Part shown: positions 1-64,000 of the stretch, one piece after another
Numbering within the stretch: the first letter of the stretch is position 1
How the letters are laid out: every line of letters begins with the position of its first letter
Origin: an uncultured Pelagibacteraceae bacterium
Lineage (GTDB): Bacteria; Pseudomonadota; Alphaproteobacteria; Pelagibacterales; Pelagibacteraceae
Length of the DNA: 64,000 bases
Reading direction: 5' to 3'
NCBI GenBank assembly: GCA_902615715.1
Contig: CACMQA010000002.1
Span: 1-64,000, forward strand
Position numbers and translations under genes: made by a program
Notes under the pieces: model-generated
The model's database searches: none
Told to the model about the DNA's origin: nothing
What the model saw: the letters and a program-made list of their open reading frames with translations, nothing else

Positions 1-375
1 TTTGAACTTTTTATCTATATTTGGTTGTATTGATGAGGTGTGGTCTTCAAATAAAGGGTCTCTGGTTTTCTTTAAAATTTTAGATTTCGTAATGTTCAAT
101 TGTTTTTTAACAATCGCACAAATTTTTAAGTTAGTTTTTTCAACGAAAGATGAGCATGGTTCGGTCTTTTTTTCAGGGTTTTTTTCTTCTGCATAAGCAA
201 TAGCATGCTGCAAAGGAGATTTACCTGTTTGTTTTTTAACGCCATAACTTATCGCTGAATTTAAAGAGGATTGAACAATTTTTCCATTTGAAGCGCTGGT
301 TCCTAGTAATGCGATTGACTCTGCACAACCAGTTAATAATAATAAAGTGGCCAACAGACCAAATATTTTTTTCAT
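1..375 (-). CDS. small putative lipoprotein, cut by the window edge
   Basis: The frame opens at ATG 375 behind a good ribosome site (AGGGAG) and runs off the left end of the window, so its C-terminus is missing; 125 codons are visible. The N-terminus is a lipoprotein signal: two lysines, a Leu-rich stretch, and a lipobox LLTGC with the lipidated cysteine at residue 17. The rest is hydrophilic and Lys-rich, with two further cysteines near residues 75 and 87 that could form a disulfide in the periplasm. I do not recognise the family. It lies downstream of the hydroxyacid dehydrogenase in the same direction, about 110 bases away, so it may have its own promoter. Function unknown; lipoprotein call fairly secure. 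Confidence 0.65.
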   Translation of the reverse strand, partial: MKKIFGLLATLLLLTGCAESIALLGTSASNGKIVQSSLNSAISYGVKKQTGKSPLQHAIAYAEEKNPEKKTEPCSSFVEKTNLKICAIVKKQLNITKSKILKKTRDPLFEDHTSSIQPNIDKKFK

Positions 376-483
376 ACTCCCTTTTTATCCCCACTATGTT
401 AAAGCACAGATTCGTGTAACATTATACGAATCGAATCACTCATAATGAGTTTATCAAATACAACCTGTAATTGAAGAATATAT
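376..483. other. intergenic gap with a short inverted repeat
   Basis: This gap separates the end of the hydroxyacid dehydrogenase from the start of the lipoprotein. It contains the imperfect inverted repeat ATTCGT...ACGAAT (around 411-432) with a roughly 10-base loop. The repeat could be a weak terminator arm or an operator. There is no clear U-tract and no strong promoter hexamers that I would defend. Confidence 0.25.
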
Positions 484-1434
484 TTATGAAATTTCTCTTA
501 GTGGCTTATTTTTTAAGCACCCTTCGAGGTTTTCGATCATTTGTAAATAAAATTTAGTGTAATTTTCTGCAGTGACATATCCTATGTGTGGTAATAAAAG
601 TGCGTTTGGAAAAAATCTCAATTTATGATCTTGAGATAGAGGTTCATTATCATAAACATCTAAACCTGCTCCTGCTATTTTCTCGTCTTTAAGAGCTTCA
701 ATTAAATCATTTTCGTTAATTATTGGCCCCCTAGAGGTGTTAATTACGAAAGCAGTTTTTTTCATCATGCTTAGCTCTTTTTTTGTTATCAAATTTTTAT
801 ATCTTTCTCCTAAAACTAAATGAATTGAAATTATGTCTGAATTTCTAAGTAAATCTTCTTTACTCATCGGTAAAACACCTATTTTATTTGCATGAGATAA
901 GTTTAAATTTTCACTCCATGCGCAAACTTCCATGCCAAATGCTTTTGCGACTTTAGCGACTTGTGTTCCAATTTTCCCAAGTCCAATTAAACCCAACATT
1001 TTGCCTTTTAACTCTAAACCGATAGTAGTTTGCCAATAACCTTGGAACATATTATCAATTTCTTGTTTCATATTTCGATAAAGCCCAAGAATTAATGCCC
1101 AAGTAATTTCAGCTGCAGGATTAGGGTTTATTTCTGTACCACAAACAACTATGTTTTTTTTCTTAGTTGTTTCTAAATCAATCGCATTGTTTCTCATTCC
1201 TGAGGTCATGATGTATTTTAATTTTGGTAAGCTTTCTATAAAAGTCTTGTTCATTGGCGTCCTTTCTCTCATTATAAAAAGAACTTCAAAGTCTTCCAGT
1301 GCAACAATAGCTTCTTTTTCATCTGCAAAAGGTTCATTAAAAACTTTAAAATCAAATTTATCTTTATACTTTTCCACTTCAACAATTTGTTGAAAAGCAT
1401 TTTGATAATCATCTAAGACTGCTACCTTAATCAT
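484..1434 (-). CDS. D-isomer-specific 2-hydroxyacid dehydrogenase
   Basis: This is a 316-residue NAD(P)-dependent dehydrogenase that should interconvert a 2-keto acid and a D-2-hydroxy acid in the cytoplasm. Family hallmarks are visible: the Rossmann nucleotide motif GLGKIG at 151-156, and the catalytic triad Arg235 (NTSRGP), Glu264 (YDNEP) and His283 (LLPHIG). Length is normal for the family. The frame is open for 26 more codons upstream, but ATG 1434 starts the family-like sequence MIKVAVLDDY. It overlaps the stop of the EamA gene by 8 bases, which suggests translational coupling. Substrate cannot be read from sequence. The company of a DadA-like oxidoreductase and an exporter suggests 2-keto acids derived from D-amino acids, which is inference. 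Confidence 0.85.
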   Translation of the reverse strand: MIKVAVLDDYQNAFQQIVEVEKYKDKFDFKVFNEPFADEKEAIVALEDFEVLFIMRERTPMNKTFIESLPKLKYIMTSGMRNNAIDLETTKKKNIVVCGTEINPNPAAEITWALILGLYRNMKQEIDNMFQGYWQTTIGLELKGKMLGLIGLGKIGTQVAKVAKAFGMEVCAWSENLNLSHANKIGVLPMSKEDLLRNSDIISIHLVLGERYKNLITKKELSMMKKTAFVINTSRGPIINENDLIEALKDEKIAGAGLDVYDNEPLSQDHKLRFFPNALLLPHIGYVTAENYTKFYLQMIENLEGCLKNKPLREIS

Positions 1435-2320
1435 TAGTTTTTTTATTCGATAGATAAATACCTGATACAATAAAAGATGCTCCAGCAAAATGGTATAATG
1501 CAAATTTTTCATTAAAAATTATTATCGCCATTAATGCACTGAAAAGTGGCATTAGCTGAATAAACATAGATGATCTGTTGGGTCCTATAAGTTCGATCGC
1601 TTTCTGCCAACAATAATATGCTGCGATCGCAGGAAAGATAACTACATAAGTTAAAATAAAGATAAAAGCTTTATTTACTTCTACATCTAGTCCAATTGAT
1701 TTTTCATATAAAAATTGTGGAAACAAAAATATTAAACCTACAGTGACCATTATTTGAATTAAAGAAAATTGAGATAATTCAAGCTTGCTTTTTTTAAGTA
1801 AAGTTGAATACAAAGACCAGCTTAAAACACAAACTAGCATCCATATATCGCCTTTATTAAAACTTAAAGAAATTATTTTTTGAATGTCTGCATTGGAAAT
1901 AATTGTTCCTACACCAAATATAGATAGAATTAATCCAGATATTTGAAATATGTTTGTTTTTTCTATTTTCATGATAGATGAAAAAATTATTATCACTGGA
2001 GGAATAGCAGCTAACATTAAAACTGCATTTATTACTTGAGTATAGTTTAAAGCAAAATAAACAACTGAATTAAAAGTGCTAATTGTTAATATACCCATAA
2101 CACTTATTACTAAAAAATTTTCTTTAATATAGTTTCTTTTCGCTAAAATTTCTCTAATTGTGAAAGGTATCAATATAAACCATACCATGACCCATCGTAA
2201 AAAATTTAGAGTTAGTGGTGGAACTTCAAATAAAGTTGCAAATTTCCCAATAATAAAATTTCCCGACCAGAATAAAGCTGCTAAAGTGAGAAAAGTATAA
2301 GCTATATAATTTTTTGACAA
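1427..2320 (-). CDS. EamA/DMT-family transporter
   Basis: The product is a 297-residue polytopic membrane protein of the drug/metabolite transporter type. About ten hydrophobic segments form two internally similar halves of five (roughly residues 5-145 and 150-292), as in EamA exporters. Such proteins usually export amino acids or metabolites across the inner membrane. The first codon is TTG at 2320, placed 7 bases after an AGGA ribosome site; the first membrane segment begins directly after it and no ATG is available, so TTG is probably genuine. The gene begins 7 bases after the stop of the DadA-like gene and overlaps the dehydrogenase by 8 bases, making a tight three-gene unit. Substrate unknown. 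Confidence 0.85.
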   Translation of the reverse strand: MSKNYIAYTFLTLAALFWSGNFIIGKFATLFEVPPLTLNFLRWVMVWFILIPFTIREILAKRNYIKENFLVISVMGILTISTFNSVVYFALNYTQVINAVLMLAAIPPVIIIFSSIMKIEKTNIFQISGLILSIFGVGTIISNADIQKIISLSFNKGDIWMLVCVLSWSLYSTLLKKSKLELSQFSLIQIMVTVGLIFLFPQFLYEKSIGLDVEVNKAFIFILTYVVIFPAIAAYYCWQKAIELIGPNRSSMFIQLMPLFSALMAIIIFNEKFALYHFAGASFIVSGIYLSNKKTND

Positions 2321-2327
2321 ATAATTC

Positions 2328-3587
2328 CTAATTAAATCTTTTTGAGCTGTATGGAGTTAAATCTAAATTTGTTTTTTCTCCTGCAACTATTTTAGAAATA
2401 ATTTTGCCTGTAATAGCTCCTAATGTCCAGCCCAAATGCTGATGACCGAATGCGTAAATTATATTTTTATTCTTTAAAGATGGTCCAAGAATTGGCAGAA
2501 AATCTGGAAGTGTAGGTCTAAAACCAAGCCATTCATCTTCATGATTACCAAGATCAGGTAAAAGTTCTTTTGCGCATTTAATAATATAATCAATTCTTTT
2601 TTTAGATGGAGGATTTTTTAACCCACCTAATTCAACGGTACCAACAGCTCTTAACCCTTGGTTCATCGGTGTCATACCAAAACCTCTATCTAGAAATATA
2701 ACAGGTCTATTAATTAAATGATCTTTACCCTTAAAATGAACATGATAACCTCTTTCAGTATCTAAAGGAATATTTTCTCCTAATTGATCAGTTAATGATT
2801 TTGAAAAAGCCCCGGACGCTACAACAGTTTTTTCGAATTTATATACCTCATTTTCTGATCTAATTGTCGTTTCATTACTATTTATTTGTTCTAAATTTTT
2901 AATATTTGTTTGTACAAATTTTCCTCCCATCTTTAAATACAATTTAAATATTTTTTTTAAAATTCCATGAGGATCTCTAGCGTGCATAGCGGTTTCGTAG
3001 ATTACACCCGCATCAAATACAGGCTTTAAATTTGGCTCTAAATCTAATACTTCTTTTTGAGAAAGAAGTTTTTGCTCAATTCCAAGATCTTTACGAACTT
3101 TAATTTCTAAATTTCTGCTTTTTAAATTCTTATTTGTCCAGATGTAAATGATTCCCTTTTTTTCAACTAATCCTGTAGTGTCAATCTCTTGAAAAATTTC
3201 TTCATAAGCATCATTCGATAAGCTTAGAATTTGATGCATATTTTTTGCAGTATGCATCATCGAATTATGATTACAGTTTTTAAAGTAGTGTAAAAACCAA
3301 TTAAACATTTTTGGAATGTAGTTCCATTTAAGAGCGAGCGGGCCATAAGAGCTAATTAACATTTTAGGTACATCGTATAAAACATCTGGACGATTAAACT
3401 GTAAAACTGCATAAGGTGAAAAATGTCCAGCATTTCCATAAGATGCGGCTTTAAATTCATTTGATAAAGGGTCGTGTCTGTCAAAAATAGTTACAGGGAT
3501 ACCTTTTTTAATAAGTTGTAACCCGGTGCAAACACCTTGAATTCCAGATCCTACAATGCCTACTGATTTGCATTTATAATTTTCCAT
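2328..3587 (-). CDS. DadA-like FAD-dependent D-amino acid dehydrogenase/oxidoreductase
   Basis: The 419-residue protein belongs to the DAO family of flavoproteins. The FAD-binding dinucleotide motif GSGIQG is at residues 13-18, and the C-terminal GHQHLGWTLGAITGK segment matches the second FAD contact of DadA-type enzymes. The family oxidatively deaminates D-amino acids (or glycine-type amines) to 2-keto acids, passing electrons to the respiratory chain. Start ATG 3587. It is the first gene of a compact unit with an exporter and a D-2-hydroxyacid dehydrogenase, which suggests catabolism or turnover of D-amino acids, possibly from peptidoglycan. Exact substrate is not readable, and glycine or sarcosine oxidase-like activity is an alternative. 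Confidence 0.8.
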   Translation of the reverse strand: MENYKCKSVGIVGSGIQGVCTGLQLIKKGIPVTIFDRHDPLSNEFKAASYGNAGHFSPYAVLQFNRPDVLYDVPKMLISSYGPLALKWNYIPKMFNWFLHYFKNCNHNSMMHTAKNMHQILSLSNDAYEEIFQEIDTTGLVEKKGIIYIWTNKNLKSRNLEIKVRKDLGIEQKLLSQKEVLDLEPNLKPVFDAGVIYETAMHARDPHGILKKIFKLYLKMGGKFVQTNIKNLEQINSNETTIRSENEVYKFEKTVVASGAFSKSLTDQLGENIPLDTERGYHVHFKGKDHLINRPVIFLDRGFGMTPMNQGLRAVGTVELGGLKNPPSKKRIDYIIKCAKELLPDLGNHEDEWLGFRPTLPDFLPILGPSLKNKNIIYAFGHQHLGWTLGAITGKIISKIVAGEKTNLDLTPYSSKRFN

Positions 3588-3632
3588 TTAGAAATTATAT
3601 TGCAATGTACGAAAAATTAGTAGTGCGGTAGA

Positions 3633-4085
3633 TTAGGCTATAGCTTCTTTATTGACCACTTCTGGTCTTTCTTCTGTCTCAGAATTCTCTTTCTTATCTT
3701 TTTTCTTAAATAAGAAGTCACCTGTTAACTTAGATTTTGAACTATTAGTTTTTTTAATATAACCATCAATGTCAGCGCCGTTTTCAGTTCTTAAGTTATT
3801 ACCAAATTCTATGTCACCTTTAACTGTACCAGTGGCTCCAATAACTATATTTTGTGCTGTAACTTTTCCATCTAAATGACCATGTATTTCTACATCATCA
3901 GCTTCAATTGTTCCTGTTATTGAACCTGTATCTCTAACTATCAATTCTTTTGAATAAACTGGACCTTTAATTAATCCAGCGACATCTATAGCTCCTGAAC
4001 TGTTTATAGTTCCTTCTATGCTTACAGTTTCACTTATAAGTGATCTTTCTGAATCTTTAATTTTTATTTTCTTATCACCAAACAT
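3633..4085 (-). CDS. bactofilin (polymer-forming cytoskeletal protein)
   Basis: The 150-residue protein has a central beta-helical bactofilin domain (about residues 17-110). It is recognisable from short repeating hydrophobic/Gly turns such as SVEGTI-like, GLIKGPV, GSITGTI, GHLDGKV and GTVKGDI. A Lys/Glu-rich disordered tail follows (about 112-150). Bactofilins polymerise without nucleotide and scaffold cell-wall enzymes or curvature at the inner membrane. It lies just downstream of rodA, separated by 81 bases that can hold its own promoter. Its position beside the mre/mrd rod-shape genes fits a morphogenetic role. Confidence 0.9.
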   Translation of the reverse strand: MFGDKKIKIKDSERSLISETVSIEGTINSSGAIDVAGLIKGPVYSKELIVRDTGSITGTIEADDVEIHGHLDGKVTAQNIVIGATGTVKGDIEFGNNLRTENGADIDGYIKKTNSSKSKLTGDFLFKKKDKKENSETEERPEVVNKEAIA

Positions 4086-4166
4086 ATATATTTAATTAAC
4101 TAATCATCAATTTGAAAAATATACAAGTTTTAATTTAAATAAAAATCGATCATTTTAGGCTTTGAA

Positions 4167-5291
4167 TTAATTGACAGGAACGTCTTTATATATCTTACAA
4201 GACATGACTATTCCAAGCCCAAACATGATTGCCATCATTGAAGATCCACCATATGACATTATAGGTAAAGGAGACCCTACAATAGGTAGTAAGCCTAAAA
4301 CCATCATCATATTTACTGCTACATAAATAAAGAAAGCTGTAGCAAAACTATAGCAATATAATTTACCGAAGTTGCTTCGTGTCATGTGACCTATTCGAAT
4401 AATTCTTGAGAGGATTAACGCATAAAGTAACAAAATAAACAATGATCCAAAAAACCCAAATTCTTCTGAAAAAAGTGTAAAAATAAAGTCAGTATGTTTT
4501 TCTGGTAAATAATCTAGGTAACTTTGGGATCCATTTAAGAAGCCCTTGCCAAATAACCCTCCTGAGCCTATTGCAATTTTAGATTGGATAATCTGATACC
4601 CGGCTCCAAGTGGGTCCCTTTCAGGGTTTAAGAAAGTTAAAATTCTTGACTTTTGATAAGGTTTTAAAAATGAGATAGCTATAGGCAGCAAAGCTAGCAT
4701 TGCAATTCCAGATATTGTAAAAAACTTTGCTCGCACTCCTGCTAACCACGCTACAATCACTCCCCCTGCAGCTATTAAAATAGATGTTCCAAGGTCAGGT
4801 TGAGTTGCGACTAAGATTACAGGGGCAACAAGAACTGTTATCGGTAGAAGTAAATATCTAAAACTATTAACTCCTTCTATTGAGATACGATGATAATATT
4901 TAGCTAAAAATAAAATTAAACCTATTTTCATTAATTCTGAGGGTTGTAAATTCATAAAGTAAAGATCTAACCATCTTTTAGATCCTGATGAAGTTAATCC
5001 AAAATATTTTACTCCTAATAATAAAATAAATACACCAATGTAAATTAAATAACTTGTCTCGTGCCAAAATCTTATAGAAATAAAAGAGACAACAAAAAAC
5101 ATACCAAAGAAAACAAAAAATCTTAAGATATGACTGTTAGTGTGATATTTAAATTCTCCACCATCTGTAGAGTACATTGCAAACATACTAGTTATGCCTA
5201 AAATTAAAATAGAAAAGACTAAAATATAATCTATAGATAAAATTTTATCTCTTATTCCTAATGAAGATTGAATAGATCTTGGTTGTAACAT
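4167..5291 (-). CDS. rodA: RodA, SEDS peptidoglycan glycosyltransferase of the elongasome
   Basis: The 374-residue polytopic protein of the SEDS family polymerises lipid II into glycan strands during lateral wall growth with PBP2. About ten membrane segments are visible. Family signatures include KRWLDLYFMNLQPSEL, the loop QPDLGTS, and the C-terminal LPIMSYGGSSM. The start ATG (5291) overlaps the last base of the mrdA stop (TAATG), so translation is probably coupled. It is distinguished from FtsW (38811-39938) by its position directly after mrdA and mreBCD. Confidence 0.95.
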   Translation of the reverse strand: MLQPRSIQSSLGIRDKILSIDYILVFSILILGITSMFAMYSTDGGEFKYHTNSHILRFFVFFGMFFVVSFISIRFWHETSYLIYIGVFILLLGVKYFGLTSSGSKRWLDLYFMNLQPSELMKIGLILFLAKYYHRISIEGVNSFRYLLLPITVLVAPVILVATQPDLGTSILIAAGGVIVAWLAGVRAKFFTISGIAMLALLPIAISFLKPYQKSRILTFLNPERDPLGAGYQIIQSKIAIGSGGLFGKGFLNGSQSYLDYLPEKHTDFIFTLFSEEFGFFGSLFILLLYALILSRIIRIGHMTRSNFGKLYCYSFATAFFIYVAVNMMMVLGLLPIVGSPLPIMSYGGSSMMAIMFGLGIVMSCKIYKDVPVN

Positions 5292-7225
5292 TAAACTGAC
5301 TCCCCAATTTGATTATTAACACTTCTTCTCAATTCATGTCGTTCAAGAACTTTTTTAATTACTTTCTTTGCAATTGGTGCTGCAGCTTTTCCACCTGAGC
5401 CACCATGCTCAACTAAAACACTAATTGCATATTGCGGATTCTTGTAAGGAGCAAATGCTACAAACAATGCATGATCTCTATCTTTATAAGGTAAACTTTC
5501 TTGTTTTACTTCAGCTTCTCGTTGTGCCTCGGTAAATCTTTTAATCTGCGAAGATCCGGTTTTTCCTGCAAATGTATATTTTGGATTTTCAAATCTGTGT
5601 CTGTAAGAAGTCCCGCCTGGCTCATTTGACGACGAAAACATTGCGTCTTTAATCAAATTTATATGTTCTTGATTTTTAAATAAAGGTTTTAGATTGAAAT
5701 TTGATACCAACAAGTCTGTAGGTAGTGGTTCATTTGGATTTTCATTTTTATATTTTAAATAATTTCTTAGGTGATCATTTTTTTCATCAAATATTATTCG
5801 TGGCTTTATTTTAAAGCCTCCATTTGCAATTTGGGCTGTCATTAAACATAACTGTAACGGAGTGCTTTGAAAATAACCTTGACCAATACCCGAGTGCAGA
5901 GTTTCTCCTAAATACCAATTTTGTCCGATAAATTTTTTCTTCCATTTTGTATTCGGTACTACTCCAGACCTTTCCTCAATAAAATCACTTAAGACTTTTT
6001 TCCCTAAACCAAATCGTTTAGCGGTTTCTGATAATCGATCAACACCAAGTTTTCTAGCAACTTCATAAAAATAAACATCGCAAGATCTTTGAATTCCTTT
6101 TCTTAAATTAACAATACCGTGTCCCTCTTTCTCCCAGCAGTGAAATTTTTCACCGTAAAGCTCTATTTTACCTTTACATCTAAAAGTGTCTAAAGGTCTA
6201 ATAATTTTATTTTCTAAAGCACTTAAAGCTACTATGGTCTTTATCGTAGAACCTGGAGGGTATAGTCCAGATATCGCTTTGTTAGCTAATGGTTTTTTAT
6301 CATCTTTAATCAGACTATTCCAATATGCCTTATCCAATCCATGAACAAATTCATTAGGTTCGAAAGTTGGAGATGAAACTAATGATACAATATCACCATT
6401 ATACACATCCATCACACAAACTGCTGCTGCCTTGTCTTTTAATAGATCATTAGTAAATTTTTGTACTTCATAATCTAATGTTGTTTTAAAACTTTTGCCT
6501 GCCTGACCTTGATCAATTTTAATTTCTCTTATTCTTTTACCATATGCATTAACTTCATAACGTTGATAACCGACTTTACCAATAATCTGTTCATCTAGTT
6601 TTCTCTCTAGACCAGTTTTTCCAATAGCCATACCTGGCACAGCTAAATCTTGAAGATACTCTTTTGTTTGCAAATCTTTTGTACTTATTTGAGAAACATA
6701 ACCTAAAATATGAGCTGATGAATTATCAGGATAAGTCCTTGCAACGGAGACGATGGGTTCCACGCCTTCAAGCTCATGTAAAAATAAATTTATTCTAGAA
6801 AAATCAGACCAATCTAAGTTTTCTGAGACTATCACTGGCTCCCAAGGTTTTTGTTTCTTTATAACTCTTTTTAGATAGGAAACTTTTCGATCTGTAATAT
6901 TTAAAATTGCTTTTAATCTTACAAATAAATTATCTAGGTCTTTAGCGTTTTCTGGAACTAAATGTAGTTGATAAAGAGGTTCGGTTGATGCAATTTTTGT
7001 ATCAAAAAAATCTTTTATAGCTCCTCTTTCTGGTGCTAATTTCCATTCTCTAAATCTGTTTTTGTCAGATAAAGACTTGTATTTAGTGGCTTGATTAATT
7101 TGAAGAGATATAAGTCTTCCCACAAGTCCCACCATTACTACAGCTTTTGCAGCAGTGATTAAAAACATTCTTCTGCCAATAAGCTTTGATTTAATAACAG
7201 TATTTCCTGAACCTGGACTAAGCAT
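5291..7225 (-). CDS. mrdA: penicillin-binding protein 2 (elongation transpeptidase)
   Basis: The 644-residue class B PBP cross-links peptidoglycan in the elongasome with RodA and MreBCD. It has one N-terminal membrane segment (about 20-40), a dimerisation/pedestal domain, then the transpeptidase domain with all three active-site motifs: S326-T-I-K329 (after YPPG), S381-C-D383, and K555-T-G557. The HCWEKEGHG segment near 362-370 carries the PBP2-type cysteine/histidine pattern. The C-terminus is Lys/Arg-rich. It overlaps mreD by 8 bases and rodA by 1 base. Confidence 0.95.
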   Translation of the reverse strand: MLSPGSGNTVIKSKLIGRRMFLITAAKAVVMVGLVGRLISLQINQATKYKSLSDKNRFREWKLAPERGAIKDFFDTKIASTEPLYQLHLVPENAKDLDNLFVRLKAILNITDRKVSYLKRVIKKQKPWEPVIVSENLDWSDFSRINLFLHELEGVEPIVSVARTYPDNSSAHILGYVSQISTKDLQTKEYLQDLAVPGMAIGKTGLERKLDEQIIGKVGYQRYEVNAYGKRIREIKIDQGQAGKSFKTTLDYEVQKFTNDLLKDKAAAVCVMDVYNGDIVSLVSSPTFEPNEFVHGLDKAYWNSLIKDDKKPLANKAISGLYPPGSTIKTIVALSALENKIIRPLDTFRCKGKIELYGEKFHCWEKEGHGIVNLRKGIQRSCDVYFYEVARKLGVDRLSETAKRFGLGKKVLSDFIEERSGVVPNTKWKKKFIGQNWYLGETLHSGIGQGYFQSTPLQLCLMTAQIANGGFKIKPRIIFDEKNDHLRNYLKYKNENPNEPLPTDLLVSNFNLKPLFKNQEHINLIKDAMFSSSNEPGGTSYRHRFENPKYTFAGKTGSSQIKRFTEAQREAEVKQESLPYKDRDHALFVAFAPYKNPQYAISVLVEHGGSGGKAAAPIAKKVIKKVLERHELRRSVNNQIGESV

Positions 7226-7730
7226 CTTGAGATCCTATGAAACTCATCTGATAAAGATTGAATAAAAACCAAAAAACTGGGAATAAAAATAAAGTAAAAA
7301 AAGTGTTGTAACCAATTTTTTCGTAAGAAATTGCAACATCAGAAAAATTATTTAATAATGAAAAGAAAAGTAAATTAGCAAATAGTAAAGCTATCAAAAA
7401 TGTTAACCAATCAGATGCTATTGTAGTATTAACGCTTTTGTTTCTAACATAATTACCCACGAAACAAACTATAAGGTAAGATAGTGAACTTATCCCTAAA
7501 GGAAATCCCATTACAACATCATTTATAAATCCAGCTACAAAAACATGTCCTGCTCCCATAAGATTTGGGCGTTTAATGATCCAAAAATAAATTATTATAA
7601 TTTGTAAATTTAAAGAGAAAACTTCAAATAATTTTTCAAGATTCGCATCAATTTCACTTATAGACAGGTAGTATAATAAGATTAAAGGTCCAGAGGCAAA
7701 AATTTTATTTAAGATATTTCCCTTAGCCAT
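7218..7730 (-). CDS. mreD: MreD, rod-shape determining membrane protein
   Basis: The 170-residue protein is almost wholly hydrophobic, with about five membrane segments. It includes the family-like region around GAGHVFVAGFINDVVMGFPLG. MreD is a small integral membrane partner of MreC and PBP2/RodA. Identification rests on its place between mreC and mrdA plus this motif. Its start ATG overlaps the mreC stop by 1 base, and its end overlaps mrdA by 8. Confidence 0.88.
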   Translation of the reverse strand: MAKGNILNKIFASGPLILLYYLSISEIDANLEKLFEVFSLNLQIIIIYFWIIKRPNLMGAGHVFVAGFINDVVMGFPLGISSLSYLIVCFVGNYVRNKSVNTTIASDWLTFLIALLFANLLFFSLLNNFSDVAISYEKIGYNTFFTLFLFPVFWFLFNLYQMSFIGSQDA

Positions 7731-8575
7731 TAAAAAACTTCCTTACTTGGTTTAATTAAATTTACTGTGACAAAAGATAGTTGATTTGGATCTACAAATA
7801 ACTCCACTTCGCCATTCTCTTTTGTCTTCCCAATAGGTGTTCCAGCATTAAAAATTCCGTCTTTACCAGATGCAAATACAGTTATATCTTCTGTAAATTG
7901 ATAGTCTTCAGGTAAATATAACAGTGTAGGTTTACGTGTTCCGCCCCCGGTTAATATAGCTTGAGTGCTTTTTTCATCAAATGTAACTGGAATTCTACTG
8001 TTTAAATCATTTAATAATAATACTCTTGACGAAAGATAATTTGTCTCAACTATACGTCCAACTAAATATTTGTTTTGAGTAACAGGCATTCCTTTGATTA
8101 TACCTTCTTTACTGCCTTTATTAATAATTATTGATTTTAAAAATGGACTATTACGATCGACTAAAACTTTAGCTAGAACTACATTCGAAACACTTTGTAC
8201 ATTTTCTGTATCTAAAACTTTTTTCAAATTTTTATTTTCATTTGAAATATATTCAAGGTTAAGATCAAGAGACTTATATCGTTCAATGACTTCTCTTAAT
8301 TCTTCATTTTCTTTTTTTAAGTTAAAATGACTTGCTATTCCCTGGTTAATTCCCGGAAATAGTCTTGTTGGAAAAGATGCTAAATAAGTTACTCTATAAA
8401 CAACATCATTTATGAAACTTCTTGCTGTTTTTACTACAGTAAATCCATAGACATCTAAAAAGAAAACTACTAGCGCAACAATTATAAGAGAAAAAATTGA
8501 AAATTTTTGAGTGGCTCCTCTTTGCAAGAGGGCTGAACGAAAAGCTATACTAAAATCATCTCTACTAACTGACAT
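7730..8575 (-). CDS. mreC: MreC, rod-shape determining periplasmic scaffold
   Basis: The product is 281 residues long. One membrane anchor (about 24-48) is followed by a coiled-coil segment (about 78-118, rich in Glu/Lys/Leu/Asn) and then the beta-barrel MreC domain containing the conserved VDRNSPFLKSIIINKGSKEG-type stretch and GMPV. MreC forms periplasmic filaments that bind PBP2 and MreD. It begins 18 bases after mreB and overlaps mreD by one base. Length and layout are normal for the family. Confidence 0.93.
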   Translation of the reverse strand: MSVSRDDFSIAFRSALLQRGATQKFSIFSLIIVALVVFFLDVYGFTVVKTARSFINDVVYRVTYLASFPTRLFPGINQGIASHFNLKKENEELREVIERYKSLDLNLEYISNENKNLKKVLDTENVQSVSNVVLAKVLVDRNSPFLKSIIINKGSKEGIIKGMPVTQNKYLVGRIVETNYLSSRVLLLNDLNSRIPVTFDEKSTQAILTGGGTRKPTLLYLPEDYQFTEDITVFASGKDGIFNAGTPIGKTKENGEVELFVDPNQLSFVTVNLIKPSKEVF

Positions 8576-8593
8576 TTTTTTGGTAAAGACAAA

Positions 8594-11199
<2,606 letters not shown>

Positions 11200-11231
11200 A
11201 CTTACAACTTTTCTTAATTCAAAAGTTTCTC

Positions 11232-11259
11232 ATAATACAATCAAAGATAGAATTTGCAA
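11232..11259 (-). promoter_or_regulatory. candidate sigma-70 promoter for leuA
   Basis: Reading the minus strand, TTGCAA (11254-11259) and TATTAT (11232-11237) are separated by 16 bases. They lie about 30 bases ahead of the leuA start, in the only sizeable gap of this stretch (11200-11302). No attenuator-like leader peptide rich in Leu/Val/Ile codons is apparent. Hexamer matching in AT-rich DNA is weak evidence. Confidence 0.35.
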
Positions 11260-11302
11260 ATTATTATATACTTAATAAGTGCTTTTAAAGAGTCAGATTG
11301 GG

Positions 11303-12331
<1,029 letters not shown>

Positions 12332-12883
12332 CTATTGTGTAAAAACTTCATCGCCTTTTGTCATTGCAACTGCCCCGGTTCTTGAGACGCTTATAAGTCC
12401 TAAAGGCTTTAAGGTTGCAACTAATTTATCAATTTCTCTTCTTAAAGCAGTTACTTGAATAACGAAAGACTTTTTTGTTTTATCCAAGATTAAACCGTCA
12501 TGCTTTTTACATAATTTCTTTGCTTTATCCAGTTTTTTTGTAGCTCCAACAACTTTAAGTAAAGCAAGTTCCTTAAATAGAATTTTTGGATCATTCCTAG
12601 AAAAATCTGCCACTTTATGTACTGGGATTAATTTTCCAAGCTGTAATTTTATCTGCTGAATTACTTCAGGAGTTCCTTTAGTAACAATTGTAATTCTTGA
12701 GAGGTGTTTTTTTTTATCTATTTCAGCTACTGCAAGGGACTCGATGTTATAACCTCTTCCAGAAAATAATCCAATAACTCTTGCTAAAACTCCTGCTTCA
12801 TTATCCACCCATACTACAATTATATGATGATCCTCTTTTCCAAATTTTGTTGGTTGGCTGTAAGCTGATTTTGGTTTTGACAT
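12332..12883 (-). CDS. ilvN: acetolactate synthase small (regulatory) subunit
   Basis: The 183-residue regulatory subunit has an N-terminal ACT domain (about 18-95, with VDNEAGVLARVIGLFSGRGY) that binds valine for feedback inhibition, and a C-terminal ALS small-subunit domain. It is the long IlvH-like form rather than the short E. coli IlvN. It shares one base with the ilvB stop, so expression of both subunits is probably coupled. Confidence 0.95.
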   Translation of the reverse strand: MSKPKSAYSQPTKFGKEDHHIIVVWVDNEAGVLARVIGLFSGRGYNIESLAVAEIDKKKHLSRITIVTKGTPEVIQQIKLQLGKLIPVHKVADFSRNDPKILFKELALLKVVGATKKLDKAKKLCKKHDGLILDKTKKSFVIQVTALRREIDKLVATLKPLGLISVSRTGAVAMTKGDEVFTQ

Positions 12884-14652
12884 TAGACTAAAGTTTTTCC
12901 TTCATCTGAAACTTCTTCTTTTTCATCTTCTGGTCCAAGAAGCATTTGATTATGAGGTTTTCCAGATGGTATCATCGGATAACAGTTTTCTACTTTATCA
13001 ACTACGCAATCAAAAATTACAGGTTTATCAGTATTAATCATTTCTTCAATTTTTTCATCTAATTCATCTGGAGTTTTTGCTCTTATCCCAACTGCACCAT
13101 AAGCTTCAGCTAACTTTACAAAATCTGGTAAAGCTTCTGTATAACTTTCAGAGTAATTTTTATCGTGTAATAATTCTTGCCATTGTCGTACCATCCCCAT
13201 GTACTCATTATTCAAAATAAAAATCTTAATAGGTAACCTATATTGTATTGCAGTCGACATCTCTTGAATGTTCATTAAAATTGAAGCTTCACCGGCAATA
13301 TCTACAACTAGTTTTTTTGGATGAGCTATTTGAACACCGATAGCTGCTGGCAAACCATATCCCATAGTACCAAGACCTCCAGATGTCATCCATCTGTTTG
13401 GCTTATTGAATTTATAATGTTGAGCAGCCCACATTTGGTGTTGTCCCACTTCAGTTGTAATAAAAGTATCTTGATTTTTTGTTAGTTCATATAGTCTTTG
13501 AACAGCGTGTTGTGGCTTAATCTTTTCTTTGCTGTTGATAAAGTTTAAAGATTTTTTTTCTCTCCATTTGTCAATTTGGCTCCACCATTTTGCAGTTTTT
13601 TGTTTATTTGAGTCGATAAAATTTTTATTTTTTTCCTTAAATCTTTTTATAACTGCTTGTAACAGTTCTGTTACATCGCTTGTAATAGCTAAATCAACTT
13701 TAACGTTCTTTCCAATAGATGATGGATCTATATCAATATGAATTTTTTTTGATTTTGGAGAGAACTCATCTATTTTTCCGGTTATTCTATCATCAAACCT
13801 TGCTCCAATATTAATCATCAGATCACAATCGTGCATAGCATTATTAGCTTCATAAGTTCCGTGCATTCCAAGCATTCCTAAAAATTGAGGATCATCGCCA
13901 GGGTATGCCCCTAAACCTTGAAGAGTAGAAGTAATAGGAAAACCAGTTAATGAAACTAGATCTCTTAAAAGTTCACTCGCTTTTGGACCTGAATTAATAA
14001 CTCCGCCACCTGTATAAAAAATAGGTTTAGATGATTTTTTTATCATCTCAATAAAATTATCTACGTCTTTTAAATTTATCTTATTAGAAAGAGTTCCATT
14101 CAATTTTTTTTCTAATTTGTTTTTTCTTACTTTATAAATACCTTTGTTGAATTGAATATCTTTAGGAATGTCAACTAACACTGGCCCCGGTCGACCTGTT
14201 GTTGCGATTTTAAAAGCTTGATTCATAATTTCTGCTAAATCATTTACATCTTTCACTAACCAATTATGTTTTGTACATGGTCTTGTGATACCTGTTGTGT
14301 CACATTCTTGAAACGCATCTGTTCCAATTAAATGAGTTGGAACCTGTCCTGAAATACAAACTACAGGAATTGAGTCCATGTAAGCATCCGTCAAAGCTGT
14401 AACTGCATTCGTTGCACCTGGACCTGATGTAACTAATAAAACTCCTGGCTTACCGCTTGATCTTGCGTAACCTTCTGCAGCATGACCTGCACCTTGTTCA
14501 TGTCTCGCTAAAATATGTTTTATTGATTTATGATTTTTTAATTCATCGTAAATTGGAAGCACGGCTCCTCCAGGATAACCAAAAATATATTCAACTTTTT
14601 GGTCTTCCAATGCTTTAAATACTATTTCCGCTCCACTGAATAATTTTGGCAT
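12883..14652 (-). CDS. ilvB: acetolactate synthase large (catalytic) subunit
   Basis: The 589-residue TPP- and FAD-dependent enzyme catalyses the first common step of valine/leucine/isoleucine synthesis. The N-terminal TPP pyrimidine domain includes the catalytic glutamate in LARHEQGAGHAAEGYARSSG (about 48-67). The C-terminal TPP pyrophosphate domain includes GGLGTMGYGLPAAIG and the GEASILMN metal motif; GDAS is usual at this point. It follows miaA by 37 bases and leads ilvN and ilvC. Confidence 0.96.
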   Translation of the reverse strand: MPKLFSGAEIVFKALEDQKVEYIFGYPGGAVLPIYDELKNHKSIKHILARHEQGAGHAAEGYARSSGKPGVLLVTSGPGATNAVTALTDAYMDSIPVVCISGQVPTHLIGTDAFQECDTTGITRPCTKHNWLVKDVNDLAEIMNQAFKIATTGRPGPVLVDIPKDIQFNKGIYKVRKNKLEKKLNGTLSNKINLKDVDNFIEMIKKSSKPIFYTGGGVINSGPKASELLRDLVSLTGFPITSTLQGLGAYPGDDPQFLGMLGMHGTYEANNAMHDCDLMINIGARFDDRITGKIDEFSPKSKKIHIDIDPSSIGKNVKVDLAITSDVTELLQAVIKRFKEKNKNFIDSNKQKTAKWWSQIDKWREKKSLNFINSKEKIKPQHAVQRLYELTKNQDTFITTEVGQHQMWAAQHYKFNKPNRWMTSGGLGTMGYGLPAAIGVQIAHPKKLVVDIAGEASILMNIQEMSTAIQYRLPIKIFILNNEYMGMVRQWQELLHDKNYSESYTEALPDFVKLAEAYGAVGIRAKTPDELDEKIEEMINTDKPVIFDCVVDKVENCYPMIPSGKPHNQMLLGPEDEKEEVSDEGKTLV

Positions 14653-14689
14653 TCATACAATCTAGCCTAGAAATATCAACCGTCAAGTT

Positions 14690-15607
14690 TTAGCTGATAA
14701 CTTTTAATGTTTTTTTTAAAAGAATAGAGAAATTTTTAGAATATAGCTTGTTCCAATTCTTCATATGTCCCCGAGCCCATGTATTTTGTCTTTTAGCGTA
14801 CTGCCTTGTCTTAATATTGATAAGATCTTTACATTCATCTAATGAGATGCTCTCCTTAATAAATTGATTAATTTCTTGAACTCCTATCAATTTATTGGCT
14901 GATAGACTTTTATTCAGCCTCATTGAGTTAAATTTTTTAACTTCTTTTAAGCAATTTTCTCTAAACATAACTTCTGTTCTTTTTGAAATATTTGGAAGTA
15001 AATCCATCCTTGGAATATCAATAAAAATTTTTCTTAGATCAAAATCTAAAAAATCTGATTTCGTTTTAGCAAACCAGTCAAATAAAGATTTTTTCGTTTT
15101 AAGTTTTACTTCATAGGCTCTTTGTATCCTTTGGGAGTCTTTTGGATTAATTCTATTTTTTACTTTAGGATCTAGCTCTAAAAGTTTTTCATAAAACTTT
15201 TTTGAACCAAGTTTCTTAAATAAATCTCTCACATTTTTTCTTGTTTTAATGTCTATATCTGGAATTTTACTAATTCCTCTTGTGATAGTGTTAAAATATA
15301 AACCTGTACCCCCAACAACAATTGGAATTTTTTTTCTCTTAAAACATAAATTTATTTTTTTTTTTGCTTCTTTAAGCCAATCACCAGCTGAGAAATATCG
15401 TTTAACTGAAACTATGCCGTACAAATGATGTTTAATTTTTTTTATTTCAGATCTTCTTGGCCTAGAGGATAAAATTGAAAATTCTTTATAAATTTGCATG
15501 CTATCTGCATTAATAATTTCTCCATTTATTTTTTTTGCTAAATAGATAGCTAGTTTTGATTTTCCTGAAGCTGTGGGTCCCGCTAAAAGAATTATTTTTT
15601 TTGACAA
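14690..15607 (-). CDS. miaA: tRNA dimethylallyltransferase
   Basis: The 305-residue enzyme transfers a dimethylallyl group to A37 of tRNAs reading UNN codons. The P-loop GPTASGKSKLA is at 10-20, followed by DSMQIY (35-40) and SSRPRRSEIKKIKHHL, which is the family's substrate loop. VGGTGLYF is near 97-104. The only start that keeps the P-loop in place is TTG at 15607, two bases after the degP stop. Sequence is otherwise complete. Alphaproteobacteria often have miaA near ilv genes and degP/hflKC, as here. Confidence 0.93.
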   Translation of the reverse strand: MSKKIILLAGPTASGKSKLAIYLAKKINGEIINADSMQIYKEFSILSSRPRRSEIKKIKHHLYGIVSVKRYFSAGDWLKEAKKKINLCFKRKKIPIVVGGTGLYFNTITRGISKIPDIDIKTRKNVRDLFKKLGSKKFYEKLLELDPKVKNRINPKDSQRIQRAYEVKLKTKKSLFDWFAKTKSDFLDFDLRKIFIDIPRMDLLPNISKRTEVMFRENCLKEVKKFNSMRLNKSLSANKLIGVQEINQFIKESISLDECKDLINIKTRQYAKRQNTWARGHMKNWNKLYSKNFSILLKKTLKVIS

Positions 15608-15608
15608 A

Positions 15609-17012
15609 TTAATTTATCTTTACACCAAGGTATCTTCTTCGATTATTATTATTAATAACAGTTAACAGTAAAGTTTTTTCACCTTTTTTGAAAATGCCAT
15701 TAACAACTTTATTTAAATCTGAAGAATTTTTTACGGAAGTTTTTTGAACTTCTATAATTATATCATTCACATTTAAAAGATTTACTAAAGGGCTTCGATT
15801 TGAAATTTCTGTTATCACAACCCCTTTAGTTTTTTTATTTAAATTTCTATTAGAGACATCTTGATCATTTAAATCTCTAACTGCAATTTTTAAACTTTCA
15901 ATATCAACATCTTTTTTAACAATTTTTGGTTTTGTCTCTTTAAATTCCTCTGATGTTTCAAGCCTCCCTAAGGTTAATCTTTTTGAGATTAATTTTTTAT
16001 TTCTCCAAATTTTAAGTTCCACACTTTTTCCTACATCTGTGCTTGCAACAACATTTGGAAGTTTTTTCATTGTGTTTATTTTTTTTCCGTCGAATTCTAA
16101 AATAATATCACCTGCTTTAATTCCTGCTTTTTCTGCAGGACTATTTTGTCCAACACTTGCTACAAGAGCTCCTTCAGGTTTTTTAAGTTTTTCAACGTCT
16201 GCTATTTCTTTTGTTACTTCTTGAATTCTTACACCTAACCATCCTCTTTTTGTTTCACCAAATTTTATTAATTGATCAATTACATTAGATGCAGCGTTAG
16301 CTGGAATTGCAAAACCTATTCCGATTGATCCTGATTGGCCTGGAGCTATGATTGCGGTGTTAACTCCAATTACTTCTCCCTTAAGGTTAAATAATGGTCC
16401 ACCTGAATTACCTTGGTTAATTGATGCATCGGTTTGAATAAAATCTTCGTATCTTGTTAAACCAATTTGTCTATTTCTTGCTGAGATAATTCCAGATGTT
16501 ACTGTTCCCCCTAAGCCAAAAGGATTTCCGATAGCAACGACCCAGTCCCCGACTCTTGCTTTACTTGAATCCCCGAAATTTACAGGTTTAAATTTATCAT
16601 TTGTTTTCATTTTTAAAACTGCAAGATCCATATAAGGATCTGCTCCTAAAACTTCTGCGTTATATTCTTTGTCACCAACTCGTATTAAGATATCTTCAGC
16701 ATTAGCAATCACATGATTATTCGTAATTACAATACCATTTTCTTTAATTATAAAACCAGAACCCAATGAAGAAGCTTTTCTCTCCGTCGGTCTTTCAAAA
16801 TCTTTAAACATTTCACCAAAAGGAGATCCTGGGGGAAACTGAAAAGGAAATTGATTGGTTGAAGTTTTTACAGTTTGGGTAGTTGAAATATTTACAACTG
16901 AGGGCATTAATTTTTCTGCTAAATCAGCAAAAGAACTTGGAACAGCTTTAGCTTGAACTAATGAAAAATTTAAAACTACTAATAAGAAAAATAATTTTTT
17001 AAAATAACTCAT
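15609..17012 (-). CDS. degP: Do-like periplasmic serine protease with two PDZ domains
   Basis: The 467-residue HtrA-family protease/chaperone acts in envelope protein quality control. A signal peptide (about 1-22) precedes the trypsin-like domain with the full triad: His100 (ITNNHV), Asp129 (YMDLAV) and Ser203 (GNSGGP). Two PDZ domains follow (about 255-345 and 375-465), the second degenerate but recognisable. DegP and DegQ/MucD cannot be separated from sequence alone. It is 1 base from the DUF2065 gene, in the hflK-hflC-DUF2065-degP order seen in many proteobacteria. Confidence 0.93.
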   Translation of the reverse strand: MSYFKKLFFLLVVLNFSLVQAKAVPSSFADLAEKLMPSVVNISTTQTVKTSTNQFPFQFPPGSPFGEMFKDFERPTERKASSLGSGFIIKENGIVITNNHVIANAEDILIRVGDKEYNAEVLGADPYMDLAVLKMKTNDKFKPVNFGDSSKARVGDWVVAIGNPFGLGGTVTSGIISARNRQIGLTRYEDFIQTDASINQGNSGGPLFNLKGEVIGVNTAIIAPGQSGSIGIGFAIPANAASNVIDQLIKFGETKRGWLGVRIQEVTKEIADVEKLKKPEGALVASVGQNSPAEKAGIKAGDIILEFDGKKINTMKKLPNVVASTDVGKSVELKIWRNKKLISKRLTLGRLETSEEFKETKPKIVKKDVDIESLKIAVRDLNDQDVSNRNLNKKTKGVVITEISNRSPLVNLLNVNDIIIEVQKTSVKNSSDLNKVVNGIFKKGEKTLLLTVINNNNRRRYLGVKIN

Positions 17013-17198
17013 CTAATTTTTTATATACCAAATTATTAAAAAGCCGATAATCAAAAAAAACAGTCCGTACGATCTTAGTTTATTTTCTGGTGTATTTTTT
17101 ATTATCTCAAGCATATTTTTGATTCTTGACGGGAAAATGGCAAGGAATAGACCTTCAATAAAAAAAAGCAATCCGATTGCAGTAATAAGCTCTTTCAC
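17013..17198 (-). CDS. DUF2065 small membrane protein
   Basis: The 61-residue protein has two hydrophobic segments (about 5-23 and 45-59) and the family-like core FIEGLFLAIFP plus LRSYGL. DUF2065 proteins are commonly encoded between hflC and degP, and that context is the best support. Function is not established. The start codon read here is GTG at 17198. The gene sits 14 bases after hflC and directly abuts degP. Confidence 0.8.
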   Translation of the reverse strand: MKELITAIGLLFFIEGLFLAIFPSRIKNMLEIIKNTPENKLRSYGLFFLIIGFLIIWYIKN

Positions 17199-17212
17199 AG
17201 TTTGAATTTTTC

Positions 17213-18088
17213 TTATCTTTTAATATTTGGCTTTATAGATTTACCAAAAAATTTAAAGAATTCGCTGTCGGGAGATAATACAAGTGAAGTTTCTCCACCA
17301 ATCAAAGCTTTTTCATAAGCTTGCATTGCTCTATAAAATGCAAAAAACTGAGGATCTCTTCCAAATGCATTAGCAAAAATTTTATTTCTTTCTCCATCTC
17401 CCTCACCTTTCATGATTTCAGATTTTTTATTAGCCTGAGCTAAAATAACAGTAACATCTTTATCTGCTGTTGATCTAATTTTCTGAGCAATCTCTGCACC
17501 TTGTGCTCTAAATTCTTTCGCTTCTCTCTCTCTTTCTGTCTGCATCCTTTTATAAATTGCTTCACTATTTGCCGGTGGCAAATCTGCTCTTTTGATTCTT
17601 ACATCAACTATTTCGATTCCAAAGTTTTGCGCTTCAGTGTTCACATCATTTTGAATTATTTGCATCTGCTTAGTTCTATCAGTTGATAAAAGTGTTGCTA
17701 ATTCTTGTTTTCCTAATACACCTCTAATTCTTGAATTTATAATTGTCGAAAGTCTTGATCTTGCAACTCTTTCATTTCCAACTGAGATATAAAATTTTAA
17801 AGGATCTACAATCTTAAACCTAGCGATTGCATCTACAATTAAACGCTTCTGATCAGCAGCAATTACCTCTTCTGGGTCGTTGTCCAAATTTAAAATTCTT
17901 TTATCTAAGAAAACTACGTTTTGTATGAATGGTAATTTGAAATTCAATCCGGCTTTAGTAATAATTTTTTTAGGATCACCAAATTGGAGTACGATAGCTT
18001 GACTAATTTCTTGAACAATAAATAAAGATTGAAACACCACAACTGCAATTAATACAATTGCTGGAATTATAAGTTTAACGCCTTTCAT
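17213..18088 (-). CDS. hflC: HflC, SPFH-domain modulator of FtsH
   Basis: The 291-residue membrane protein has one N-terminal membrane anchor (about 5-27) and a periplasmic SPFH/band-7 domain (VQEISQAIVLQFGDP start), followed by a long charged helix rich in Arg/Glu/Ala (about 165-230) that packs against HflK. HflKC forms a large cage around the FtsH protease. The start ATG overlaps the hflK stop by one base. Confidence 0.95.
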   Translation of the reverse strand: MKGVKLIIPAIVLIAVVVFQSLFIVQEISQAIVLQFGDPKKIITKAGLNFKLPFIQNVVFLDKRILNLDNDPEEVIAADQKRLIVDAIARFKIVDPLKFYISVGNERVARSRLSTIINSRIRGVLGKQELATLLSTDRTKQMQIIQNDVNTEAQNFGIEIVDVRIKRADLPPANSEAIYKRMQTEREREAKEFRAQGAEIAQKIRSTADKDVTVILAQANKKSEIMKGEGDGERNKIFANAFGRDPQFFAFYRAMQAYEKALIGGETSLVLSPDSEFFKFFGKSIKPNIKR

Positions 18089-19203
18089 TAATTATTTCCT
18101 CCTGATTTTTTTAATTCAGGTAAAGGTAAATAAGGAACAACACCAGATCCTGATTCTTTGTCTATAATTACTTTATCAATGTCAGCCAAAACTTTTTCCA
18201 TTGTTTCTAGATACATTCTTTCTTGGGTTACTTGTTTTGCATTTTTGTATTCATTATAAATTGCTAAAAATCTGCTAGCTTCACCTTCTGCTTTTGCTAC
18301 AACTTCTTTTTTATATGCTTCTGCTTGTTGTAAAACTTGTTCTGCTTCCCCTCGAGCTCTTGGAATAACATCATTTGCATAAGCTTCAGCTTCGTTTTTT
18401 GATCTCTCTCTATCAGCTCTTGCGGCCTGAACGTCTCTAAAAGCATCGATCACTTGTTCAGGTGGATCAGCTTGTTGGGTTTGTACTTGTGTAATCTGAA
18501 TACCAGACTCATATTCATCTAAAATCATTTGGGTAATTTCTTGTACCTCTATTTCGATATTTGCTCTTCCTTCAGTTAAAATAGTTTGTATATTGTTTTT
18601 TGCTATTACTTCTCTCATTGCCGTTTCTGAGGTTGCTTTTACTGTTTCAACTGGACTTTGGATGTTAAATAGAAATTTACCTGCATCCTTTATCACCCAA
18701 AATACTGAGTAATTTATATCTACGATGTTTTCATCTCCTGTTAACATTAAACTTTCTTCAGGAACGTTTCCAACCCCAGATGATCTTCCGCTATCACTTG
18801 CAGGTCTAAAACCTACATCAACTCTGTTAACTTTTGTAACCTTTGGAGTTAATACTCTCTCAAAAGGTGTTGGAAAGTGATAATGTAATCCAGGTTGAGT
18901 TGTGTTTATAAATTTACCGAATCTTAAAACGACACCTTGTTCGTCAGGCAGAACTCTATAAAGGCCGCTCGCAACATAAAGCAAAGCTAAAATTAATAAT
19001 CCTATAATTATTGGACGAGAACCACCAGATTTTCCACCAGAAAATTTATTAATCGTTTTTTGGAAATTTTTAATAATATCATCGAGATTAGGTGGGTCCT
19101 GTCTTGAACCTGATCCATTTCCGCCTGGCATACGTCCGCCGCCGCCTGGAGGGGGTGAACCCCAAGGAGATTGGTTTTTAAAAATCTTGTCTTTGAAACT
19201 CAT
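18088..19203 (-). CDS. hflK: HflK, SPFH-domain modulator of FtsH
   Basis: The 371-residue partner of HflC has a Gly/Pro-rich cytoplasmic N-terminus (about 12-35, including SPPPGGGGRMPGGNGSGS), a membrane anchor (about 65-83), the SPFH domain, and a helical segment rich in Glu/Ala/Arg (about 260-320). It heads the five-gene run hflK-hflC-DUF2065-degP-miaA and is transcribed away from mrp. The 83-base divergent gap should hold both promoters. Confidence 0.95.
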   Translation of the reverse strand: MSFKDKIFKNQSPWGSPPPGGGGRMPGGNGSGSRQDPPNLDDIIKNFQKTINKFSGGKSGGSRPIIIGLLILALLYVASGLYRVLPDEQGVVLRFGKFINTTQPGLHYHFPTPFERVLTPKVTKVNRVDVGFRPASDSGRSSGVGNVPEESLMLTGDENIVDINYSVFWVIKDAGKFLFNIQSPVETVKATSETAMREVIAKNNIQTILTEGRANIEIEVQEITQMILDEYESGIQITQVQTQQADPPEQVIDAFRDVQAARADRERSKNEAEAYANDVIPRARGEAEQVLQQAEAYKKEVVAKAEGEASRFLAIYNEYKNAKQVTQERMYLETMEKVLADIDKVIIDKESGSGVVPYLPLPELKKSGGNN

Positions 19204-19286
19204 GACACTTTATATAGTGACTTTTGCTCCAAAAACAAGTTATGTAAGAGCGATATTATGTCTAAATTGTTTAATAAAGTAAAAAG

Positions 19287-20081
19287 ATGAGCCAAAAACC
19301 ACCACCAAAACAATTTGTTAAAACTCCAATTAAAGGAACTAAGTTTGTCTTACTAGTTTCTAGTGCTAAAGGTGGGGTTGGTAAATCTACCGTTGCAGTT
19401 AATCTTGCTTATGCACTTCAAAATCTTGGATTAAAAATAGGTATACTTGATGCTGATGTTTATGGACCTTCTCTACCAAAATTAATTAATCTGAATGAAA
19501 AACCCAAAAGTGAAGATGGTAAAGCCTTAGTCCCATTAGAAAAATATGGCGCACAATGTATGTCAATGGGATTTTTAGTAGACGAGCAAACTCCAATGAT
19601 TTGGAGAGGTCCTATGGTGATTAGTGCTATTAAAACAATGACACAAAAAGTTTTATGGAAAGATCGTGATATTATTATAATTGATATGCCACCTGGTACA
19701 GGGGATACTCAATTAACATTTGCGCAAGAAGTAAAAGTTGATGGAGCAATTATTGTGTCAACCCCTCAAGATCTTGCTTTACTTGATGTAAAAAGAGGAA
19801 TTCAAATGTTTGATAAAACTGGAGTGAAAATTTTAGGTCTTATTGATAATATGAGTTACTTTAAGGGAGATGATGGGAAAGAATATAAAATTTTTGGAGA
19901 CAGTGGTGTAGAAAAAACTGCTAAGGAATTTAATAAGGAATTTTTAGGTCATCTTCCTATTCATCAGGATTTAAGAAGTTCAGCTGATAAGGGTGATCCG
20001 TTAACACACTCTCACCCTAAACATGAGGTTTCAAAATTATTTAAAAATATAGCTGAAAAAATTAAACAATCTTTTCTTTAA
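19287..20081 (+). CDS. mrp: Mrp/ApbC-type iron-sulfur carrier ATPase
   Basis: The 264-residue P-loop ATPase of the MinD/Mrp group delivers Fe-S clusters to apoproteins. The deviant Walker A KGGVGKST is at 28-35; DADVYGPS and the Walker B-like [12 protein letters not shown] follow. The N-terminal MIP18/DUF59 domain found in longer Mrp proteins is absent. I do not see the usual C-terminal CxxC clearly either, the region around [15 protein letters not shown] having lost it. The 3' end overlaps the thyX 3' end by 20 bases on the other strand. Confidence 0.9.
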
Positions 20082-21009
20082 AATCAAAAGACGTCATTAA
20101 TTCGTTCCATTCTCTTTTTGAAAGACCAGAACTTTCATGACTTATCGTCTCACCTTTTGCCATTTGTTGAATAACTTTTTTACCTTTAGCTGAAACGTGT
20201 ACAGCACCAACTCTATAATCTAAAAAGGCTGCATGTGTAATTGGAACCCACTTCTTGACTGTATCCAGCATCACTTCTGCATAAACTCTTATTTCATATT
20301 GAGCATGACTATCTGCTCTTAAAAATAAAAAGTTTAATAAATTCAGTAAATCTGTTTTCCAGTACCACTGCGTATAAGAATTTAAAGTTAAATTCATTCT
20401 TGCTAATTCTCTGGCTAGACCAGCTTTTCCTTCATCGATAGTGCTTCCATCGAATCTCTCATTAAGCATTTTTTCATAATTATCATAAGTTCTAGTAGCA
20501 TCATCTTTTAAAATTTTTAAAACTTCATCAGCTTGTTCACCAGTAATTAAGTCTCCTCTACCTTGTCTATTAGAAGTTGATTGAGCTGAAAGTTGATCTT
20601 TAGTTGGAATATAAAACTCTTTATCCAATATTGAATATCTCGCTGAATATTCATTAACATTTGCCGTTCTATGTCTAATCCATTGACGAGCAATGAAAAT
20701 AGGAAGTTTAACATGATATTTAATTTCACACATTTCAAACGGAGTAGAATGCCAATGTCTCATCAAATACTTTATTAAACCTTCATCTGTTGAAACTTTT
20801 TTTGTACCTTTGCCATAAGAAACTCTAGCAGACTGAACTATAGAACTATCATCTCCCATATAATCTACTACGCGAACAAAACCATGGTCTAAAACTGGTA
20901 AAGCTTCATAAAGTATATTTTCTAATTCTGGTGATGTTACTCTCTTAGTTGAGTTTTTTTGGGCTTGTTGATCTGCAATTTCTTGCTTTTGTTCTGGTGT
21001 AAGTTTCAT
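20062..21009 (-). CDS. thyX: flavin-dependent thymidylate synthase
   Basis: The 315-residue ThyX makes dTMP from dUMP using FAD, NADPH and methylene-tetrahydrofolate. The defining ThyX motif is complete at residues 112-125 ([14 protein letters not shown]). The open frame continues upstream to 21138, but that part reads back through the tmRNA acceptor stem. ATG 21009 begins a natural N-terminus ([10 protein letters not shown]), so the longer form is rejected. It is convergent with mrp, overlapping by 20 bases, and divergent from ssrA. Confidence 0.95.
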
Positions 21010-21023
21010 TTTGAAATAATTTA

Positions 21024-21051
21024 TTGAATCTCTGCATAAGAGTTTTATATT
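21024..21051 (+). promoter_or_regulatory. probable sigma-70 promoter of ssrA
   Basis: TTGAAT (21024-21029) and TATATT (21046-21051) are spaced by 16 bases. They place transcription start near 21058, exactly at a small hairpin GTTGG-TTTT-CCAAC (21058-21071) that would cap the 5' end of the precursor. The same short gap must also carry the thyX promoter on the other strand. Confidence 0.5.
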
Positions 21052-21057
21052 AATAGT

Positions 21058-21316
21058 GTTGGTTTTCCAACTATGACGATAAACGAATTTCATAATAAAC
21101 ATTACGGACGTGGGGGCAGTACCCACCACCTCCACCATTTACAACTTATGGGGGTGAATTAGGATCGACGGATGTCTAAAGGCTATTCTTTCGTACGAGA
21201 TGGTTCCGACGTAACGGGCCAATTTACAAATGCTAACGAAAGTTACGCACTTGCAGCTTAATTAACTTTGTTAATTAAGTAACGGGGTCCGGGGCACCTG
21301 GCAACAGAACGCCCCT
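21058..21316 (+). ncRNA. ssrA: circularly permuted two-piece tmRNA
   Basis: This is the alphaproteobacterial type, in which the acceptor piece is transcribed before the coding piece. The acceptor piece ends with a T-arm (GTGGG 21110-21114, loop GGCAGTA, CCCAC 21122-21126), the acceptor 3' strand CACCTCC (21127-21133), A, then encoded CCA (21135-21137). Only 12 bases (21138-21149) separate it from the coding piece, whose 5' GGGGGTG (21150-21156) pairs perfectly (one G-U) with that acceptor strand. ATGTCT (about 21172-21177) can pair with GGACGT before the T-arm as helix 2. The tag frame 21232-21261 reads ANESYALAA and stop. The stop lies in an 8-bp TTAATTAA hairpin. The piece ends in the hairpin 21291-21315 with a GCAA loop. 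Exact processed ends are inferred. Confidence 0.92.
21232..21261 (+). other. tmRNA proteolysis tag reading frame (ANESYALAA)
   Basis: The resume codon GCT is followed by AAC GAA AGT TAC GCA CTT GCA GCT and TAA. With the non-coded alanine from charged tmRNA, the tag added to stalled proteins would be ten residues ending YALAA, a ClpXP-type degron like the E. coli LAA end. The choice of resume codon follows the family pattern of an alanine codon a few bases after the single-stranded A-rich segment. Confidence 0.8.
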
Positions 21317-21451
21317 TGCAAATCTTCTAAAATATTAGGAAATATAATTAAAAATTTAGAATTATAAATTTTTGCCGCCCTCCTGCCGCCCTTTCAAGTA
21401 AATTTAAAGTTTAATTTATTCAAATTTATTGTATTTTTGCTTAAAGTTCAC

Positions 21452-21475
21452 GGCACCTGGAAACAGAACGCCCCT
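21452..21475 (+). repeat. second copy of the tmRNA coding-piece hairpin
   Basis: 24 bases here match 21293-21316 at 23 positions. Each copy folds as GGC, AC, CTG, a GNRA tetraloop, CAG, AAC, GCC. The single difference turns the GCAA loop into GAAA, another GNRA loop, so the structure is kept. The outer stem is shorter than in ssrA (GGC/GCC rather than GGGGC/GCCCC). It lies about 135 bases past the first copy and 53 bases ahead of a micro-ORF with a perfect Shine-Dalgarno. Whether it is part of the tmRNA precursor, an independent leader hairpin or a duplicated fragment cannot be told from sequence alone. Confidence 0.7.
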
Positions 21476-21527
21476 AATGATATAAATAATTTTAACGATT
21501 CTTAAAAAATTATTTTAGGAGGACAAT

Positions 21528-21578
21528 ATGGGAATGGCTTTATTACTCGCCGCGCTTGTTATTTTAGCTCAACAATAA
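21528..21578 (+). CDS. 16-residue hydrophobic micropeptide with a perfect ribosome site
   Basis: ATG 21528 follows AGGAGG (21517-21522) with 5 bases between, one of the strongest ribosome sites in the window. The frame reads MGMALLLAALVILAQQ and stops at TAA 21576-21578. Eleven or more of its 16 residues are aliphatic, enough for a short membrane helix. It is too short for ordinary gene callers. A 12-bp hairpin follows at 21603-21648. I recognise no family. It might be a membrane micropeptide, a leader peptide, or a toxin-like peptide. The evidence is the ribosome site, clean start/stop and a bounded transcription unit; coding is not proven. Confidence 0.5.
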   Translation: MGMALLLAALVILAQQ

Positions 21579-21602
21579 ACTGGAGCGGTATTCAATGAAA
21601 AG

Positions 21603-21648
21603 AGTCTGAGCACATAAATATTTCTATAAAAAAATTTGTGCTCGGACT
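21603..21648. terminator. bidirectional terminator-like hairpin
   Basis: A 12-bp stem pairs 21603-21614 with 21637-21648 (one G-U pair) around an A/T-rich 22-base loop. It sits between the micropeptide on the plus strand and the 27-residue ORF ending at 21652 on the minus strand, so it can end transcription from both sides. The trailing U-tracts (TTCTTT on plus, TCTTTT on minus) are short. Confidence 0.55.
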
Positions 21649-21651
21649 TCT

Positions 21652-21735
21652 TTAAAAAATATATTTATCCGCTAGGTAAAACAAAATGCCAACTGCTACA
21701 CCTAATAGTATCCAGTAATAATTATCTCTTATCAT
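21652..21735 (-). CDS. 27-residue single-span membrane micro-ORF coupled to the MazG-like gene
   Basis: The start ATG at 21735 overlaps the stop of the upstream pyrophosphohydrolase gene as ATGA, the usual arrangement for translational coupling. The product begins MIRDNYYW, has a hydrophobic core ILLGVAVGILFYLA, and ends DKYIF before TAA. This is a plausible single membrane helix with charged ends. Its stop is directly followed by the terminator-like hairpin, so the reading frame exactly fills the space to the end of the operon. Function unknown. It could be a small membrane anchor or partner for the enzyme encoded just before it, which is inference. Confidence 0.55.
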   Translation of the reverse strand: MIRDNYYWILLGVAVGILFYLADKYIF

Positions 21736-22103
21736 GCTACAAACTTGGTTAAATCTGGTTTAAAATAATTAGGACCTTTCATTACTTTGCCTCTACTGTT
21801 GAAAATAGGTTTGCCGTCTGAACCTAATTTACTCATATTTGAGTCTTGTACTTCTTTAAAACATTTATCTAAATCTATTCCAAATGCATGACCGGCACCA
21901 TAAGTCACATAAAGTATATCGGTTAATGCATCGGCAACTTCTTTAATATCTTTCTTATCAATTGCCTCTTTTAATTCCTCTAACTCCTCTTTTATAAGAT
22001 CATGCCTTAAAGAGGTAATTTTATCATTTGGAAAACCTGCTTTTTCTTTGATTTCTTGGCCAAACGTTTCCATAAATTTTTTCACACTTTCAAAATTTGT
22101 CAT
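21732..22103 (-). CDS. MazG-like / PRA-PH nucleotide pyrophosphohydrolase
   Basis: The 123-residue all-alpha pyrophosphohydrolase of the MazG/HisE superfamily has acidic metal-binding motifs EELEELKEA (about 39-47) and EVADALTDILYV (about 56-67), the ExxE...ExxD pattern that binds Mg and hydrolyses NTPs to NMP and pyrophosphate. A C-terminal segment (NMSKLGSDGKPIFNSRGKV) is typical of single-domain house-cleaning or dNTP-trimming members. Start ATG 22103 has an AAAGGA ribosome site. It is divergent from fumC and followed by an overlapping 27-residue ORF. Substrate is not readable. Confidence 0.85.
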   Translation of the reverse strand: MTNFESVKKFMETFGQEIKEKAGFPNDKITSLRHDLIKEELEELKEAIDKKDIKEVADALTDILYVTYGAGHAFGIDLDKCFKEVQDSNMSKLGSDGKPIFNSRGKVMKGPNYFKPDLTKFVA

Positions 22104-22162
22104 TTCTTTTCCTTTATAATTTATAATTATTTATAAAAGTGTATTATAGACATGATTCAAAT

Positions 22163-23551
22163 ATGAAATACAGAACAGAATTCGATAGTATCGGAAAAAT
22201 AAACGTCCCTGGTGATAAGTACTGGGGGGCCTCTACTGAAAGATCTAATAAATATTTTAACATTGGAGATTTTTTGGTAAGGCCTTTAGTTATACATTCA
22301 ATAGCAATAATAAAAAAAGCAGCTGCGATCGTAAATGCAAGAAATAAAGATTTAGATCCAAAGCTAAGTAAATATATTGTCAAAGCTGCTGAGGAAGTTA
22401 TCAAGGGAAAACATGATGACCACTTTCCTTTAAAAGTTTGGCAAACTGGATCGGGCACTCAAACAAATATGAATGTGAATGAAGTTATTGCTAATAGAGC
22501 AATTCAAATGATGGGTGGAAAATTAGGTTCTAAAAAACCTGTTCATCCAAATGATCACGTCAATAAATCTCAGTCTACCAATGATGTTTTTCCCACTGCA
22601 ATGCATATCGCTATTGCATTAAAATCAAAAGAAAAACTTTTACCGTCACTAAAATTACTAAACAAAGAATTAGAAAAAAAATCTAAACAATTTAAAAATA
22701 TTGTAAAAGTAGGAAGAACTCATTTACAAGATGCTACTCCTTTAACTCTTGGTCAAGAATTTTCAGGTTATCATGCTCAATTAAAAAAATGCATAATTAG
22801 AATCGAAAATGCTTTAAAAGAAATTAATCATTTGGCCCAAGGAGGGACGGCTGTAGGCACAGGGTTAAATACTAAAAAAAACTTCGATAAGAAGATAATT
22901 AAAGAAATAAGTAAAATTACAAAAATTCCTTTTAAACCAGCAACAAATAAATTTGCGGCTTTGGCGGCACATGATGAAATTGTAAATTTTTCTGGCACTT
23001 TAAATACTACAGCAGTATGTTTGATGAAGATTGCAAACGATATTAGATTTTTAGGTTCAGGTCCTAGAGCGGGATATGGAGAACTTATTCTTCCTTCAAA
23101 CGAACCGGGATCATCTATTATGCCTGGTAAAGTTAATCCAACTCAATCTGAAGCAGTCACAATGGTTTGTGTAAAGGTAATTGGGAATCATAATGGTATT
23201 ACAATGGCTGGATCACACGGACACTTTGAACTAAATGTTTTCAAACCATTAATCATTCACAATATTTTGCAATCAATAGAAATAATGAGCGACTCTTCAA
23301 AAACCTTTGCTTTATACTGTGTAAAAGGAATAAAAGCTGACAAAAAAAGAATAAAACATCTGTTAGATAGTTCTTTAATGTTAGTTACCGCGTTAGCACC
23401 AAAAATTGGTTATGATAAAGCTGCCCACATTGCTAAAACAGCTCACAAAAATGGTACAACTTTAAAAGAAGAGGTTATTAAAGCGGGCTTAATAAAAGAA
23501 AGAGAGTACGATAAAATTATGAGCCCAATCAAAATGACTAAACCAAAGTAA
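22163..23551 (+). CDS. fumC: fumarate hydratase class II
   Basis: The 462-residue iron-independent fumarase of the TCA cycle has the lyase-superfamily signature [11 protein letters not shown] with the catalytic serine loop. The substrate-site segments [28 protein letters not shown] and [16 protein letters not shown] are all present. The frame extends to a GTG at 22139, but ATG 22163 ([16 protein letters not shown]) gives the normal class II N-terminus. Confidence 0.97.
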
Positions 23552-23552
23552 C

Positions 23553-24956
23553 TTACAAGATTTCCAAAATAAAATTTTTTATTTTTTTTAATTTGAACAT
23601 TTTTAAAAGACTTTCATTTAGAATAATATCTTCAAACTTTTCTTTAAAATATTTTAAATCTTCTTCGGATGCCTCATATTTCTCATTCAGAGAAATTTTC
23701 TTCAGATTAATCTTTTTATTTAGGATATTTAAATTACCTCTAGCATTAAGTTGAAATATTTCATTTTTTTCTTTTGTTTTAATTGAAAATATTTTTAAAA
23801 ATTTTTGTTTATCCTTGGAATTAATTAAACAATTAAATGAAAGTAATGGAAAATCTTCTAATAAGTTAATATTCCCTGAACATTTAAAATTACTATTAGA
23901 TAATGAAAAATTTTTTATATAATTAATTCTACCATATGCTAGATCAATATTTAATTTTAGTTCATTAAATAAACTACGAGAAATTTTTTTCGACTCAAAA
24001 TTTATATTACTTTTAATATTAATTTTTTTTATTATCTCTCTAAGCTCTGATAGTTTATTAAAATCCAATTTTTCCAATAACGAAAGATTTAAATCTTCAA
24101 TAATAACATTTGATTTAATATCGAAAAACGGTTTTAAACGAATTGAGCTCTCACCACTTAAAGAAAGGTTTCTATTTCTTAAAAATAAATTATTAATTTT
24201 TAGTTCACTGTCATTTAGTTCGAAAAGAAATTTTAAGTTTGTTGCAAGTATTTTTGATTTTAAATTTCCTTTAATAATTTCATTTTTATTGACTTTATCA
24301 AAAAGTATATCAGTCCTGATACCAGAATTTGGTATAATAAAATTTATAGTTTTAAAATTATTATCTAATTTAATTTTAAATTTTTTATTAAAAATTTTGC
24401 CTTTAATTAAATTTTTATTGTACCCAAAATTATCGAATTTTATATTTTCTATATTAAGTATTAATTTATTTTGATCAATTAATTTAAGGTTCAAGTTGTC
24501 AAACGAAAATTTATTTTTTTGTGTAAAAAGTTGTTTGAAAAGAAATTTTAAATTTTTGACATCAACTGTCGCGTGGTTATCTTCAATAAATATTTTTTTA
24601 ATTTTAAAATTATCATAATTATATATACTTAAAATATGAGGATATATATTCAAATTTTTAACTTTTAATTCAATAGTTTGTGATTTTGAAATTATCGAAA
24701 CATTCTCGAGCTCCAATCTAGGAAACGGCAGAGATTTAAAATTAATTTTTTCATAACTACTAATTTCAAAATTGTAATTTTCTAAAATATGTTTCTTTAA
24801 AATGTTGGCTTTCTTCTCGTAATCAAAAAAATTGGGAATAAGCACAAATAAGGCGGTAGAAATAATGAATATTGTAATTAAATATCTAAGAAAAAAAATA
24901 AATCTAAAAAACTTTGAATATTTATTGTTAATTGTTTTATAAAATTTATTTAACAT
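23553..24956 (-). CDS. AsmA-like inner-membrane protein
   Basis: The 467-residue protein has one N-terminal membrane segment (about 24-45) and a long periplasmic part rich in Asn/Lys/Ile beta-strand repeats. The start of that part (residues about 60-90, with PFPRLELENVSI) is the recognisable AsmA N-terminal pattern. AsmA-family proteins are thought to assist lipid transfer or outer membrane assembly. The rest is low-complexity by composition, so the family call rests on this region and overall layout. It converges with fumC, one base apart, and is divergent from the helicase gene. Confidence 0.65.
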   Translation of the reverse strand: MLNKFYKTINNKYSKFFRFIFFLRYLITIFIISTALFVLIPNFFDYEKKANILKKHILENYNFEISSYEKINFKSLPFPRLELENVSIISKSQTIELKVKNLNIYPHILSIYNYDNFKIKKIFIEDNHATVDVKNLKFLFKQLFTQKNKFSFDNLNLKLIDQNKLILNIENIKFDNFGYNKNLIKGKIFNKKFKIKLDNNFKTINFIIPNSGIRTDILFDKVNKNEIIKGNLKSKILATNLKFLFELNDSELKINNLFLRNRNLSLSGESSIRLKPFFDIKSNVIIEDLNLSLLEKLDFNKLSELREIIKKINIKSNINFESKKISRSLFNELKLNIDLAYGRINYIKNFSLSNSNFKCSGNINLLEDFPLLSFNCLINSKDKQKFLKIFSIKTKEKNEIFQLNARGNLNILNKKINLKKISLNEKYEASEEDLKYFKEKFEDIILNESLLKMFKLKKIKNFILEIL

Positions 24957-25000
24957 TTTTTTTATTTTTATAACTAGTATATAAATGAAAATTCTCTCTT

Positions 25001-27033
25001 ATGAATAACATAGATAACTTAATTGAAAACCTTAACAAAGAACAAAAAGAAGCAGTTCTTAGCACTGAGGGGCCAAACCTAGTTGTTGCTGGAGCAGGCT
25101 CTGGTAAAACTAAAGTTTTAACAACAAGACTAATACATATCATTAATCAAAAAAAAGCGTGGCCAAATCAAATATTGTGCGTAACCTTTACAAATAAAGC
25201 AGCTAAAGAAATGCAAAATAGAGTAATGCAATATATTAAGGGAAGTTCAAATGCTGTACCTTGGTTAGGTACATTTCACTCAATTAGCGTAAAATTTTTA
25301 AGAAGGCATGCTGAGGCTTTAGGGTATAATAGTAATTTTACAATTTTAGATACCGATGATCAAAAAAAATTAATTCGAAATATTGTAAAAGGGGAAGATT
25401 TAGATGCTAAAAAATTTTCACCGCAGCTAATTATCTATCATATAGATCAATGGAAAAATAAAGGGCTTTTACCTAAAGATATAAAATTAGAAAAATCTGG
25501 ATCAATTATAAAATCAATATTAAAAGTTTATGAAATTTATCAAAATAAGACAAAGGATTTAAATGCATTTGATTTTGGTGATTTGATTTTGTTTTGTGTT
25601 AAGCTTTTCGAAGAACATAAAGATATAAAAGAAATATATCAAAAAAATTTTAAATATATCTTAGTTGATGAATTCCAGGATACAAACTTTATTCAAAATA
25701 AATGGTTAAATTTATTAGTTAATAAAAATCAAAATATTTGTTGTGTAGGTGATGATGACCAATCAATTTATAGCTGGAGAGGTGCAGAAATTAAAAATTT
25801 TCTTACATTTGATCAAATTTATAAAAACTGTAAAGTATTTAAGCTAGAACAAAATTATAGATCTACAAAAAATATTTTAGAAACGGCATCAAGTTTAATT
25901 TCAAATAATTCTAATAGGGTAGGTAAAAAATTGTGGTCCTCAGCTACCCAAGGAGAATTGGTTAAACTAAATTGTTATAGAACTGGTAAAGAAGAAGCTC
26001 AAGGTATAAGCGATATTATTGAAAATAAAATTAAAAAAAAATATTCTCTTAATAATGTTTCAATATTAGTAAGAGCGATTTATCAAACTAGAGAATTTGA
26101 AGAAAGATTTCTTCAAGTTGGTATTGGTTACAGAGTTTTAGGGGGTATAAAGTTCTACGAGCGAGCTGAAATTAAAGATGCAGTATCTTACCTTCGCATT
26201 ATCAATCAAAAGTTTGATGATTTAGCTTTAGAAAGGGTTATTGGTACTCCTAAAAGGGGCGTCGGCGAGAATACACTAAATCAAATTTATAATTTCGGAA
26301 AAGCTAATAAATTATGTTTGGAGGATTCTATTATTAAAATGACAGAAAAAGGAGAATTTAAACCAAAAGTAAAAACTGTGCTTAATCAATTAATAAAAAT
26401 GATACATAAATGGCGTAAAGACTCGATAAATATGAAACATTATGATTTGTTAAAATTAGTTTTAGATGAGTCCGGATATTCATCAGTGTTAAAGAATAAA
26501 AAAGATTTAGAAAATGAAAACAGATTAGAGAATTTAAAGGAGTTGCTTAGAGCTATGCAAGATTATGATAATTTACAAAATTTTTTAGAACATGTTGCTT
26601 TAGCTACTTCTATAGATCAAGAGTGGGAGGGTGCAAAGATCAATTTAATGACAATGCATGCAGCAAAAGGATTAGAATTCGACGTTGTATTTCTGCCAGG
26701 TTGGGAAGAGGGTTTGTTTCCACATCAGAAATCTCTAGAAGAGAAGGGAGATTTTGCTTTAGAAGAGGAAAGAAGATTGGCGTACGTAGGTATAACTAGA
26801 GCAAAAAAAGAAGCTTTTTTATCCTTTGCTATGAAAAGAGCATACCACGGTGATTGGATGGATGCTTTACCTTCAAGATTTATTAATGAGATACCAGATG
26901 AAAGTGTAGAAAAAAATGAAATAGGTTTACACGACTCAGATGATTTTGAATTTAATCAAGATAACGCTATAGAATTTAATGAAGAATACCGAAGTCCTGG
27001 TTGGGATAGATATAAAAAAAATAAAATTCTCAA

Positions 27034-27046
<13 letters not shown>
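25001..27046 (+). CDS. uvrD: UvrD/PcrA-type superfamily 1 DNA helicase
   Basis: The 681-residue 3'-5' helicase shows the motifs in order: LNKEQKEAV (Q motif), Walker A AGAGSGKT at 30-37, TFTNKAAKEM, GTFHSI, DEFQDTN at about 223-229, GDDDQSIYSWRGA, QNYRS, MTMHAAKGLEFD and VGITRAKKE. It unwinds DNA in mismatch and excision repair and clears stalled polymerase. At 681 residues it is slightly shorter than E. coli UvrD, mainly in the C-terminal tail. The last 13 bases overlap the aminopeptidase gene. UvrD versus PcrA versus Rep cannot be separated firmly. Confidence 0.93.
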
Positions 27047-31609
<4,563 letters not shown>

Positions 31610-31660
31610 AATCAAAATTATTATCAGATTAATAAAAAATTAATATGTTAAAAATTAAAA

Positions 31661-32587
31661 TTAAGCGTTTACAGCTAATTTTGATGAAAGAGAGTTATTA
31701 AGTTTTTTAGATAAACTTGATTTGTCTATTTTATTATCCATTAAAAATAGTTTTGAGCTAAACATCTTTCTCAAAAACATATTTGTCAATTCGTGGCCAC
31801 CTTGATAACATTTTACTTTTCCTAAAATTCTAAATCCAGAAAGAAGAAAATCACCAACCAAATCTAGAATCTTATGATTCACGAATTCTTTTTTATTTCT
31901 TAGTCCACCCTCATTTAAAACTTTCTCTCCATCAACAACAACTGCGTTGTCAAGTGATCCACCTTTAGCTAAGCCTGCTTGTTTAATTTTTTCAATATCT
32001 TTGAATAAACAAAATGTTCTTGAAATGGAAACATCGTTATAATTGTCTTTATCGAAATTTATGGCATTTTTTTGCTTACCAATTATTTGGTTATCATAGT
32101 TTAGTTGAAACTCGACTTCTAGTGAGCCATCATTAGGTTCTATTGAAATTTTTCTCTCTCCCTCAACTAGTTCGAATTTTTTTTCGATTTTTAAAAACTT
32201 TCTTTTTTCTGATAGTAATTTAGTTTCGGATATCTTTAAGATGTCTAAAAAATCTTTTGCTGAACCGTCCATGATTGGAACTTCAGTACTGTCGATTTCA
32301 ATTAAAGCGTTATCAATTCCTGCTAGGTAAAGAGCTGCTAGCAAATGCTCAACTGTAGAAACTTTGGCTCCATGATTATTTTCTAAAGTTGTACATAGTT
32401 TTGCTGATGTAACATTTAAGTAACTTGCTTTAATTAGATTATTATTTGGTAAGTCAATTCTTTTGAAAATAATTCCTTGATTAGCTCCAGCAGGCATTAC
32501 TTTTATTTTAGACTTGAAGCCCGAATGAAGGCCAATCCCTTCGAAAAATACAGGTTTTGTTAAAGTTTTTTGATAAATTTCAACCAT
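31661..32587 (-). CDS. lpxC: UDP-3-O-acyl-N-acetylglucosamine deacetylase
   Basis: The 308-residue zinc enzyme carries out the committed step of lipid A synthesis. Zinc ligands lie in STVEHLLAALYLAGIDN and FVNHKILDLVGD, and GIGLHSG and IMDGSAKDF motifs are present. The open frame extends 21 codons further, but ATG 32587 (MVEIYQKTLTKPVFFEGIGL) is the natural start. In the usual alphaproteobacterial order it follows ftsZ; here it follows ftsA directly. Confidence 0.96.
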   Translation of the reverse strand: MVEIYQKTLTKPVFFEGIGLHSGFKSKIKVMPAGANQGIIFKRIDLPNNNLIKASYLNVTSAKLCTTLENNHGAKVSTVEHLLAALYLAGIDNALIEIDSTEVPIMDGSAKDFLDILKISETKLLSEKRKFLKIEKKFELVEGERKISIEPNDGSLEVEFQLNYDNQIIGKQKNAINFDKDNYNDVSISRTFCLFKDIEKIKQAGLAKGGSLDNAVVVDGEKVLNEGGLRNKKEFVNHKILDLVGDFLLSGFRILGKVKCYQGGHELTNMFLRKMFSSKLFLMDNKIDKSSLSKKLNNSLSSKLAVNA

Positions 32588-32653
32588 GGAGAATGTTATA
32601 GAGAAGATGCTATTTAAATTTAAAACAACTAATATTTCTGAAAATAACAAAAA

Positions 32654-33850
32654 TTAACCAAATAAAGCCTCAAAAAATCTAGAAATTAGTGTTTTTTTAG
32701 AAAGTGATACAGGTATCGCCTCAGTCTTCCAACCAAAATGAACTAATTTTTCTAGAGTTTTTAGAATTTTTTCTGAAGATAAATCATTAACTGTTTTTAT
32801 TTCAAACTTATCTCTCATAGATAAAACATTTTTGAAAATGTTTTTAATATTTTCAATTTTTGAATTACTGTTTATTTCAAGAAAAATTGATTTACTTTTT
32901 TTTTGATAATAACACAAATTGCTATTATTAAAAATTATTAACTCTGATATTTCTATAATTCTGGATAGTGCAATATCATAAATCAATTTTTTTTTAATTT
33001 TTCTAAAATTTTCATTAGCAAAAAACTCTTCCTCTATGAGTTCATTATCAGGAATACTGTCGTTTAATTCTATATTACTTATAATAAGCTTTATAGTTTC
33101 CTTATTTAGTGATGTGATTTTTGATATATCTCTCAATATAATGTCTAAACCAAATTTAAAATTTTGTTCAAATTTAAGAGAATTATTCTCAAAGTAAAAA
33201 ATTTTACTTTTATCATCATCAATTTTTATTTGAAAAAAAGTATCAATATTTTTGTAACTCTCACTGATATGAGCTCCTTTTACAAAACTTTTAAGGAGAG
33301 TTTTTTTAATTTTCAAATTACAATTTTCAAAAATATTTTTTAAATTTTTAAAGTCATTTGTATTAATTAATGATAATGATAGTTCGTGAGAATAGAAATC
33401 CCCAAATAATCCTATAGGTAAATTTTCAACTTTTTTGTTATCTAAACAAAATTTAGAGTTAAAAATATGAATTGCAGTTTTTTGTGACTCAATTTTATCA
33501 ACGTATGATCTTAATGTATTTAAAATGTATGTAATATTCTCTCTTAAAATTTGAGATCCATTTAATTTTTTATAGCCAGATAGATTTATAAAAGACAAAT
33601 TAAAATTTTCTAAAATTAAAACTATATTTTTAAAAGTATAATTTAATTTATTTTCTATTAAATAAATATTTTCTTTGATTACACTCAAAATTTTTTCATA
33701 GTCAGAAATTCTATTGTCTTCAATGCCAATAATAGGAACTTCTGAATTATGAATAATACTCAAATCATCCTGATCATCATGCTTACATACAAAAAAGTTA
33801 AAATAAGTATCATTAATTTCTAAAAAGAGTGTTGGAGAAATATTTTTCAT
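32654..33850 (-). CDS. ftsA: divergent FtsA, membrane tether of the Z ring
   Basis: The 398-residue protein sits between ftsQ and lpxC, the standard ftsA slot. Its C-terminus (SLSKKTLISRFFEALFG) looks like the amphipathic membrane-targeting helix of FtsA. An N-terminal LFLEINDTYFNFF aligns in spirit with the actin phosphate-1 strand, but the usual DIGTT-type residues are gone. I cannot find a DIGGGTT phosphate-2 loop; the equivalent zone reads FFQIKIDDDKSKIF. The assignment rests mainly on context and the C-terminal helix, so the protein may have lost ATP binding. Very high Asn/Lys/Ile content. Confidence 0.75.
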   Translation of the reverse strand: MKNISPTLFLEINDTYFNFFVCKHDDQDDLSIIHNSEVPIIGIEDNRISDYEKILSVIKENIYLIENKLNYTFKNIVLILENFNLSFINLSGYKKLNGSQILRENITYILNTLRSYVDKIESQKTAIHIFNSKFCLDNKKVENLPIGLFGDFYSHELSLSLINTNDFKNLKNIFENCNLKIKKTLLKSFVKGAHISESYKNIDTFFQIKIDDDKSKIFYFENNSLKFEQNFKFGLDIILRDISKITSLNKETIKLIISNIELNDSIPDNELIEEEFFANENFRKIKKKLIYDIALSRIIEISELIIFNNSNLCYYQKKSKSIFLEINSNSKIENIKNIFKNVLSMRDKFEIKTVNDLSSEKILKTLEKLVHFGWKTEAIPVSLSKKTLISRFFEALFG

Positions 33851-33853
33851 CTT

Positions 33854-34510
33854 CTATTTTAAGATAAGCTGGTTATTTATTCTAAAATCGAAAGTTTTAT
33901 ATTTTTGAAATTCATTATTTTTAATTAAGTTAATGTAATTTTCTAAACTTTTTACATAATTTTTTGATGGAAGTTTAATCAATTTATCATCAATAGTTAA
34001 CAGATCCCATCTTTTAGTTTTAAAAAGAGTGAATCTTTTAATTATTTCTATTGGAAAGTTTATTTTAATAAGTTCCTCATAAAATATTTTAAATTCTTTC
34101 CTGTTTCCGAAAACATATGGTAGGTCCTGATAGTCTTTATTGTTAGTGAATTTTATAAGTTCAATTTTCTTACTTAAATAAAATTTTTTTTTTTTATTGA
34201 AAAGAATTGCGATAGGTTCCTTTTCAAATATTTTTATTTGTAAAGTGGAAGGATATTTTTTTTTTATTCTATAACTTTCAATGAAAGTATTTTGCATTAA
34301 CAAATTTTCAATTTCTTCATAATCTAAAAATATAAGATTTCTGTTGTAAATAGAAACTAATAATTTCTTTATTTCTTCGTCTTTAATTAAAAGATTATTT
34401 TCAATGATTATTTCATTTAAGTTAAATTTTGAAAAAAAAATTTTTTGCGGAAAAGTAATGGTTGAAAGTAAGACCAGCAATACTAAAGAAAGTAATAATT
34501 TTTTTTTCAT
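33854..34510 (-). CDS. ftsQ: FtsQ, divisome membrane protein
   Basis: The 218-residue protein has an N-terminal membrane segment (about 4-23) and a periplasmic POTRA-type domain (FNLNEIIIENNLLIKDEEI onward), followed by a beta domain ending in FDFRINNQLILK. It bridges early and late divisome proteins. The family is poorly conserved; the position between ddl and ftsA secures the call. It overlaps ddl by 4 bases and ends 3 bases before ftsA. Confidence 0.9.
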   Translation of the reverse strand: MKKKLLLSLVLLVLLSTITFPQKIFFSKFNLNEIIIENNLLIKDEEIKKLLVSIYNRNLIFLDYEEIENLLMQNTFIESYRIKKKYPSTLQIKIFEKEPIAILFNKKKKFYLSKKIELIKFTNNKDYQDLPYVFGNRKEFKIFYEELIKINFPIEIIKRFTLFKTKRWDLLTIDDKLIKLPSKNYVKSLENYINLIKNNEFQKYKTFDFRINNQLILK

Positions 34511-35448
34511 TTATTGGTACTTGCATCTAATAAAATTTTTTCGACTAAGTTTTCAAAATTTATTTTTTTATAACTAGCAATTTCAGGCACTAGAGATAAA
34601 CTTGTCATACCGGGCTGAGTATTAATTTCTAATAAATAAAAGTTATTTTTATAAAATTTAAAATCAGATCTAGTAACACCTCTGCAGTTTAAAGCTCTAT
34701 GCGTTTTTTCAGCAATTTTTAAAATTTCTTTATACTTTTGTTTAGATAATCTCGCAGGCATCACATGTGCAGTATTAGCTTTTTTAGTATATTTAGCTTT
34801 GTAGTCGTAAAATAATCTTTTTGGTATTAGCTCTATTGCACCGAGGGGACTTCCATTTATAACTGCTACTTGAATTTCTTGACCACCAATATATTCCTCT
34901 ATTATCAACTCATCATATTTGGTTAATTGTCGTTTAACTGATTTAAATAGTTTTTCTTTATTTTTACAAATTTCAACTCCTAAACTTGAACCTTCGTTAG
35001 AAGGTTTTGAAACGATTGGAAAATTCAATTTTTTTTTGTTAATTATTTTATTCAATGACATATTTTTAAGTTCAATCTTGTTTATTGAAAAAAATTTTGG
35101 TGTTCTAATTTTACTCTTAATGAATATTTTTTTTGAAATTGTTTTATTCATGGCATTGAAAGAACTAATGACTCCCGAGTGAGTGTATGGAATATTTAGA
35201 TATTCAAAGTAACTTTGTGCAACACCATCTTCTCCATCTTTGCCATGTAAGGCATTGAAGATTGCATCTACATTTTTTTTATTTATTGAGTTAAAATTTT
35301 TTATTTTAGGGTCAAAAATTTTGACCTTATAGCCTTTTTTTTTTAGAGCTTTTGCACAAGCTTTTCCGCTTTCTAAGCTGACTGCTCTTTCTCCTGAAGT
35401 GCCTCCCAAAACTACAAGGACTTTTTTAAATTTTTTTTTAATCACCAA
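34507..35448 (-). CDS. ddl: D-alanine-D-alanine ligase
   Basis: The 313-residue ATP-grasp enzyme makes the D-Ala-D-Ala dipeptide for MurF. Signatures include LGGTSGERAVSLESG (N-terminal), NALHGKDGEDG, SKPSNEGSSLGV, and NTQPGMTSLSLVPEIA with metal ligands. No ATG precedes the domain; TTG 35448 or GTG 35445 must start it, overlapping the murB end by up to 11 bases. Confidence 0.95.
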   Translation of the reverse strand: MVIKKKFKKVLVVLGGTSGERAVSLESGKACAKALKKKGYKVKIFDPKIKNFNSINKKNVDAIFNALHGKDGEDGVAQSYFEYLNIPYTHSGVISSFNAMNKTISKKIFIKSKIRTPKFFSINKIELKNMSLNKIINKKKLNFPIVSKPSNEGSSLGVEICKNKEKLFKSVKRQLTKYDELIIEEYIGGQEIQVAVINGSPLGAIELIPKRLFYDYKAKYTKKANTAHVMPARLSKQKYKEILKIAEKTHRALNCRGVTRSDFKFYKNNFYLLEINTQPGMTSLSLVPEIASYKKINFENLVEKILLDASTNK

Positions 35449-36343
35449 TAATTTTAATCTCTAATTCTAGATCAACTCCAGTTTTTTCAAAAACCTTCTT
35501 TTTCACTTTATATATCAGGTTTTCAATATCCGAGGATTTAGCGTTACCATTGTTAACAAAGAAGTTGCAATGTTTTTCAGAAATCATTGCATCTCCTTCT
35601 TTTAAATTTATACATCCTGCATCTTTTATTAACATCCATGCTTTTTTATCATTACTAATATTTTTAAAGGTGCTACCACATGTTTTAATTTGACTTGGTT
35701 GAGATAATTTTTTTCTGTTTATAAAATTGATTTCCTTTTTTTCAATTTCTTCTTTTTTTGCAACAGACCCCTCTAATTTGGCAGAAATAAAAATTAAATC
35801 TTTTGATAAATTTGACCCCCTATAAAAGAATTTAATGTCATCTTTTTTAATCTCAATTTCTGAAAATTTATTTTTATCTATTGCTTTAATAGATATTAAA
35901 ATTTTTGATATATCATTATTATAACAGCCAGCATTCATGATAATTGCGCCTCCAATCGATCCCGGTATACATGATAAAAACTCAAAATTGGTAAGATTAT
36001 TTTCTTTTGCAAAGTTTGCTACTTTTCGATCAAGTGTTGCAGCACCAACTTCTATTACATTTTTTTCAACTAGTTTAGTGAATGAAAAACTTTTTCCAAG
36101 CTTTATCACTACTCCTTTAACACCATTATCTCTAATTAAAGTATTAGATCCAGCACCCAAAATTGTAGTTTTTAAATTCTGTTTATTTATATCTCTTAAA
36201 AATTCTATTAGTTGATTTTTGTCTTTTACTTTATAAAAATATTCCGCTTCACCTCCTAAATTGAACCAGCTATAATTCGAGAGCTTCACATTCGTACTTA
36301 AATCATCTCCAAATTTTTTAATAAAATTATTATCTAAAGTCAT
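35438..36343 (-). CDS. murB: UDP-N-acetylenolpyruvoylglucosamine reductase
   Basis: The 301-residue FAD enzyme reduces UDP-GlcNAc-enolpyruvate to UDP-MurNAc. Motifs are NYSWFNLGGEAEYF, LGAGSNTLIRD, IPGSIGGAIIMNAGCY, and the catalytic region FFYRGSN and GSTFKN. ATG 36343 forms an ATGA overlap with the murC stop; nine further upstream codons are unlikely to be used. Confidence 0.96.
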   Translation of the reverse strand: MTLDNNFIKKFGDDLSTNVKLSNYSWFNLGGEAEYFYKVKDKNQLIEFLRDINKQNLKTTILGAGSNTLIRDNGVKGVVIKLGKSFSFTKLVEKNVIEVGAATLDRKVANFAKENNLTNFEFLSCIPGSIGGAIIMNAGCYNNDISKILISIKAIDKNKFSEIEIKKDDIKFFYRGSNLSKDLIFISAKLEGSVAKKEEIEKKEINFINRKKLSQPSQIKTCGSTFKNISNDKKAWMLIKDAGCINLKEGDAMISEKHCNFFVNNGNAKSSDIENLIYKVKKKVFEKTGVDLELEIKIIGD

Positions 36344-37737
36344 AATGAAAATTTCAGTGAAGTAATCCATTTAGAAATTAATCCGGCACCCATACCAATA
36401 ATTAATTCGTCACTAATCAGATTTTTTTTAAAATAATTGTTTAATTCTTTTTCATTTCTAACAATTATAACTTGAGTGTTTGACTTTTTAGAAATCAAAT
36501 TGGCAAATTTAATTACATTATATTTTAAATTCTTTTTTTCTCCCGCTGCATACAAAGGGCACAAAATAACAAGATTAGATTTTGCAAAACATTTTGAAAA
36601 TTCATCTATTAAAGACATTACCCTGGAATATCTATGAGGTTCAAAAACACTTATTATTTTTCTTTCAGAATTTACATTGTGAACGCCTTCTAAAATTGAT
36701 TTTATTTCTGTTGGATGGTGAGCATAATCATCATAAAAATCGTTTTTATTTTTTGAAAAAACTTTTGTCATTCTTCGCTGAACACCTGAAAAATTTTTGA
36801 GAGAATTCTTTGCTATTTTGAGATTTGCTCCAAGATTTAAGCAAATTATTAAAGCTGCTGCTGAATTAAGTACATTATGTTTGCCTATTAACTTAACAAT
36901 TATATTTTTTATATTTTTTGCTTTCTTATTTTGATCTTTGAAAGTTAAGTCGAAGGTGGTACTATCTATGTTATATCTTATTTTTTTAATTTGATATTCT
37001 GCTCTTTTATTTTCTCCGTATGTAACAATATTTTTATTTTTAATTTTTTTTAAAATTTTTCTTATATTAATGTTATCTACACAAATTATAGATTTTCCAG
37101 TGGGAGGAGTTTTATTGATAAATTCAATAAAAGAATTTTCTAAATTTTTAAAGTTTTTGTAATAATCTAAATGTTCATAATCAATATTTGTAACAATTGA
37201 ATAATTGATTGGTAATTTTAAAAAACTTCCATCAGACTCGTCGGCCTCTAATATTGCCCACTCACCTTTTCCAAGCTTTGCATTGCTTTTTAAAGAGTTA
37301 ATAACCCCACCATTTACAATTGTTGGATCTAACTTTTGATCAGATAAAATTTTCGCAACTAAAGATGTTGTTGTAGTTTTACCATGAGAACCTGTGATTA
37401 TTATATTTTTTTTTAAAGATACAACATCTGCTAAAACTTCAGCTCTTGAATAAATTGGTATTCCATTTTTTTTAGCGAATTTAATCTCAATATTACTTTT
37501 CTTTATCGCGGTAGATTTAACTAAAATAGTAGCTTTTTTTAAATTACTAGATGAGTGGCCTATAAAAGTTTTTATCCCACAATTTGAACAACTGATGGTA
37601 TTTTTATTTTTGTTTTGATCACTACCTTGAATTTTAAAACCCATATTTTTCATTATATGAGCTAACCCACTCATTCCAATACCTCCAATACCAACAAAAT
37701 GAATTATATCTTTTTGGCCTAAATTAATTTTTTTCAT
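36340..37737 (-). CDS. murC: UDP-N-acetylmuramate-L-alanine ligase
   Basis: The 465-residue Mur ligase adds L-Ala to UDP-MurNAc. The N-terminal Rossmann motif HFVGIGGIGMSGLA is followed by the ATP P-loop TGSHGKTTTTSL and the ligase motifs EADESDGSF and YDDYAHHPTEI. The start ATG 37737 (MKKINLGQKD) overlaps murG by 14 bases; five codons upstream in frame are rejected. Confidence 0.96.
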   Translation of the reverse strand: MKKINLGQKDIIHFVGIGGIGMSGLAHIMKNMGFKIQGSDQNKNKNTISCSNCGIKTFIGHSSSNLKKATILVKSTAIKKSNIEIKFAKKNGIPIYSRAEVLADVVSLKKNIIITGSHGKTTTTSLVAKILSDQKLDPTIVNGGVINSLKSNAKLGKGEWAILEADESDGSFLKLPINYSIVTNIDYEHLDYYKNFKNLENSFIEFINKTPPTGKSIICVDNINIRKILKKIKNKNIVTYGENKRAEYQIKKIRYNIDSTTFDLTFKDQNKKAKNIKNIIVKLIGKHNVLNSAAALIICLNLGANLKIAKNSLKNFSGVQRRMTKVFSKNKNDFYDDYAHHPTEIKSILEGVHNVNSERKIISVFEPHRYSRVMSLIDEFSKCFAKSNLVILCPLYAAGEKKNLKYNVIKFANLISKKSNTQVIIVRNEKELNNYFKKNLISDELIIGMGAGLISKWITSLKFSL

Positions 37738-38818
37738 TAAAAATTTCTTCAATTTGATTATTTAAAATTTTAAAAATATCTTTGTCAGAATATTGACTTT
37801 GATTCGATATAGCATTTTTAATACGTTTTCCGTCTTTAAAAATTGAAACGATAAGATCTTGCAATTTATATTTAATATCTTTTTCCTGCAATAAGTATCC
37901 ATATCCTTTTTTCATATAAAACTCAGCGTTTTTATATTGGTGATTATCTGCTGACGACGGTAATGGAATTGAGATAAATGGAATTTTTACATTTATTAGT
38001 TCTCCTAAAACTGATGCCCCGGAGCGTGTAATAACTAAATTTGCTTTTTGATAATATTCAATAATTTTGTCAGTAAAATTAAACAACTCATGACTTATTC
38101 CAGCTTCTTTATAAAAATTGGATAATACATTTATTTGTTCCTCTCGACATTGTTGGTAAATTTTAATTGAGTGATTCGAATTTTTAATTTTTTTAAATAT
38201 TTGAGGCATATCATCAGCAAAAACTTTGGCACCCTGACTTCCTCCAAGAACCAAAATATTTAAATTGTCAAATCTTCTGGATTGGTCTGAATTAATATTG
38301 GAGTTAATTATTTCTTCTCTTATTATATTTCCTATTTCGAAAACTTTATTCTTATATTTATCAGCTATCCCCTCCAATTCTTTGTAAGAAACAAATATTT
38401 TATTTGCAAAAGGTAATAAATATCTATTGGCTTTTCCTATTATCAAATTATTTTCGTAGATTATAAATTTAATTCTTAAAATTGATGCTGCAATACATAC
38501 TGGAAAAGAAGAATATCCTCCCATGCCAAAAATTAATGAGGGTCGATTAAAAGTGAGAATTATTAATGAATTTAATATAGAAAAAAAAATTTTGAAAATA
38601 GATAACAAAAAATTGAAAATATTTTTTTTTTTTAATGGAGAAGAATATATCTTTATTAAATTTATATTTTCATAATCCTTTAGGTATTTAAAACCTCTAG
38701 CATCTGTAGTTAAATCTACAATATAATTTTTATTTATCAAATAATTTGCCAAACTATAGGCGGGAAAAACATGGCCTCCAGTACCACCTGTGGCAATTAA
38801 TATTTTTTTTTTAATCAT
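37724..38818 (-). CDS. murG: MurG N-acetylglucosaminyltransferase (lipid II synthesis)
   Basis: The 364-residue GT-B enzyme transfers GlcNAc from UDP-GlcNAc to lipid I at the inner membrane face. Signatures are ATGGTGGHVFPA (N-terminal G loop), FGMGGYSSFP, LVLGGSQGAKV and the UDP-binding TRSGASVLGELI. It overlaps ftsW by 8 bases and murC by 14. Confidence 0.96.
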   Translation of the reverse strand: MIKKKILIATGGTGGHVFPAYSLANYLINKNYIVDLTTDARGFKYLKDYENINLIKIYSSPLKKKNIFNFLLSIFKIFFSILNSLIILTFNRPSLIFGMGGYSSFPVCIAASILRIKFIIYENNLIIGKANRYLLPFANKIFVSYKELEGIADKYKNKVFEIGNIIREEIINSNINSDQSRRFDNLNILVLGGSQGAKVFADDMPQIFKKIKNSNHSIKIYQQCREEQINVLSNFYKEAGISHELFNFTDKIIEYYQKANLVITRSGASVLGELINVKIPFISIPLPSSADNHQYKNAEFYMKKGYGYLLQEKDIKYKLQDLIVSIFKDGKRIKNAISNQSQYSDKDIFKILNNQIEEIFNEKN

Positions 38819-39938
38819 ATAAATAAGTTTTATTCTTTGTATAGTTTAAAACTAGCCCAGCTAAAACTGCACTTCCAATCAAAGATGATCCTCCATAGCT
38901 TAAAAAAGGTAAAGTCATACCAGTTGTGGGTAATAAATTTGTGTTCACTCCGGCGTGTATGAAAGTTTGAAATATTAATAATGTTGCTAAACCGCTTAAT
39001 GAAATTTTCAAAAATTGATTGTCTTGATTAAAACAGCTTTTAATAATTCTAAATGAAATATATAAAAAAATGATTAATATCATTATAGATACTAGTGAAC
39101 CATATTCTTCAGAAATAACCGCTATAACATAATCTGTATGGGCTTCAGGAACGCTCTCTTTTAATATACCTTCTCCCATTCCTTGTCCGGTTAAACCACC
39201 AAGTTTTATCGCATCAAGAGCAGATGATGACTGAAATTTATCACCTTGATCAGGATCAAAAAAAGAAATTAATCGATTAATTATATAGCCGAATTTTTCA
39301 GGAAGAAAAAATAATAAAGAGCATAAAGATATTAAAAAAAGAGAGAGAAAAATAAATATATAAAATAAGCTTACACCAGAAATAAAAACTGTAGCAATCC
39401 AACTTCCTATTAGTAAAATTGATTGTCCGAGATCAGGTTGGTCAATTAATAAAATTATAACTGAACTCAATAGTAAAAAACTTAAGATATATTTGATTTG
39501 ATTGTCTTGAAATTTTTCAAAAGTCAAAATTTTTACTGTCATTAAAATAAAGAGTGGTTTTAATATTTCAATTGGTTGTAATCTAAAAAAATAAAGATCT
39601 AACCAACGCTTGGCGCCTTTAACTTCTACTCCTATAATTGGTACCAAAGCTAAAAAAATAAATGATAAAATAAATAAAGGAAGTATAAGTTTCATTAATA
39701 ATTCAGTCTTTATTAGAGAAATAATAATCATGATCAATAAAGCTAAAAAAGTAAAAATTAGATGTTTTGTGAAAAAAAAATAAAGATTCTTATTTACTCT
39801 TTCTCCTGCAAGGGATGATGTTGAAGAAAATGAAAAAAATAATCCCAAAAAAAATAAAATTAGAAAACAGAAAAGAATTTTTTTATCTACACTTCTCCAA
39901 TAATTTATAAATAAAAATTTAAATGAATTTTCTAGCAT
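38811..39938 (-). CDS. ftsW: FtsW, SEDS glycosyltransferase of the divisome
   Basis: The 375-residue protein has about ten membrane segments and SEDS signatures GAKRWLDLYFFRLQPIE, QPDLGQS, SVPEAHTDYVIAVISEE and TGMTLPFLSYGGSSL. It polymerises septal glycan with PBP3. Its location between murD and murG, overlapping both, separates it from RodA at 4167-5291. Confidence 0.96.
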   Translation of the reverse strand: MLENSFKFLFINYWRSVDKKILFCFLILFFLGLFFSFSSTSSLAGERVNKNLYFFFTKHLIFTFLALLIMIIISLIKTELLMKLILPLFILSFIFLALVPIIGVEVKGAKRWLDLYFFRLQPIEILKPLFILMTVKILTFEKFQDNQIKYILSFLLLSSVIILLIDQPDLGQSILLIGSWIATVFISGVSLFYIFIFLSLFLISLCSLLFFLPEKFGYIINRLISFFDPDQGDKFQSSSALDAIKLGGLTGQGMGEGILKESVPEAHTDYVIAVISEEYGSLVSIMILIIFLYISFRIIKSCFNQDNQFLKISLSGLATLLIFQTFIHAGVNTNLLPTTGMTLPFLSYGGSSLIGSAVLAGLVLNYTKNKTYLYD

Positions 39939-41196
39939 ATATTTTACTTAATCTTTTAAATTCTTCCCCTCTTTCTTCAAAATTATTAAATTGATCAAAT
40001 GAAGCTGCAGCGGGACTTAACAAAATGAATTTACTTAAGTTTTTTTGAGATTTTGTGTCGTTTAAAATCTTAATTATCGTTTTTTTTAAATTTTTTGTAA
40101 TAGAAAAATCCAATTTTTTATTAATTTGATTTTTAAAAAAATTGATATTATTGCCAATTAAATAGCATTTATAGATATTTTTTTTATATTTTGATATTTT
40201 AAATTGATCGTTTTTTTTTGGAAGTCCACCAACAATCCAGTAAATATTTTCAAGACTTGATAGAGCAAATTGGGTTGCTTCAAACGAGGTTGCTTTTGAA
40301 TCGTTGATAAAAGTTACATCTTTTCTTTTTAAAAAAATTTCAAACCTATGCGGTAATCCTTTAAATGATTTAAGAGAATTAATGAAAGATTGGTCATTTA
40401 TTTTTAATAACTTGGCAAAAGCATAAATGAAACACATATTCTCATTATTTATCTGTGATGTTAAATAATTATTTTTAATTCTAAATTTTATTTTGTGATA
40501 ATTTTTATAACTGGGTACTATTAATCTACTCTCAAATTTTTTTCTAATAAAAACATTTTTTAATTTTTTATTAATTATTGCGAAGTTTCTCTTAGTTTGA
40601 AGATTAAAAATTTTTAGTTTTGAATTTAAATAATTTTTCATATTGCCATGCCAATCAATGTGGTCATTAGTAAAATTTAAGAAAAATGCATAAGTGGGGC
40701 TAATGAATTTTGAGTGTGAAAGCTGAAATGATGAAGCTTCAATTATTATATAATTCATTTTTGAACTTTTTATATCTAAAATTGGAGTTCCAATATTTCC
40801 TCCCAATGAAATCTTAAATTTATTTTTTTCTAGAAGATGAGCTAGTAGTTTACATGTTGTTGATTTACCATTAGTGCCAGTAACTACAATTGTTTTTGCC
40901 TTGTTGTTTGTTAAATAAAATAAATCAATGTCAGTTATTATTTTCTTTTTAAATCTAGTAAGTTTTTTGTTTTTAAGTAAACTAATTCCCGGTGTTAAAA
41001 CAATATAATCAACTTCATTTAGAGTTTTGATAAGGCTTTTGGGTCTATAATTTTTAAATATTTTTTTTGAAGTATCATCCCAAACATTAATTTTTTTTAC
41101 TCTATTCTTTTTAAGAAATTTAATAGTTGATCGCCCAGATAAACCAAGTCCATAAACAAGGAACGACAGTTCTCTAAGTTTAGGATTTTGGAGCAT
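39919..41196 (-). CDS. murD: UDP-N-acetylmuramoylalanine-D-glutamate ligase
   Basis: The 425-residue Mur ligase adds D-Glu. VYGLGLSGRST (N-terminal Rossmann), VTGTNGKSTTCKL (P-loop), NFTNDHIDWHG and FINDSKATSFEAT are the family motifs. The C-terminal domain ends in LLSPAAASFDQFNNFEERG, with the typical MurD SPAxASFDxF motif. It begins 3 bases beyond mraY and overlaps ftsW by 20 bases. Confidence 0.95.
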   Translation of the reverse strand: MLQNPKLRELSFLVYGLGLSGRSTIKFLKKNRVKKINVWDDTSKKIFKNYRPKSLIKTLNEVDYIVLTPGISLLKNKKLTRFKKKIITDIDLFYLTNNKAKTIVVTGTNGKSTTCKLLAHLLEKNKFKISLGGNIGTPILDIKSSKMNYIIIEASSFQLSHSKFISPTYAFFLNFTNDHIDWHGNMKNYLNSKLKIFNLQTKRNFAIINKKLKNVFIRKKFESRLIVPSYKNYHKIKFRIKNNYLTSQINNENMCFIYAFAKLLKINDQSFINSLKSFKGLPHRFEIFLKRKDVTFINDSKATSFEATQFALSSLENIYWIVGGLPKKNDQFKISKYKKNIYKCYLIGNNINFFKNQINKKLDFSITKNLKKTIIKILNDTKSQKNLSKFILLSPAAASFDQFNNFEERGEEFKRLSKIYARKFI

Positions 41197-41199
41197 GTT

Positions 41200-42285
41200 T
41201 TACCTTAATTTCAACGTTGCTAAACCAACTAATGCCAATATGATTGCAATTATCCAAAAACGAATAACAATTGTGGACTCCGCCCAACCTTTTTTTTCAA
41301 AATGATGATGTATGGGAGCCATCTTAAAAATTCTTCTCCCAGTTAATTTGAACGAGGCAACTTGTATAATTACAGATACAGTCTCCAGAACAAACAGTCC
41401 TCCAATAATCGCTAATACGATCTCATGTTTTACGATTATAGCTATGGCTGCTAATGAACCACCCAGGGAGAGAGAGCCTGTATCACCCATAAAAATTTTT
41501 GCTGGAGGAGCATTATACCAAAGAAACCCTAAACAAGCTCCTACGACTGATCCACAGAAAATAGATAATTCTCCTACATCTTGAATGTATTGTATCTGAA
41601 GATACTCAGAAAAAATTGTATTGCCGACTACATAAGAAATAAGTGTGAATGATAGGGCTACTAACATCACTGGCACCGTTGCCAACCCATCTAAACCATC
41701 AGTTAAATTAACTGCGTTTGATGCTCCTATAATTACGAATAAACCAAAAGGAATAAATAACAACCCCATATGCCATATCAAATTTTTAAAAAATGGAAAA
41801 TAAAGATTATATAAAAATTCATGGTTAGAATATTTTATCAAAATAATTAGTGTTAATACTCCAATTATTATTTGACCAAGAAATTTATATCTAGATTTAA
41901 GTCCTCTAGAATTTTTATATTTGATTTTTAGAATGTCATCTAATAAACCTAATGAACCTAAAGAAAGTGATACAAAAATTAAAGTCCAAACATAAATATT
42001 GGTTAAATCTGACCATAAAAGCGTACTCGATAAAATACCAATTATAATAATCACACCACCCATGGTAGGCGTGCCAGATTTTTTTATAATGTGATCAATC
42101 GGTCCATCTTGTCTTATAGGCCCAGTAATCATTTTCTCAGAAAATAATTTAATTAATGGACCTCCAATTATGAATACAACAATTAAAGAGGTTATAACTG
42201 ATAAACCTGTCCTAAAAGTCAAGTATTTAAAAACATTTAAAAAAGAATATTGATCAATTAAAGAAGTTAATAAGTTAAATAACAT
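41200..42285 (-). CDS. mraY: MraY, phospho-MurNAc-pentapeptide translocase
   Basis: The 361-residue integral membrane enzyme makes lipid I from UDP-MurNAc-pentapeptide and undecaprenyl phosphate. About ten membrane segments are visible. Catalytic motifs are GTPTMGG, LGLLDDILK, NAVNLTDGLDGLA and MAPIHHHFEKKGW. It abuts the murEF stop, matching the dcw order. Confidence 0.97.
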   Translation of the reverse strand: MLFNLLTSLIDQYSFLNVFKYLTFRTGLSVITSLIVVFIIGGPLIKLFSEKMITGPIRQDGPIDHIIKKSGTPTMGGVIIIIGILSSTLLWSDLTNIYVWTLIFVSLSLGSLGLLDDILKIKYKNSRGLKSRYKFLGQIIIGVLTLIILIKYSNHEFLYNLYFPFFKNLIWHMGLLFIPFGLFVIIGASNAVNLTDGLDGLATVPVMLVALSFTLISYVVGNTIFSEYLQIQYIQDVGELSIFCGSVVGACLGFLWYNAPPAKIFMGDTGSLSLGGSLAAIAIIVKHEIVLAIIGGLFVLETVSVIIQVASFKLTGRRIFKMAPIHHHFEKKGWAESTIVIRFWIIAIILALVGLATLKLR

Positions 42286-45048
42286 TTATATTCCTTTTAT
42301 CATTTTTTTACTAAAATCGTTTAGACCTGTAGCGTTAGACCCTTTAATCATTAAATAATCATTATTTGAAATCATATTGCTTAAACTTAAATCAATGTCT
42401 TCATTATTTTGTAAAATATTTCCTCTTTTTTCTTTATTAAGATGTTTATAAGTGAAAATTGTTTTTTTTCCTTTAACGAATACTTTATCAATATCAGAAT
42501 TGTTAATAACTTTTGACAATTCCTCATGATATTTTTTAGATCTTCGACCTAATTCTAACATATCACCAAGTATTAAGTATTTCTTAAATCTTTCTTTTTT
42601 AATCAAATTCAGCTTTCTTATAGCATTTTTCACAGACAATGGATTAGCGTTATAACTCTCGTCAATCAATTTAAATTTTTTTTTATATCTCGAAATATAA
42701 TATTTTTTTCCCCTTCCTGCTGGTGACTCAAAATTTTTCAATTTTGATTTTATGCTGGAATAATCCAAATTAAGAACCTTTAAAACTGCTATTGCTGACA
42801 GTACATTGTAAATATTGAGATCTTTTATTGTTAAATCCATTTTTTTTTTATCAATGTTTATAAAAATTTTCATTAGATTATCCCTTTTTACAATTTTTTT
42901 AATATTTACATTTGCTTTCTTGTGAGTTCCGAATGTAAAAACTTTTAGTTTATATTTTTTAGCTTTTTTAAATAAATATTTAAAAAATTTATCGTCTCTA
43001 TTTAAAATAACAGTTCCTCCAGTTTTTATATTTTCTATAATTTCCGACTTAGCTTTTGCTATCCCATTTATATTTTTGAAATTTTCAAGATGGGCTTCGC
43101 CAATATTAGTTATTAGACCTATGTGGGGTCTAATTAATTTAGTTAAATTTCTAATTTCACCTGCCTTGCTCATTCCTACTTCAAAAACTCCAAATTTATC
43201 GTCCTGACTTAAATTAGATAAACTTATCGGTACACCTAAATAATTATTGAATGATTTTGGTGAGGAAAAGGCCTTTCCAAAATTTTGTAACAAATCTTTT
43301 AATAAGTATTTTAAAGATGTTTTACCAGCACTGCCTGTTATAGCTATTATTTTAGCTAAAGAATATTCACGCTTTAATTTTGCAAAATTATTTAAAAAAG
43401 TAATCTCATCTTTTACTTTAATTATTCTTTTATTTTTTACTTTAATTTTTGAAGATGTAACTACGCATCCCGCATCTTTTTTTAATGCAGTAGAAATAAA
43501 TTTATTCCCATCATTTTTTTTACCTTTTAATGTTAAGAATAAATTCTCTTTTTTAATTGATCTTGTGTCAATTGAAAGACCATCGAAATTTAAGTTCTTT
43601 GGTTTATCCAAAATATTATTTAACACCAATTGATTTTGATGATAGTTACGCTCTTTTCTAGTTAAAATTTTAATTTTTGTATAAATATTTTTTATTATCT
43701 TTTTATCTGAAATATTTAAGATTTTGTTTTTATAAATTTGTTGTTCTTCATGACCTTTACCAGCAACTAATATTATTTCATTCGGGTGAGCATTTTTAAT
43801 TGCTTTTTTTATAGCTAAAGATCTTTCCCCAATATTAAAAGCCTTACTTTTTAAAATATGCTTTTTAAGTTCATTTCTTATTTTTGTTGGACTTTCATTT
43901 CTTGGATTATCATCTGTTATGTAAATTTTTTTACAACTAAGGTTAGCTATTTTAGCCATTAATGGTCTTTTTTTTTTATCCCTATCTCCTCCGCACCCAA
44001 AAACTAATGAAATATTATTTCCATAATTATTTTTTAAAAATTTAAGAGTTTTATTTAAAGCGTCAGGTGTATGAGCAAAATCTACAAAAACTTTAATATT
44101 ATTTGGAAACTTTTTAACTAATTCAAGTCTTCCATTTACATCTTTTAATTTATTTATATTTTTGTAAATTGATTTTTCTTTAAGGCCACATAGTATTGTA
44201 GCTTTAATTGCCATAGCTAAATTTTTAATCTTAAAATCATAAAAATTGTTAGAGAAAGTGTTTCCTAATTTTTCAAACTCTTTGCTTATATCCAAAAGTT
44301 TTAATTTTCTTTTTTTTGCTATTCTTTTTAACAGCGAGAATTCTGTTATTTCTTTATCTGAAATAATTGTAGTTTTTTTTTTTAAAATTTCTTTAAATAA
44401 TATTAATTTAGCATTCAAATAAGACTTCATTGTTTTATGATAATCAAGATGGTCTTGGCTAAAATTAGTAAAAATTCCACATTTGAAATTTATATGGTGT
44501 AATCTTTTTTGATCTAATCCATGGCTTGAAGACTCTATTATTAAATTATCGATTTTTTTCTTTTTTAAAAAATATAAACTTTTGTGTAATGAAATTGTGT
44601 CTGGGGAAGTAAGATTAGTTTTAATAACTTTATCATTGTATTTTATTCCTAAAGTCCCAATAGTTGCAACTGACATCTTGTTTACTCTTAATATCTGATA
44701 AAATAAATCAGCCACAGAAGTTTTTCCATTCGTACCTGTGACTGCAATAATATTTTTTGGCTTTAAATTGTAAAACTTTGAAGCTAATTCACTTAAAAAA
44801 TACCTTACTTTATTTGACCTGATTATGTGAACATTCTTATATTTAATTTTGCAACTTTTAGAGCAAACAATTACAGATGCACCTCTATTAATAGCATCTT
44901 TGATGTATAGTTCGCCATTTACTTTGTTACCTTTAATTGCAAAAAAAATAAAATTTTTTTTTACATCTTTACTATTAGTCGCGATCCCTTTGATAATTAT
45001 TTTTTTTTTATCCTTTGAGATATTTTTAATTAAATTTTTCAGCAACAT
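42286..45048 (-). CDS. murEF: MurE-MurF fusion: mDAP-adding and D-Ala-D-Ala-adding ligases in one protein
   Basis: One uninterrupted frame of about 920 residues encodes two complete Mur ligases. Counting from the longer ATG at 45069, MurE covers about 1-465, with P-loop GTNGKTS at 112-118 and the DNPR motif at 387-390 that marks meso-diaminopimelate specificity. MurF covers about 475-927, with its own P-loop GSAGKTS (579-585) and NANPLSVKNA and GDMLELG motifs. Both middle and C-terminal ligase domains are present in each half, joined by a short Lys-rich linker near 465-480. Start is uncertain: ATG 45048 (MLLKNLIKN) or 45069, both overlapping ftsI. The two enzymes act in sequence, so fusion may channel the tripeptide, which is inference. 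Confidence 0.92.
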   Translation of the reverse strand: MLLKNLIKNISKDKKKIIIKGIATNSKDVKKNFIFFAIKGNKVNGELYIKDAINRGASVIVCSKSCKIKYKNVHIIRSNKVRYFLSELASKFYNLKPKNIIAVTGTNGKTSVADLFYQILRVNKMSVATIGTLGIKYNDKVIKTNLTSPDTISLHKSLYFLKKKKIDNLIIESSSHGLDQKRLHHINFKCGIFTNFSQDHLDYHKTMKSYLNAKLILFKEILKKKTTIISDKEITEFSLLKRIAKKRKLKLLDISKEFEKLGNTFSNNFYDFKIKNLAMAIKATILCGLKEKSIYKNINKLKDVNGRLELVKKFPNNIKVFVDFAHTPDALNKTLKFLKNNYGNNISLVFGCGGDRDKKKRPLMAKIANLSCKKIYITDDNPRNESPTKIRNELKKHILKSKAFNIGERSLAIKKAIKNAHPNEIILVAGKGHEEQQIYKNKILNISDKKIIKNIYTKIKILTRKERNYHQNQLVLNNILDKPKNLNFDGLSIDTRSIKKENLFLTLKGKKNDGNKFISTALKKDAGCVVTSSKIKVKNKRIIKVKDEITFLNNFAKLKREYSLAKIIAITGSAGKTSLKYLLKDLLQNFGKAFSSPKSFNNYLGVPISLSNLSQDDKFGVFEVGMSKAGEIRNLTKLIRPHIGLITNIGEAHLENFKNINGIAKAKSEIIENIKTGGTVILNRDDKFFKYLFKKAKKYKLKVFTFGTHKKANVNIKKIVKRDNLMKIFINIDKKKMDLTIKDLNIYNVLSAIAVLKVLNLDYSSIKSKLKNFESPAGRGKKYYISRYKKKFKLIDESYNANPLSVKNAIRKLNLIKKERFKKYLILGDMLELGRRSKKYHEELSKVINNSDIDKVFVKGKKTIFTYKHLNKEKRGNILQNNEDIDLSLSNMISNNDYLMIKGSNATGLNDFSKKMIKGI

Positions 45049-46747
45049 ACAAATCATTAAACTCTTCATTATTTATGGCTAAAATTGGCCCAATTTTTTC
45101 TATTATTTTGCCTGCAACATAAACAGAGTTCCAGCCAGAAGTATTGTATGGCGCTTTTGTTTTAACACCTCGATAATTATAAATTAACTCTCTATTAATC
45201 TTTGGATTTTCAAGCATCACGAAAAGAGTATATTTAGGTCTATTAGTTGGAAAAATAGAAATAAAAGTGTTTATTCTATCATTATTATTTCCATAACTTT
45301 CTGCTGTGCCTGTTTTCCCTCCAACGTAGTAACCGTCCTTATTAGCTAAGCTAGCTGTGCCTTCTTTACTGTTAACAACTTTTCTTAAAATATTATTCAA
45401 TTTAGCACTTGTATCGATTGAAATTATTTTTTTTGGTTTTTCTATTTTTCTCTCTTTAATCAAACTAGGTTTAATTAATTTACCGCCATTACTCATTGCT
45501 GCATATAAAGCAGTGACTTGCAGAGGTGTTGTAGTAATTCCATGGCCAAAAGAAATAGTTTCTAATTTGCATCTATTCCATTTAAATTGATTAGGCACTC
45601 CAACTTCCTCTAGTTCAATCTCGGGATTCTTTATAAGTTTAGTTTTCTCAATAAAATCTTTAAAATTTTGCTCTCCCACTTTTTGTGCTAGTAGTACTGA
45701 ACCTACATTTGATGATCTCACTAAAATATCCTCCACTGATAAATTTTTCGGGTGTTCTTTCATGTCTGTAATTTCATGAATAGAACATTTAATTTTTTTT
45801 GGTATTTCTTCTATAATTGTATCAGCACTAACTAAATTATGTTCCAACGCCAAAGCCACAGTAAAAGTTTTAAAAATTGAACCAAGTTCATAGATACCTT
45901 TAGTAATTTTATTTATATATTTTTTATTCTTTATATCTGCTCTTTTATTAATATTAAAATTTGGTAGAGAAACTAACGATATAATATCACCAGTGTTGAC
46001 ATCCATAAGTAACGCTCCGCCACCAGTTGCATTAAAAGTTTCAATTGCTTCGTTTAAATCTTTATTGATGATATACTGGATATTACTATCTATAGTTAAT
46101 TTAAAAGGCTTATTGATAAGTTGTTTATCTTTTAACTCTTTATCGAAATATTTTTCTATACCAGATACTCCGTAATTATCATAATCAACTTGACCAATAA
46201 TATGACTGAATAAATTGCTGTGAGTGTACATCCTCGCTTGAAAAGGCTCAAATTTAATTGCCTTTTCTCCCATGGCCCAAAACTTGTCTTTTTCATTTTG
46301 AGTAATTCTTTTTTTTAATCGAAAATATTTTTTTTGGTCCAATTTTTCTTCTATTTCTTTTATGGGTAAACCAGGAAAGTTTAATCTTAATTTTAAAAGA
46401 AAATTTTTTTTATCCTTTATTTGCTTGGGATTTACTGCAGCATGAAAAGTGTTAATGTTCCTTGAAATTATTATTCCGTTTCTATCAATAATATCTCTTC
46501 GTAATAAAGAAAATTGAGGTTTATGATTTCCTAAATCAAAAAGGCCTTTTTTGTCCAAAGAAATATGTGTAATCTTGATTGAGAAAATCAAAATCAAAGA
46601 AAAAAAGAAAAAAAATAATATATAAATTCTATCTTGAAAGTTATTGGATTTTTTTAATATTTTATTTTTTTTATTTGTTTCCAAATAATCTTCAAAATAA
46701 AAACTTATTTGATTAACGTTATTGTTTTTTTTCGATTTTTTTCTCAT
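45026..46747 (-). CDS. ftsI: FtsI/PBP3, septal peptidoglycan transpeptidase
   Basis: The 573-residue class B PBP has a charged N-terminal cytoplasmic tail, one membrane segment (about 40-58), a pedestal domain, and a transpeptidase domain with all motifs: S290-I-F-K293, S345-S-N347 and K478-T-G480. It cross-links septal wall with FtsW. It overlaps the small FtsL-like gene by 29 bases and murEF by 23 or more. Confidence 0.95.
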   Translation of the reverse strand: MRKKSKKNNNVNQISFYFEDYLETNKKNKILKKSNNFQDRIYILFFFFFSLILIFSIKITHISLDKKGLFDLGNHKPQFSLLRRDIIDRNGIIISRNINTFHAAVNPKQIKDKKNFLLKLRLNFPGLPIKEIEEKLDQKKYFRLKKRITQNEKDKFWAMGEKAIKFEPFQARMYTHSNLFSHIIGQVDYDNYGVSGIEKYFDKELKDKQLINKPFKLTIDSNIQYIINKDLNEAIETFNATGGGALLMDVNTGDIISLVSLPNFNINKRADIKNKKYINKITKGIYELGSIFKTFTVALALEHNLVSADTIIEEIPKKIKCSIHEITDMKEHPKNLSVEDILVRSSNVGSVLLAQKVGEQNFKDFIEKTKLIKNPEIELEEVGVPNQFKWNRCKLETISFGHGITTTPLQVTALYAAMSNGGKLIKPSLIKERKIEKPKKIISIDTSAKLNNILRKVVNSKEGTASLANKDGYYVGGKTGTAESYGNNNDRINTFISIFPTNRPKYTLFVMLENPKINRELIYNYRGVKTKAPYNTSGWNSVYVAGKIIEKIGPILAINNEEFNDLYVAEKFN

Positions 46748-47060
46748 TAATATCTTTCAAATTTGATGTCTTGTTTTTAATATTAATAAAATCCGAAACG
46801 TCAAAAAATATTTTAGAATGAATAATTGGTTGATAGTTATTAATTGCAATTATATTTAATCTTTTTTCAATTTCAGATGGTGTGGTTAAATAAAAAAATT
46901 CTAACTGAGCTCTATTTAGATTTTTTTCTTTTAAAAGAATTTTGTCATTTATATTAGAGATTTTTTTTTCTATAAACCTTGCTTGATTTTTTATAATCGA
47001 TGTTATTATTAGAAAAGTAACAAAAATTACTATTGATACTATAAATTTAGTTTTAAACAT
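46719..47060 (-). CDS. ftsL: FtsL-like small divisome protein
   Basis: The 113-residue bitopic protein has one N-terminal membrane helix (about 5-22) followed by a heptad-like coiled-coil stretch (about 30-60) and LEFFYLTTPSEIEKRL, which matches the FtsL ending pattern (L-x-Y-L-T-x-P-x-x-I/L-E). It lies exactly between rsmH and ftsI, the canonical ftsL slot, overlapping both. Sequence conservation is low in this family, so context carries much of the call. Confidence 0.85.
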   Translation of the reverse strand: MFKTKFIVSIVIFVTFLIITSIIKNQARFIEKKISNINDKILLKEKNLNRAQLEFFYLTTPSEIEKRLNIIAINNYQPIIHSKIFFDVSDFINIKNKTSNLKDINEKKIEKKQ

Positions 47061-48063
47061 TGATAGCTTCCAAATCTAGGTATCTTTTAAATTTTCTTAT
47101 TAATTCAATCGGCTGTAAAAATTTATTCTTACTGCGAGTAGCAAATCTCAATTTTGCTGATCTGGCTCGAATATTATTATCTAATTCTTTTTTTGAAGGC
47201 CTTAACGTTTTATTTTTGTAATCATCAAATAATACCAAGTTAGAAGCTTTATTTTCAGGAAAATATCGAGATGGTCTAGATTTATTCTTTGAGAAATGAT
47301 TGAAAAAATATTTAACAATTCTATCTTCTAAAGAGTGAAAACTAATTACTAAAATTTTACCTCCTGGCTTTAATCTTTTTGTGGCATTAATAATTCCATT
47401 TATCAATTCCGTAATTTCTTTATTGACAAAAATTCTCAAAGCTTGAAAAGTTTTAGTGCAAGGATTTATCCTGCTTAAATAATTTTTTCTTTTACTTTTT
47501 TCAATTATCTTAACTAACTCAGATGTATTATTAATTTTTGTTGTTTTTCGATACTTAACAATATTTTTTGCAATTTTAGTTGCTTCTTTTTCCTCGCCTA
47601 AAATTTTAATTACTAATTTAAGATCTGCTTCACTTAAATTATTTACCGCATCAAAAGCTGAGATTTCATTTAACCCCATAGACATATCAAGTGATTTTAA
47701 AGATTTAAAAGAAAATCCTCTATTAAGATCATCAAGTTGAATAGAAGACAATCCTAAATCAAAAATTACTGCATCAACATATTCATTTGAAATAGTGTCT
47801 ATTTGACTAAACTTAATTTGATAAAATTTAAATCTTTTAGGAAATTTTTTTTCAAGCTCTCTAGCTTTAGGTAAGATTTGTTTGTCTCTATCATAAGCTT
47901 CAACAAAAGTGCTAGAAAATTTTAATATTTCCTTAGAGAAATTTCCTCCACCAAATGTACAATCAATAAATTTTCCTCCCTTAGAAACTGAAGCTATTTT
48001 TAAAACCTCTTCCAACATCACTGGAAAATGGGAGAATTCCAGTGATGAAGTTTGATTGTTCAT
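47053..48063 (-). CDS. rsmH: 16S rRNA m4C1402 methyltransferase RsmH (MraW)
   Basis: The 336-residue SAM-dependent methyltransferase has the family start FSHFPVMLEEVLK, the SAM-binding motif FIDCTFGGGNFSKEIL, DLGLSSIQLDD and the C-terminal ISFHSLEDRIVK and RPSKKELDNNIRARSAKLR. It N4-methylates C1402 in the ribosomal decoding centre. It normally follows mraZ directly; here ftsZ is inserted between them. Confidence 0.96.
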   Translation of the reverse strand: MNNQTSSLEFSHFPVMLEEVLKIASVSKGGKFIDCTFGGGNFSKEILKFSSTFVEAYDRDKQILPKARELEKKFPKRFKFYQIKFSQIDTISNEYVDAVIFDLGLSSIQLDDLNRGFSFKSLKSLDMSMGLNEISAFDAVNNLSEADLKLVIKILGEEKEATKIAKNIVKYRKTTKINNTSELVKIIEKSKRKNYLSRINPCTKTFQALRIFVNKEITELINGIINATKRLKPGGKILVISFHSLEDRIVKYFFNHFSKNKSRPSRYFPENKASNLVLFDDYKNKTLRPSKKELDNNIRARSAKLRFATRSKNKFLQPIELIRKFKRYLDLEAINV

Positions 48064-48081
48064 TGATACAAATTGATAACA

Positions 48082-49581
48082 TTAAAACTTTTGTTTTCTT
48101 AGAAATGCAGGTATTTCAAAATCTTCCTCCTCATCTAAATCTTGATCAAATAACTGATTGGAGTTTCTATTGTCTTGATTGTTAGTCTCAACATTAGTTT
48201 CATCTGTTTGATAGCTTTGGTCTTCGGAAAATAATTTTGGGGTATACTCCTCTTCAATATTTTCCAAGTTTGATAATGTATTTTCGTTATCATCTAAATT
48301 ATTATTCTCAATATAAGACGCACTTTCGATGGAAACACCTGCGGGAATGCTATTCGAAATTTGTCCTGAATCTGCATTTCCTCTAAGTAAATTTTCATTT
48401 TCTAGTTCATTATCTGCATTATTTAAATTGTCATCAAACTCTTCTTCCTCTTTATATTGAAAACTTTCATCAAGTTTCAATGCAGTATTACCATCTATAG
48501 AACTTAAAGCTTTATTGTCCAATCTTGAATTATGAGTAAATAAATTTTCAGAGTGACCTGTGCTTCTATTCTGAATACGTGAAACCATATTTAAAACAGT
48601 TTTATTTTCAGTTTGGTAGCCGTCCAACGCTGTAGCGACTATTGATACTCTTATTCTACCTGTCATATTTTCATCTTTGATTGCACCAAATATCAATTCA
48701 GCTTCTGGGTCTACTTCTGCTCTAATTTTGTTTACTGACTGGTCTACTTCAAACAATGTAAGATCGTTTCCGCCGGTTATATTAATCAGTAAACCTTTTG
48801 CTCCTTGAAGGGAATATTCATCAATGAGTGGATTGTTAAGAGCCATCTCGGTAGCTTCCATCGCTCTATTTTCTCCTTCGGCTTCACCTGTTCCCATCAT
48901 AGCTTTACCCATAGAACTCATTACAGTTTCTACATCAGCAAAATCAAGATTTATCATACCTGGTCTAACCATCAAATCAGTTACACTCTGAACTCCATGT
49001 TTTAAAACATTATTTGATAGATTAAATGACTCTTCAAATGTAGTTGTCTCGCTAGCAATTTTAAATAAATTTTGATTAGGCACAACAATAACTGTATCTA
49101 GATGTTTTTTAAATTCTTCTAACCCTTCAACCGCTCTTCTCATTCTTTTAGGGCCTTCATACGAAAATGGGAGAGTGGTTACACCGACAGTTAAAATATT
49201 TAATTCTCTAGCAGCTTTTGCAATTACATGAGAGGCCCCTGTACCAGTCCCACCTCCCATTCCTGAAGTAATAAAAACCATATTTGCGCCTTGGATATAA
49301 TTTATAATCTCATTAAGAGACTCGTCAGCTGCTGCTTGTCCTATATCGTGTTTTGCTCCTGCTCCTAAACCTTTTGTTAAATTCATTCCAATTTGAATTT
49401 TTGCATCGGCTTTGCTCATTTTTAAATCTTGCGCATCAGTATTAACTGCTACAAACTCTACACCTTCCATCCCAGAATTAATCATCGCATTTATAGCATT
49501 TCCCCCTGCTCCCCCTACACCTAAAACTAGTATTCTAGGTTTACATTCTTTCAGTTCTCCTCCACCTATATTTATACTCAT
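48082..49581 (-). CDS. ftsZ: FtsZ, tubulin-like division GTPase
   Basis: The 499-residue protein has the full GTPase core: [17 protein letters not shown], the GTP signature GGGTGTG at 109-115, and the T7 loop [11 protein letters not shown] (about 211-221). A long acidic Asn/Glu/Asp-rich linker (about 320-480) leads to the conserved C-terminal peptide [10 protein letters not shown] that binds FtsA and partners. The start overlaps the mraZ stop by one base (TAATG). Position is unusual: the textbook slot after ftsA is vacant in this cluster. Confidence 0.98.
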
Positions 49582-50042
49582 TACAGTTCTCCCTTCTGTT
49601 TAGTTTCCCATTTTAAGTTAGATCTATTTAGAAAAGCTTTCTTTCTTGCTACAACTTTGAATTTTTCAAAATTTTTTGGTTCCCAAATCTGAAAGGTTTT
49701 TCCAAGGCCAACAAATAAAATATTATTTTTTATATTTGCATGATTCAACAGTTTATCAGATAAAGATACTCGTCCCTCGGTATCAAATTGTAAGTTTTCG
49801 CTATCTGATAATATTGAGGTTGCAAAAAAATCTCTTTTTTCCTCAAAAGGGTTCAATGTATCAATGGTATTAGAAAGTTTTTCAATTCGATCTTGAGAGC
49901 AACCTTCTAGTGCTGGGTGATTAAAAGAAGGATAGCTTATGAATCCGTTATAGCCCATTGAATTAAGATGAGATCTAAATGTAGCTGGCACTGATACACG
50001 TCCTTTTTTGTCTATTTTGTTCTCGAAACTTGATAAAAACAT
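49581..50042 (-). CDS. mraZ: MraZ, transcriptional regulator of the dcw cluster
   Basis: The 153-residue protein has two SpoVT/AbrB-like MraZ half-domains. [13 protein letters not shown] (about residues 11-23) and [13 protein letters not shown] (about residues 82-94) are the paired DxKGRxxxP motifs. It represses the dcw operon by binding repeated TGGG boxes in its own promoter, and such boxes are present upstream. Start ATG 50042. Confidence 0.95.
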
Positions 50043-50093
50043 ATTTGTATAAAACCTTACTAATTTTAAAATTTTCCAATATATCCTCCATTA

Positions 50094-50128
50094 TGGGATT
50101 TAATGGGATAGTATGGGTTTTTATGGAT
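50094..50128 (-). promoter_or_regulatory. MraZ operator: four boxes at 10-bp spacing
   Basis: On the plus strand TGGG occurs at 50094, 50104 and 50114 and TGGA at 50124, each exactly 10 bp apart and each embedded in ATGGGAT-like units. That is the known MraZ recognition pattern of TGGGN repeats with 5-base spacers. The boxes lie inside the promoter spacer and over the -10 element, so bound MraZ would block RNA polymerase. Confidence 0.85.
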
Positions 50129-50135
50129 TAGTCAA
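50108..50135 (-). promoter_or_regulatory. dcw (mraZ) sigma-70 promoter
   Basis: On the minus strand TTGACT (50130-50135) and TACTAT (50108-50113) have a 16-base spacer, close to consensus. Start of transcription would fall near 50100, giving a leader of about 60 bases before mraZ. The MraZ boxes overlap it. It probably drives the 17 genes down to lpxC, bamD and ligA, since no gap larger than about 75 bases interrupts them. Confidence 0.7.
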
Positions 50136-50190
50136 TATCTATTATGCTTATAGATGAGTACAAAGGCAGAACAAATATTACTATATATGA

Positions 50191-50553
50191 TAGGCCAGAT
50201 AATCTATAAGCCGGGTTCTGTCATTTAAGATATTATTTATCTAGACTTAGACTCGCGCCCAAGTTCAAGCGGTTAACCCAGAAGACTAACTAAAGACTGT
50301 TTTTAGTGTTTTCACACATTGTCTTCTCTATTTAACCTTGCTCCCAGTGGGGTTTGCCATGCGTTTTTTGTTACCAAAAAACCGGTGAGCTCTTACCTCG
50401 CCGTTTCACCCTTGCCTTGATAAGGCGGTTTATTTTCTGTGGCACTATCCCTGAAGTCACCTTCGCCAGCTATTAACTGGCACTGTGTCTTTATGGAGCC
50501 CGGACTTTCCTCTATTAATTAAATAATAGCAATCATCCAATTATCTGGCGATT
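50191..50553 (-). ncRNA. rnpB: RNase P catalytic RNA
   Basis: The minus strand contains the conserved RNase P core: GAGGAAAGTCCGGGCTCC near the 5' end, AGGGTGAAACGGCGAGGTAA in the middle, GGCAAACCCCACTGGGAGCAA, and near the 3' end GACAGAACCCGGCTTAT. The outer stem P1 closes through GCCAGATAAT near the 5' end pairing with ATTATCTGGC at the 3' end. It is the type A architecture common to proteobacteria and cleaves 5' leaders from tRNA precursors. Ends are set from the P1 pairing and are good to a few bases. Confidence 0.95.
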
Positions 50554-50565
50554 GATTATTAAATA

Positions 50566-50571
50566 ATTATA
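50566..50571 (-). promoter_or_regulatory. -10 element of the rnpB promoter
   Basis: A perfect TATAAT on the minus strand lies about 8-12 bases upstream of the rnpB 5' end predicted from P1, the right distance for a -10 box. The -35 is poor (TTTCTA-like at 17-18 bases). It lies in the 42-base gap after the amidase stop, so rnpB has its own promoter. Confidence 0.55.
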
Positions 50572-50595
50572 ACGAAATAATCAAGATGTAGAAAA

Positions 50596-51306
50596 TCAAT
50601 TGGCTAAAAAATGGCTAATTTTAAGGGTTTTTTGACTAATTTTGCCAGTTACTTTTTCTGGTAAATAGTGCTGCTGAAAAGATTTTATTACCCTATTTTC
50701 TCTTTTATTTTTTTTATTAATACTAAAATATTTATAACCGATCTTTTTTAAATTTTTAAAAAATAAAGCTCTTATTTTTTTGGGATTTTCCGCTTTTATT
50801 CTTTTGTTTTTTTTTATGTACCACTTTCCAAGTTGATGTGAACTTAACTTTTTCCAAGGAAATTTTTCACCAGGATCAATTTTTCTCAAAGGAGCAATAT
50901 CAGAGTGGCCTAAAAAATTTTCTTTTTTAATTGAATACTTTTTTTTTAAAATTTTACATAATCGAATTAAACTATTAATTTGCCTTGGGCTAAATTTTTG
51001 ATAACCAAATTTATGACCTTTGTTAGTTAATTCAATTCCAAGGGAATATTTATTTAAATTTACATATTGTTTCCATTTAGATTTTCCAGCGTGCCAGGCT
51101 ATATTTCTATCCTCGACCATCCTTGTTACTATTCCTCTACGATTGATGAAATAATGACAGCTTACTTTATAACGTGGGTTTTTAAGTCTATTGATAGATT
51201 CAATTTCTGATTGCATTCCTGTATAGTGTATTATTACAAATTTAATATTTGCTTTTAATCTTGTTTTTTTTGAGTGATTTGGGGAATAATTAGCTAATAT
51301 TTTCAT
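50596..51306 (-). CDS. N-acetylmuramoyl-L-alanine amidase (amidase_2 / AmiD-like)
   Basis: The 236-residue zinc amidase cleaves the MurNAc-L-Ala bond of peptidoglycan or muropeptides. Zinc ligands are the histidine in VIIHYTGM, the histidine in LGHSDIAPLRKIDPG with the catalytic acid/lysine region, and a middle histidine in IAWHAGKSKW. The C-terminal 70 residues, Lys-rich, resemble a worn peptidoglycan-binding domain (IKSFQQHYLPEKVTGKIS). No signal peptide is evident, so it may be a cytoplasmic muropeptide recycler of AmpD type. It is adjacent to rnpB and divergent from mlaA. Confidence 0.9.
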   Translation of the reverse strand: MKILANYSPNHSKKTRLKANIKFVIIHYTGMQSEIESINRLKNPRYKVSCHYFINRRGIVTRMVEDRNIAWHAGKSKWKQYVNLNKYSLGIELTNKGHKFGYQKFSPRQINSLIRLCKILKKKYSIKKENFLGHSDIAPLRKIDPGEKFPWKKLSSHQLGKWYIKKNKRIKAENPKKIRALFFKNLKKIGYKYFSINKKNKRENRVIKSFQQHYLPEKVTGKISQKTLKISHFLAN

Positions 51307-51407
51307 ATTATATTTAAGCTTAAATATCTTATTTTAGTCAATTTTAAGCTAAATTTTATATAGAATATAGGATAAAATTATATATATAGCCGAGATACTA
51401 TTTAATT
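51307..51407. other. divergent promoter gap between amidase and mlaA
   Basis: The 101-base gap is AT-rich. It contains the palindrome TTTAAGCTTAAA and, 24 bases on, a related half TTTTAAGCTAAA, which could be a paired operator. TATA-rich stretches on both strands could serve as -10 elements. I cannot name a regulator. Confidence 0.25.
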
Positions 51408-52142
51408 ATGAAAAAAGTAAAACTTATTTTATCAGTTTTAGCATTAACATTAGTATTAAAATCTAATGCTAACTCAGCTGAAGAATGCTTTGAAAAGACT
51501 AGTAGAGCAATTTTTAAGTTTAATATGGCTTTAGATGACATTATTTTGGAGCCTTTAGCAAAAGGATATAATAAATTACCTTCTCCTATAAGAACTGGAA
51601 CGAGTAACTTCACATCAAATATTGGAACACTGTTGTCAATTCCAAATAATATTTTGCAAGGTAATTTTAAACAACTAGGGCATTCTGTTGGAAGCTTTGC
51701 GGTAAATACTACTGTAGGCATTCTCGGTTTTTTAAACCCGGCAGAAAGAATTGGTTTAAAGCCTCATAAAGAAGATGTTGGTCAAACTTTAGGTTCTTAT
51801 GGAATAGGGCCTGGATGTTACTTTGTCCTTCCAATATTAGGGCCTACTACCGCTCGAGACTCTATAGGATTGATAGCTGATACTTTTGTTGACCCCTTTG
51901 CTCACGTGACTATTCGAGAAAAAGAATTGTTGGGTGCCTCAGGTAATTCTTTGGACTACTATTCTATTAAAGCGACAGGCGCAGTTGATTTTAGAGCAGA
52001 TAATGAAAAGAATTTTGAAAGTCTAGAGAAAAACTCTATAGACCTTTACTCGTCATTGAAAAGTATATATTTACAAGATAGAGAAAATAAAATCAAAAAC
52101 TCTATCGAAGATGAAGATGAATGGGGCAATTTAGATAACTAG
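51408..52142 (+). CDS. mlaA: MlaA/VacJ-family outer membrane lipid-asymmetry protein
   Basis: The 244-residue protein has a signal peptide (about 1-24) and the VacJ core: RAIFKFNMALDDIILEPLAKGYNKLP, NFTSNIGTLLSIPNNILQG, RIGLKPHKEDVGQTLGSYGIGPGCYFVLPILGPTTARD and DPF. It removes mislocalised phospholipids from the outer leaflet and passes them to MlaC. There is no lipobox in the signal (SAEEC is not one), so it is probably a soluble or OmpC-anchored form, unlike E. coli MlaA. mlaC follows after 7 bases. Confidence 0.93.
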   Translation: MKKVKLILSVLALTLVLKSNANSAEECFEKTSRAIFKFNMALDDIILEPLAKGYNKLPSPIRTGTSNFTSNIGTLLSIPNNILQGNFKQLGHSVGSFAVNTTVGILGFLNPAERIGLKPHKEDVGQTLGSYGIGPGCYFVLPILGPTTARDSIGLIADTFVDPFAHVTIREKELLGASGNSLDYYSIKATGAVDFRADNEKNFESLEKNSIDLYSSLKSIYLQDRENKIKNSIEDEDEWGNLDN

Positions 52143-52149
52143 TTTTAAG

Positions 52150-52746
52150 ATGAAAAAAATAGTTATTTATTATGTTTCGTTATTTATATTATTTCAAAGC
52201 AATCTGTTAGCTTATAGCTCAAATCCAAAAGATTTTGTTTACGAAATGGTTAACGATGCTATCAGTAAATTAGCTGATAAAAATTTAAACCAAAATCAAA
52301 AATCAATTTTCATTGAAAAAATAGCTCGAGAGAATGTTGATATTAAGGGATTAGGACTCTATACACTGGGGGAACTAAGAAAATCAGCTGCTAAAGAAAA
52401 TGTTTCGAACTTTCAAAAGTCTTTTGAAAAATATTTTTTGAAGAGTCTCACTTCAAGATTAACAGATTACTCTTCAAGCAAATTTGAAATAATAGGAGAA
52501 GATAAGAAAAGTTCTAATTATACTATTATAAAATCGAAAGTTATCCCAAACGATGGTGGTCCAGAAATAAAAATTGATTGGAGAATCTATACGAAAAACC
52601 CTGAAAAACCTTTGATCAGAGATTTGATAGTTGAAGGATTGAGTTTAGCTAGAACTCAAAAAGAAGAGTTTGCCTCAATATTAAGCTCAAACAATAATGA
52701 TATTGAAATTTTAATTGATAAATTAGAGGAGTTCGTCAATAACTAG
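52150..52746 (+). CDS. mlaC: MlaC/Ttg2D-family periplasmic phospholipid carrier
   Basis: The 198-residue protein has a signal peptide (about 1-21) and the MlaC domain. QKSIFIEKIARENVDIKGLGLYTLGELRK, FQKSFEKYFLKSL and EIKIDWRIY are the recognisable segments. It shuttles phospholipids across the periplasm between MlaA and the inner-membrane MlaFEDB transporter, whose genes are not in this window. It is co-directional with mlaA, 7 bases apart. Confidence 0.92.
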   Translation: MKKIVIYYVSLFILFQSNLLAYSSNPKDFVYEMVNDAISKLADKNLNQNQKSIFIEKIARENVDIKGLGLYTLGELRKSAAKENVSNFQKSFEKYFLKSLTSRLTDYSSSKFEIIGEDKKSSNYTIIKSKVIPNDGGPEIKIDWRIYTKNPEKPLIRDLIVEGLSLARTQKEEFASILSSNNNDIEILIDKLEEFVNN

Positions 52747-52751
52747 TTTAT

Positions 52752-52828
52752 TGGTGGGCCCGCCAGGACTCGAACCTGGGACCAATACATTATGAGTGTA
52801 CTGCTCTAACCAACTGAGCTACAGGCCC
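52752..52828 (-). tRNA. tRNA with CAU anticodon, probably tRNA-Ile2 (lysidine type)
   Basis: 77 bases fold as a complete cloverleaf: acceptor GGGCCTG/CGGGCCC, D-arm GCTC..GAGC, anticodon loop CTCATAA with CAU, T-arm CCAGG-TTCGAGT-CCTGG, discriminator A, and encoded CCA. CAU could mean initiator Met, elongator Met or Ile2. The acceptor stem carries C4-G69 and C5-G68, the pairs TilS uses to recognise tRNA-Ile2, and the stem resembles alphaproteobacterial tRNA-Ile(GAU), so Ile2 is favoured; elongator Met is the alternative. Confidence 0.9.
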
Positions 52829-52856
52829 AAAATTAATACTGTTATATCACAATAAA

Positions 52857-54722
52857 TTATTTTTCTAAGAAACTTTTTAGTTGTTTCGATCTACTAGGAT
52901 GTTTGAGTTTTCGAAGGGCTTTTGCTTCTATTTGTCTAATTCTTTCTCTTGTAACGGAAAATTGTAAACCTACTTCTTCTAAAGTGTGATCAGTGTTCAT
53001 TCCTATACCGAAACGCATTCTCAAAACTCTTTCTTCTCTCGGAGTAAGTGATGCTAAAATTTTTGTAGTTGACTCACTTAAATTTGATTGAATAGCTGTA
53101 TCAAGTGGTTGAAGTGCATTTTTGTCTTCTATAAAATCACCTAAACTACTATCTTCTTCATCTCCGACTGGAGTTTCAAGTGATACTGGCTCTTTTGCAA
53201 TTTTAAGAACTTTTCTTACTTTCTCAAGTGGCATTGCTAATTTTTTTGCTAATTCCTCTGGTGTTGGTTCTCTTCCGAACTCACTCATTATTTGTCTTTG
53301 AGTTCTAACAATTTTATTTATTGTCTCAATCATGTGCACAGGTATTCTTATAGTTCTTGCTTGATCTGCAATTGATCTGGTAATGGCCTGTCTAATCCAC
53401 CAAGTTGCATATGTTGAAAATTTATAACCTCTTCGATATTCAAACTTGTCCACGGCCTTCATTAAACCAATATTTCCCTCTTGAATTAAATCTAAAAATT
53501 GAAGCCCTCTATTGGTATATTTTTTTGCTATTGATATTACTAGTCTCAAATTTGCTTCAACCATTTCTTTTTTAGCAATTCTTGACTCTCTTTCACCTTT
53601 TTGAATCCTGCTTACTAATTTTTTAAACTCCCCAACCGATAAACCAATTTTTTTACTAAATTCAACTAATCTATCTCTTATTTCAGTAAAATCTTTTTTA
53701 TACTTTTTAAAAAAAGCTTTCCACGCTGGATTTTCTTTTAAAAAAGATTCAAATTTTGGATTTATTTCATTTCCTAAATAATATTTTAAAAATTCCTCAC
53801 GGGAAATCTTATTATCCATCGCCAATCTTAAAAGCACTCCCTCTAATGAGACAATTTTTTTATTTTCCTTGTAGTGTGATTGAACTAATTCTTCAACTAC
53901 GTGTGGAGCTAATTGTAAATTTTTAAAATTATCAACTAATATTTCTTGTATCTTCTTAAAATTTTTGTTTTTAGATACCGATAATTCTTTTGAAGCTAAT
54001 AAGCATTCTAGTTTTTCAACTTGATATTTTTTAAGTTTTGAATAATTTTTATTTAAAGAATCCAAAATATTAATTATTTTAGGTTTTATTTCCTCTTCCA
54101 TTTTAGCAAGGGAAACATTAAACTCATCGTCTTCGGCATTTGTGTTAACATCTGTTTTTTCTGAATTATCAGTTTTTTCTTTCTCTTTCTTTTGATTATT
54201 TTTTTTATTTATTTTCAAATCATCATCTTCGTCTAAAGAGTCAAAATCCTCATAAGTTGAGTCAATATCAATTATATCTCTAACTAACATTTGTTGACTT
54301 TCGATTTGTTCTTTCCACTCGAATATTTTTTTTCCAATTATAGGACTTTGAGTTAATGCATTGATCATTACATCTTTTCCTGCCTCTATTCTTTTAGCTA
54401 TAGCGATTTCACCCTCTCTAGAAAGTAGTTCTACACCACCCATTTCTCTAAGATACATTCTGATTGGGTCATCACTTTTATCGGATGTTTTTTCCTCAGT
54501 CTGAGTTGTGGTTTCTTTCTTCTTATTAGATTGATATTGGGATTTTTTTTCGACAAGAGTTATTTTTTCATCAACAAGAATAATGAAAGTTTTCTCAATA
54601 TTTTCTTGGGTTCCGTTTCTTTTGCCTAAAGATTTTGCAAGTTCCTCGTAGGTGATAAAGCCCCTATGTTTTCCCTTATCAAGCAATCTTTCAAATGATT
54701 TTGTAATGAGTTTTTCAGCCAT
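52857..54722 (-). CDS. rpoD: primary sigma factor (sigma-70)
   Basis: The 621-residue housekeeping sigma factor directs RNA polymerase to -35/-10 promoters. N-terminal region 1.1-like helices are followed by [21 protein letters not shown] (region 1.2) and a long acidic non-conserved insert. Region 2 has [20 protein letters not shown] and [15 protein letters not shown]; region 3 follows; region 4 has [15 protein letters not shown] and [20 protein letters not shown]. It follows dnaG in the direction yqeY-dnaG-rpoD from 57021. Confidence 0.97.
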
Positions 54723-54775
54723 AATTGAGTAGAGGAATATATATAATGACTAAGTCCAAAAAATCTATACTTTTT

Positions 54776-56563
54776 TTAATCCCTATTTAACTGACTTTTA
54801 AGCTTAATAAGTTCTGAATATGAACTTTCATCCAAATTATTAATTAATTTTTGTTCAAGGGATTCTATTTTTCTCAAATTATTTTCATTTCTATATTCTT
54901 GAATTAATTCGTTCAGAAGAGCTAAAATTTCATCCGTACTTTTATTTTTAGTGATAATTTGAATATTTGAATTTTCTTTTATTTGTTCAATAATTTTTTT
55001 GTAGTTTTCATTTATATCTGAACTTATGATCTCTTTATCTTTCCCCTCTGAAAGTGAATTTACCACTGTATTTTTTAAATCTTCATTTTTTTCAGATAGA
55101 AATTCTATTTGCGATAATTCCTCTAATTTTTTAGAAGCAATTTCTAAATCATTTAAAATAATAAACAATATTGAAAATTCTATAATTTGAATTTTGGAGA
55201 GATCTTTTTTTTTTTGATGCAAAATTTTTGTTTCTTTAAGAATTTGATATTCTTTTTTCTTTTTAAAAGGGTTGTATTTATAGTTTTGTCTAGAAGATTG
55301 AATTGGTGTAAGTTTTTTTATTTTTTCTAAAAAGTCTTCCAAAACATATTTTTTTAATGTTTCGTCTTGTATGGAATAGGATAATTTTTTTATTTCTTTT
55401 TCAAATTTTGAAATCTCATAAGGATTATTTTGATTTATTTTGCTTAGATGATAATTCCAAATAAATGTTTGAATAATCTCTTTATTTTTGAGTAAATTTA
55501 ATAATCCATCTTTACCATACTGTTTAATAAAATCATCAGGATCGCTTCCTTCAGGCATAATAGAAAAAAAAATCTTATTAGTTTCATTAATTAGTGGAAA
55601 CAGCTTTTCAGCAATCCTTAAGGCAGCCTTTTGCCCGCTTTCATCACCATCTAAACAAATAATCGGATTTGAAAAAAATTTCCAAATTAAATTTATTTGT
55701 CTTTCGGTAAGCGCAGTACCTGAGTTTGCAATTACATTTTTGATACCAGATGAATAAACACTCACAACATCCATGTACCCCTCTACAATTAATACTTCTT
55801 CTGTGGTCGATCTGGAGTCTTTTGCTTTGTCTAAATTGAAAATCATATTTCCCTTTTTGTAAAATTCAGTTTCTGGAGAGTTAATATATTTAGCAAATTT
55901 ACTTTCACGTATAATTCTACCCCCAAAAGCAATAGTGTCTCCTGATAAATTTTTTACCGGAAAAAGTATTCTAGAATTAAAACGATCAATAAATTTACCA
56001 GTCTTGTCATTTTTAAAATAAAGCCCTGTAAAACTTATTTCTTCTTCCGAATATTTTTTCAATAAATCTTCATAGAAATTATTTTTCCAAGGAACAAAGC
56101 CTAATTGAAACTCCTCTATAATATTTTTTTTTAATCCTCTTTTTAACAAATAATCCAATGACTCTTTATTGTCTGAGTCAAATAATTTTTGATTATAATA
56201 ATTTTGATAGTCCACAAATATGTTTTTATACGTTTGGTATCTTGCGTCCTTTTTTTTATCAAAATTTGAAAATCTAAACGGTTGCATTCCTGCTTCTGCC
56301 GCAAGAGTTTTAACAGCTTCGCCAAATCCAATAGATTTTGTTTTCATTAGAAAATCAAATATATTTCCATGTTCACCGCTACTGAAACAGTGGTAAAATT
56401 CCTTTTCATCATTAACCGTAAATGATGGGCTCTTCTCATTTTTAAATGGAGAAAGTCCAATAAATTCTTTTCCCCTTTTTTTTAATTGAACCGTTTTTCC
56501 TACTACCTGGGATACTTTTAATCTTAATTTTATTTCATCAAGATATTCTTTTGGATATTTCAT
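54776..56563 (-). CDS. dnaG: DNA primase with a degenerate zinc domain
   Basis: The 595-residue primase makes RNA primers for replication. The N-terminal CHC2-type fold is recognisable (GLSPFKNEKSPSFTVNDEK and FYHCFSSGEHGNIFDF), but the ligand positions are S38, K41, C59 and S62 where Cys, His, Cys, Cys are usual, so zinc cannot be bound in the ordinary way. The TOPRIM core is intact (VLIVEGYMDVVS and CLDGDESGQKAA). The C-terminal DnaB-binding domain is present but divergent and Lys/Glu-rich. Context dnaG-rpoD is standard. Confidence 0.94.
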   Translation of the reverse strand: MKYPKEYLDEIKLRLKVSQVVGKTVQLKKRGKEFIGLSPFKNEKSPSFTVNDEKEFYHCFSSGEHGNIFDFLMKTKSIGFGEAVKTLAAEAGMQPFRFSNFDKKKDARYQTYKNIFVDYQNYYNQKLFDSDNKESLDYLLKRGLKKNIIEEFQLGFVPWKNNFYEDLLKKYSEEEISFTGLYFKNDKTGKFIDRFNSRILFPVKNLSGDTIAFGGRIIRESKFAKYINSPETEFYKKGNMIFNLDKAKDSRSTTEEVLIVEGYMDVVSVYSSGIKNVIANSGTALTERQINLIWKFFSNPIICLDGDESGQKAALRIAEKLFPLINETNKIFFSIMPEGSDPDDFIKQYGKDGLLNLLKNKEIIQTFIWNYHLSKINQNNPYEISKFEKEIKKLSYSIQDETLKKYVLEDFLEKIKKLTPIQSSRQNYKYNPFKKKKEYQILKETKILHQKKKDLSKIQIIEFSILFIILNDLEIASKKLEELSQIEFLSEKNEDLKNTVVNSLSEGKDKEIISSDINENYKKIIEQIKENSNIQIITKNKSTDEILALLNELIQEYRNENNLRKIESLEQKLINNLDESSYSELIKLKSQLNRD

Positions 56564-56565
56564 TA

Positions 56566-57021
56566 CTAATTTAAAAGTTCTTTAATAATTTTACTTACTT
56601 TTGAAAAATCAAGCGTGTCTGCATATTTTGATTTTAGAACACCCATAACTTTACCCATATCTTTCATTGAAGATGCGCCAGCTGATTTAATTGCATCTTG
56701 GCAAATTTTTTTAGTTTCTTCTTCGCTTAATTGTTTAGGTAAAAAAGCGCTAATAACCTCGATCTCCTTTTTCTCATTTTCTAAAAGTTCGTTTCTTCCA
56801 GCTTTTTTATAAACTTCGCAGGACTCATTCCTCTGTTTAATCATTTTTTTTAAAATAGCTGTTATATCGCTGTTGGACATCTCCTTTTGATCTTTGGTTC
56901 GGATTGCTATTTCAGCGTCTTTTATGGCTGATACTACTAGCCTAAGAGTTGGATAAATGTTTTTGTCCTTTGCCTTGAGTGCTTCGTTAAGTTTTTGTTC
57001 AATTTGCTTTTTTAAAGACAT
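56566..57021 (-). CDS. GatB/YqeY-domain protein
   Basis: The 151-residue YqeY-like protein starts MSLKKQIEQKLNEALKAKDK and carries TLRLVVSAIKDAEIA and FLPKQLSEEE, typical of this family. YqeY proteins resemble the tail domain of GatB and may interact with tRNA, but their job is not known. ATG 57021 is preferred over the longer frame. It is divergent from carA and is followed by dnaG after 2 bases. Confidence 0.9.
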   Translation of the reverse strand: MSLKKQIEQKLNEALKAKDKNIYPTLRLVVSAIKDAEIAIRTKDQKEMSNSDITAILKKMIKQRNESCEVYKKAGRNELLENEKKEIEVISAFLPKQLSEEETKKICQDAIKSAGASSMKDMGKVMGVLKSKYADTLDFSKVSKIIKELLN

Positions 57022-57148
57022 GTTTAAAATTATTTTAATCACAATTCTTATCCAAAATAAAAAGAACTTTCTTGACGATTTTATTACTATTTCATATGTT
57101 GCGCAAAATCATGTTTATAAGTTTTTTACTTTAACTCATGAGTTGTAT
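57022..57148. other. divergent yqeY/carA promoter gap
   Basis: The gap is 127 bases long and contains no ATG suitable for carA. I see no classical pyrimidine attenuator hairpin or ArgR/PyrH-type operator. The carA frame is open through it from 56957, but that part has none of the family sequence and is antisense to yqeY at its start. Confidence 0.3.
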
Positions 57149-58336
57149 TTGAAACCTTTTATTCAAAATATAAACTCAATTAAAAATCTTAATAAGATCG
57201 ATTCCAACGCTATTTTAGTTCTACAAAACGGAAAATTTTTTAAAGGTATTGGTTTAGGTTATCCTGGTGAAGCTACTGGTGAAGTGTGTTTTAATACATC
57301 AATAACTGGTTATCAAGAAATAATTTCCGATCCATCTTATGCTGATCAAATTATAAATTTTACATTTCCTCACGTTGGTAATGTAGGCACTAATCAAGAG
57401 GATCATGAGTCCGATAAAATTTGGACTAAGGGAGTTATTATAAACTCTGAAATTACAAGTCCCTCAAACTACAGAGCGCTCAAGCACTTAGATGAGTGGT
57501 TAAAAAAAAATAAAATTGTAGGTATTACTGGAATCGACACAAGAAATCTCACAAATTTTATAAGAGATAAAGGAGCTCCCAAAGGAACCATATCCTACTC
57601 GAAGAAAAGTAAAATAAATATAAAAAAACTTCTTAGACAAACACAAAAATGGAGCGGCCTGAAAAATTCAGATTTAGCTCAAAAAGTCTCTACAAAAAAA
57701 AACTATACTTGGAGAGGTTTAAAAACATGGAACAAGGAAACAGGTTTCGTAAAAAATAATAAAAAAAAATTTCATGTTGTCACAATAGATTATGGAGTTA
57801 AAAAAAATATTTTAAGATATTTTTCAGACTTTAATTGTAGAGTTACAGTGGTTTCTTGCAAAACAATTGCAGCAGATATAATTAAATTAAAACCGAACGG
57901 GGTTTTTTTATCCAACGGACCAGGTGATCCAGCTGCCACAGGCAAATATGCGATACCTATAGTAAAAGAATTAATTAAAAAAAATTTACCCATATTTGGT
58001 ATCTGTCTTGGTCATCAAATTCTTGCTTTAGCTTTAGGTGCAAAAACAAAAAAAATGAACTTGGGACATAGAGGTGCAAATCATCCAGTAAAAAATTTAA
58101 TTAATGGGAAAGTAGAAATTACAAGTCAAAATCATGGGTTTGAAGTTGTAAAAAGTAGTTTAAAAAAAAATATACAAATTACTCATCAATCTCTTTTTGA
58201 TAACAGTGTTGAGGGAATAAAATTGAAAAAAAAACCTGTTTATTCTGTGCAGTATCACCCGGAGTCTAATCCTGGTCCACAAGATAGCGTTTATTTATTT
58301 AAAGAATTTATAGAAAGTATGAAAAAAAATGCCTAA
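57149..58336 (+). CDS. carA: carbamoyl-phosphate synthase small (glutaminase) subunit
   Basis: The product is about 395 residues if translation begins at TTG 57149, which has a GAG ribosome-site trace 6 bases upstream; no ATG is available in frame near the domain start. The N-terminal CPSase domain includes [19 protein letters not shown]. The class I glutaminase has the nucleophile in [14 protein letters not shown] and His/Glu in [12 protein letters not shown]. It releases ammonia from glutamine for CarB. It overlaps carB by 8 bases. The start is the least certain part. Confidence 0.93.
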
Positions 58337-61300
58337 AAGAAAAGATATTAAGAAAATTTTAGTTGTAGGCGCAGGTCCTATTATTATTGGTCAAGCTTGT
58401 GAATTTGATTACTCGGGAACACAAGCATGTAAAGCGCTAAAAGATGAGGGGTTCAAAGTAGTTTTAGTTAATTCTAACCCAGCAACAATAATGACTGATC
58501 CAAATGTTGCAGATAAAACTTATATCGAGCCCATTACAATAGAAGTGCTTGAAAAAATTCTTATAAAAGAAAAACCTGACGCAATTTTACCCACCATGGG
58601 AGGTCAAACTGCATTAAATTTAGCAATGGAGGCTGAAAAAAAAGGAATTCTTAAAAAATATAAAATTGAACTTATTGGTGCTAATTCAAAAGCAATATCT
58701 AATGCTGAAGATAGAAAAAAGTTTAGAAAGAACATGATCGAGATTGGTTTAGATCTTCCTAAATCAAAAATAGTAAATAATTTTAATCAGTCCACCCAAG
58801 CATTAAAGCAAATTGGATTACCTGCAATAATTAGACCAGCATTCACTTTAGGTGGGTTAGGCGGTGGTATTGCTAAAAATAAAAAAGAGTTTTTTAAGAT
58901 AATTAAGAATGGACTGCATGAGTCACCTGTTAATCAAGTTTTAGTAGAGGAGTGTCTGGAGGGTTGGAAAGAATTTGAGATGGAAGTAGTAAGAGATAAA
59001 AATGATAACTGTATTATTATCTGTTCAATAGAAAATGTAGACCCTATGGGTATACATACTGGGGACTCGGTTACTATTGCACCTGCGCTTACTTTAACTG
59101 ACAAAGAGTATCAAGTTATGAGAAATGCTTCTATAGCTTGCCTCAGAAAAATTGGAGTTGAAACTGGAGGATCTAATGTTCAATTTGCAATCAATCCAAA
59201 AAATGGAAGAATGGTAATTATTGAGATGAACCCAAGAGTTTCGAGGTCATCTGCTTTAGCCTCCAAAGCGACTGGGTTTCCAATAGCAAAAGTAGCTGCA
59301 AAGCTAGCAGTTGGGTACACTTTAGATGAATTAAAAAATGAAATTACAAAAGTAACCCCTGCCTCTTTTGAACCTACAATAGATTATGTAGTGACAAAAA
59401 TTCCAAGATTTACCTTTGAAAAATTTTCAACTTCTGCTGCAGTTTTAGGTACGTCAATGAAGTCTGTAGGTGAAGCTATGGCAATAGGCAGAAACTTTAA
59501 AGAGTCCTTGCAAAAAGCTTTAGTTTCCTTGGAGACAGGTTTCTCGGGTTTAGATCAAATATTTAATCTTAATAAAGAAAAAATAGAAAAGAAACTTAAA
59601 GAAAATATTCCCAATAAAATTTTACTCGTTGCAGAGGCTATAAGAAAAAAAATCAATTTAAATAAAATACATAAATTATCAAAAATAGACCCTTGGTTTA
59701 TAAGCCAAATTAAAGAAATCATAGATAATGAAATCAAAATAAAGAGGAAAGGTCTTCCAAAAACTTTCAATGAATTAAATTATATAAAATCAATAGGATT
59801 TTCTGATAAAAAATTATCTGAACTCACAAATACTTCGGAATCATTAATTAGAAAGAAAAGAACTGCATTAAAAATTTTACCAGTTTATAAAAAAGTAGAT
59901 ACTTGTGCTGCAGAATTTAAATCTTTTACTCCATACATGTACTCTTCTTATCAAAGAAATTTCTCTTCTTATACAGAATGCGAGTCTGATCCTTCTAGTA
60001 GAAATAAAATTATAATACTTGGCGGAGGTCCAAACAGAATAGGTCAAGGTATCGAGTTTGATTACTGTTGTTGCCAAGCTAGTTTTGCTCTTAAAGAAGC
60101 TAAATACGAAACAATTATGGTTAATTGTAATCCGGAAACTGTATCAACTGATTACGATACAAGTGATAGATTATATTTTGAACCTTTAATTGAAGAATAC
60201 GTTTTCAATATTATTAAAAAAGAAAAATCAAAAGGTAACGTAAAAGGTGTAATCACTCAATTCGGTGGTCAAACTCCTATTAAACTTGCAAAATTTTTGC
60301 ACGAAAATAAACTTCCAATTTTAGGAACACAATACACTTCGATTGATCTCGCTGAAGATAGGGATAGATTTAGAAACCTTTTAAATAAATTGAAATTAAA
60401 TCAAGCTGAAAGCGGTATTGCAAAAACTTTCCCTCAAGCAATAAAAATAGCTGATAAAATAGGTTTGCCTTTAATGGTAAGACCTTCATATGTGCTAGGT
60501 GGAAGAGCTATGGAAATAGTTCATGAAAAGAGTCAGCTTAAAAAATTTGTAAAAGAGGCATTTAAAGTTGCTGAAAAAAATCCAATCTTAATTGATAAGT
60601 TCATTGATAATGCAATGGAAGTTGATGTGGACGCAATTTCAGATGGAAAAAATGTTTTCGTCGCTGGTATTATGCAGCATATAGAGGAAGCTGGAATTCA
60701 CTCGGGTGACTCTGCGTGTAGTTTACCTCCTGTATCAATTAAATCTTTTTTAATAAAAGAAATTGAAAATCAAACAAAAAAATTAGCTTTAGCACTCAAA
60801 GTCAAAGGTTTCATGAATGTTCAATATGCTATTAAGAATGATAAAATTTATGTGATAGAAGTAAATCCAAGAGCAAGTAGAACTGTTCCGTTTGTTTCAA
60901 AAGCAAAAAATTTGCCATTTGCTAAGATAGCCTCAAGAGTTATGGCTGGCGAAAAATTAACTAAATTCAACTTAAAAAGTAAAACAGAAGATATGTTTGC
61001 AGTTAAAGAGGCGGTATTTCCATTCAATAAATTCCCTAATAGTGATCTTTTACTTGGTCCAGAGATGAAGTCTACAGGTGAGGTAATGGGTTTTGATAAA
61101 AATTTTGGGATGGCTTTTGCAAAGAGTCAAATTGCAGCCTCCAATTCTCTTCCTAAAAAGGGCTTAGCTTTTATCTCTTTGAAAAATAGTCATAAAGAAG
61201 AAGGTGTACAATTAGCTAAACAATTGATTAAATTAAATTTTAAACTTTGTGGGACCGGTGGAACTGCTGAATATATAAATCAACATGGAATTCATTGTAA

Positions 61301-61553
61301 AAAAATAAATAAAGTTAATCAGGGTTCTCCTCATATTGTTGATGTTCTTAACGCCAAAAAAATAGCTTTAGTAATAAATACTGGAGGTGGAAGTAGTGAA
61401 ACGCAATTAAGTGATGCGTTAGCCTTGAGAAGAGCTACTCTTGCTAATAAAGTTCCATATTGTACTAATATGTCAACAGCCAAAGTTTGTCTGGAAGGAA
61501 TAAAATCTCTGAAATCGAGAGATATAAGTGTAACTTCTTTGCAAGATATTTAA
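58329..61553 (+). CDS. carB: carbamoyl-phosphate synthase large subunit
   Basis: The 1074-residue protein, close to the usual 1073, contains two ATP-grasp halves. The first (about 1-400) is marked by [17 protein letters not shown] and [17 protein letters not shown], and the second (about 555-935) by [18 protein letters not shown] and [15 protein letters not shown]. An oligomerisation linker lies between them, and the MGS-like allosteric domain (about 935-1074) is present. It makes carbamoyl phosphate for pyrimidine and arginine synthesis. It is adjacent to carA with an 8-base overlap and ends convergent with the next gene (4-base overlap). Confidence 0.98.
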
Positions 61554-62215
61554 CTTTTTACTTTCCAATCAGTTTCAAAAGTAACATAGTTTATTTGGAT
61601 ACATTTTCTCTCTTTTTTTATCTCTTTTTTTTCCATACCATGCCAAGTGTTCGGCCCACTCGTGAAAAAGTATCCATAATTATGTTTATAAGGAACAGTT
61701 TTAACTTTTTTTAAATTTTCGTCATAGAAATCAGTTCCTAGATTTTCTGACTCACCGTGTAAATTTATAAAAACAATTGAGGACATTAATTTTTCTTTAA
61801 TATCACAGTGAGGTTTTAACCAAAAACCCTCTCGATCGCTAATCACCTCTAGCCTTACATAAGAATTACTTAGGTCTTTATCAATTAGTGAACCTATCTT
61901 TTTATAAATTTCAGGAGACCTCAATTCTTCAATAAATTTTGTTAAGTTAGGAAATTGAGTAGAGTTTTCTTTAGTAACATAGCATCTAAGTTTTTTTGCT
62001 TTGCCTCCATCTTTAATTCCTGCTCTAAAAGATCCCTCGCCTCCATCAAGAGCTCTTGTACCATCATAATTTAAATTTTGCTTTCTAGGATCTGCTATCT
62101 CTGCATTGCTAATTTCATCAATGGCACTTTGTGTCAAAGGTTCATTAATCTCAAAGTGTTTAAAAGGATCAGTAAATAATTTCGTCCTGCTTTCTAAAGA
62201 TTTAAATAATTCCAT
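61550..62215 (-). CDS. 2-oxoglutarate/Fe(II)-dependent oxygenase-like protein
   Basis: The 221-residue protein has the facial triad pattern: HCD (His136, Asp138) in [12 protein letters not shown], and His192 in NTWHGMEKK, with a downstream arginine that would bind 2-oxoglutarate. It resembles the small cupin-type oxygenases found next to glycan or ELM1-type genes. Substrate unknown; hydroxylation of a protein or small metabolite is possible. It overlaps carB by 4 bases (convergent) and the ELM1-like gene by 14 bases, so the two minus-strand genes are probably coupled. Confidence 0.75.
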
Positions 62216-63155
62216 TTTTTTTCATCTTTGCTTTTACAATTGGAGCAATTCTGTTTACCTCATTTAAACTTCTGTAACTCCAACTTTCAATTCTATTTTC
62301 CAATTCTCTTGTTATACCTAAATCTTTAAGTTGTGAATAAAATTTTTTAAATCTTCCAGTTGGTTTTAGAGACTTCATCATGGCTATATAAACAGGTTTT
62401 CCAGTTATCGCTGCCTCTGAAATCATTGACGTAGAGTCGCATGTAACGACTATGTAATTAGAAATCGCTAAAGCAGAAAGATAAGCTTTTTTATCGATAG
62501 TTTTAATTACATTATGATCAACATTAAAGGTATTAAAGGCCATTTTTAAAATATTTTCAGGTGTCCGATAGGATGGTATAACTATAATTTTAAATTTATC
62601 CGGAGTAAATAAAGTTTTTACTTTGTTAAAAAGCTCATGAATTTGTTTTTCAGAATACTTATAATATTTATTTGGTCCGCCAATAATAAAAGCGACTAAT
62701 TCTTTTCTCTTATCTTTTTCTATTCCTAAATACTCAGAGTTATCATTTATTTCTTTTTTATTTAGATAATGTATAGCTCCTTTAGTGTTAATTATATTTT
62801 CACCTTTTAAATTATCATGCTCTGGGCTTACTATTAAATCAAAATGTTTAAATGAAACTTTTGGATCTTGTACATGTATATTGAAAATTTGATTTCCTAA
62901 TCTTTTTTTTAAAGCGATCGATGGTATCACGCTTTTTCTTCCACATGAAATTATAACCTTGCAATCACATACAAATTTGTTCTTAACCAAATTTTCTGAA
63001 ATTGGGCTGATTTTGGGAGGTATCAGATTCCAAAATGATTTTAATTCAATTTTTTGATGTTTATAACTTAGACCTAACGATTTGGCTAATCCTTCAACTT
63101 GGCTAACCATGCCGTGCATACCTTGCGTTAAAAGAAGTGCTTTTAATTCTAACAT
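62202..63155 (-). CDS. ELM1-like protein (mitochondrial fission ELM1 family)
   Basis: The 317-residue protein is recognised from GQVEGLA-like (MVSQVEGLAKSLGL), ISCGRKSVIPSIALKK, HVQDPKVSFKHFDLIVSPEHD and the C-terminal VTCDSTSMISEAAITGKPVYI. The last is reminiscent of GT-B glycosyltransferase nucleotide-sugar sites. ELM1 proteins are widespread in alphaproteobacteria with no fixed function; a glycosyltransferase-like activity is an inference from fold. It is divergent from trxB and overlaps the oxygenase gene by 14 bases. Confidence 0.85.
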   Translation of the reverse strand: MLELKALLLTQGMHGMVSQVEGLAKSLGLSYKHQKIELKSFWNLIPPKISPISENLVKNKFVCDCKVIISCGRKSVIPSIALKKRLGNQIFNIHVQDPKVSFKHFDLIVSPEHDNLKGENIINTKGAIHYLNKKEINDNSEYLGIEKDKRKELVAFIIGGPNKYYKYSEKQIHELFNKVKTLFTPDKFKIIVIPSYRTPENILKMAFNTFNVDHNVIKTIDKKAYLSALAISNYIVVTCDSTSMISEAAITGKPVYIAMMKSLKPTGRFKKFYSQLKDLGITRELENRIESWSYRSLNEVNRIAPIVKAKMKKNGII

Positions 63156-63178
63156 TAGTTATTATATACCTTTACATA

Positions 63179-64000
63179 ATGAATAATAAATCAACAAAAC
63201 ATACAAAAGTGTTAATTCTTGGATCTGGTCCTGCTGGTTATACAGCGGCCATTTATGCGGCTAGAGCTATGCTTAAACCAATACTTGTTCATGGTTCTCA
63301 ACCTGGTGGACAATTAACTACTACAACTGATGTTGAGAATTATCCTGGATACTCAAAAGTGATTCAGGGTCCATGGCTTATGGATGAAATGAAAGGCCAA
63401 GCTGAAGCTGTTGGAACTGAGATGATACAAGATCATATAAACAAAGTAGATCTGTCTAAAAAACCTTTTGAAGCAGTGGGAGATAGTGGTCAAATTTATA
63501 CAGCAGATAGTTTTATTATTTCTACAGGAGCTCAAGCTCGTTGGTTGAATATTAAGTCAGAGCAAAAATTTAGAGGTTATGGAGTTTCAGCATGTGCTAC
63601 TTGCGACGGTTTTTTCTTTAAAGATAAAGAGGTAGCTGTTGTAGGAGGAGGAAACGCTGCAGTTGAGGAAGCAATGTTTTTAACAAAATTCGCATCTAAA
63701 GTTAAACTAATACATAGAAGAGATGAATTAAGGGCCGAAAAAATGCTTCAAGAAAAACTTAAAGCTAATAAAAAAATTGAAATTATTTGGGATAGTGTTG
63801 TTTATGAGGTCTTAGGGGATAATGAGCCTAAAGGAGTTAACGGAATTAAAATAAAAAATGTTAAAAATAACAAAATTACAGAACTTAAAGTCCATGGATT
63901 GTTTATAGCTATAGGTCATGATCCTGCTACCTCTTTGTTTAAGAGTCAATTGAAGATGGACAACGAAGGATATTTGATTACCAAGCCAGATTCCACTGTT
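63179..64000 (+). CDS. trxB: thioredoxin reductase, truncated by the window end
   Basis: 274 codons are visible. The FAD motif GSGPAG is at 15-20, PGGQLTTTTDVENYPG follows, the redox pair CATC is at 139-142, and the NADPH motif GGGNAA is at about 156-161, with HRRDELRAEKM next. The enzyme uses NADPH to reduce thioredoxin in the cytoplasm. The C-terminus lies outside the window. Start ATG 63179, 23 bases from the divergent ELM1-like start. Confidence 0.96.
   Translation, partial: MNNKSTKHTKVLILGSGPAGYTAAIYAARAMLKPILVHGSQPGGQLTTTTDVENYPGYSKVIQGPWLMDEMKGQAEAVGTEMIQDHINKVDLSKKPFEAVGDSGQIYTADSFIISTGAQARWLNIKSEQKFRGYGVSACATCDGFFFKDKEVAVVGGGNAAVEEAMFLTKFASKVKLIHRRDELRAEKMLQEKLKANKKIEIIWDSVVYEVLGDNEPKGVNGIKIKNVKNNKITELKVHGLFIAIGHDPATSLFKSQLKMDNEGYLITKPDSTV

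Follow-up and report, generated by a model that had tools for sequence, protein, structure and literature searches.

Primases of the CHC2 DnaG family (PF01807; structures 1d0q and 2au3) have an N-terminal zinc ribbon with three Cys and one His as ligands. This family, its fold, and metal-free ribbons in other proteins are known. Ribosomal proteins, for example, have cysteine-free paralogs in which the zinc knuckles are replaced by non-ligand residues, and these zinc-free copies back up the zinc-bearing ones. Domains D8 and D9 of E. coli topoisomerase I keep the zinc-ribbon fold without its cysteines, as described in the excerpted text of PMC10969213, and the N-terminal domain of animal Twinkle, which is homologous to that of the primases, has an altered metal site (excerpts of PMC9653094 and PMC10557236), occupied in the fly protein by a 2Fe-2S cluster (PMC9653094, in part). 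For DnaG itself, the sections consulted of PMC5204125 describe the zinc ribbon as indispensable to primase function, which counts against a ribbon that works without metal, and link a His or Lys next to a zinc ligand of the Clostridium difficile primase to trinucleotide specificity and start-site choice. According to the portion consulted of PMC5429622, deletion of the domain from Bacillus subtilis DnaG abolishes stable template binding, and the domain alone does not bind. As far as the open-access literature was searched, no description of a zinc-less DnaG was found, and this form is apparently undescribed there.

The window, the whole 64,000-nucleotide stretch of DNA that was analyzed, carries such a gene on the minus strand at 54776-56563. 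This dnaG encodes a DNA primase of 595 aa whose translation reads MKYPKEYLDEIKLRLKVSQVVGKTVQLKKRGKEFIGLSPFKNEKSPSFTVNDEKEFYHCFSSGEHGNIF..., and profile search identified the product as a full-length DnaG (399.9 bits to TIGR01391, whose curated cut-off is 283.6) with PF01807, PF08275 and Toprim domains. The N-terminal zinc-ribbon-type domain (residues 1-96, 56276-56563, minus strand), in which three of the four zinc ligands are gone, matched PF01807 over residues 4-94 with 101.6 bits against a cut-off of 24.9, and its sequence and predicted fold were those of a CHC2 domain. It is followed by the DNAG_N region of the catalytic core, which is ordinary (residues 122-248, 55820-56200, minus strand; PF08275, 121.8 bits) and by a Toprim domain (residues 256-346, 55526-55798, minus strand; PF13155 and PF13662), in which both catalytic motifs are intact: EGYxD as EGYMD at E261 to D265, and DxD as DGD at D305 to D307. 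The source genome, 95% complete, yielded a single PF01807 protein. Genes recognized by eye as rpoD (52857-54722) and GatB/YqeY (56566-57042) adjoin dnaG, and since the same flanking order, with one extra gene, is found in Sphingomonas parapaucimobilis, this looks like a standard dnaG locus. An open reading frame at 56957-58336 on the plus strand, carA-like by eye, overlaps the GatB/YqeY frame, and its start is probably over-extended.

The best 80 named relatives of the protein were all from the Pelagibacteraceae, with 61-85% identity in the best segment and Candidatus Pelagibacter ubique HIMB058 among them, so the window belongs to SAR11. The N-domains of 39 SAR11 relatives were 88-97% identical to that of the window over 115 residues, compared with a whole-length identity of 71-83% for the same proteins. 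One dnaG among these 80, from AG-898-K13 (L102), has a frameshift within the N-domain, which is either real or an assembly error.

In place of the family ligands Cys, His, Cys and Cys, the window protein has S38 (codon TCT, 56450-56452), K41 (AAA, 56441-56443), C59 (TGT, 56387-56389) and S62 (AGC, 56378-56380), all on the minus strand, as are the positions that follow. C59 is the sole ligand retained. Two further positions switch together with the ligands, S61 (56381-56383) and E64 (56372-56374), and H58 (56390-56392), beside the third ligand, is retained. The initial annotation had given the four residues correctly, though the interval that it assigned to them, 56389-56463, was about 11 bases off, missing S62 and covering a single base of C59. 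It had also allowed for a sequencing error at these codons. All of the best 80 Pelagibacteraceae loci were zinc-less, however, 43 with the ligand set SKCS and 37 with SKCT, and a state common to 80 of 80 relatives is not an error; together with the open frame, this ruled out both a sequencing error and a pseudogene.

A structure of the N-domain, the prediction of which had been proposed as a check, was modeled with AlphaFold2 from 23 zinc-less sequences (the window and related loci) with no zinc-type row in the alignment. The model was a ribbon with a pLDDT of 88, in agreement with the original claim that the domain has been kept without its metal ligands. Foldseek superimposed it on 1d0q at 1.0 Å with a TM-score of 0.84, and VIA-align returned 1d0q (Z 16.5 over 99 residues), 2au3 (Z 14.3), human Twinkle (Z 7.1) and the phage T4 primase (Z 6.7). 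The modeled zinc-less sequence is thus compatible with the ribbon fold, although the model does not imply stability without metal, nor does it prove the metal dispensable, because AlphaFold2 may give the family fold whatever the ligands.

To describe the difference between the two states, one row was taken per family and state, giving 22 zinc-less and 65 zinc-type rows, with named plasmid and phage records counted as their own families (2 of the 22 and 4 of the 65). Five columns separated the states, with divergences of 0.71-1.00, while the best of 322 catalytic columns reached 0.42. Position 38 was Ser in 22 of 22 zinc-less rows and Cys in 65 of 65 zinc-type rows. Since His occupied position 41 in all 65 zinc-type rows and the divergence there was 1.00, it was absent from all 22 zinc-less rows, which had Asn, Lys, Thr, Gln, Ser and others instead. 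Position 61 was Gly in 64 zinc-type rows and Ala in one, and Ser in 21 zinc-less rows and Ala in one; position 62 changed from Cys to Ser (16 rows) or Thr (6 rows). Position 64, mostly Ala in the zinc type (50 of 65, with Glu or Lys in 10), was Lys or Glu in 20 of 22 zinc-less rows. The ligand switch is stereotyped, and in the class it is all-or-none; its set comprises S38, a residue other than His at 41, Cys or Asp at 59, S61, Ser or Thr at 62, and mostly Lys or Glu at 64. Compared with CHC2 DnaG, the zinc-less form shares the family, the domain order, the predicted fold, the conserved residues and the catalytic motifs, and differs in having other residues at three or all four ligand positions, at position 61 and mostly at 64. 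P39, F40, E43, K44, P46, S47, F48, K54, F60, G63, G66 and others were the same in both states, and H58 was found in 21 of 22 zinc-less and 57 of 65 zinc-type rows. The residues around the site are thus typical, as first described, and the further statement that template recognition must work differently is unsupported, the conserved surroundings being the same in both states.

The N-domain was matched in 229 of 240 Alphaproteobacteria genomes. Thirty-three of the 240 were zinc-less, 194 were zinc-type, two could not be assigned (G099 and G137) and 11 had no dnaG match. Direct reading supports 95 of the 194 zinc-type calls, and the other 99 come from a DNA pattern for Cys-Pro-Phe-His alone, its place within dnaG being assumed. 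This pattern matched 193 of the 240 genomes and its reverse matched two; the exceptions were G098, where the match lay away from a zinc-less dnaG, and G107 and G212, which were missed though CHCC. With 33 zinc-less genomes among 227 that were settled, the guess that related alphaproteobacterial primases share the substitutions proved right. Their wide presence had been expected to make them a known variant; the spread in ordinary Alphaproteobacteria was found, and a published variant was not, as far as the open-access papers were searched. The individual ligand residues were read in 144 genomes of the class, of which 47 were zinc-less and 97 CHCC, with no partial ligand set among the 144; the share of 47 is not a frequency, as the set was enriched for zinc-less genomes by query and by choice. 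The zinc-less state occurred in 22 of the 97 family codes read. It was also present in genomes of 3-8 Mb and in Methylobacterium (M. bullatum, SNCS), and the Tistrella, Pseudorhodobacter, Sphingomonas and Sinorhizobium proteins were CHCC.

A sample of 200 genomes from the phylum contained 51 of the class, 20 zinc-less and 31 zinc-type. The other 149 genomes included 140 with a dnaG match, and 131 of these have the zinc motif (six were read, all CHCC; the reversed pattern matched three of the 200). Three of the remaining dnaG genes read CHCC, one read CNCC (G401) and five were unsettled (G242, G264, G374, G387 and G408), so that no zinc-less dnaG is known outside the class among these 140 genomes, the five unsettled ones included in that number. 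The CNCC domain (L326) was the only clear partial ligand set seen. Another genome outside the class, G348, had eight DnaG N-domain matches and eight zinc-motif matches, which points to several primase-like genes, possibly mobile.

Phages also carry the zinc-less form. The primase of Caulobacter phage Sansa is STCS, and 12 of the best 80 of 528 viral relatives of a zinc-less query were zinc-less; L336 among them is apparently Sansa. Of the phages with Bacteroidota hosts, three named ones had the zinc-less form: Cellulophaga phage Ingeline_1 (SVCS) and two Flavobacterium phages, laban6-1 (SVDS) and FPSV-D35 (STDS). CHCC was read in two gut phages, two Porphyromonas phages, a Prevotella replicon and a Parabacteroides plasmid. 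Six zinc-less DnaG-type primases of Cellulophaga and Flavobacterium phages and similar viral contigs (L404, L405, L407, L409, L411 and L412) occur beside CHCC relatives. The viral row L385 was scored CHCA, which by eye reflects a one-residue insertion. Forms with none of the four ligands were found in families f64, f71, f146 and f154, as STDS, SGDS, SNDS, SQDS, SADS and STDA (rows L172, L178, L201, L202, L300, L304 and L308). The third position is Asp in L172, L178, L201, L202 and others, and because such zero-ligand forms exist, the lone Cys of the window protein, C59, is dispensable. Bradyrhizobium-type genomes presumably have the zero-ligand form, which would fit G267, G337 and G384 (7-8 Mb).

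We consider it probable (about 0.75) that the window encodes the replicative DnaG of a SAR11 bacterium with a metal-free, working version of the N-terminal zinc ribbon, a reading drawn from sequence comparison. The ribbon would bind no zinc, and its two knuckles would be held by side-chain hydrogen bonds and charge through Ser or Thr at 38, 61 and 62 and Lys or Glu at 64, with the hydrophobic core adding to the hold. The metal-free domain may still present the start site of the template for use by the catalytic domain, with priming as usual; if our own column matching is right, H58 would be the His/Lys specificity column of the C. difficile primase. With less confidence, the state may have arisen or spread several times in Alphaproteobacteria, through exchange of the N-terminal module or through repeated, compensated loss. 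Among the known ribbons, topoisomerase I D8/D9 is alike in being a nucleic-acid-handling ribbon whose fold was kept after cysteine loss, though D8 and D9, as far as the excerpt describes them, are extra repeats beside zinc-bearing ones, and here the ribbon is the sole such domain of the only DnaG found. The cysteine-free ribosomal proteins differ in that they back up zinc copies, no second PF01807 copy having been found in this 95% complete genome.

The domain could instead be a degenerate remnant, as in vertebrate Twinkle, with priming now independent of the site. Human Twinkle, whose primase function is not conserved according to the excerpt of PMC9653094, came third in the fold comparison after the two DnaG structures. 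Animal Twinkle, human and Drosophila, resembles the window protein in its homologous domain with an altered metal site, as far as the excerpts describe it, but it has lost primase activity, and the SAR11 primase is presumed active and needed. Its catalytic motifs are intact, unlike the diverged primase part of an inactive Twinkle-like module. The surroundings of the site are unchanged, the N-domain is more strongly conserved within SAR11 than the remaining protein, and a second PF01807 protein was not found in the 95% of the genome at hand, all of which makes a remnant unlikely. It is possible that a zinc-type primase of another family lies in the remaining 5%, or that an unrelated primase exists. 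Metal might also still be bound through other residues, H58, C59, E64 and H65. H58 and H65 did not vary among 17 aligned zinc-less primases, yet H65 is also common among zinc-type rows, and other zinc-less members are without these residues (FKDFSSGLGG in L201 of G183, FKCFSSGIGG in L348, FKCFSSGKGG in L409, WKDFSSGKGG in L411), so an alternative metal site is very unlikely.

SAR11 is an open-ocean group, and a lineage in zinc-poor water might strip zinc from its proteins generally. In accordance with this, the LigA zinc-finger profile had no match in three of three SAR11-family genomes searched. In the window LigA (28741-30774, minus strand), however, the finger missed by PF03119 has C-x-C for C-x2-C and keeps four cysteines, so that the PF03119 misses, 27 in the 240 class genomes, are at least partly misses of the profile and no loss is inferred from them. 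ClpX likewise keeps its four cysteines, and the zinc-less DnaG of the 3-8 Mb genomes and of Methylobacterium also speaks against zinc economy. It was rejected as a general cause on the zinc sites kept in LigA and ClpX of the window genome, and we regard it as very unlikely.

The distribution of the two states was compared with three sets of phylogenies. The catalytic-part tree (121 rows) required 15 changes of state by parsimony, at least five of them forced by strongly supported branches, and the RpoB tree (57 rows) required nine, again with at least five forced. With one row per family and state, these became 12 changes (at least three forced) and seven changes (at least four forced). A single clade of zinc-less rows was rejected both for the catalytic part (82 rows, 153 lnL, p-AU 0.00075) and for RpoB (47 rows, excluding G030 and G068; 230 lnL, p-AU 2.75e-5). 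It was not rejected by the N-domain, either without columns 38, 41, 59, 61 and 62 (82 rows, p-AU 0.551; free tree six changes) or without 24 site-related positions (p-AU 0.807). In a matched control on the five-column set, one clade of 21 zinc-type N-domain rows was rejected (157 lnL, p-AU 0.0009). The nearest neighbor of a zinc-less row was itself zinc-less for 16 of 21 rows in the N-domain (reached by 0 of 2000 shuffles). In the catalytic part this held for 7 of 21 rows, a number that 556 of 2000 shuffles reached. The 82-row catalytic, N-domain, control and nearest-neighbor tests excluded the long-branched L218, L028, L030, L003 and L025.

Two histories were weighed against these data. In one, a zinc-less N-domain of single origin was recombined into the dnaG of several lineages, perhaps by way of phages, with vertical descent for the catalytic part. 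The N-domain allows one zinc-less clade where the matched control, the catalytic part and RpoB reject theirs, a zinc-less row has a zinc-less nearest neighbor more often in the N-domain (16 of 21 rows) than in the catalytic part (7 of 21), and phages do carry zinc-less primases. In the other, zinc was lost repeatedly and independently, and selection favored the same compensating substitutions at each loss. Several changes of state are forced by strong branches on the RpoB and catalytic trees, S38 uses both serine codon sets (TCN and AGY) across families, which also speaks against exchange, and the Bacteroidota phages have the same set of S38, S61 and S62 though their other N-domain residues differ. 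Family f29 is mixed: zinc-less G028 and CHCC G159 are sisters in both the catalytic and the RpoB trees, and the N-domain of G028 is nearest to that of the zinc-type L188 (0.81), which looks like loss in place. The free N-domain tree without the 24 positions needs 13 changes of state, a further point against exchange; the tree held to one clade was 27 lnL higher on that set, however, so the free search was poor and few columns decide little. Against repeated loss, the clustering of the N-domains reaches 70 columns away from the site, and no intermediates were seen among the class genomes read. Repeated loss thus falls just short of an even chance and exchange of a single module somewhat further below it; the choice between exchange and repeated loss with co-adaptation is about even.

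Five zinc-type rows (L194, L196, L221, L222 and L223) have an insert in the N-domain near residues 28-35 (VTWDRRKTNVSRGDYWACCPFH in L196), and their catalytic parts fall among zinc-less lineages. Because insert-bearing CHCC rows, from Sinorhizobium, Pseudorhodobacter, G003, G022 and G057, are placed among zinc-less ones in the catalytic tree, zinc may have been regained in some lineages through replacement of the N-domain.

A broader idea is tentative, and on balance we doubt it: the metal-free ribbon might be a distinct primase module exchanged among the dnaG genes of Alphaproteobacteria and phages, and acquired in Bacteroidota phages independently or by transfer, that does the start-site job without metal, zinc being a replaceable staple of the fold and not part of template recognition. 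Zinc in the primase domain is thought to be essential, and the zinc-less natural forms are a ready-made test of its purpose. Primases with and without the metal site exist even inside one family (G028 and G159), making the role of zinc directly testable. The finding is also relevant to drug design aimed at the zinc domain of the primase, and to the way in which a domain essential for replication can swap its stabilizing chemistry.
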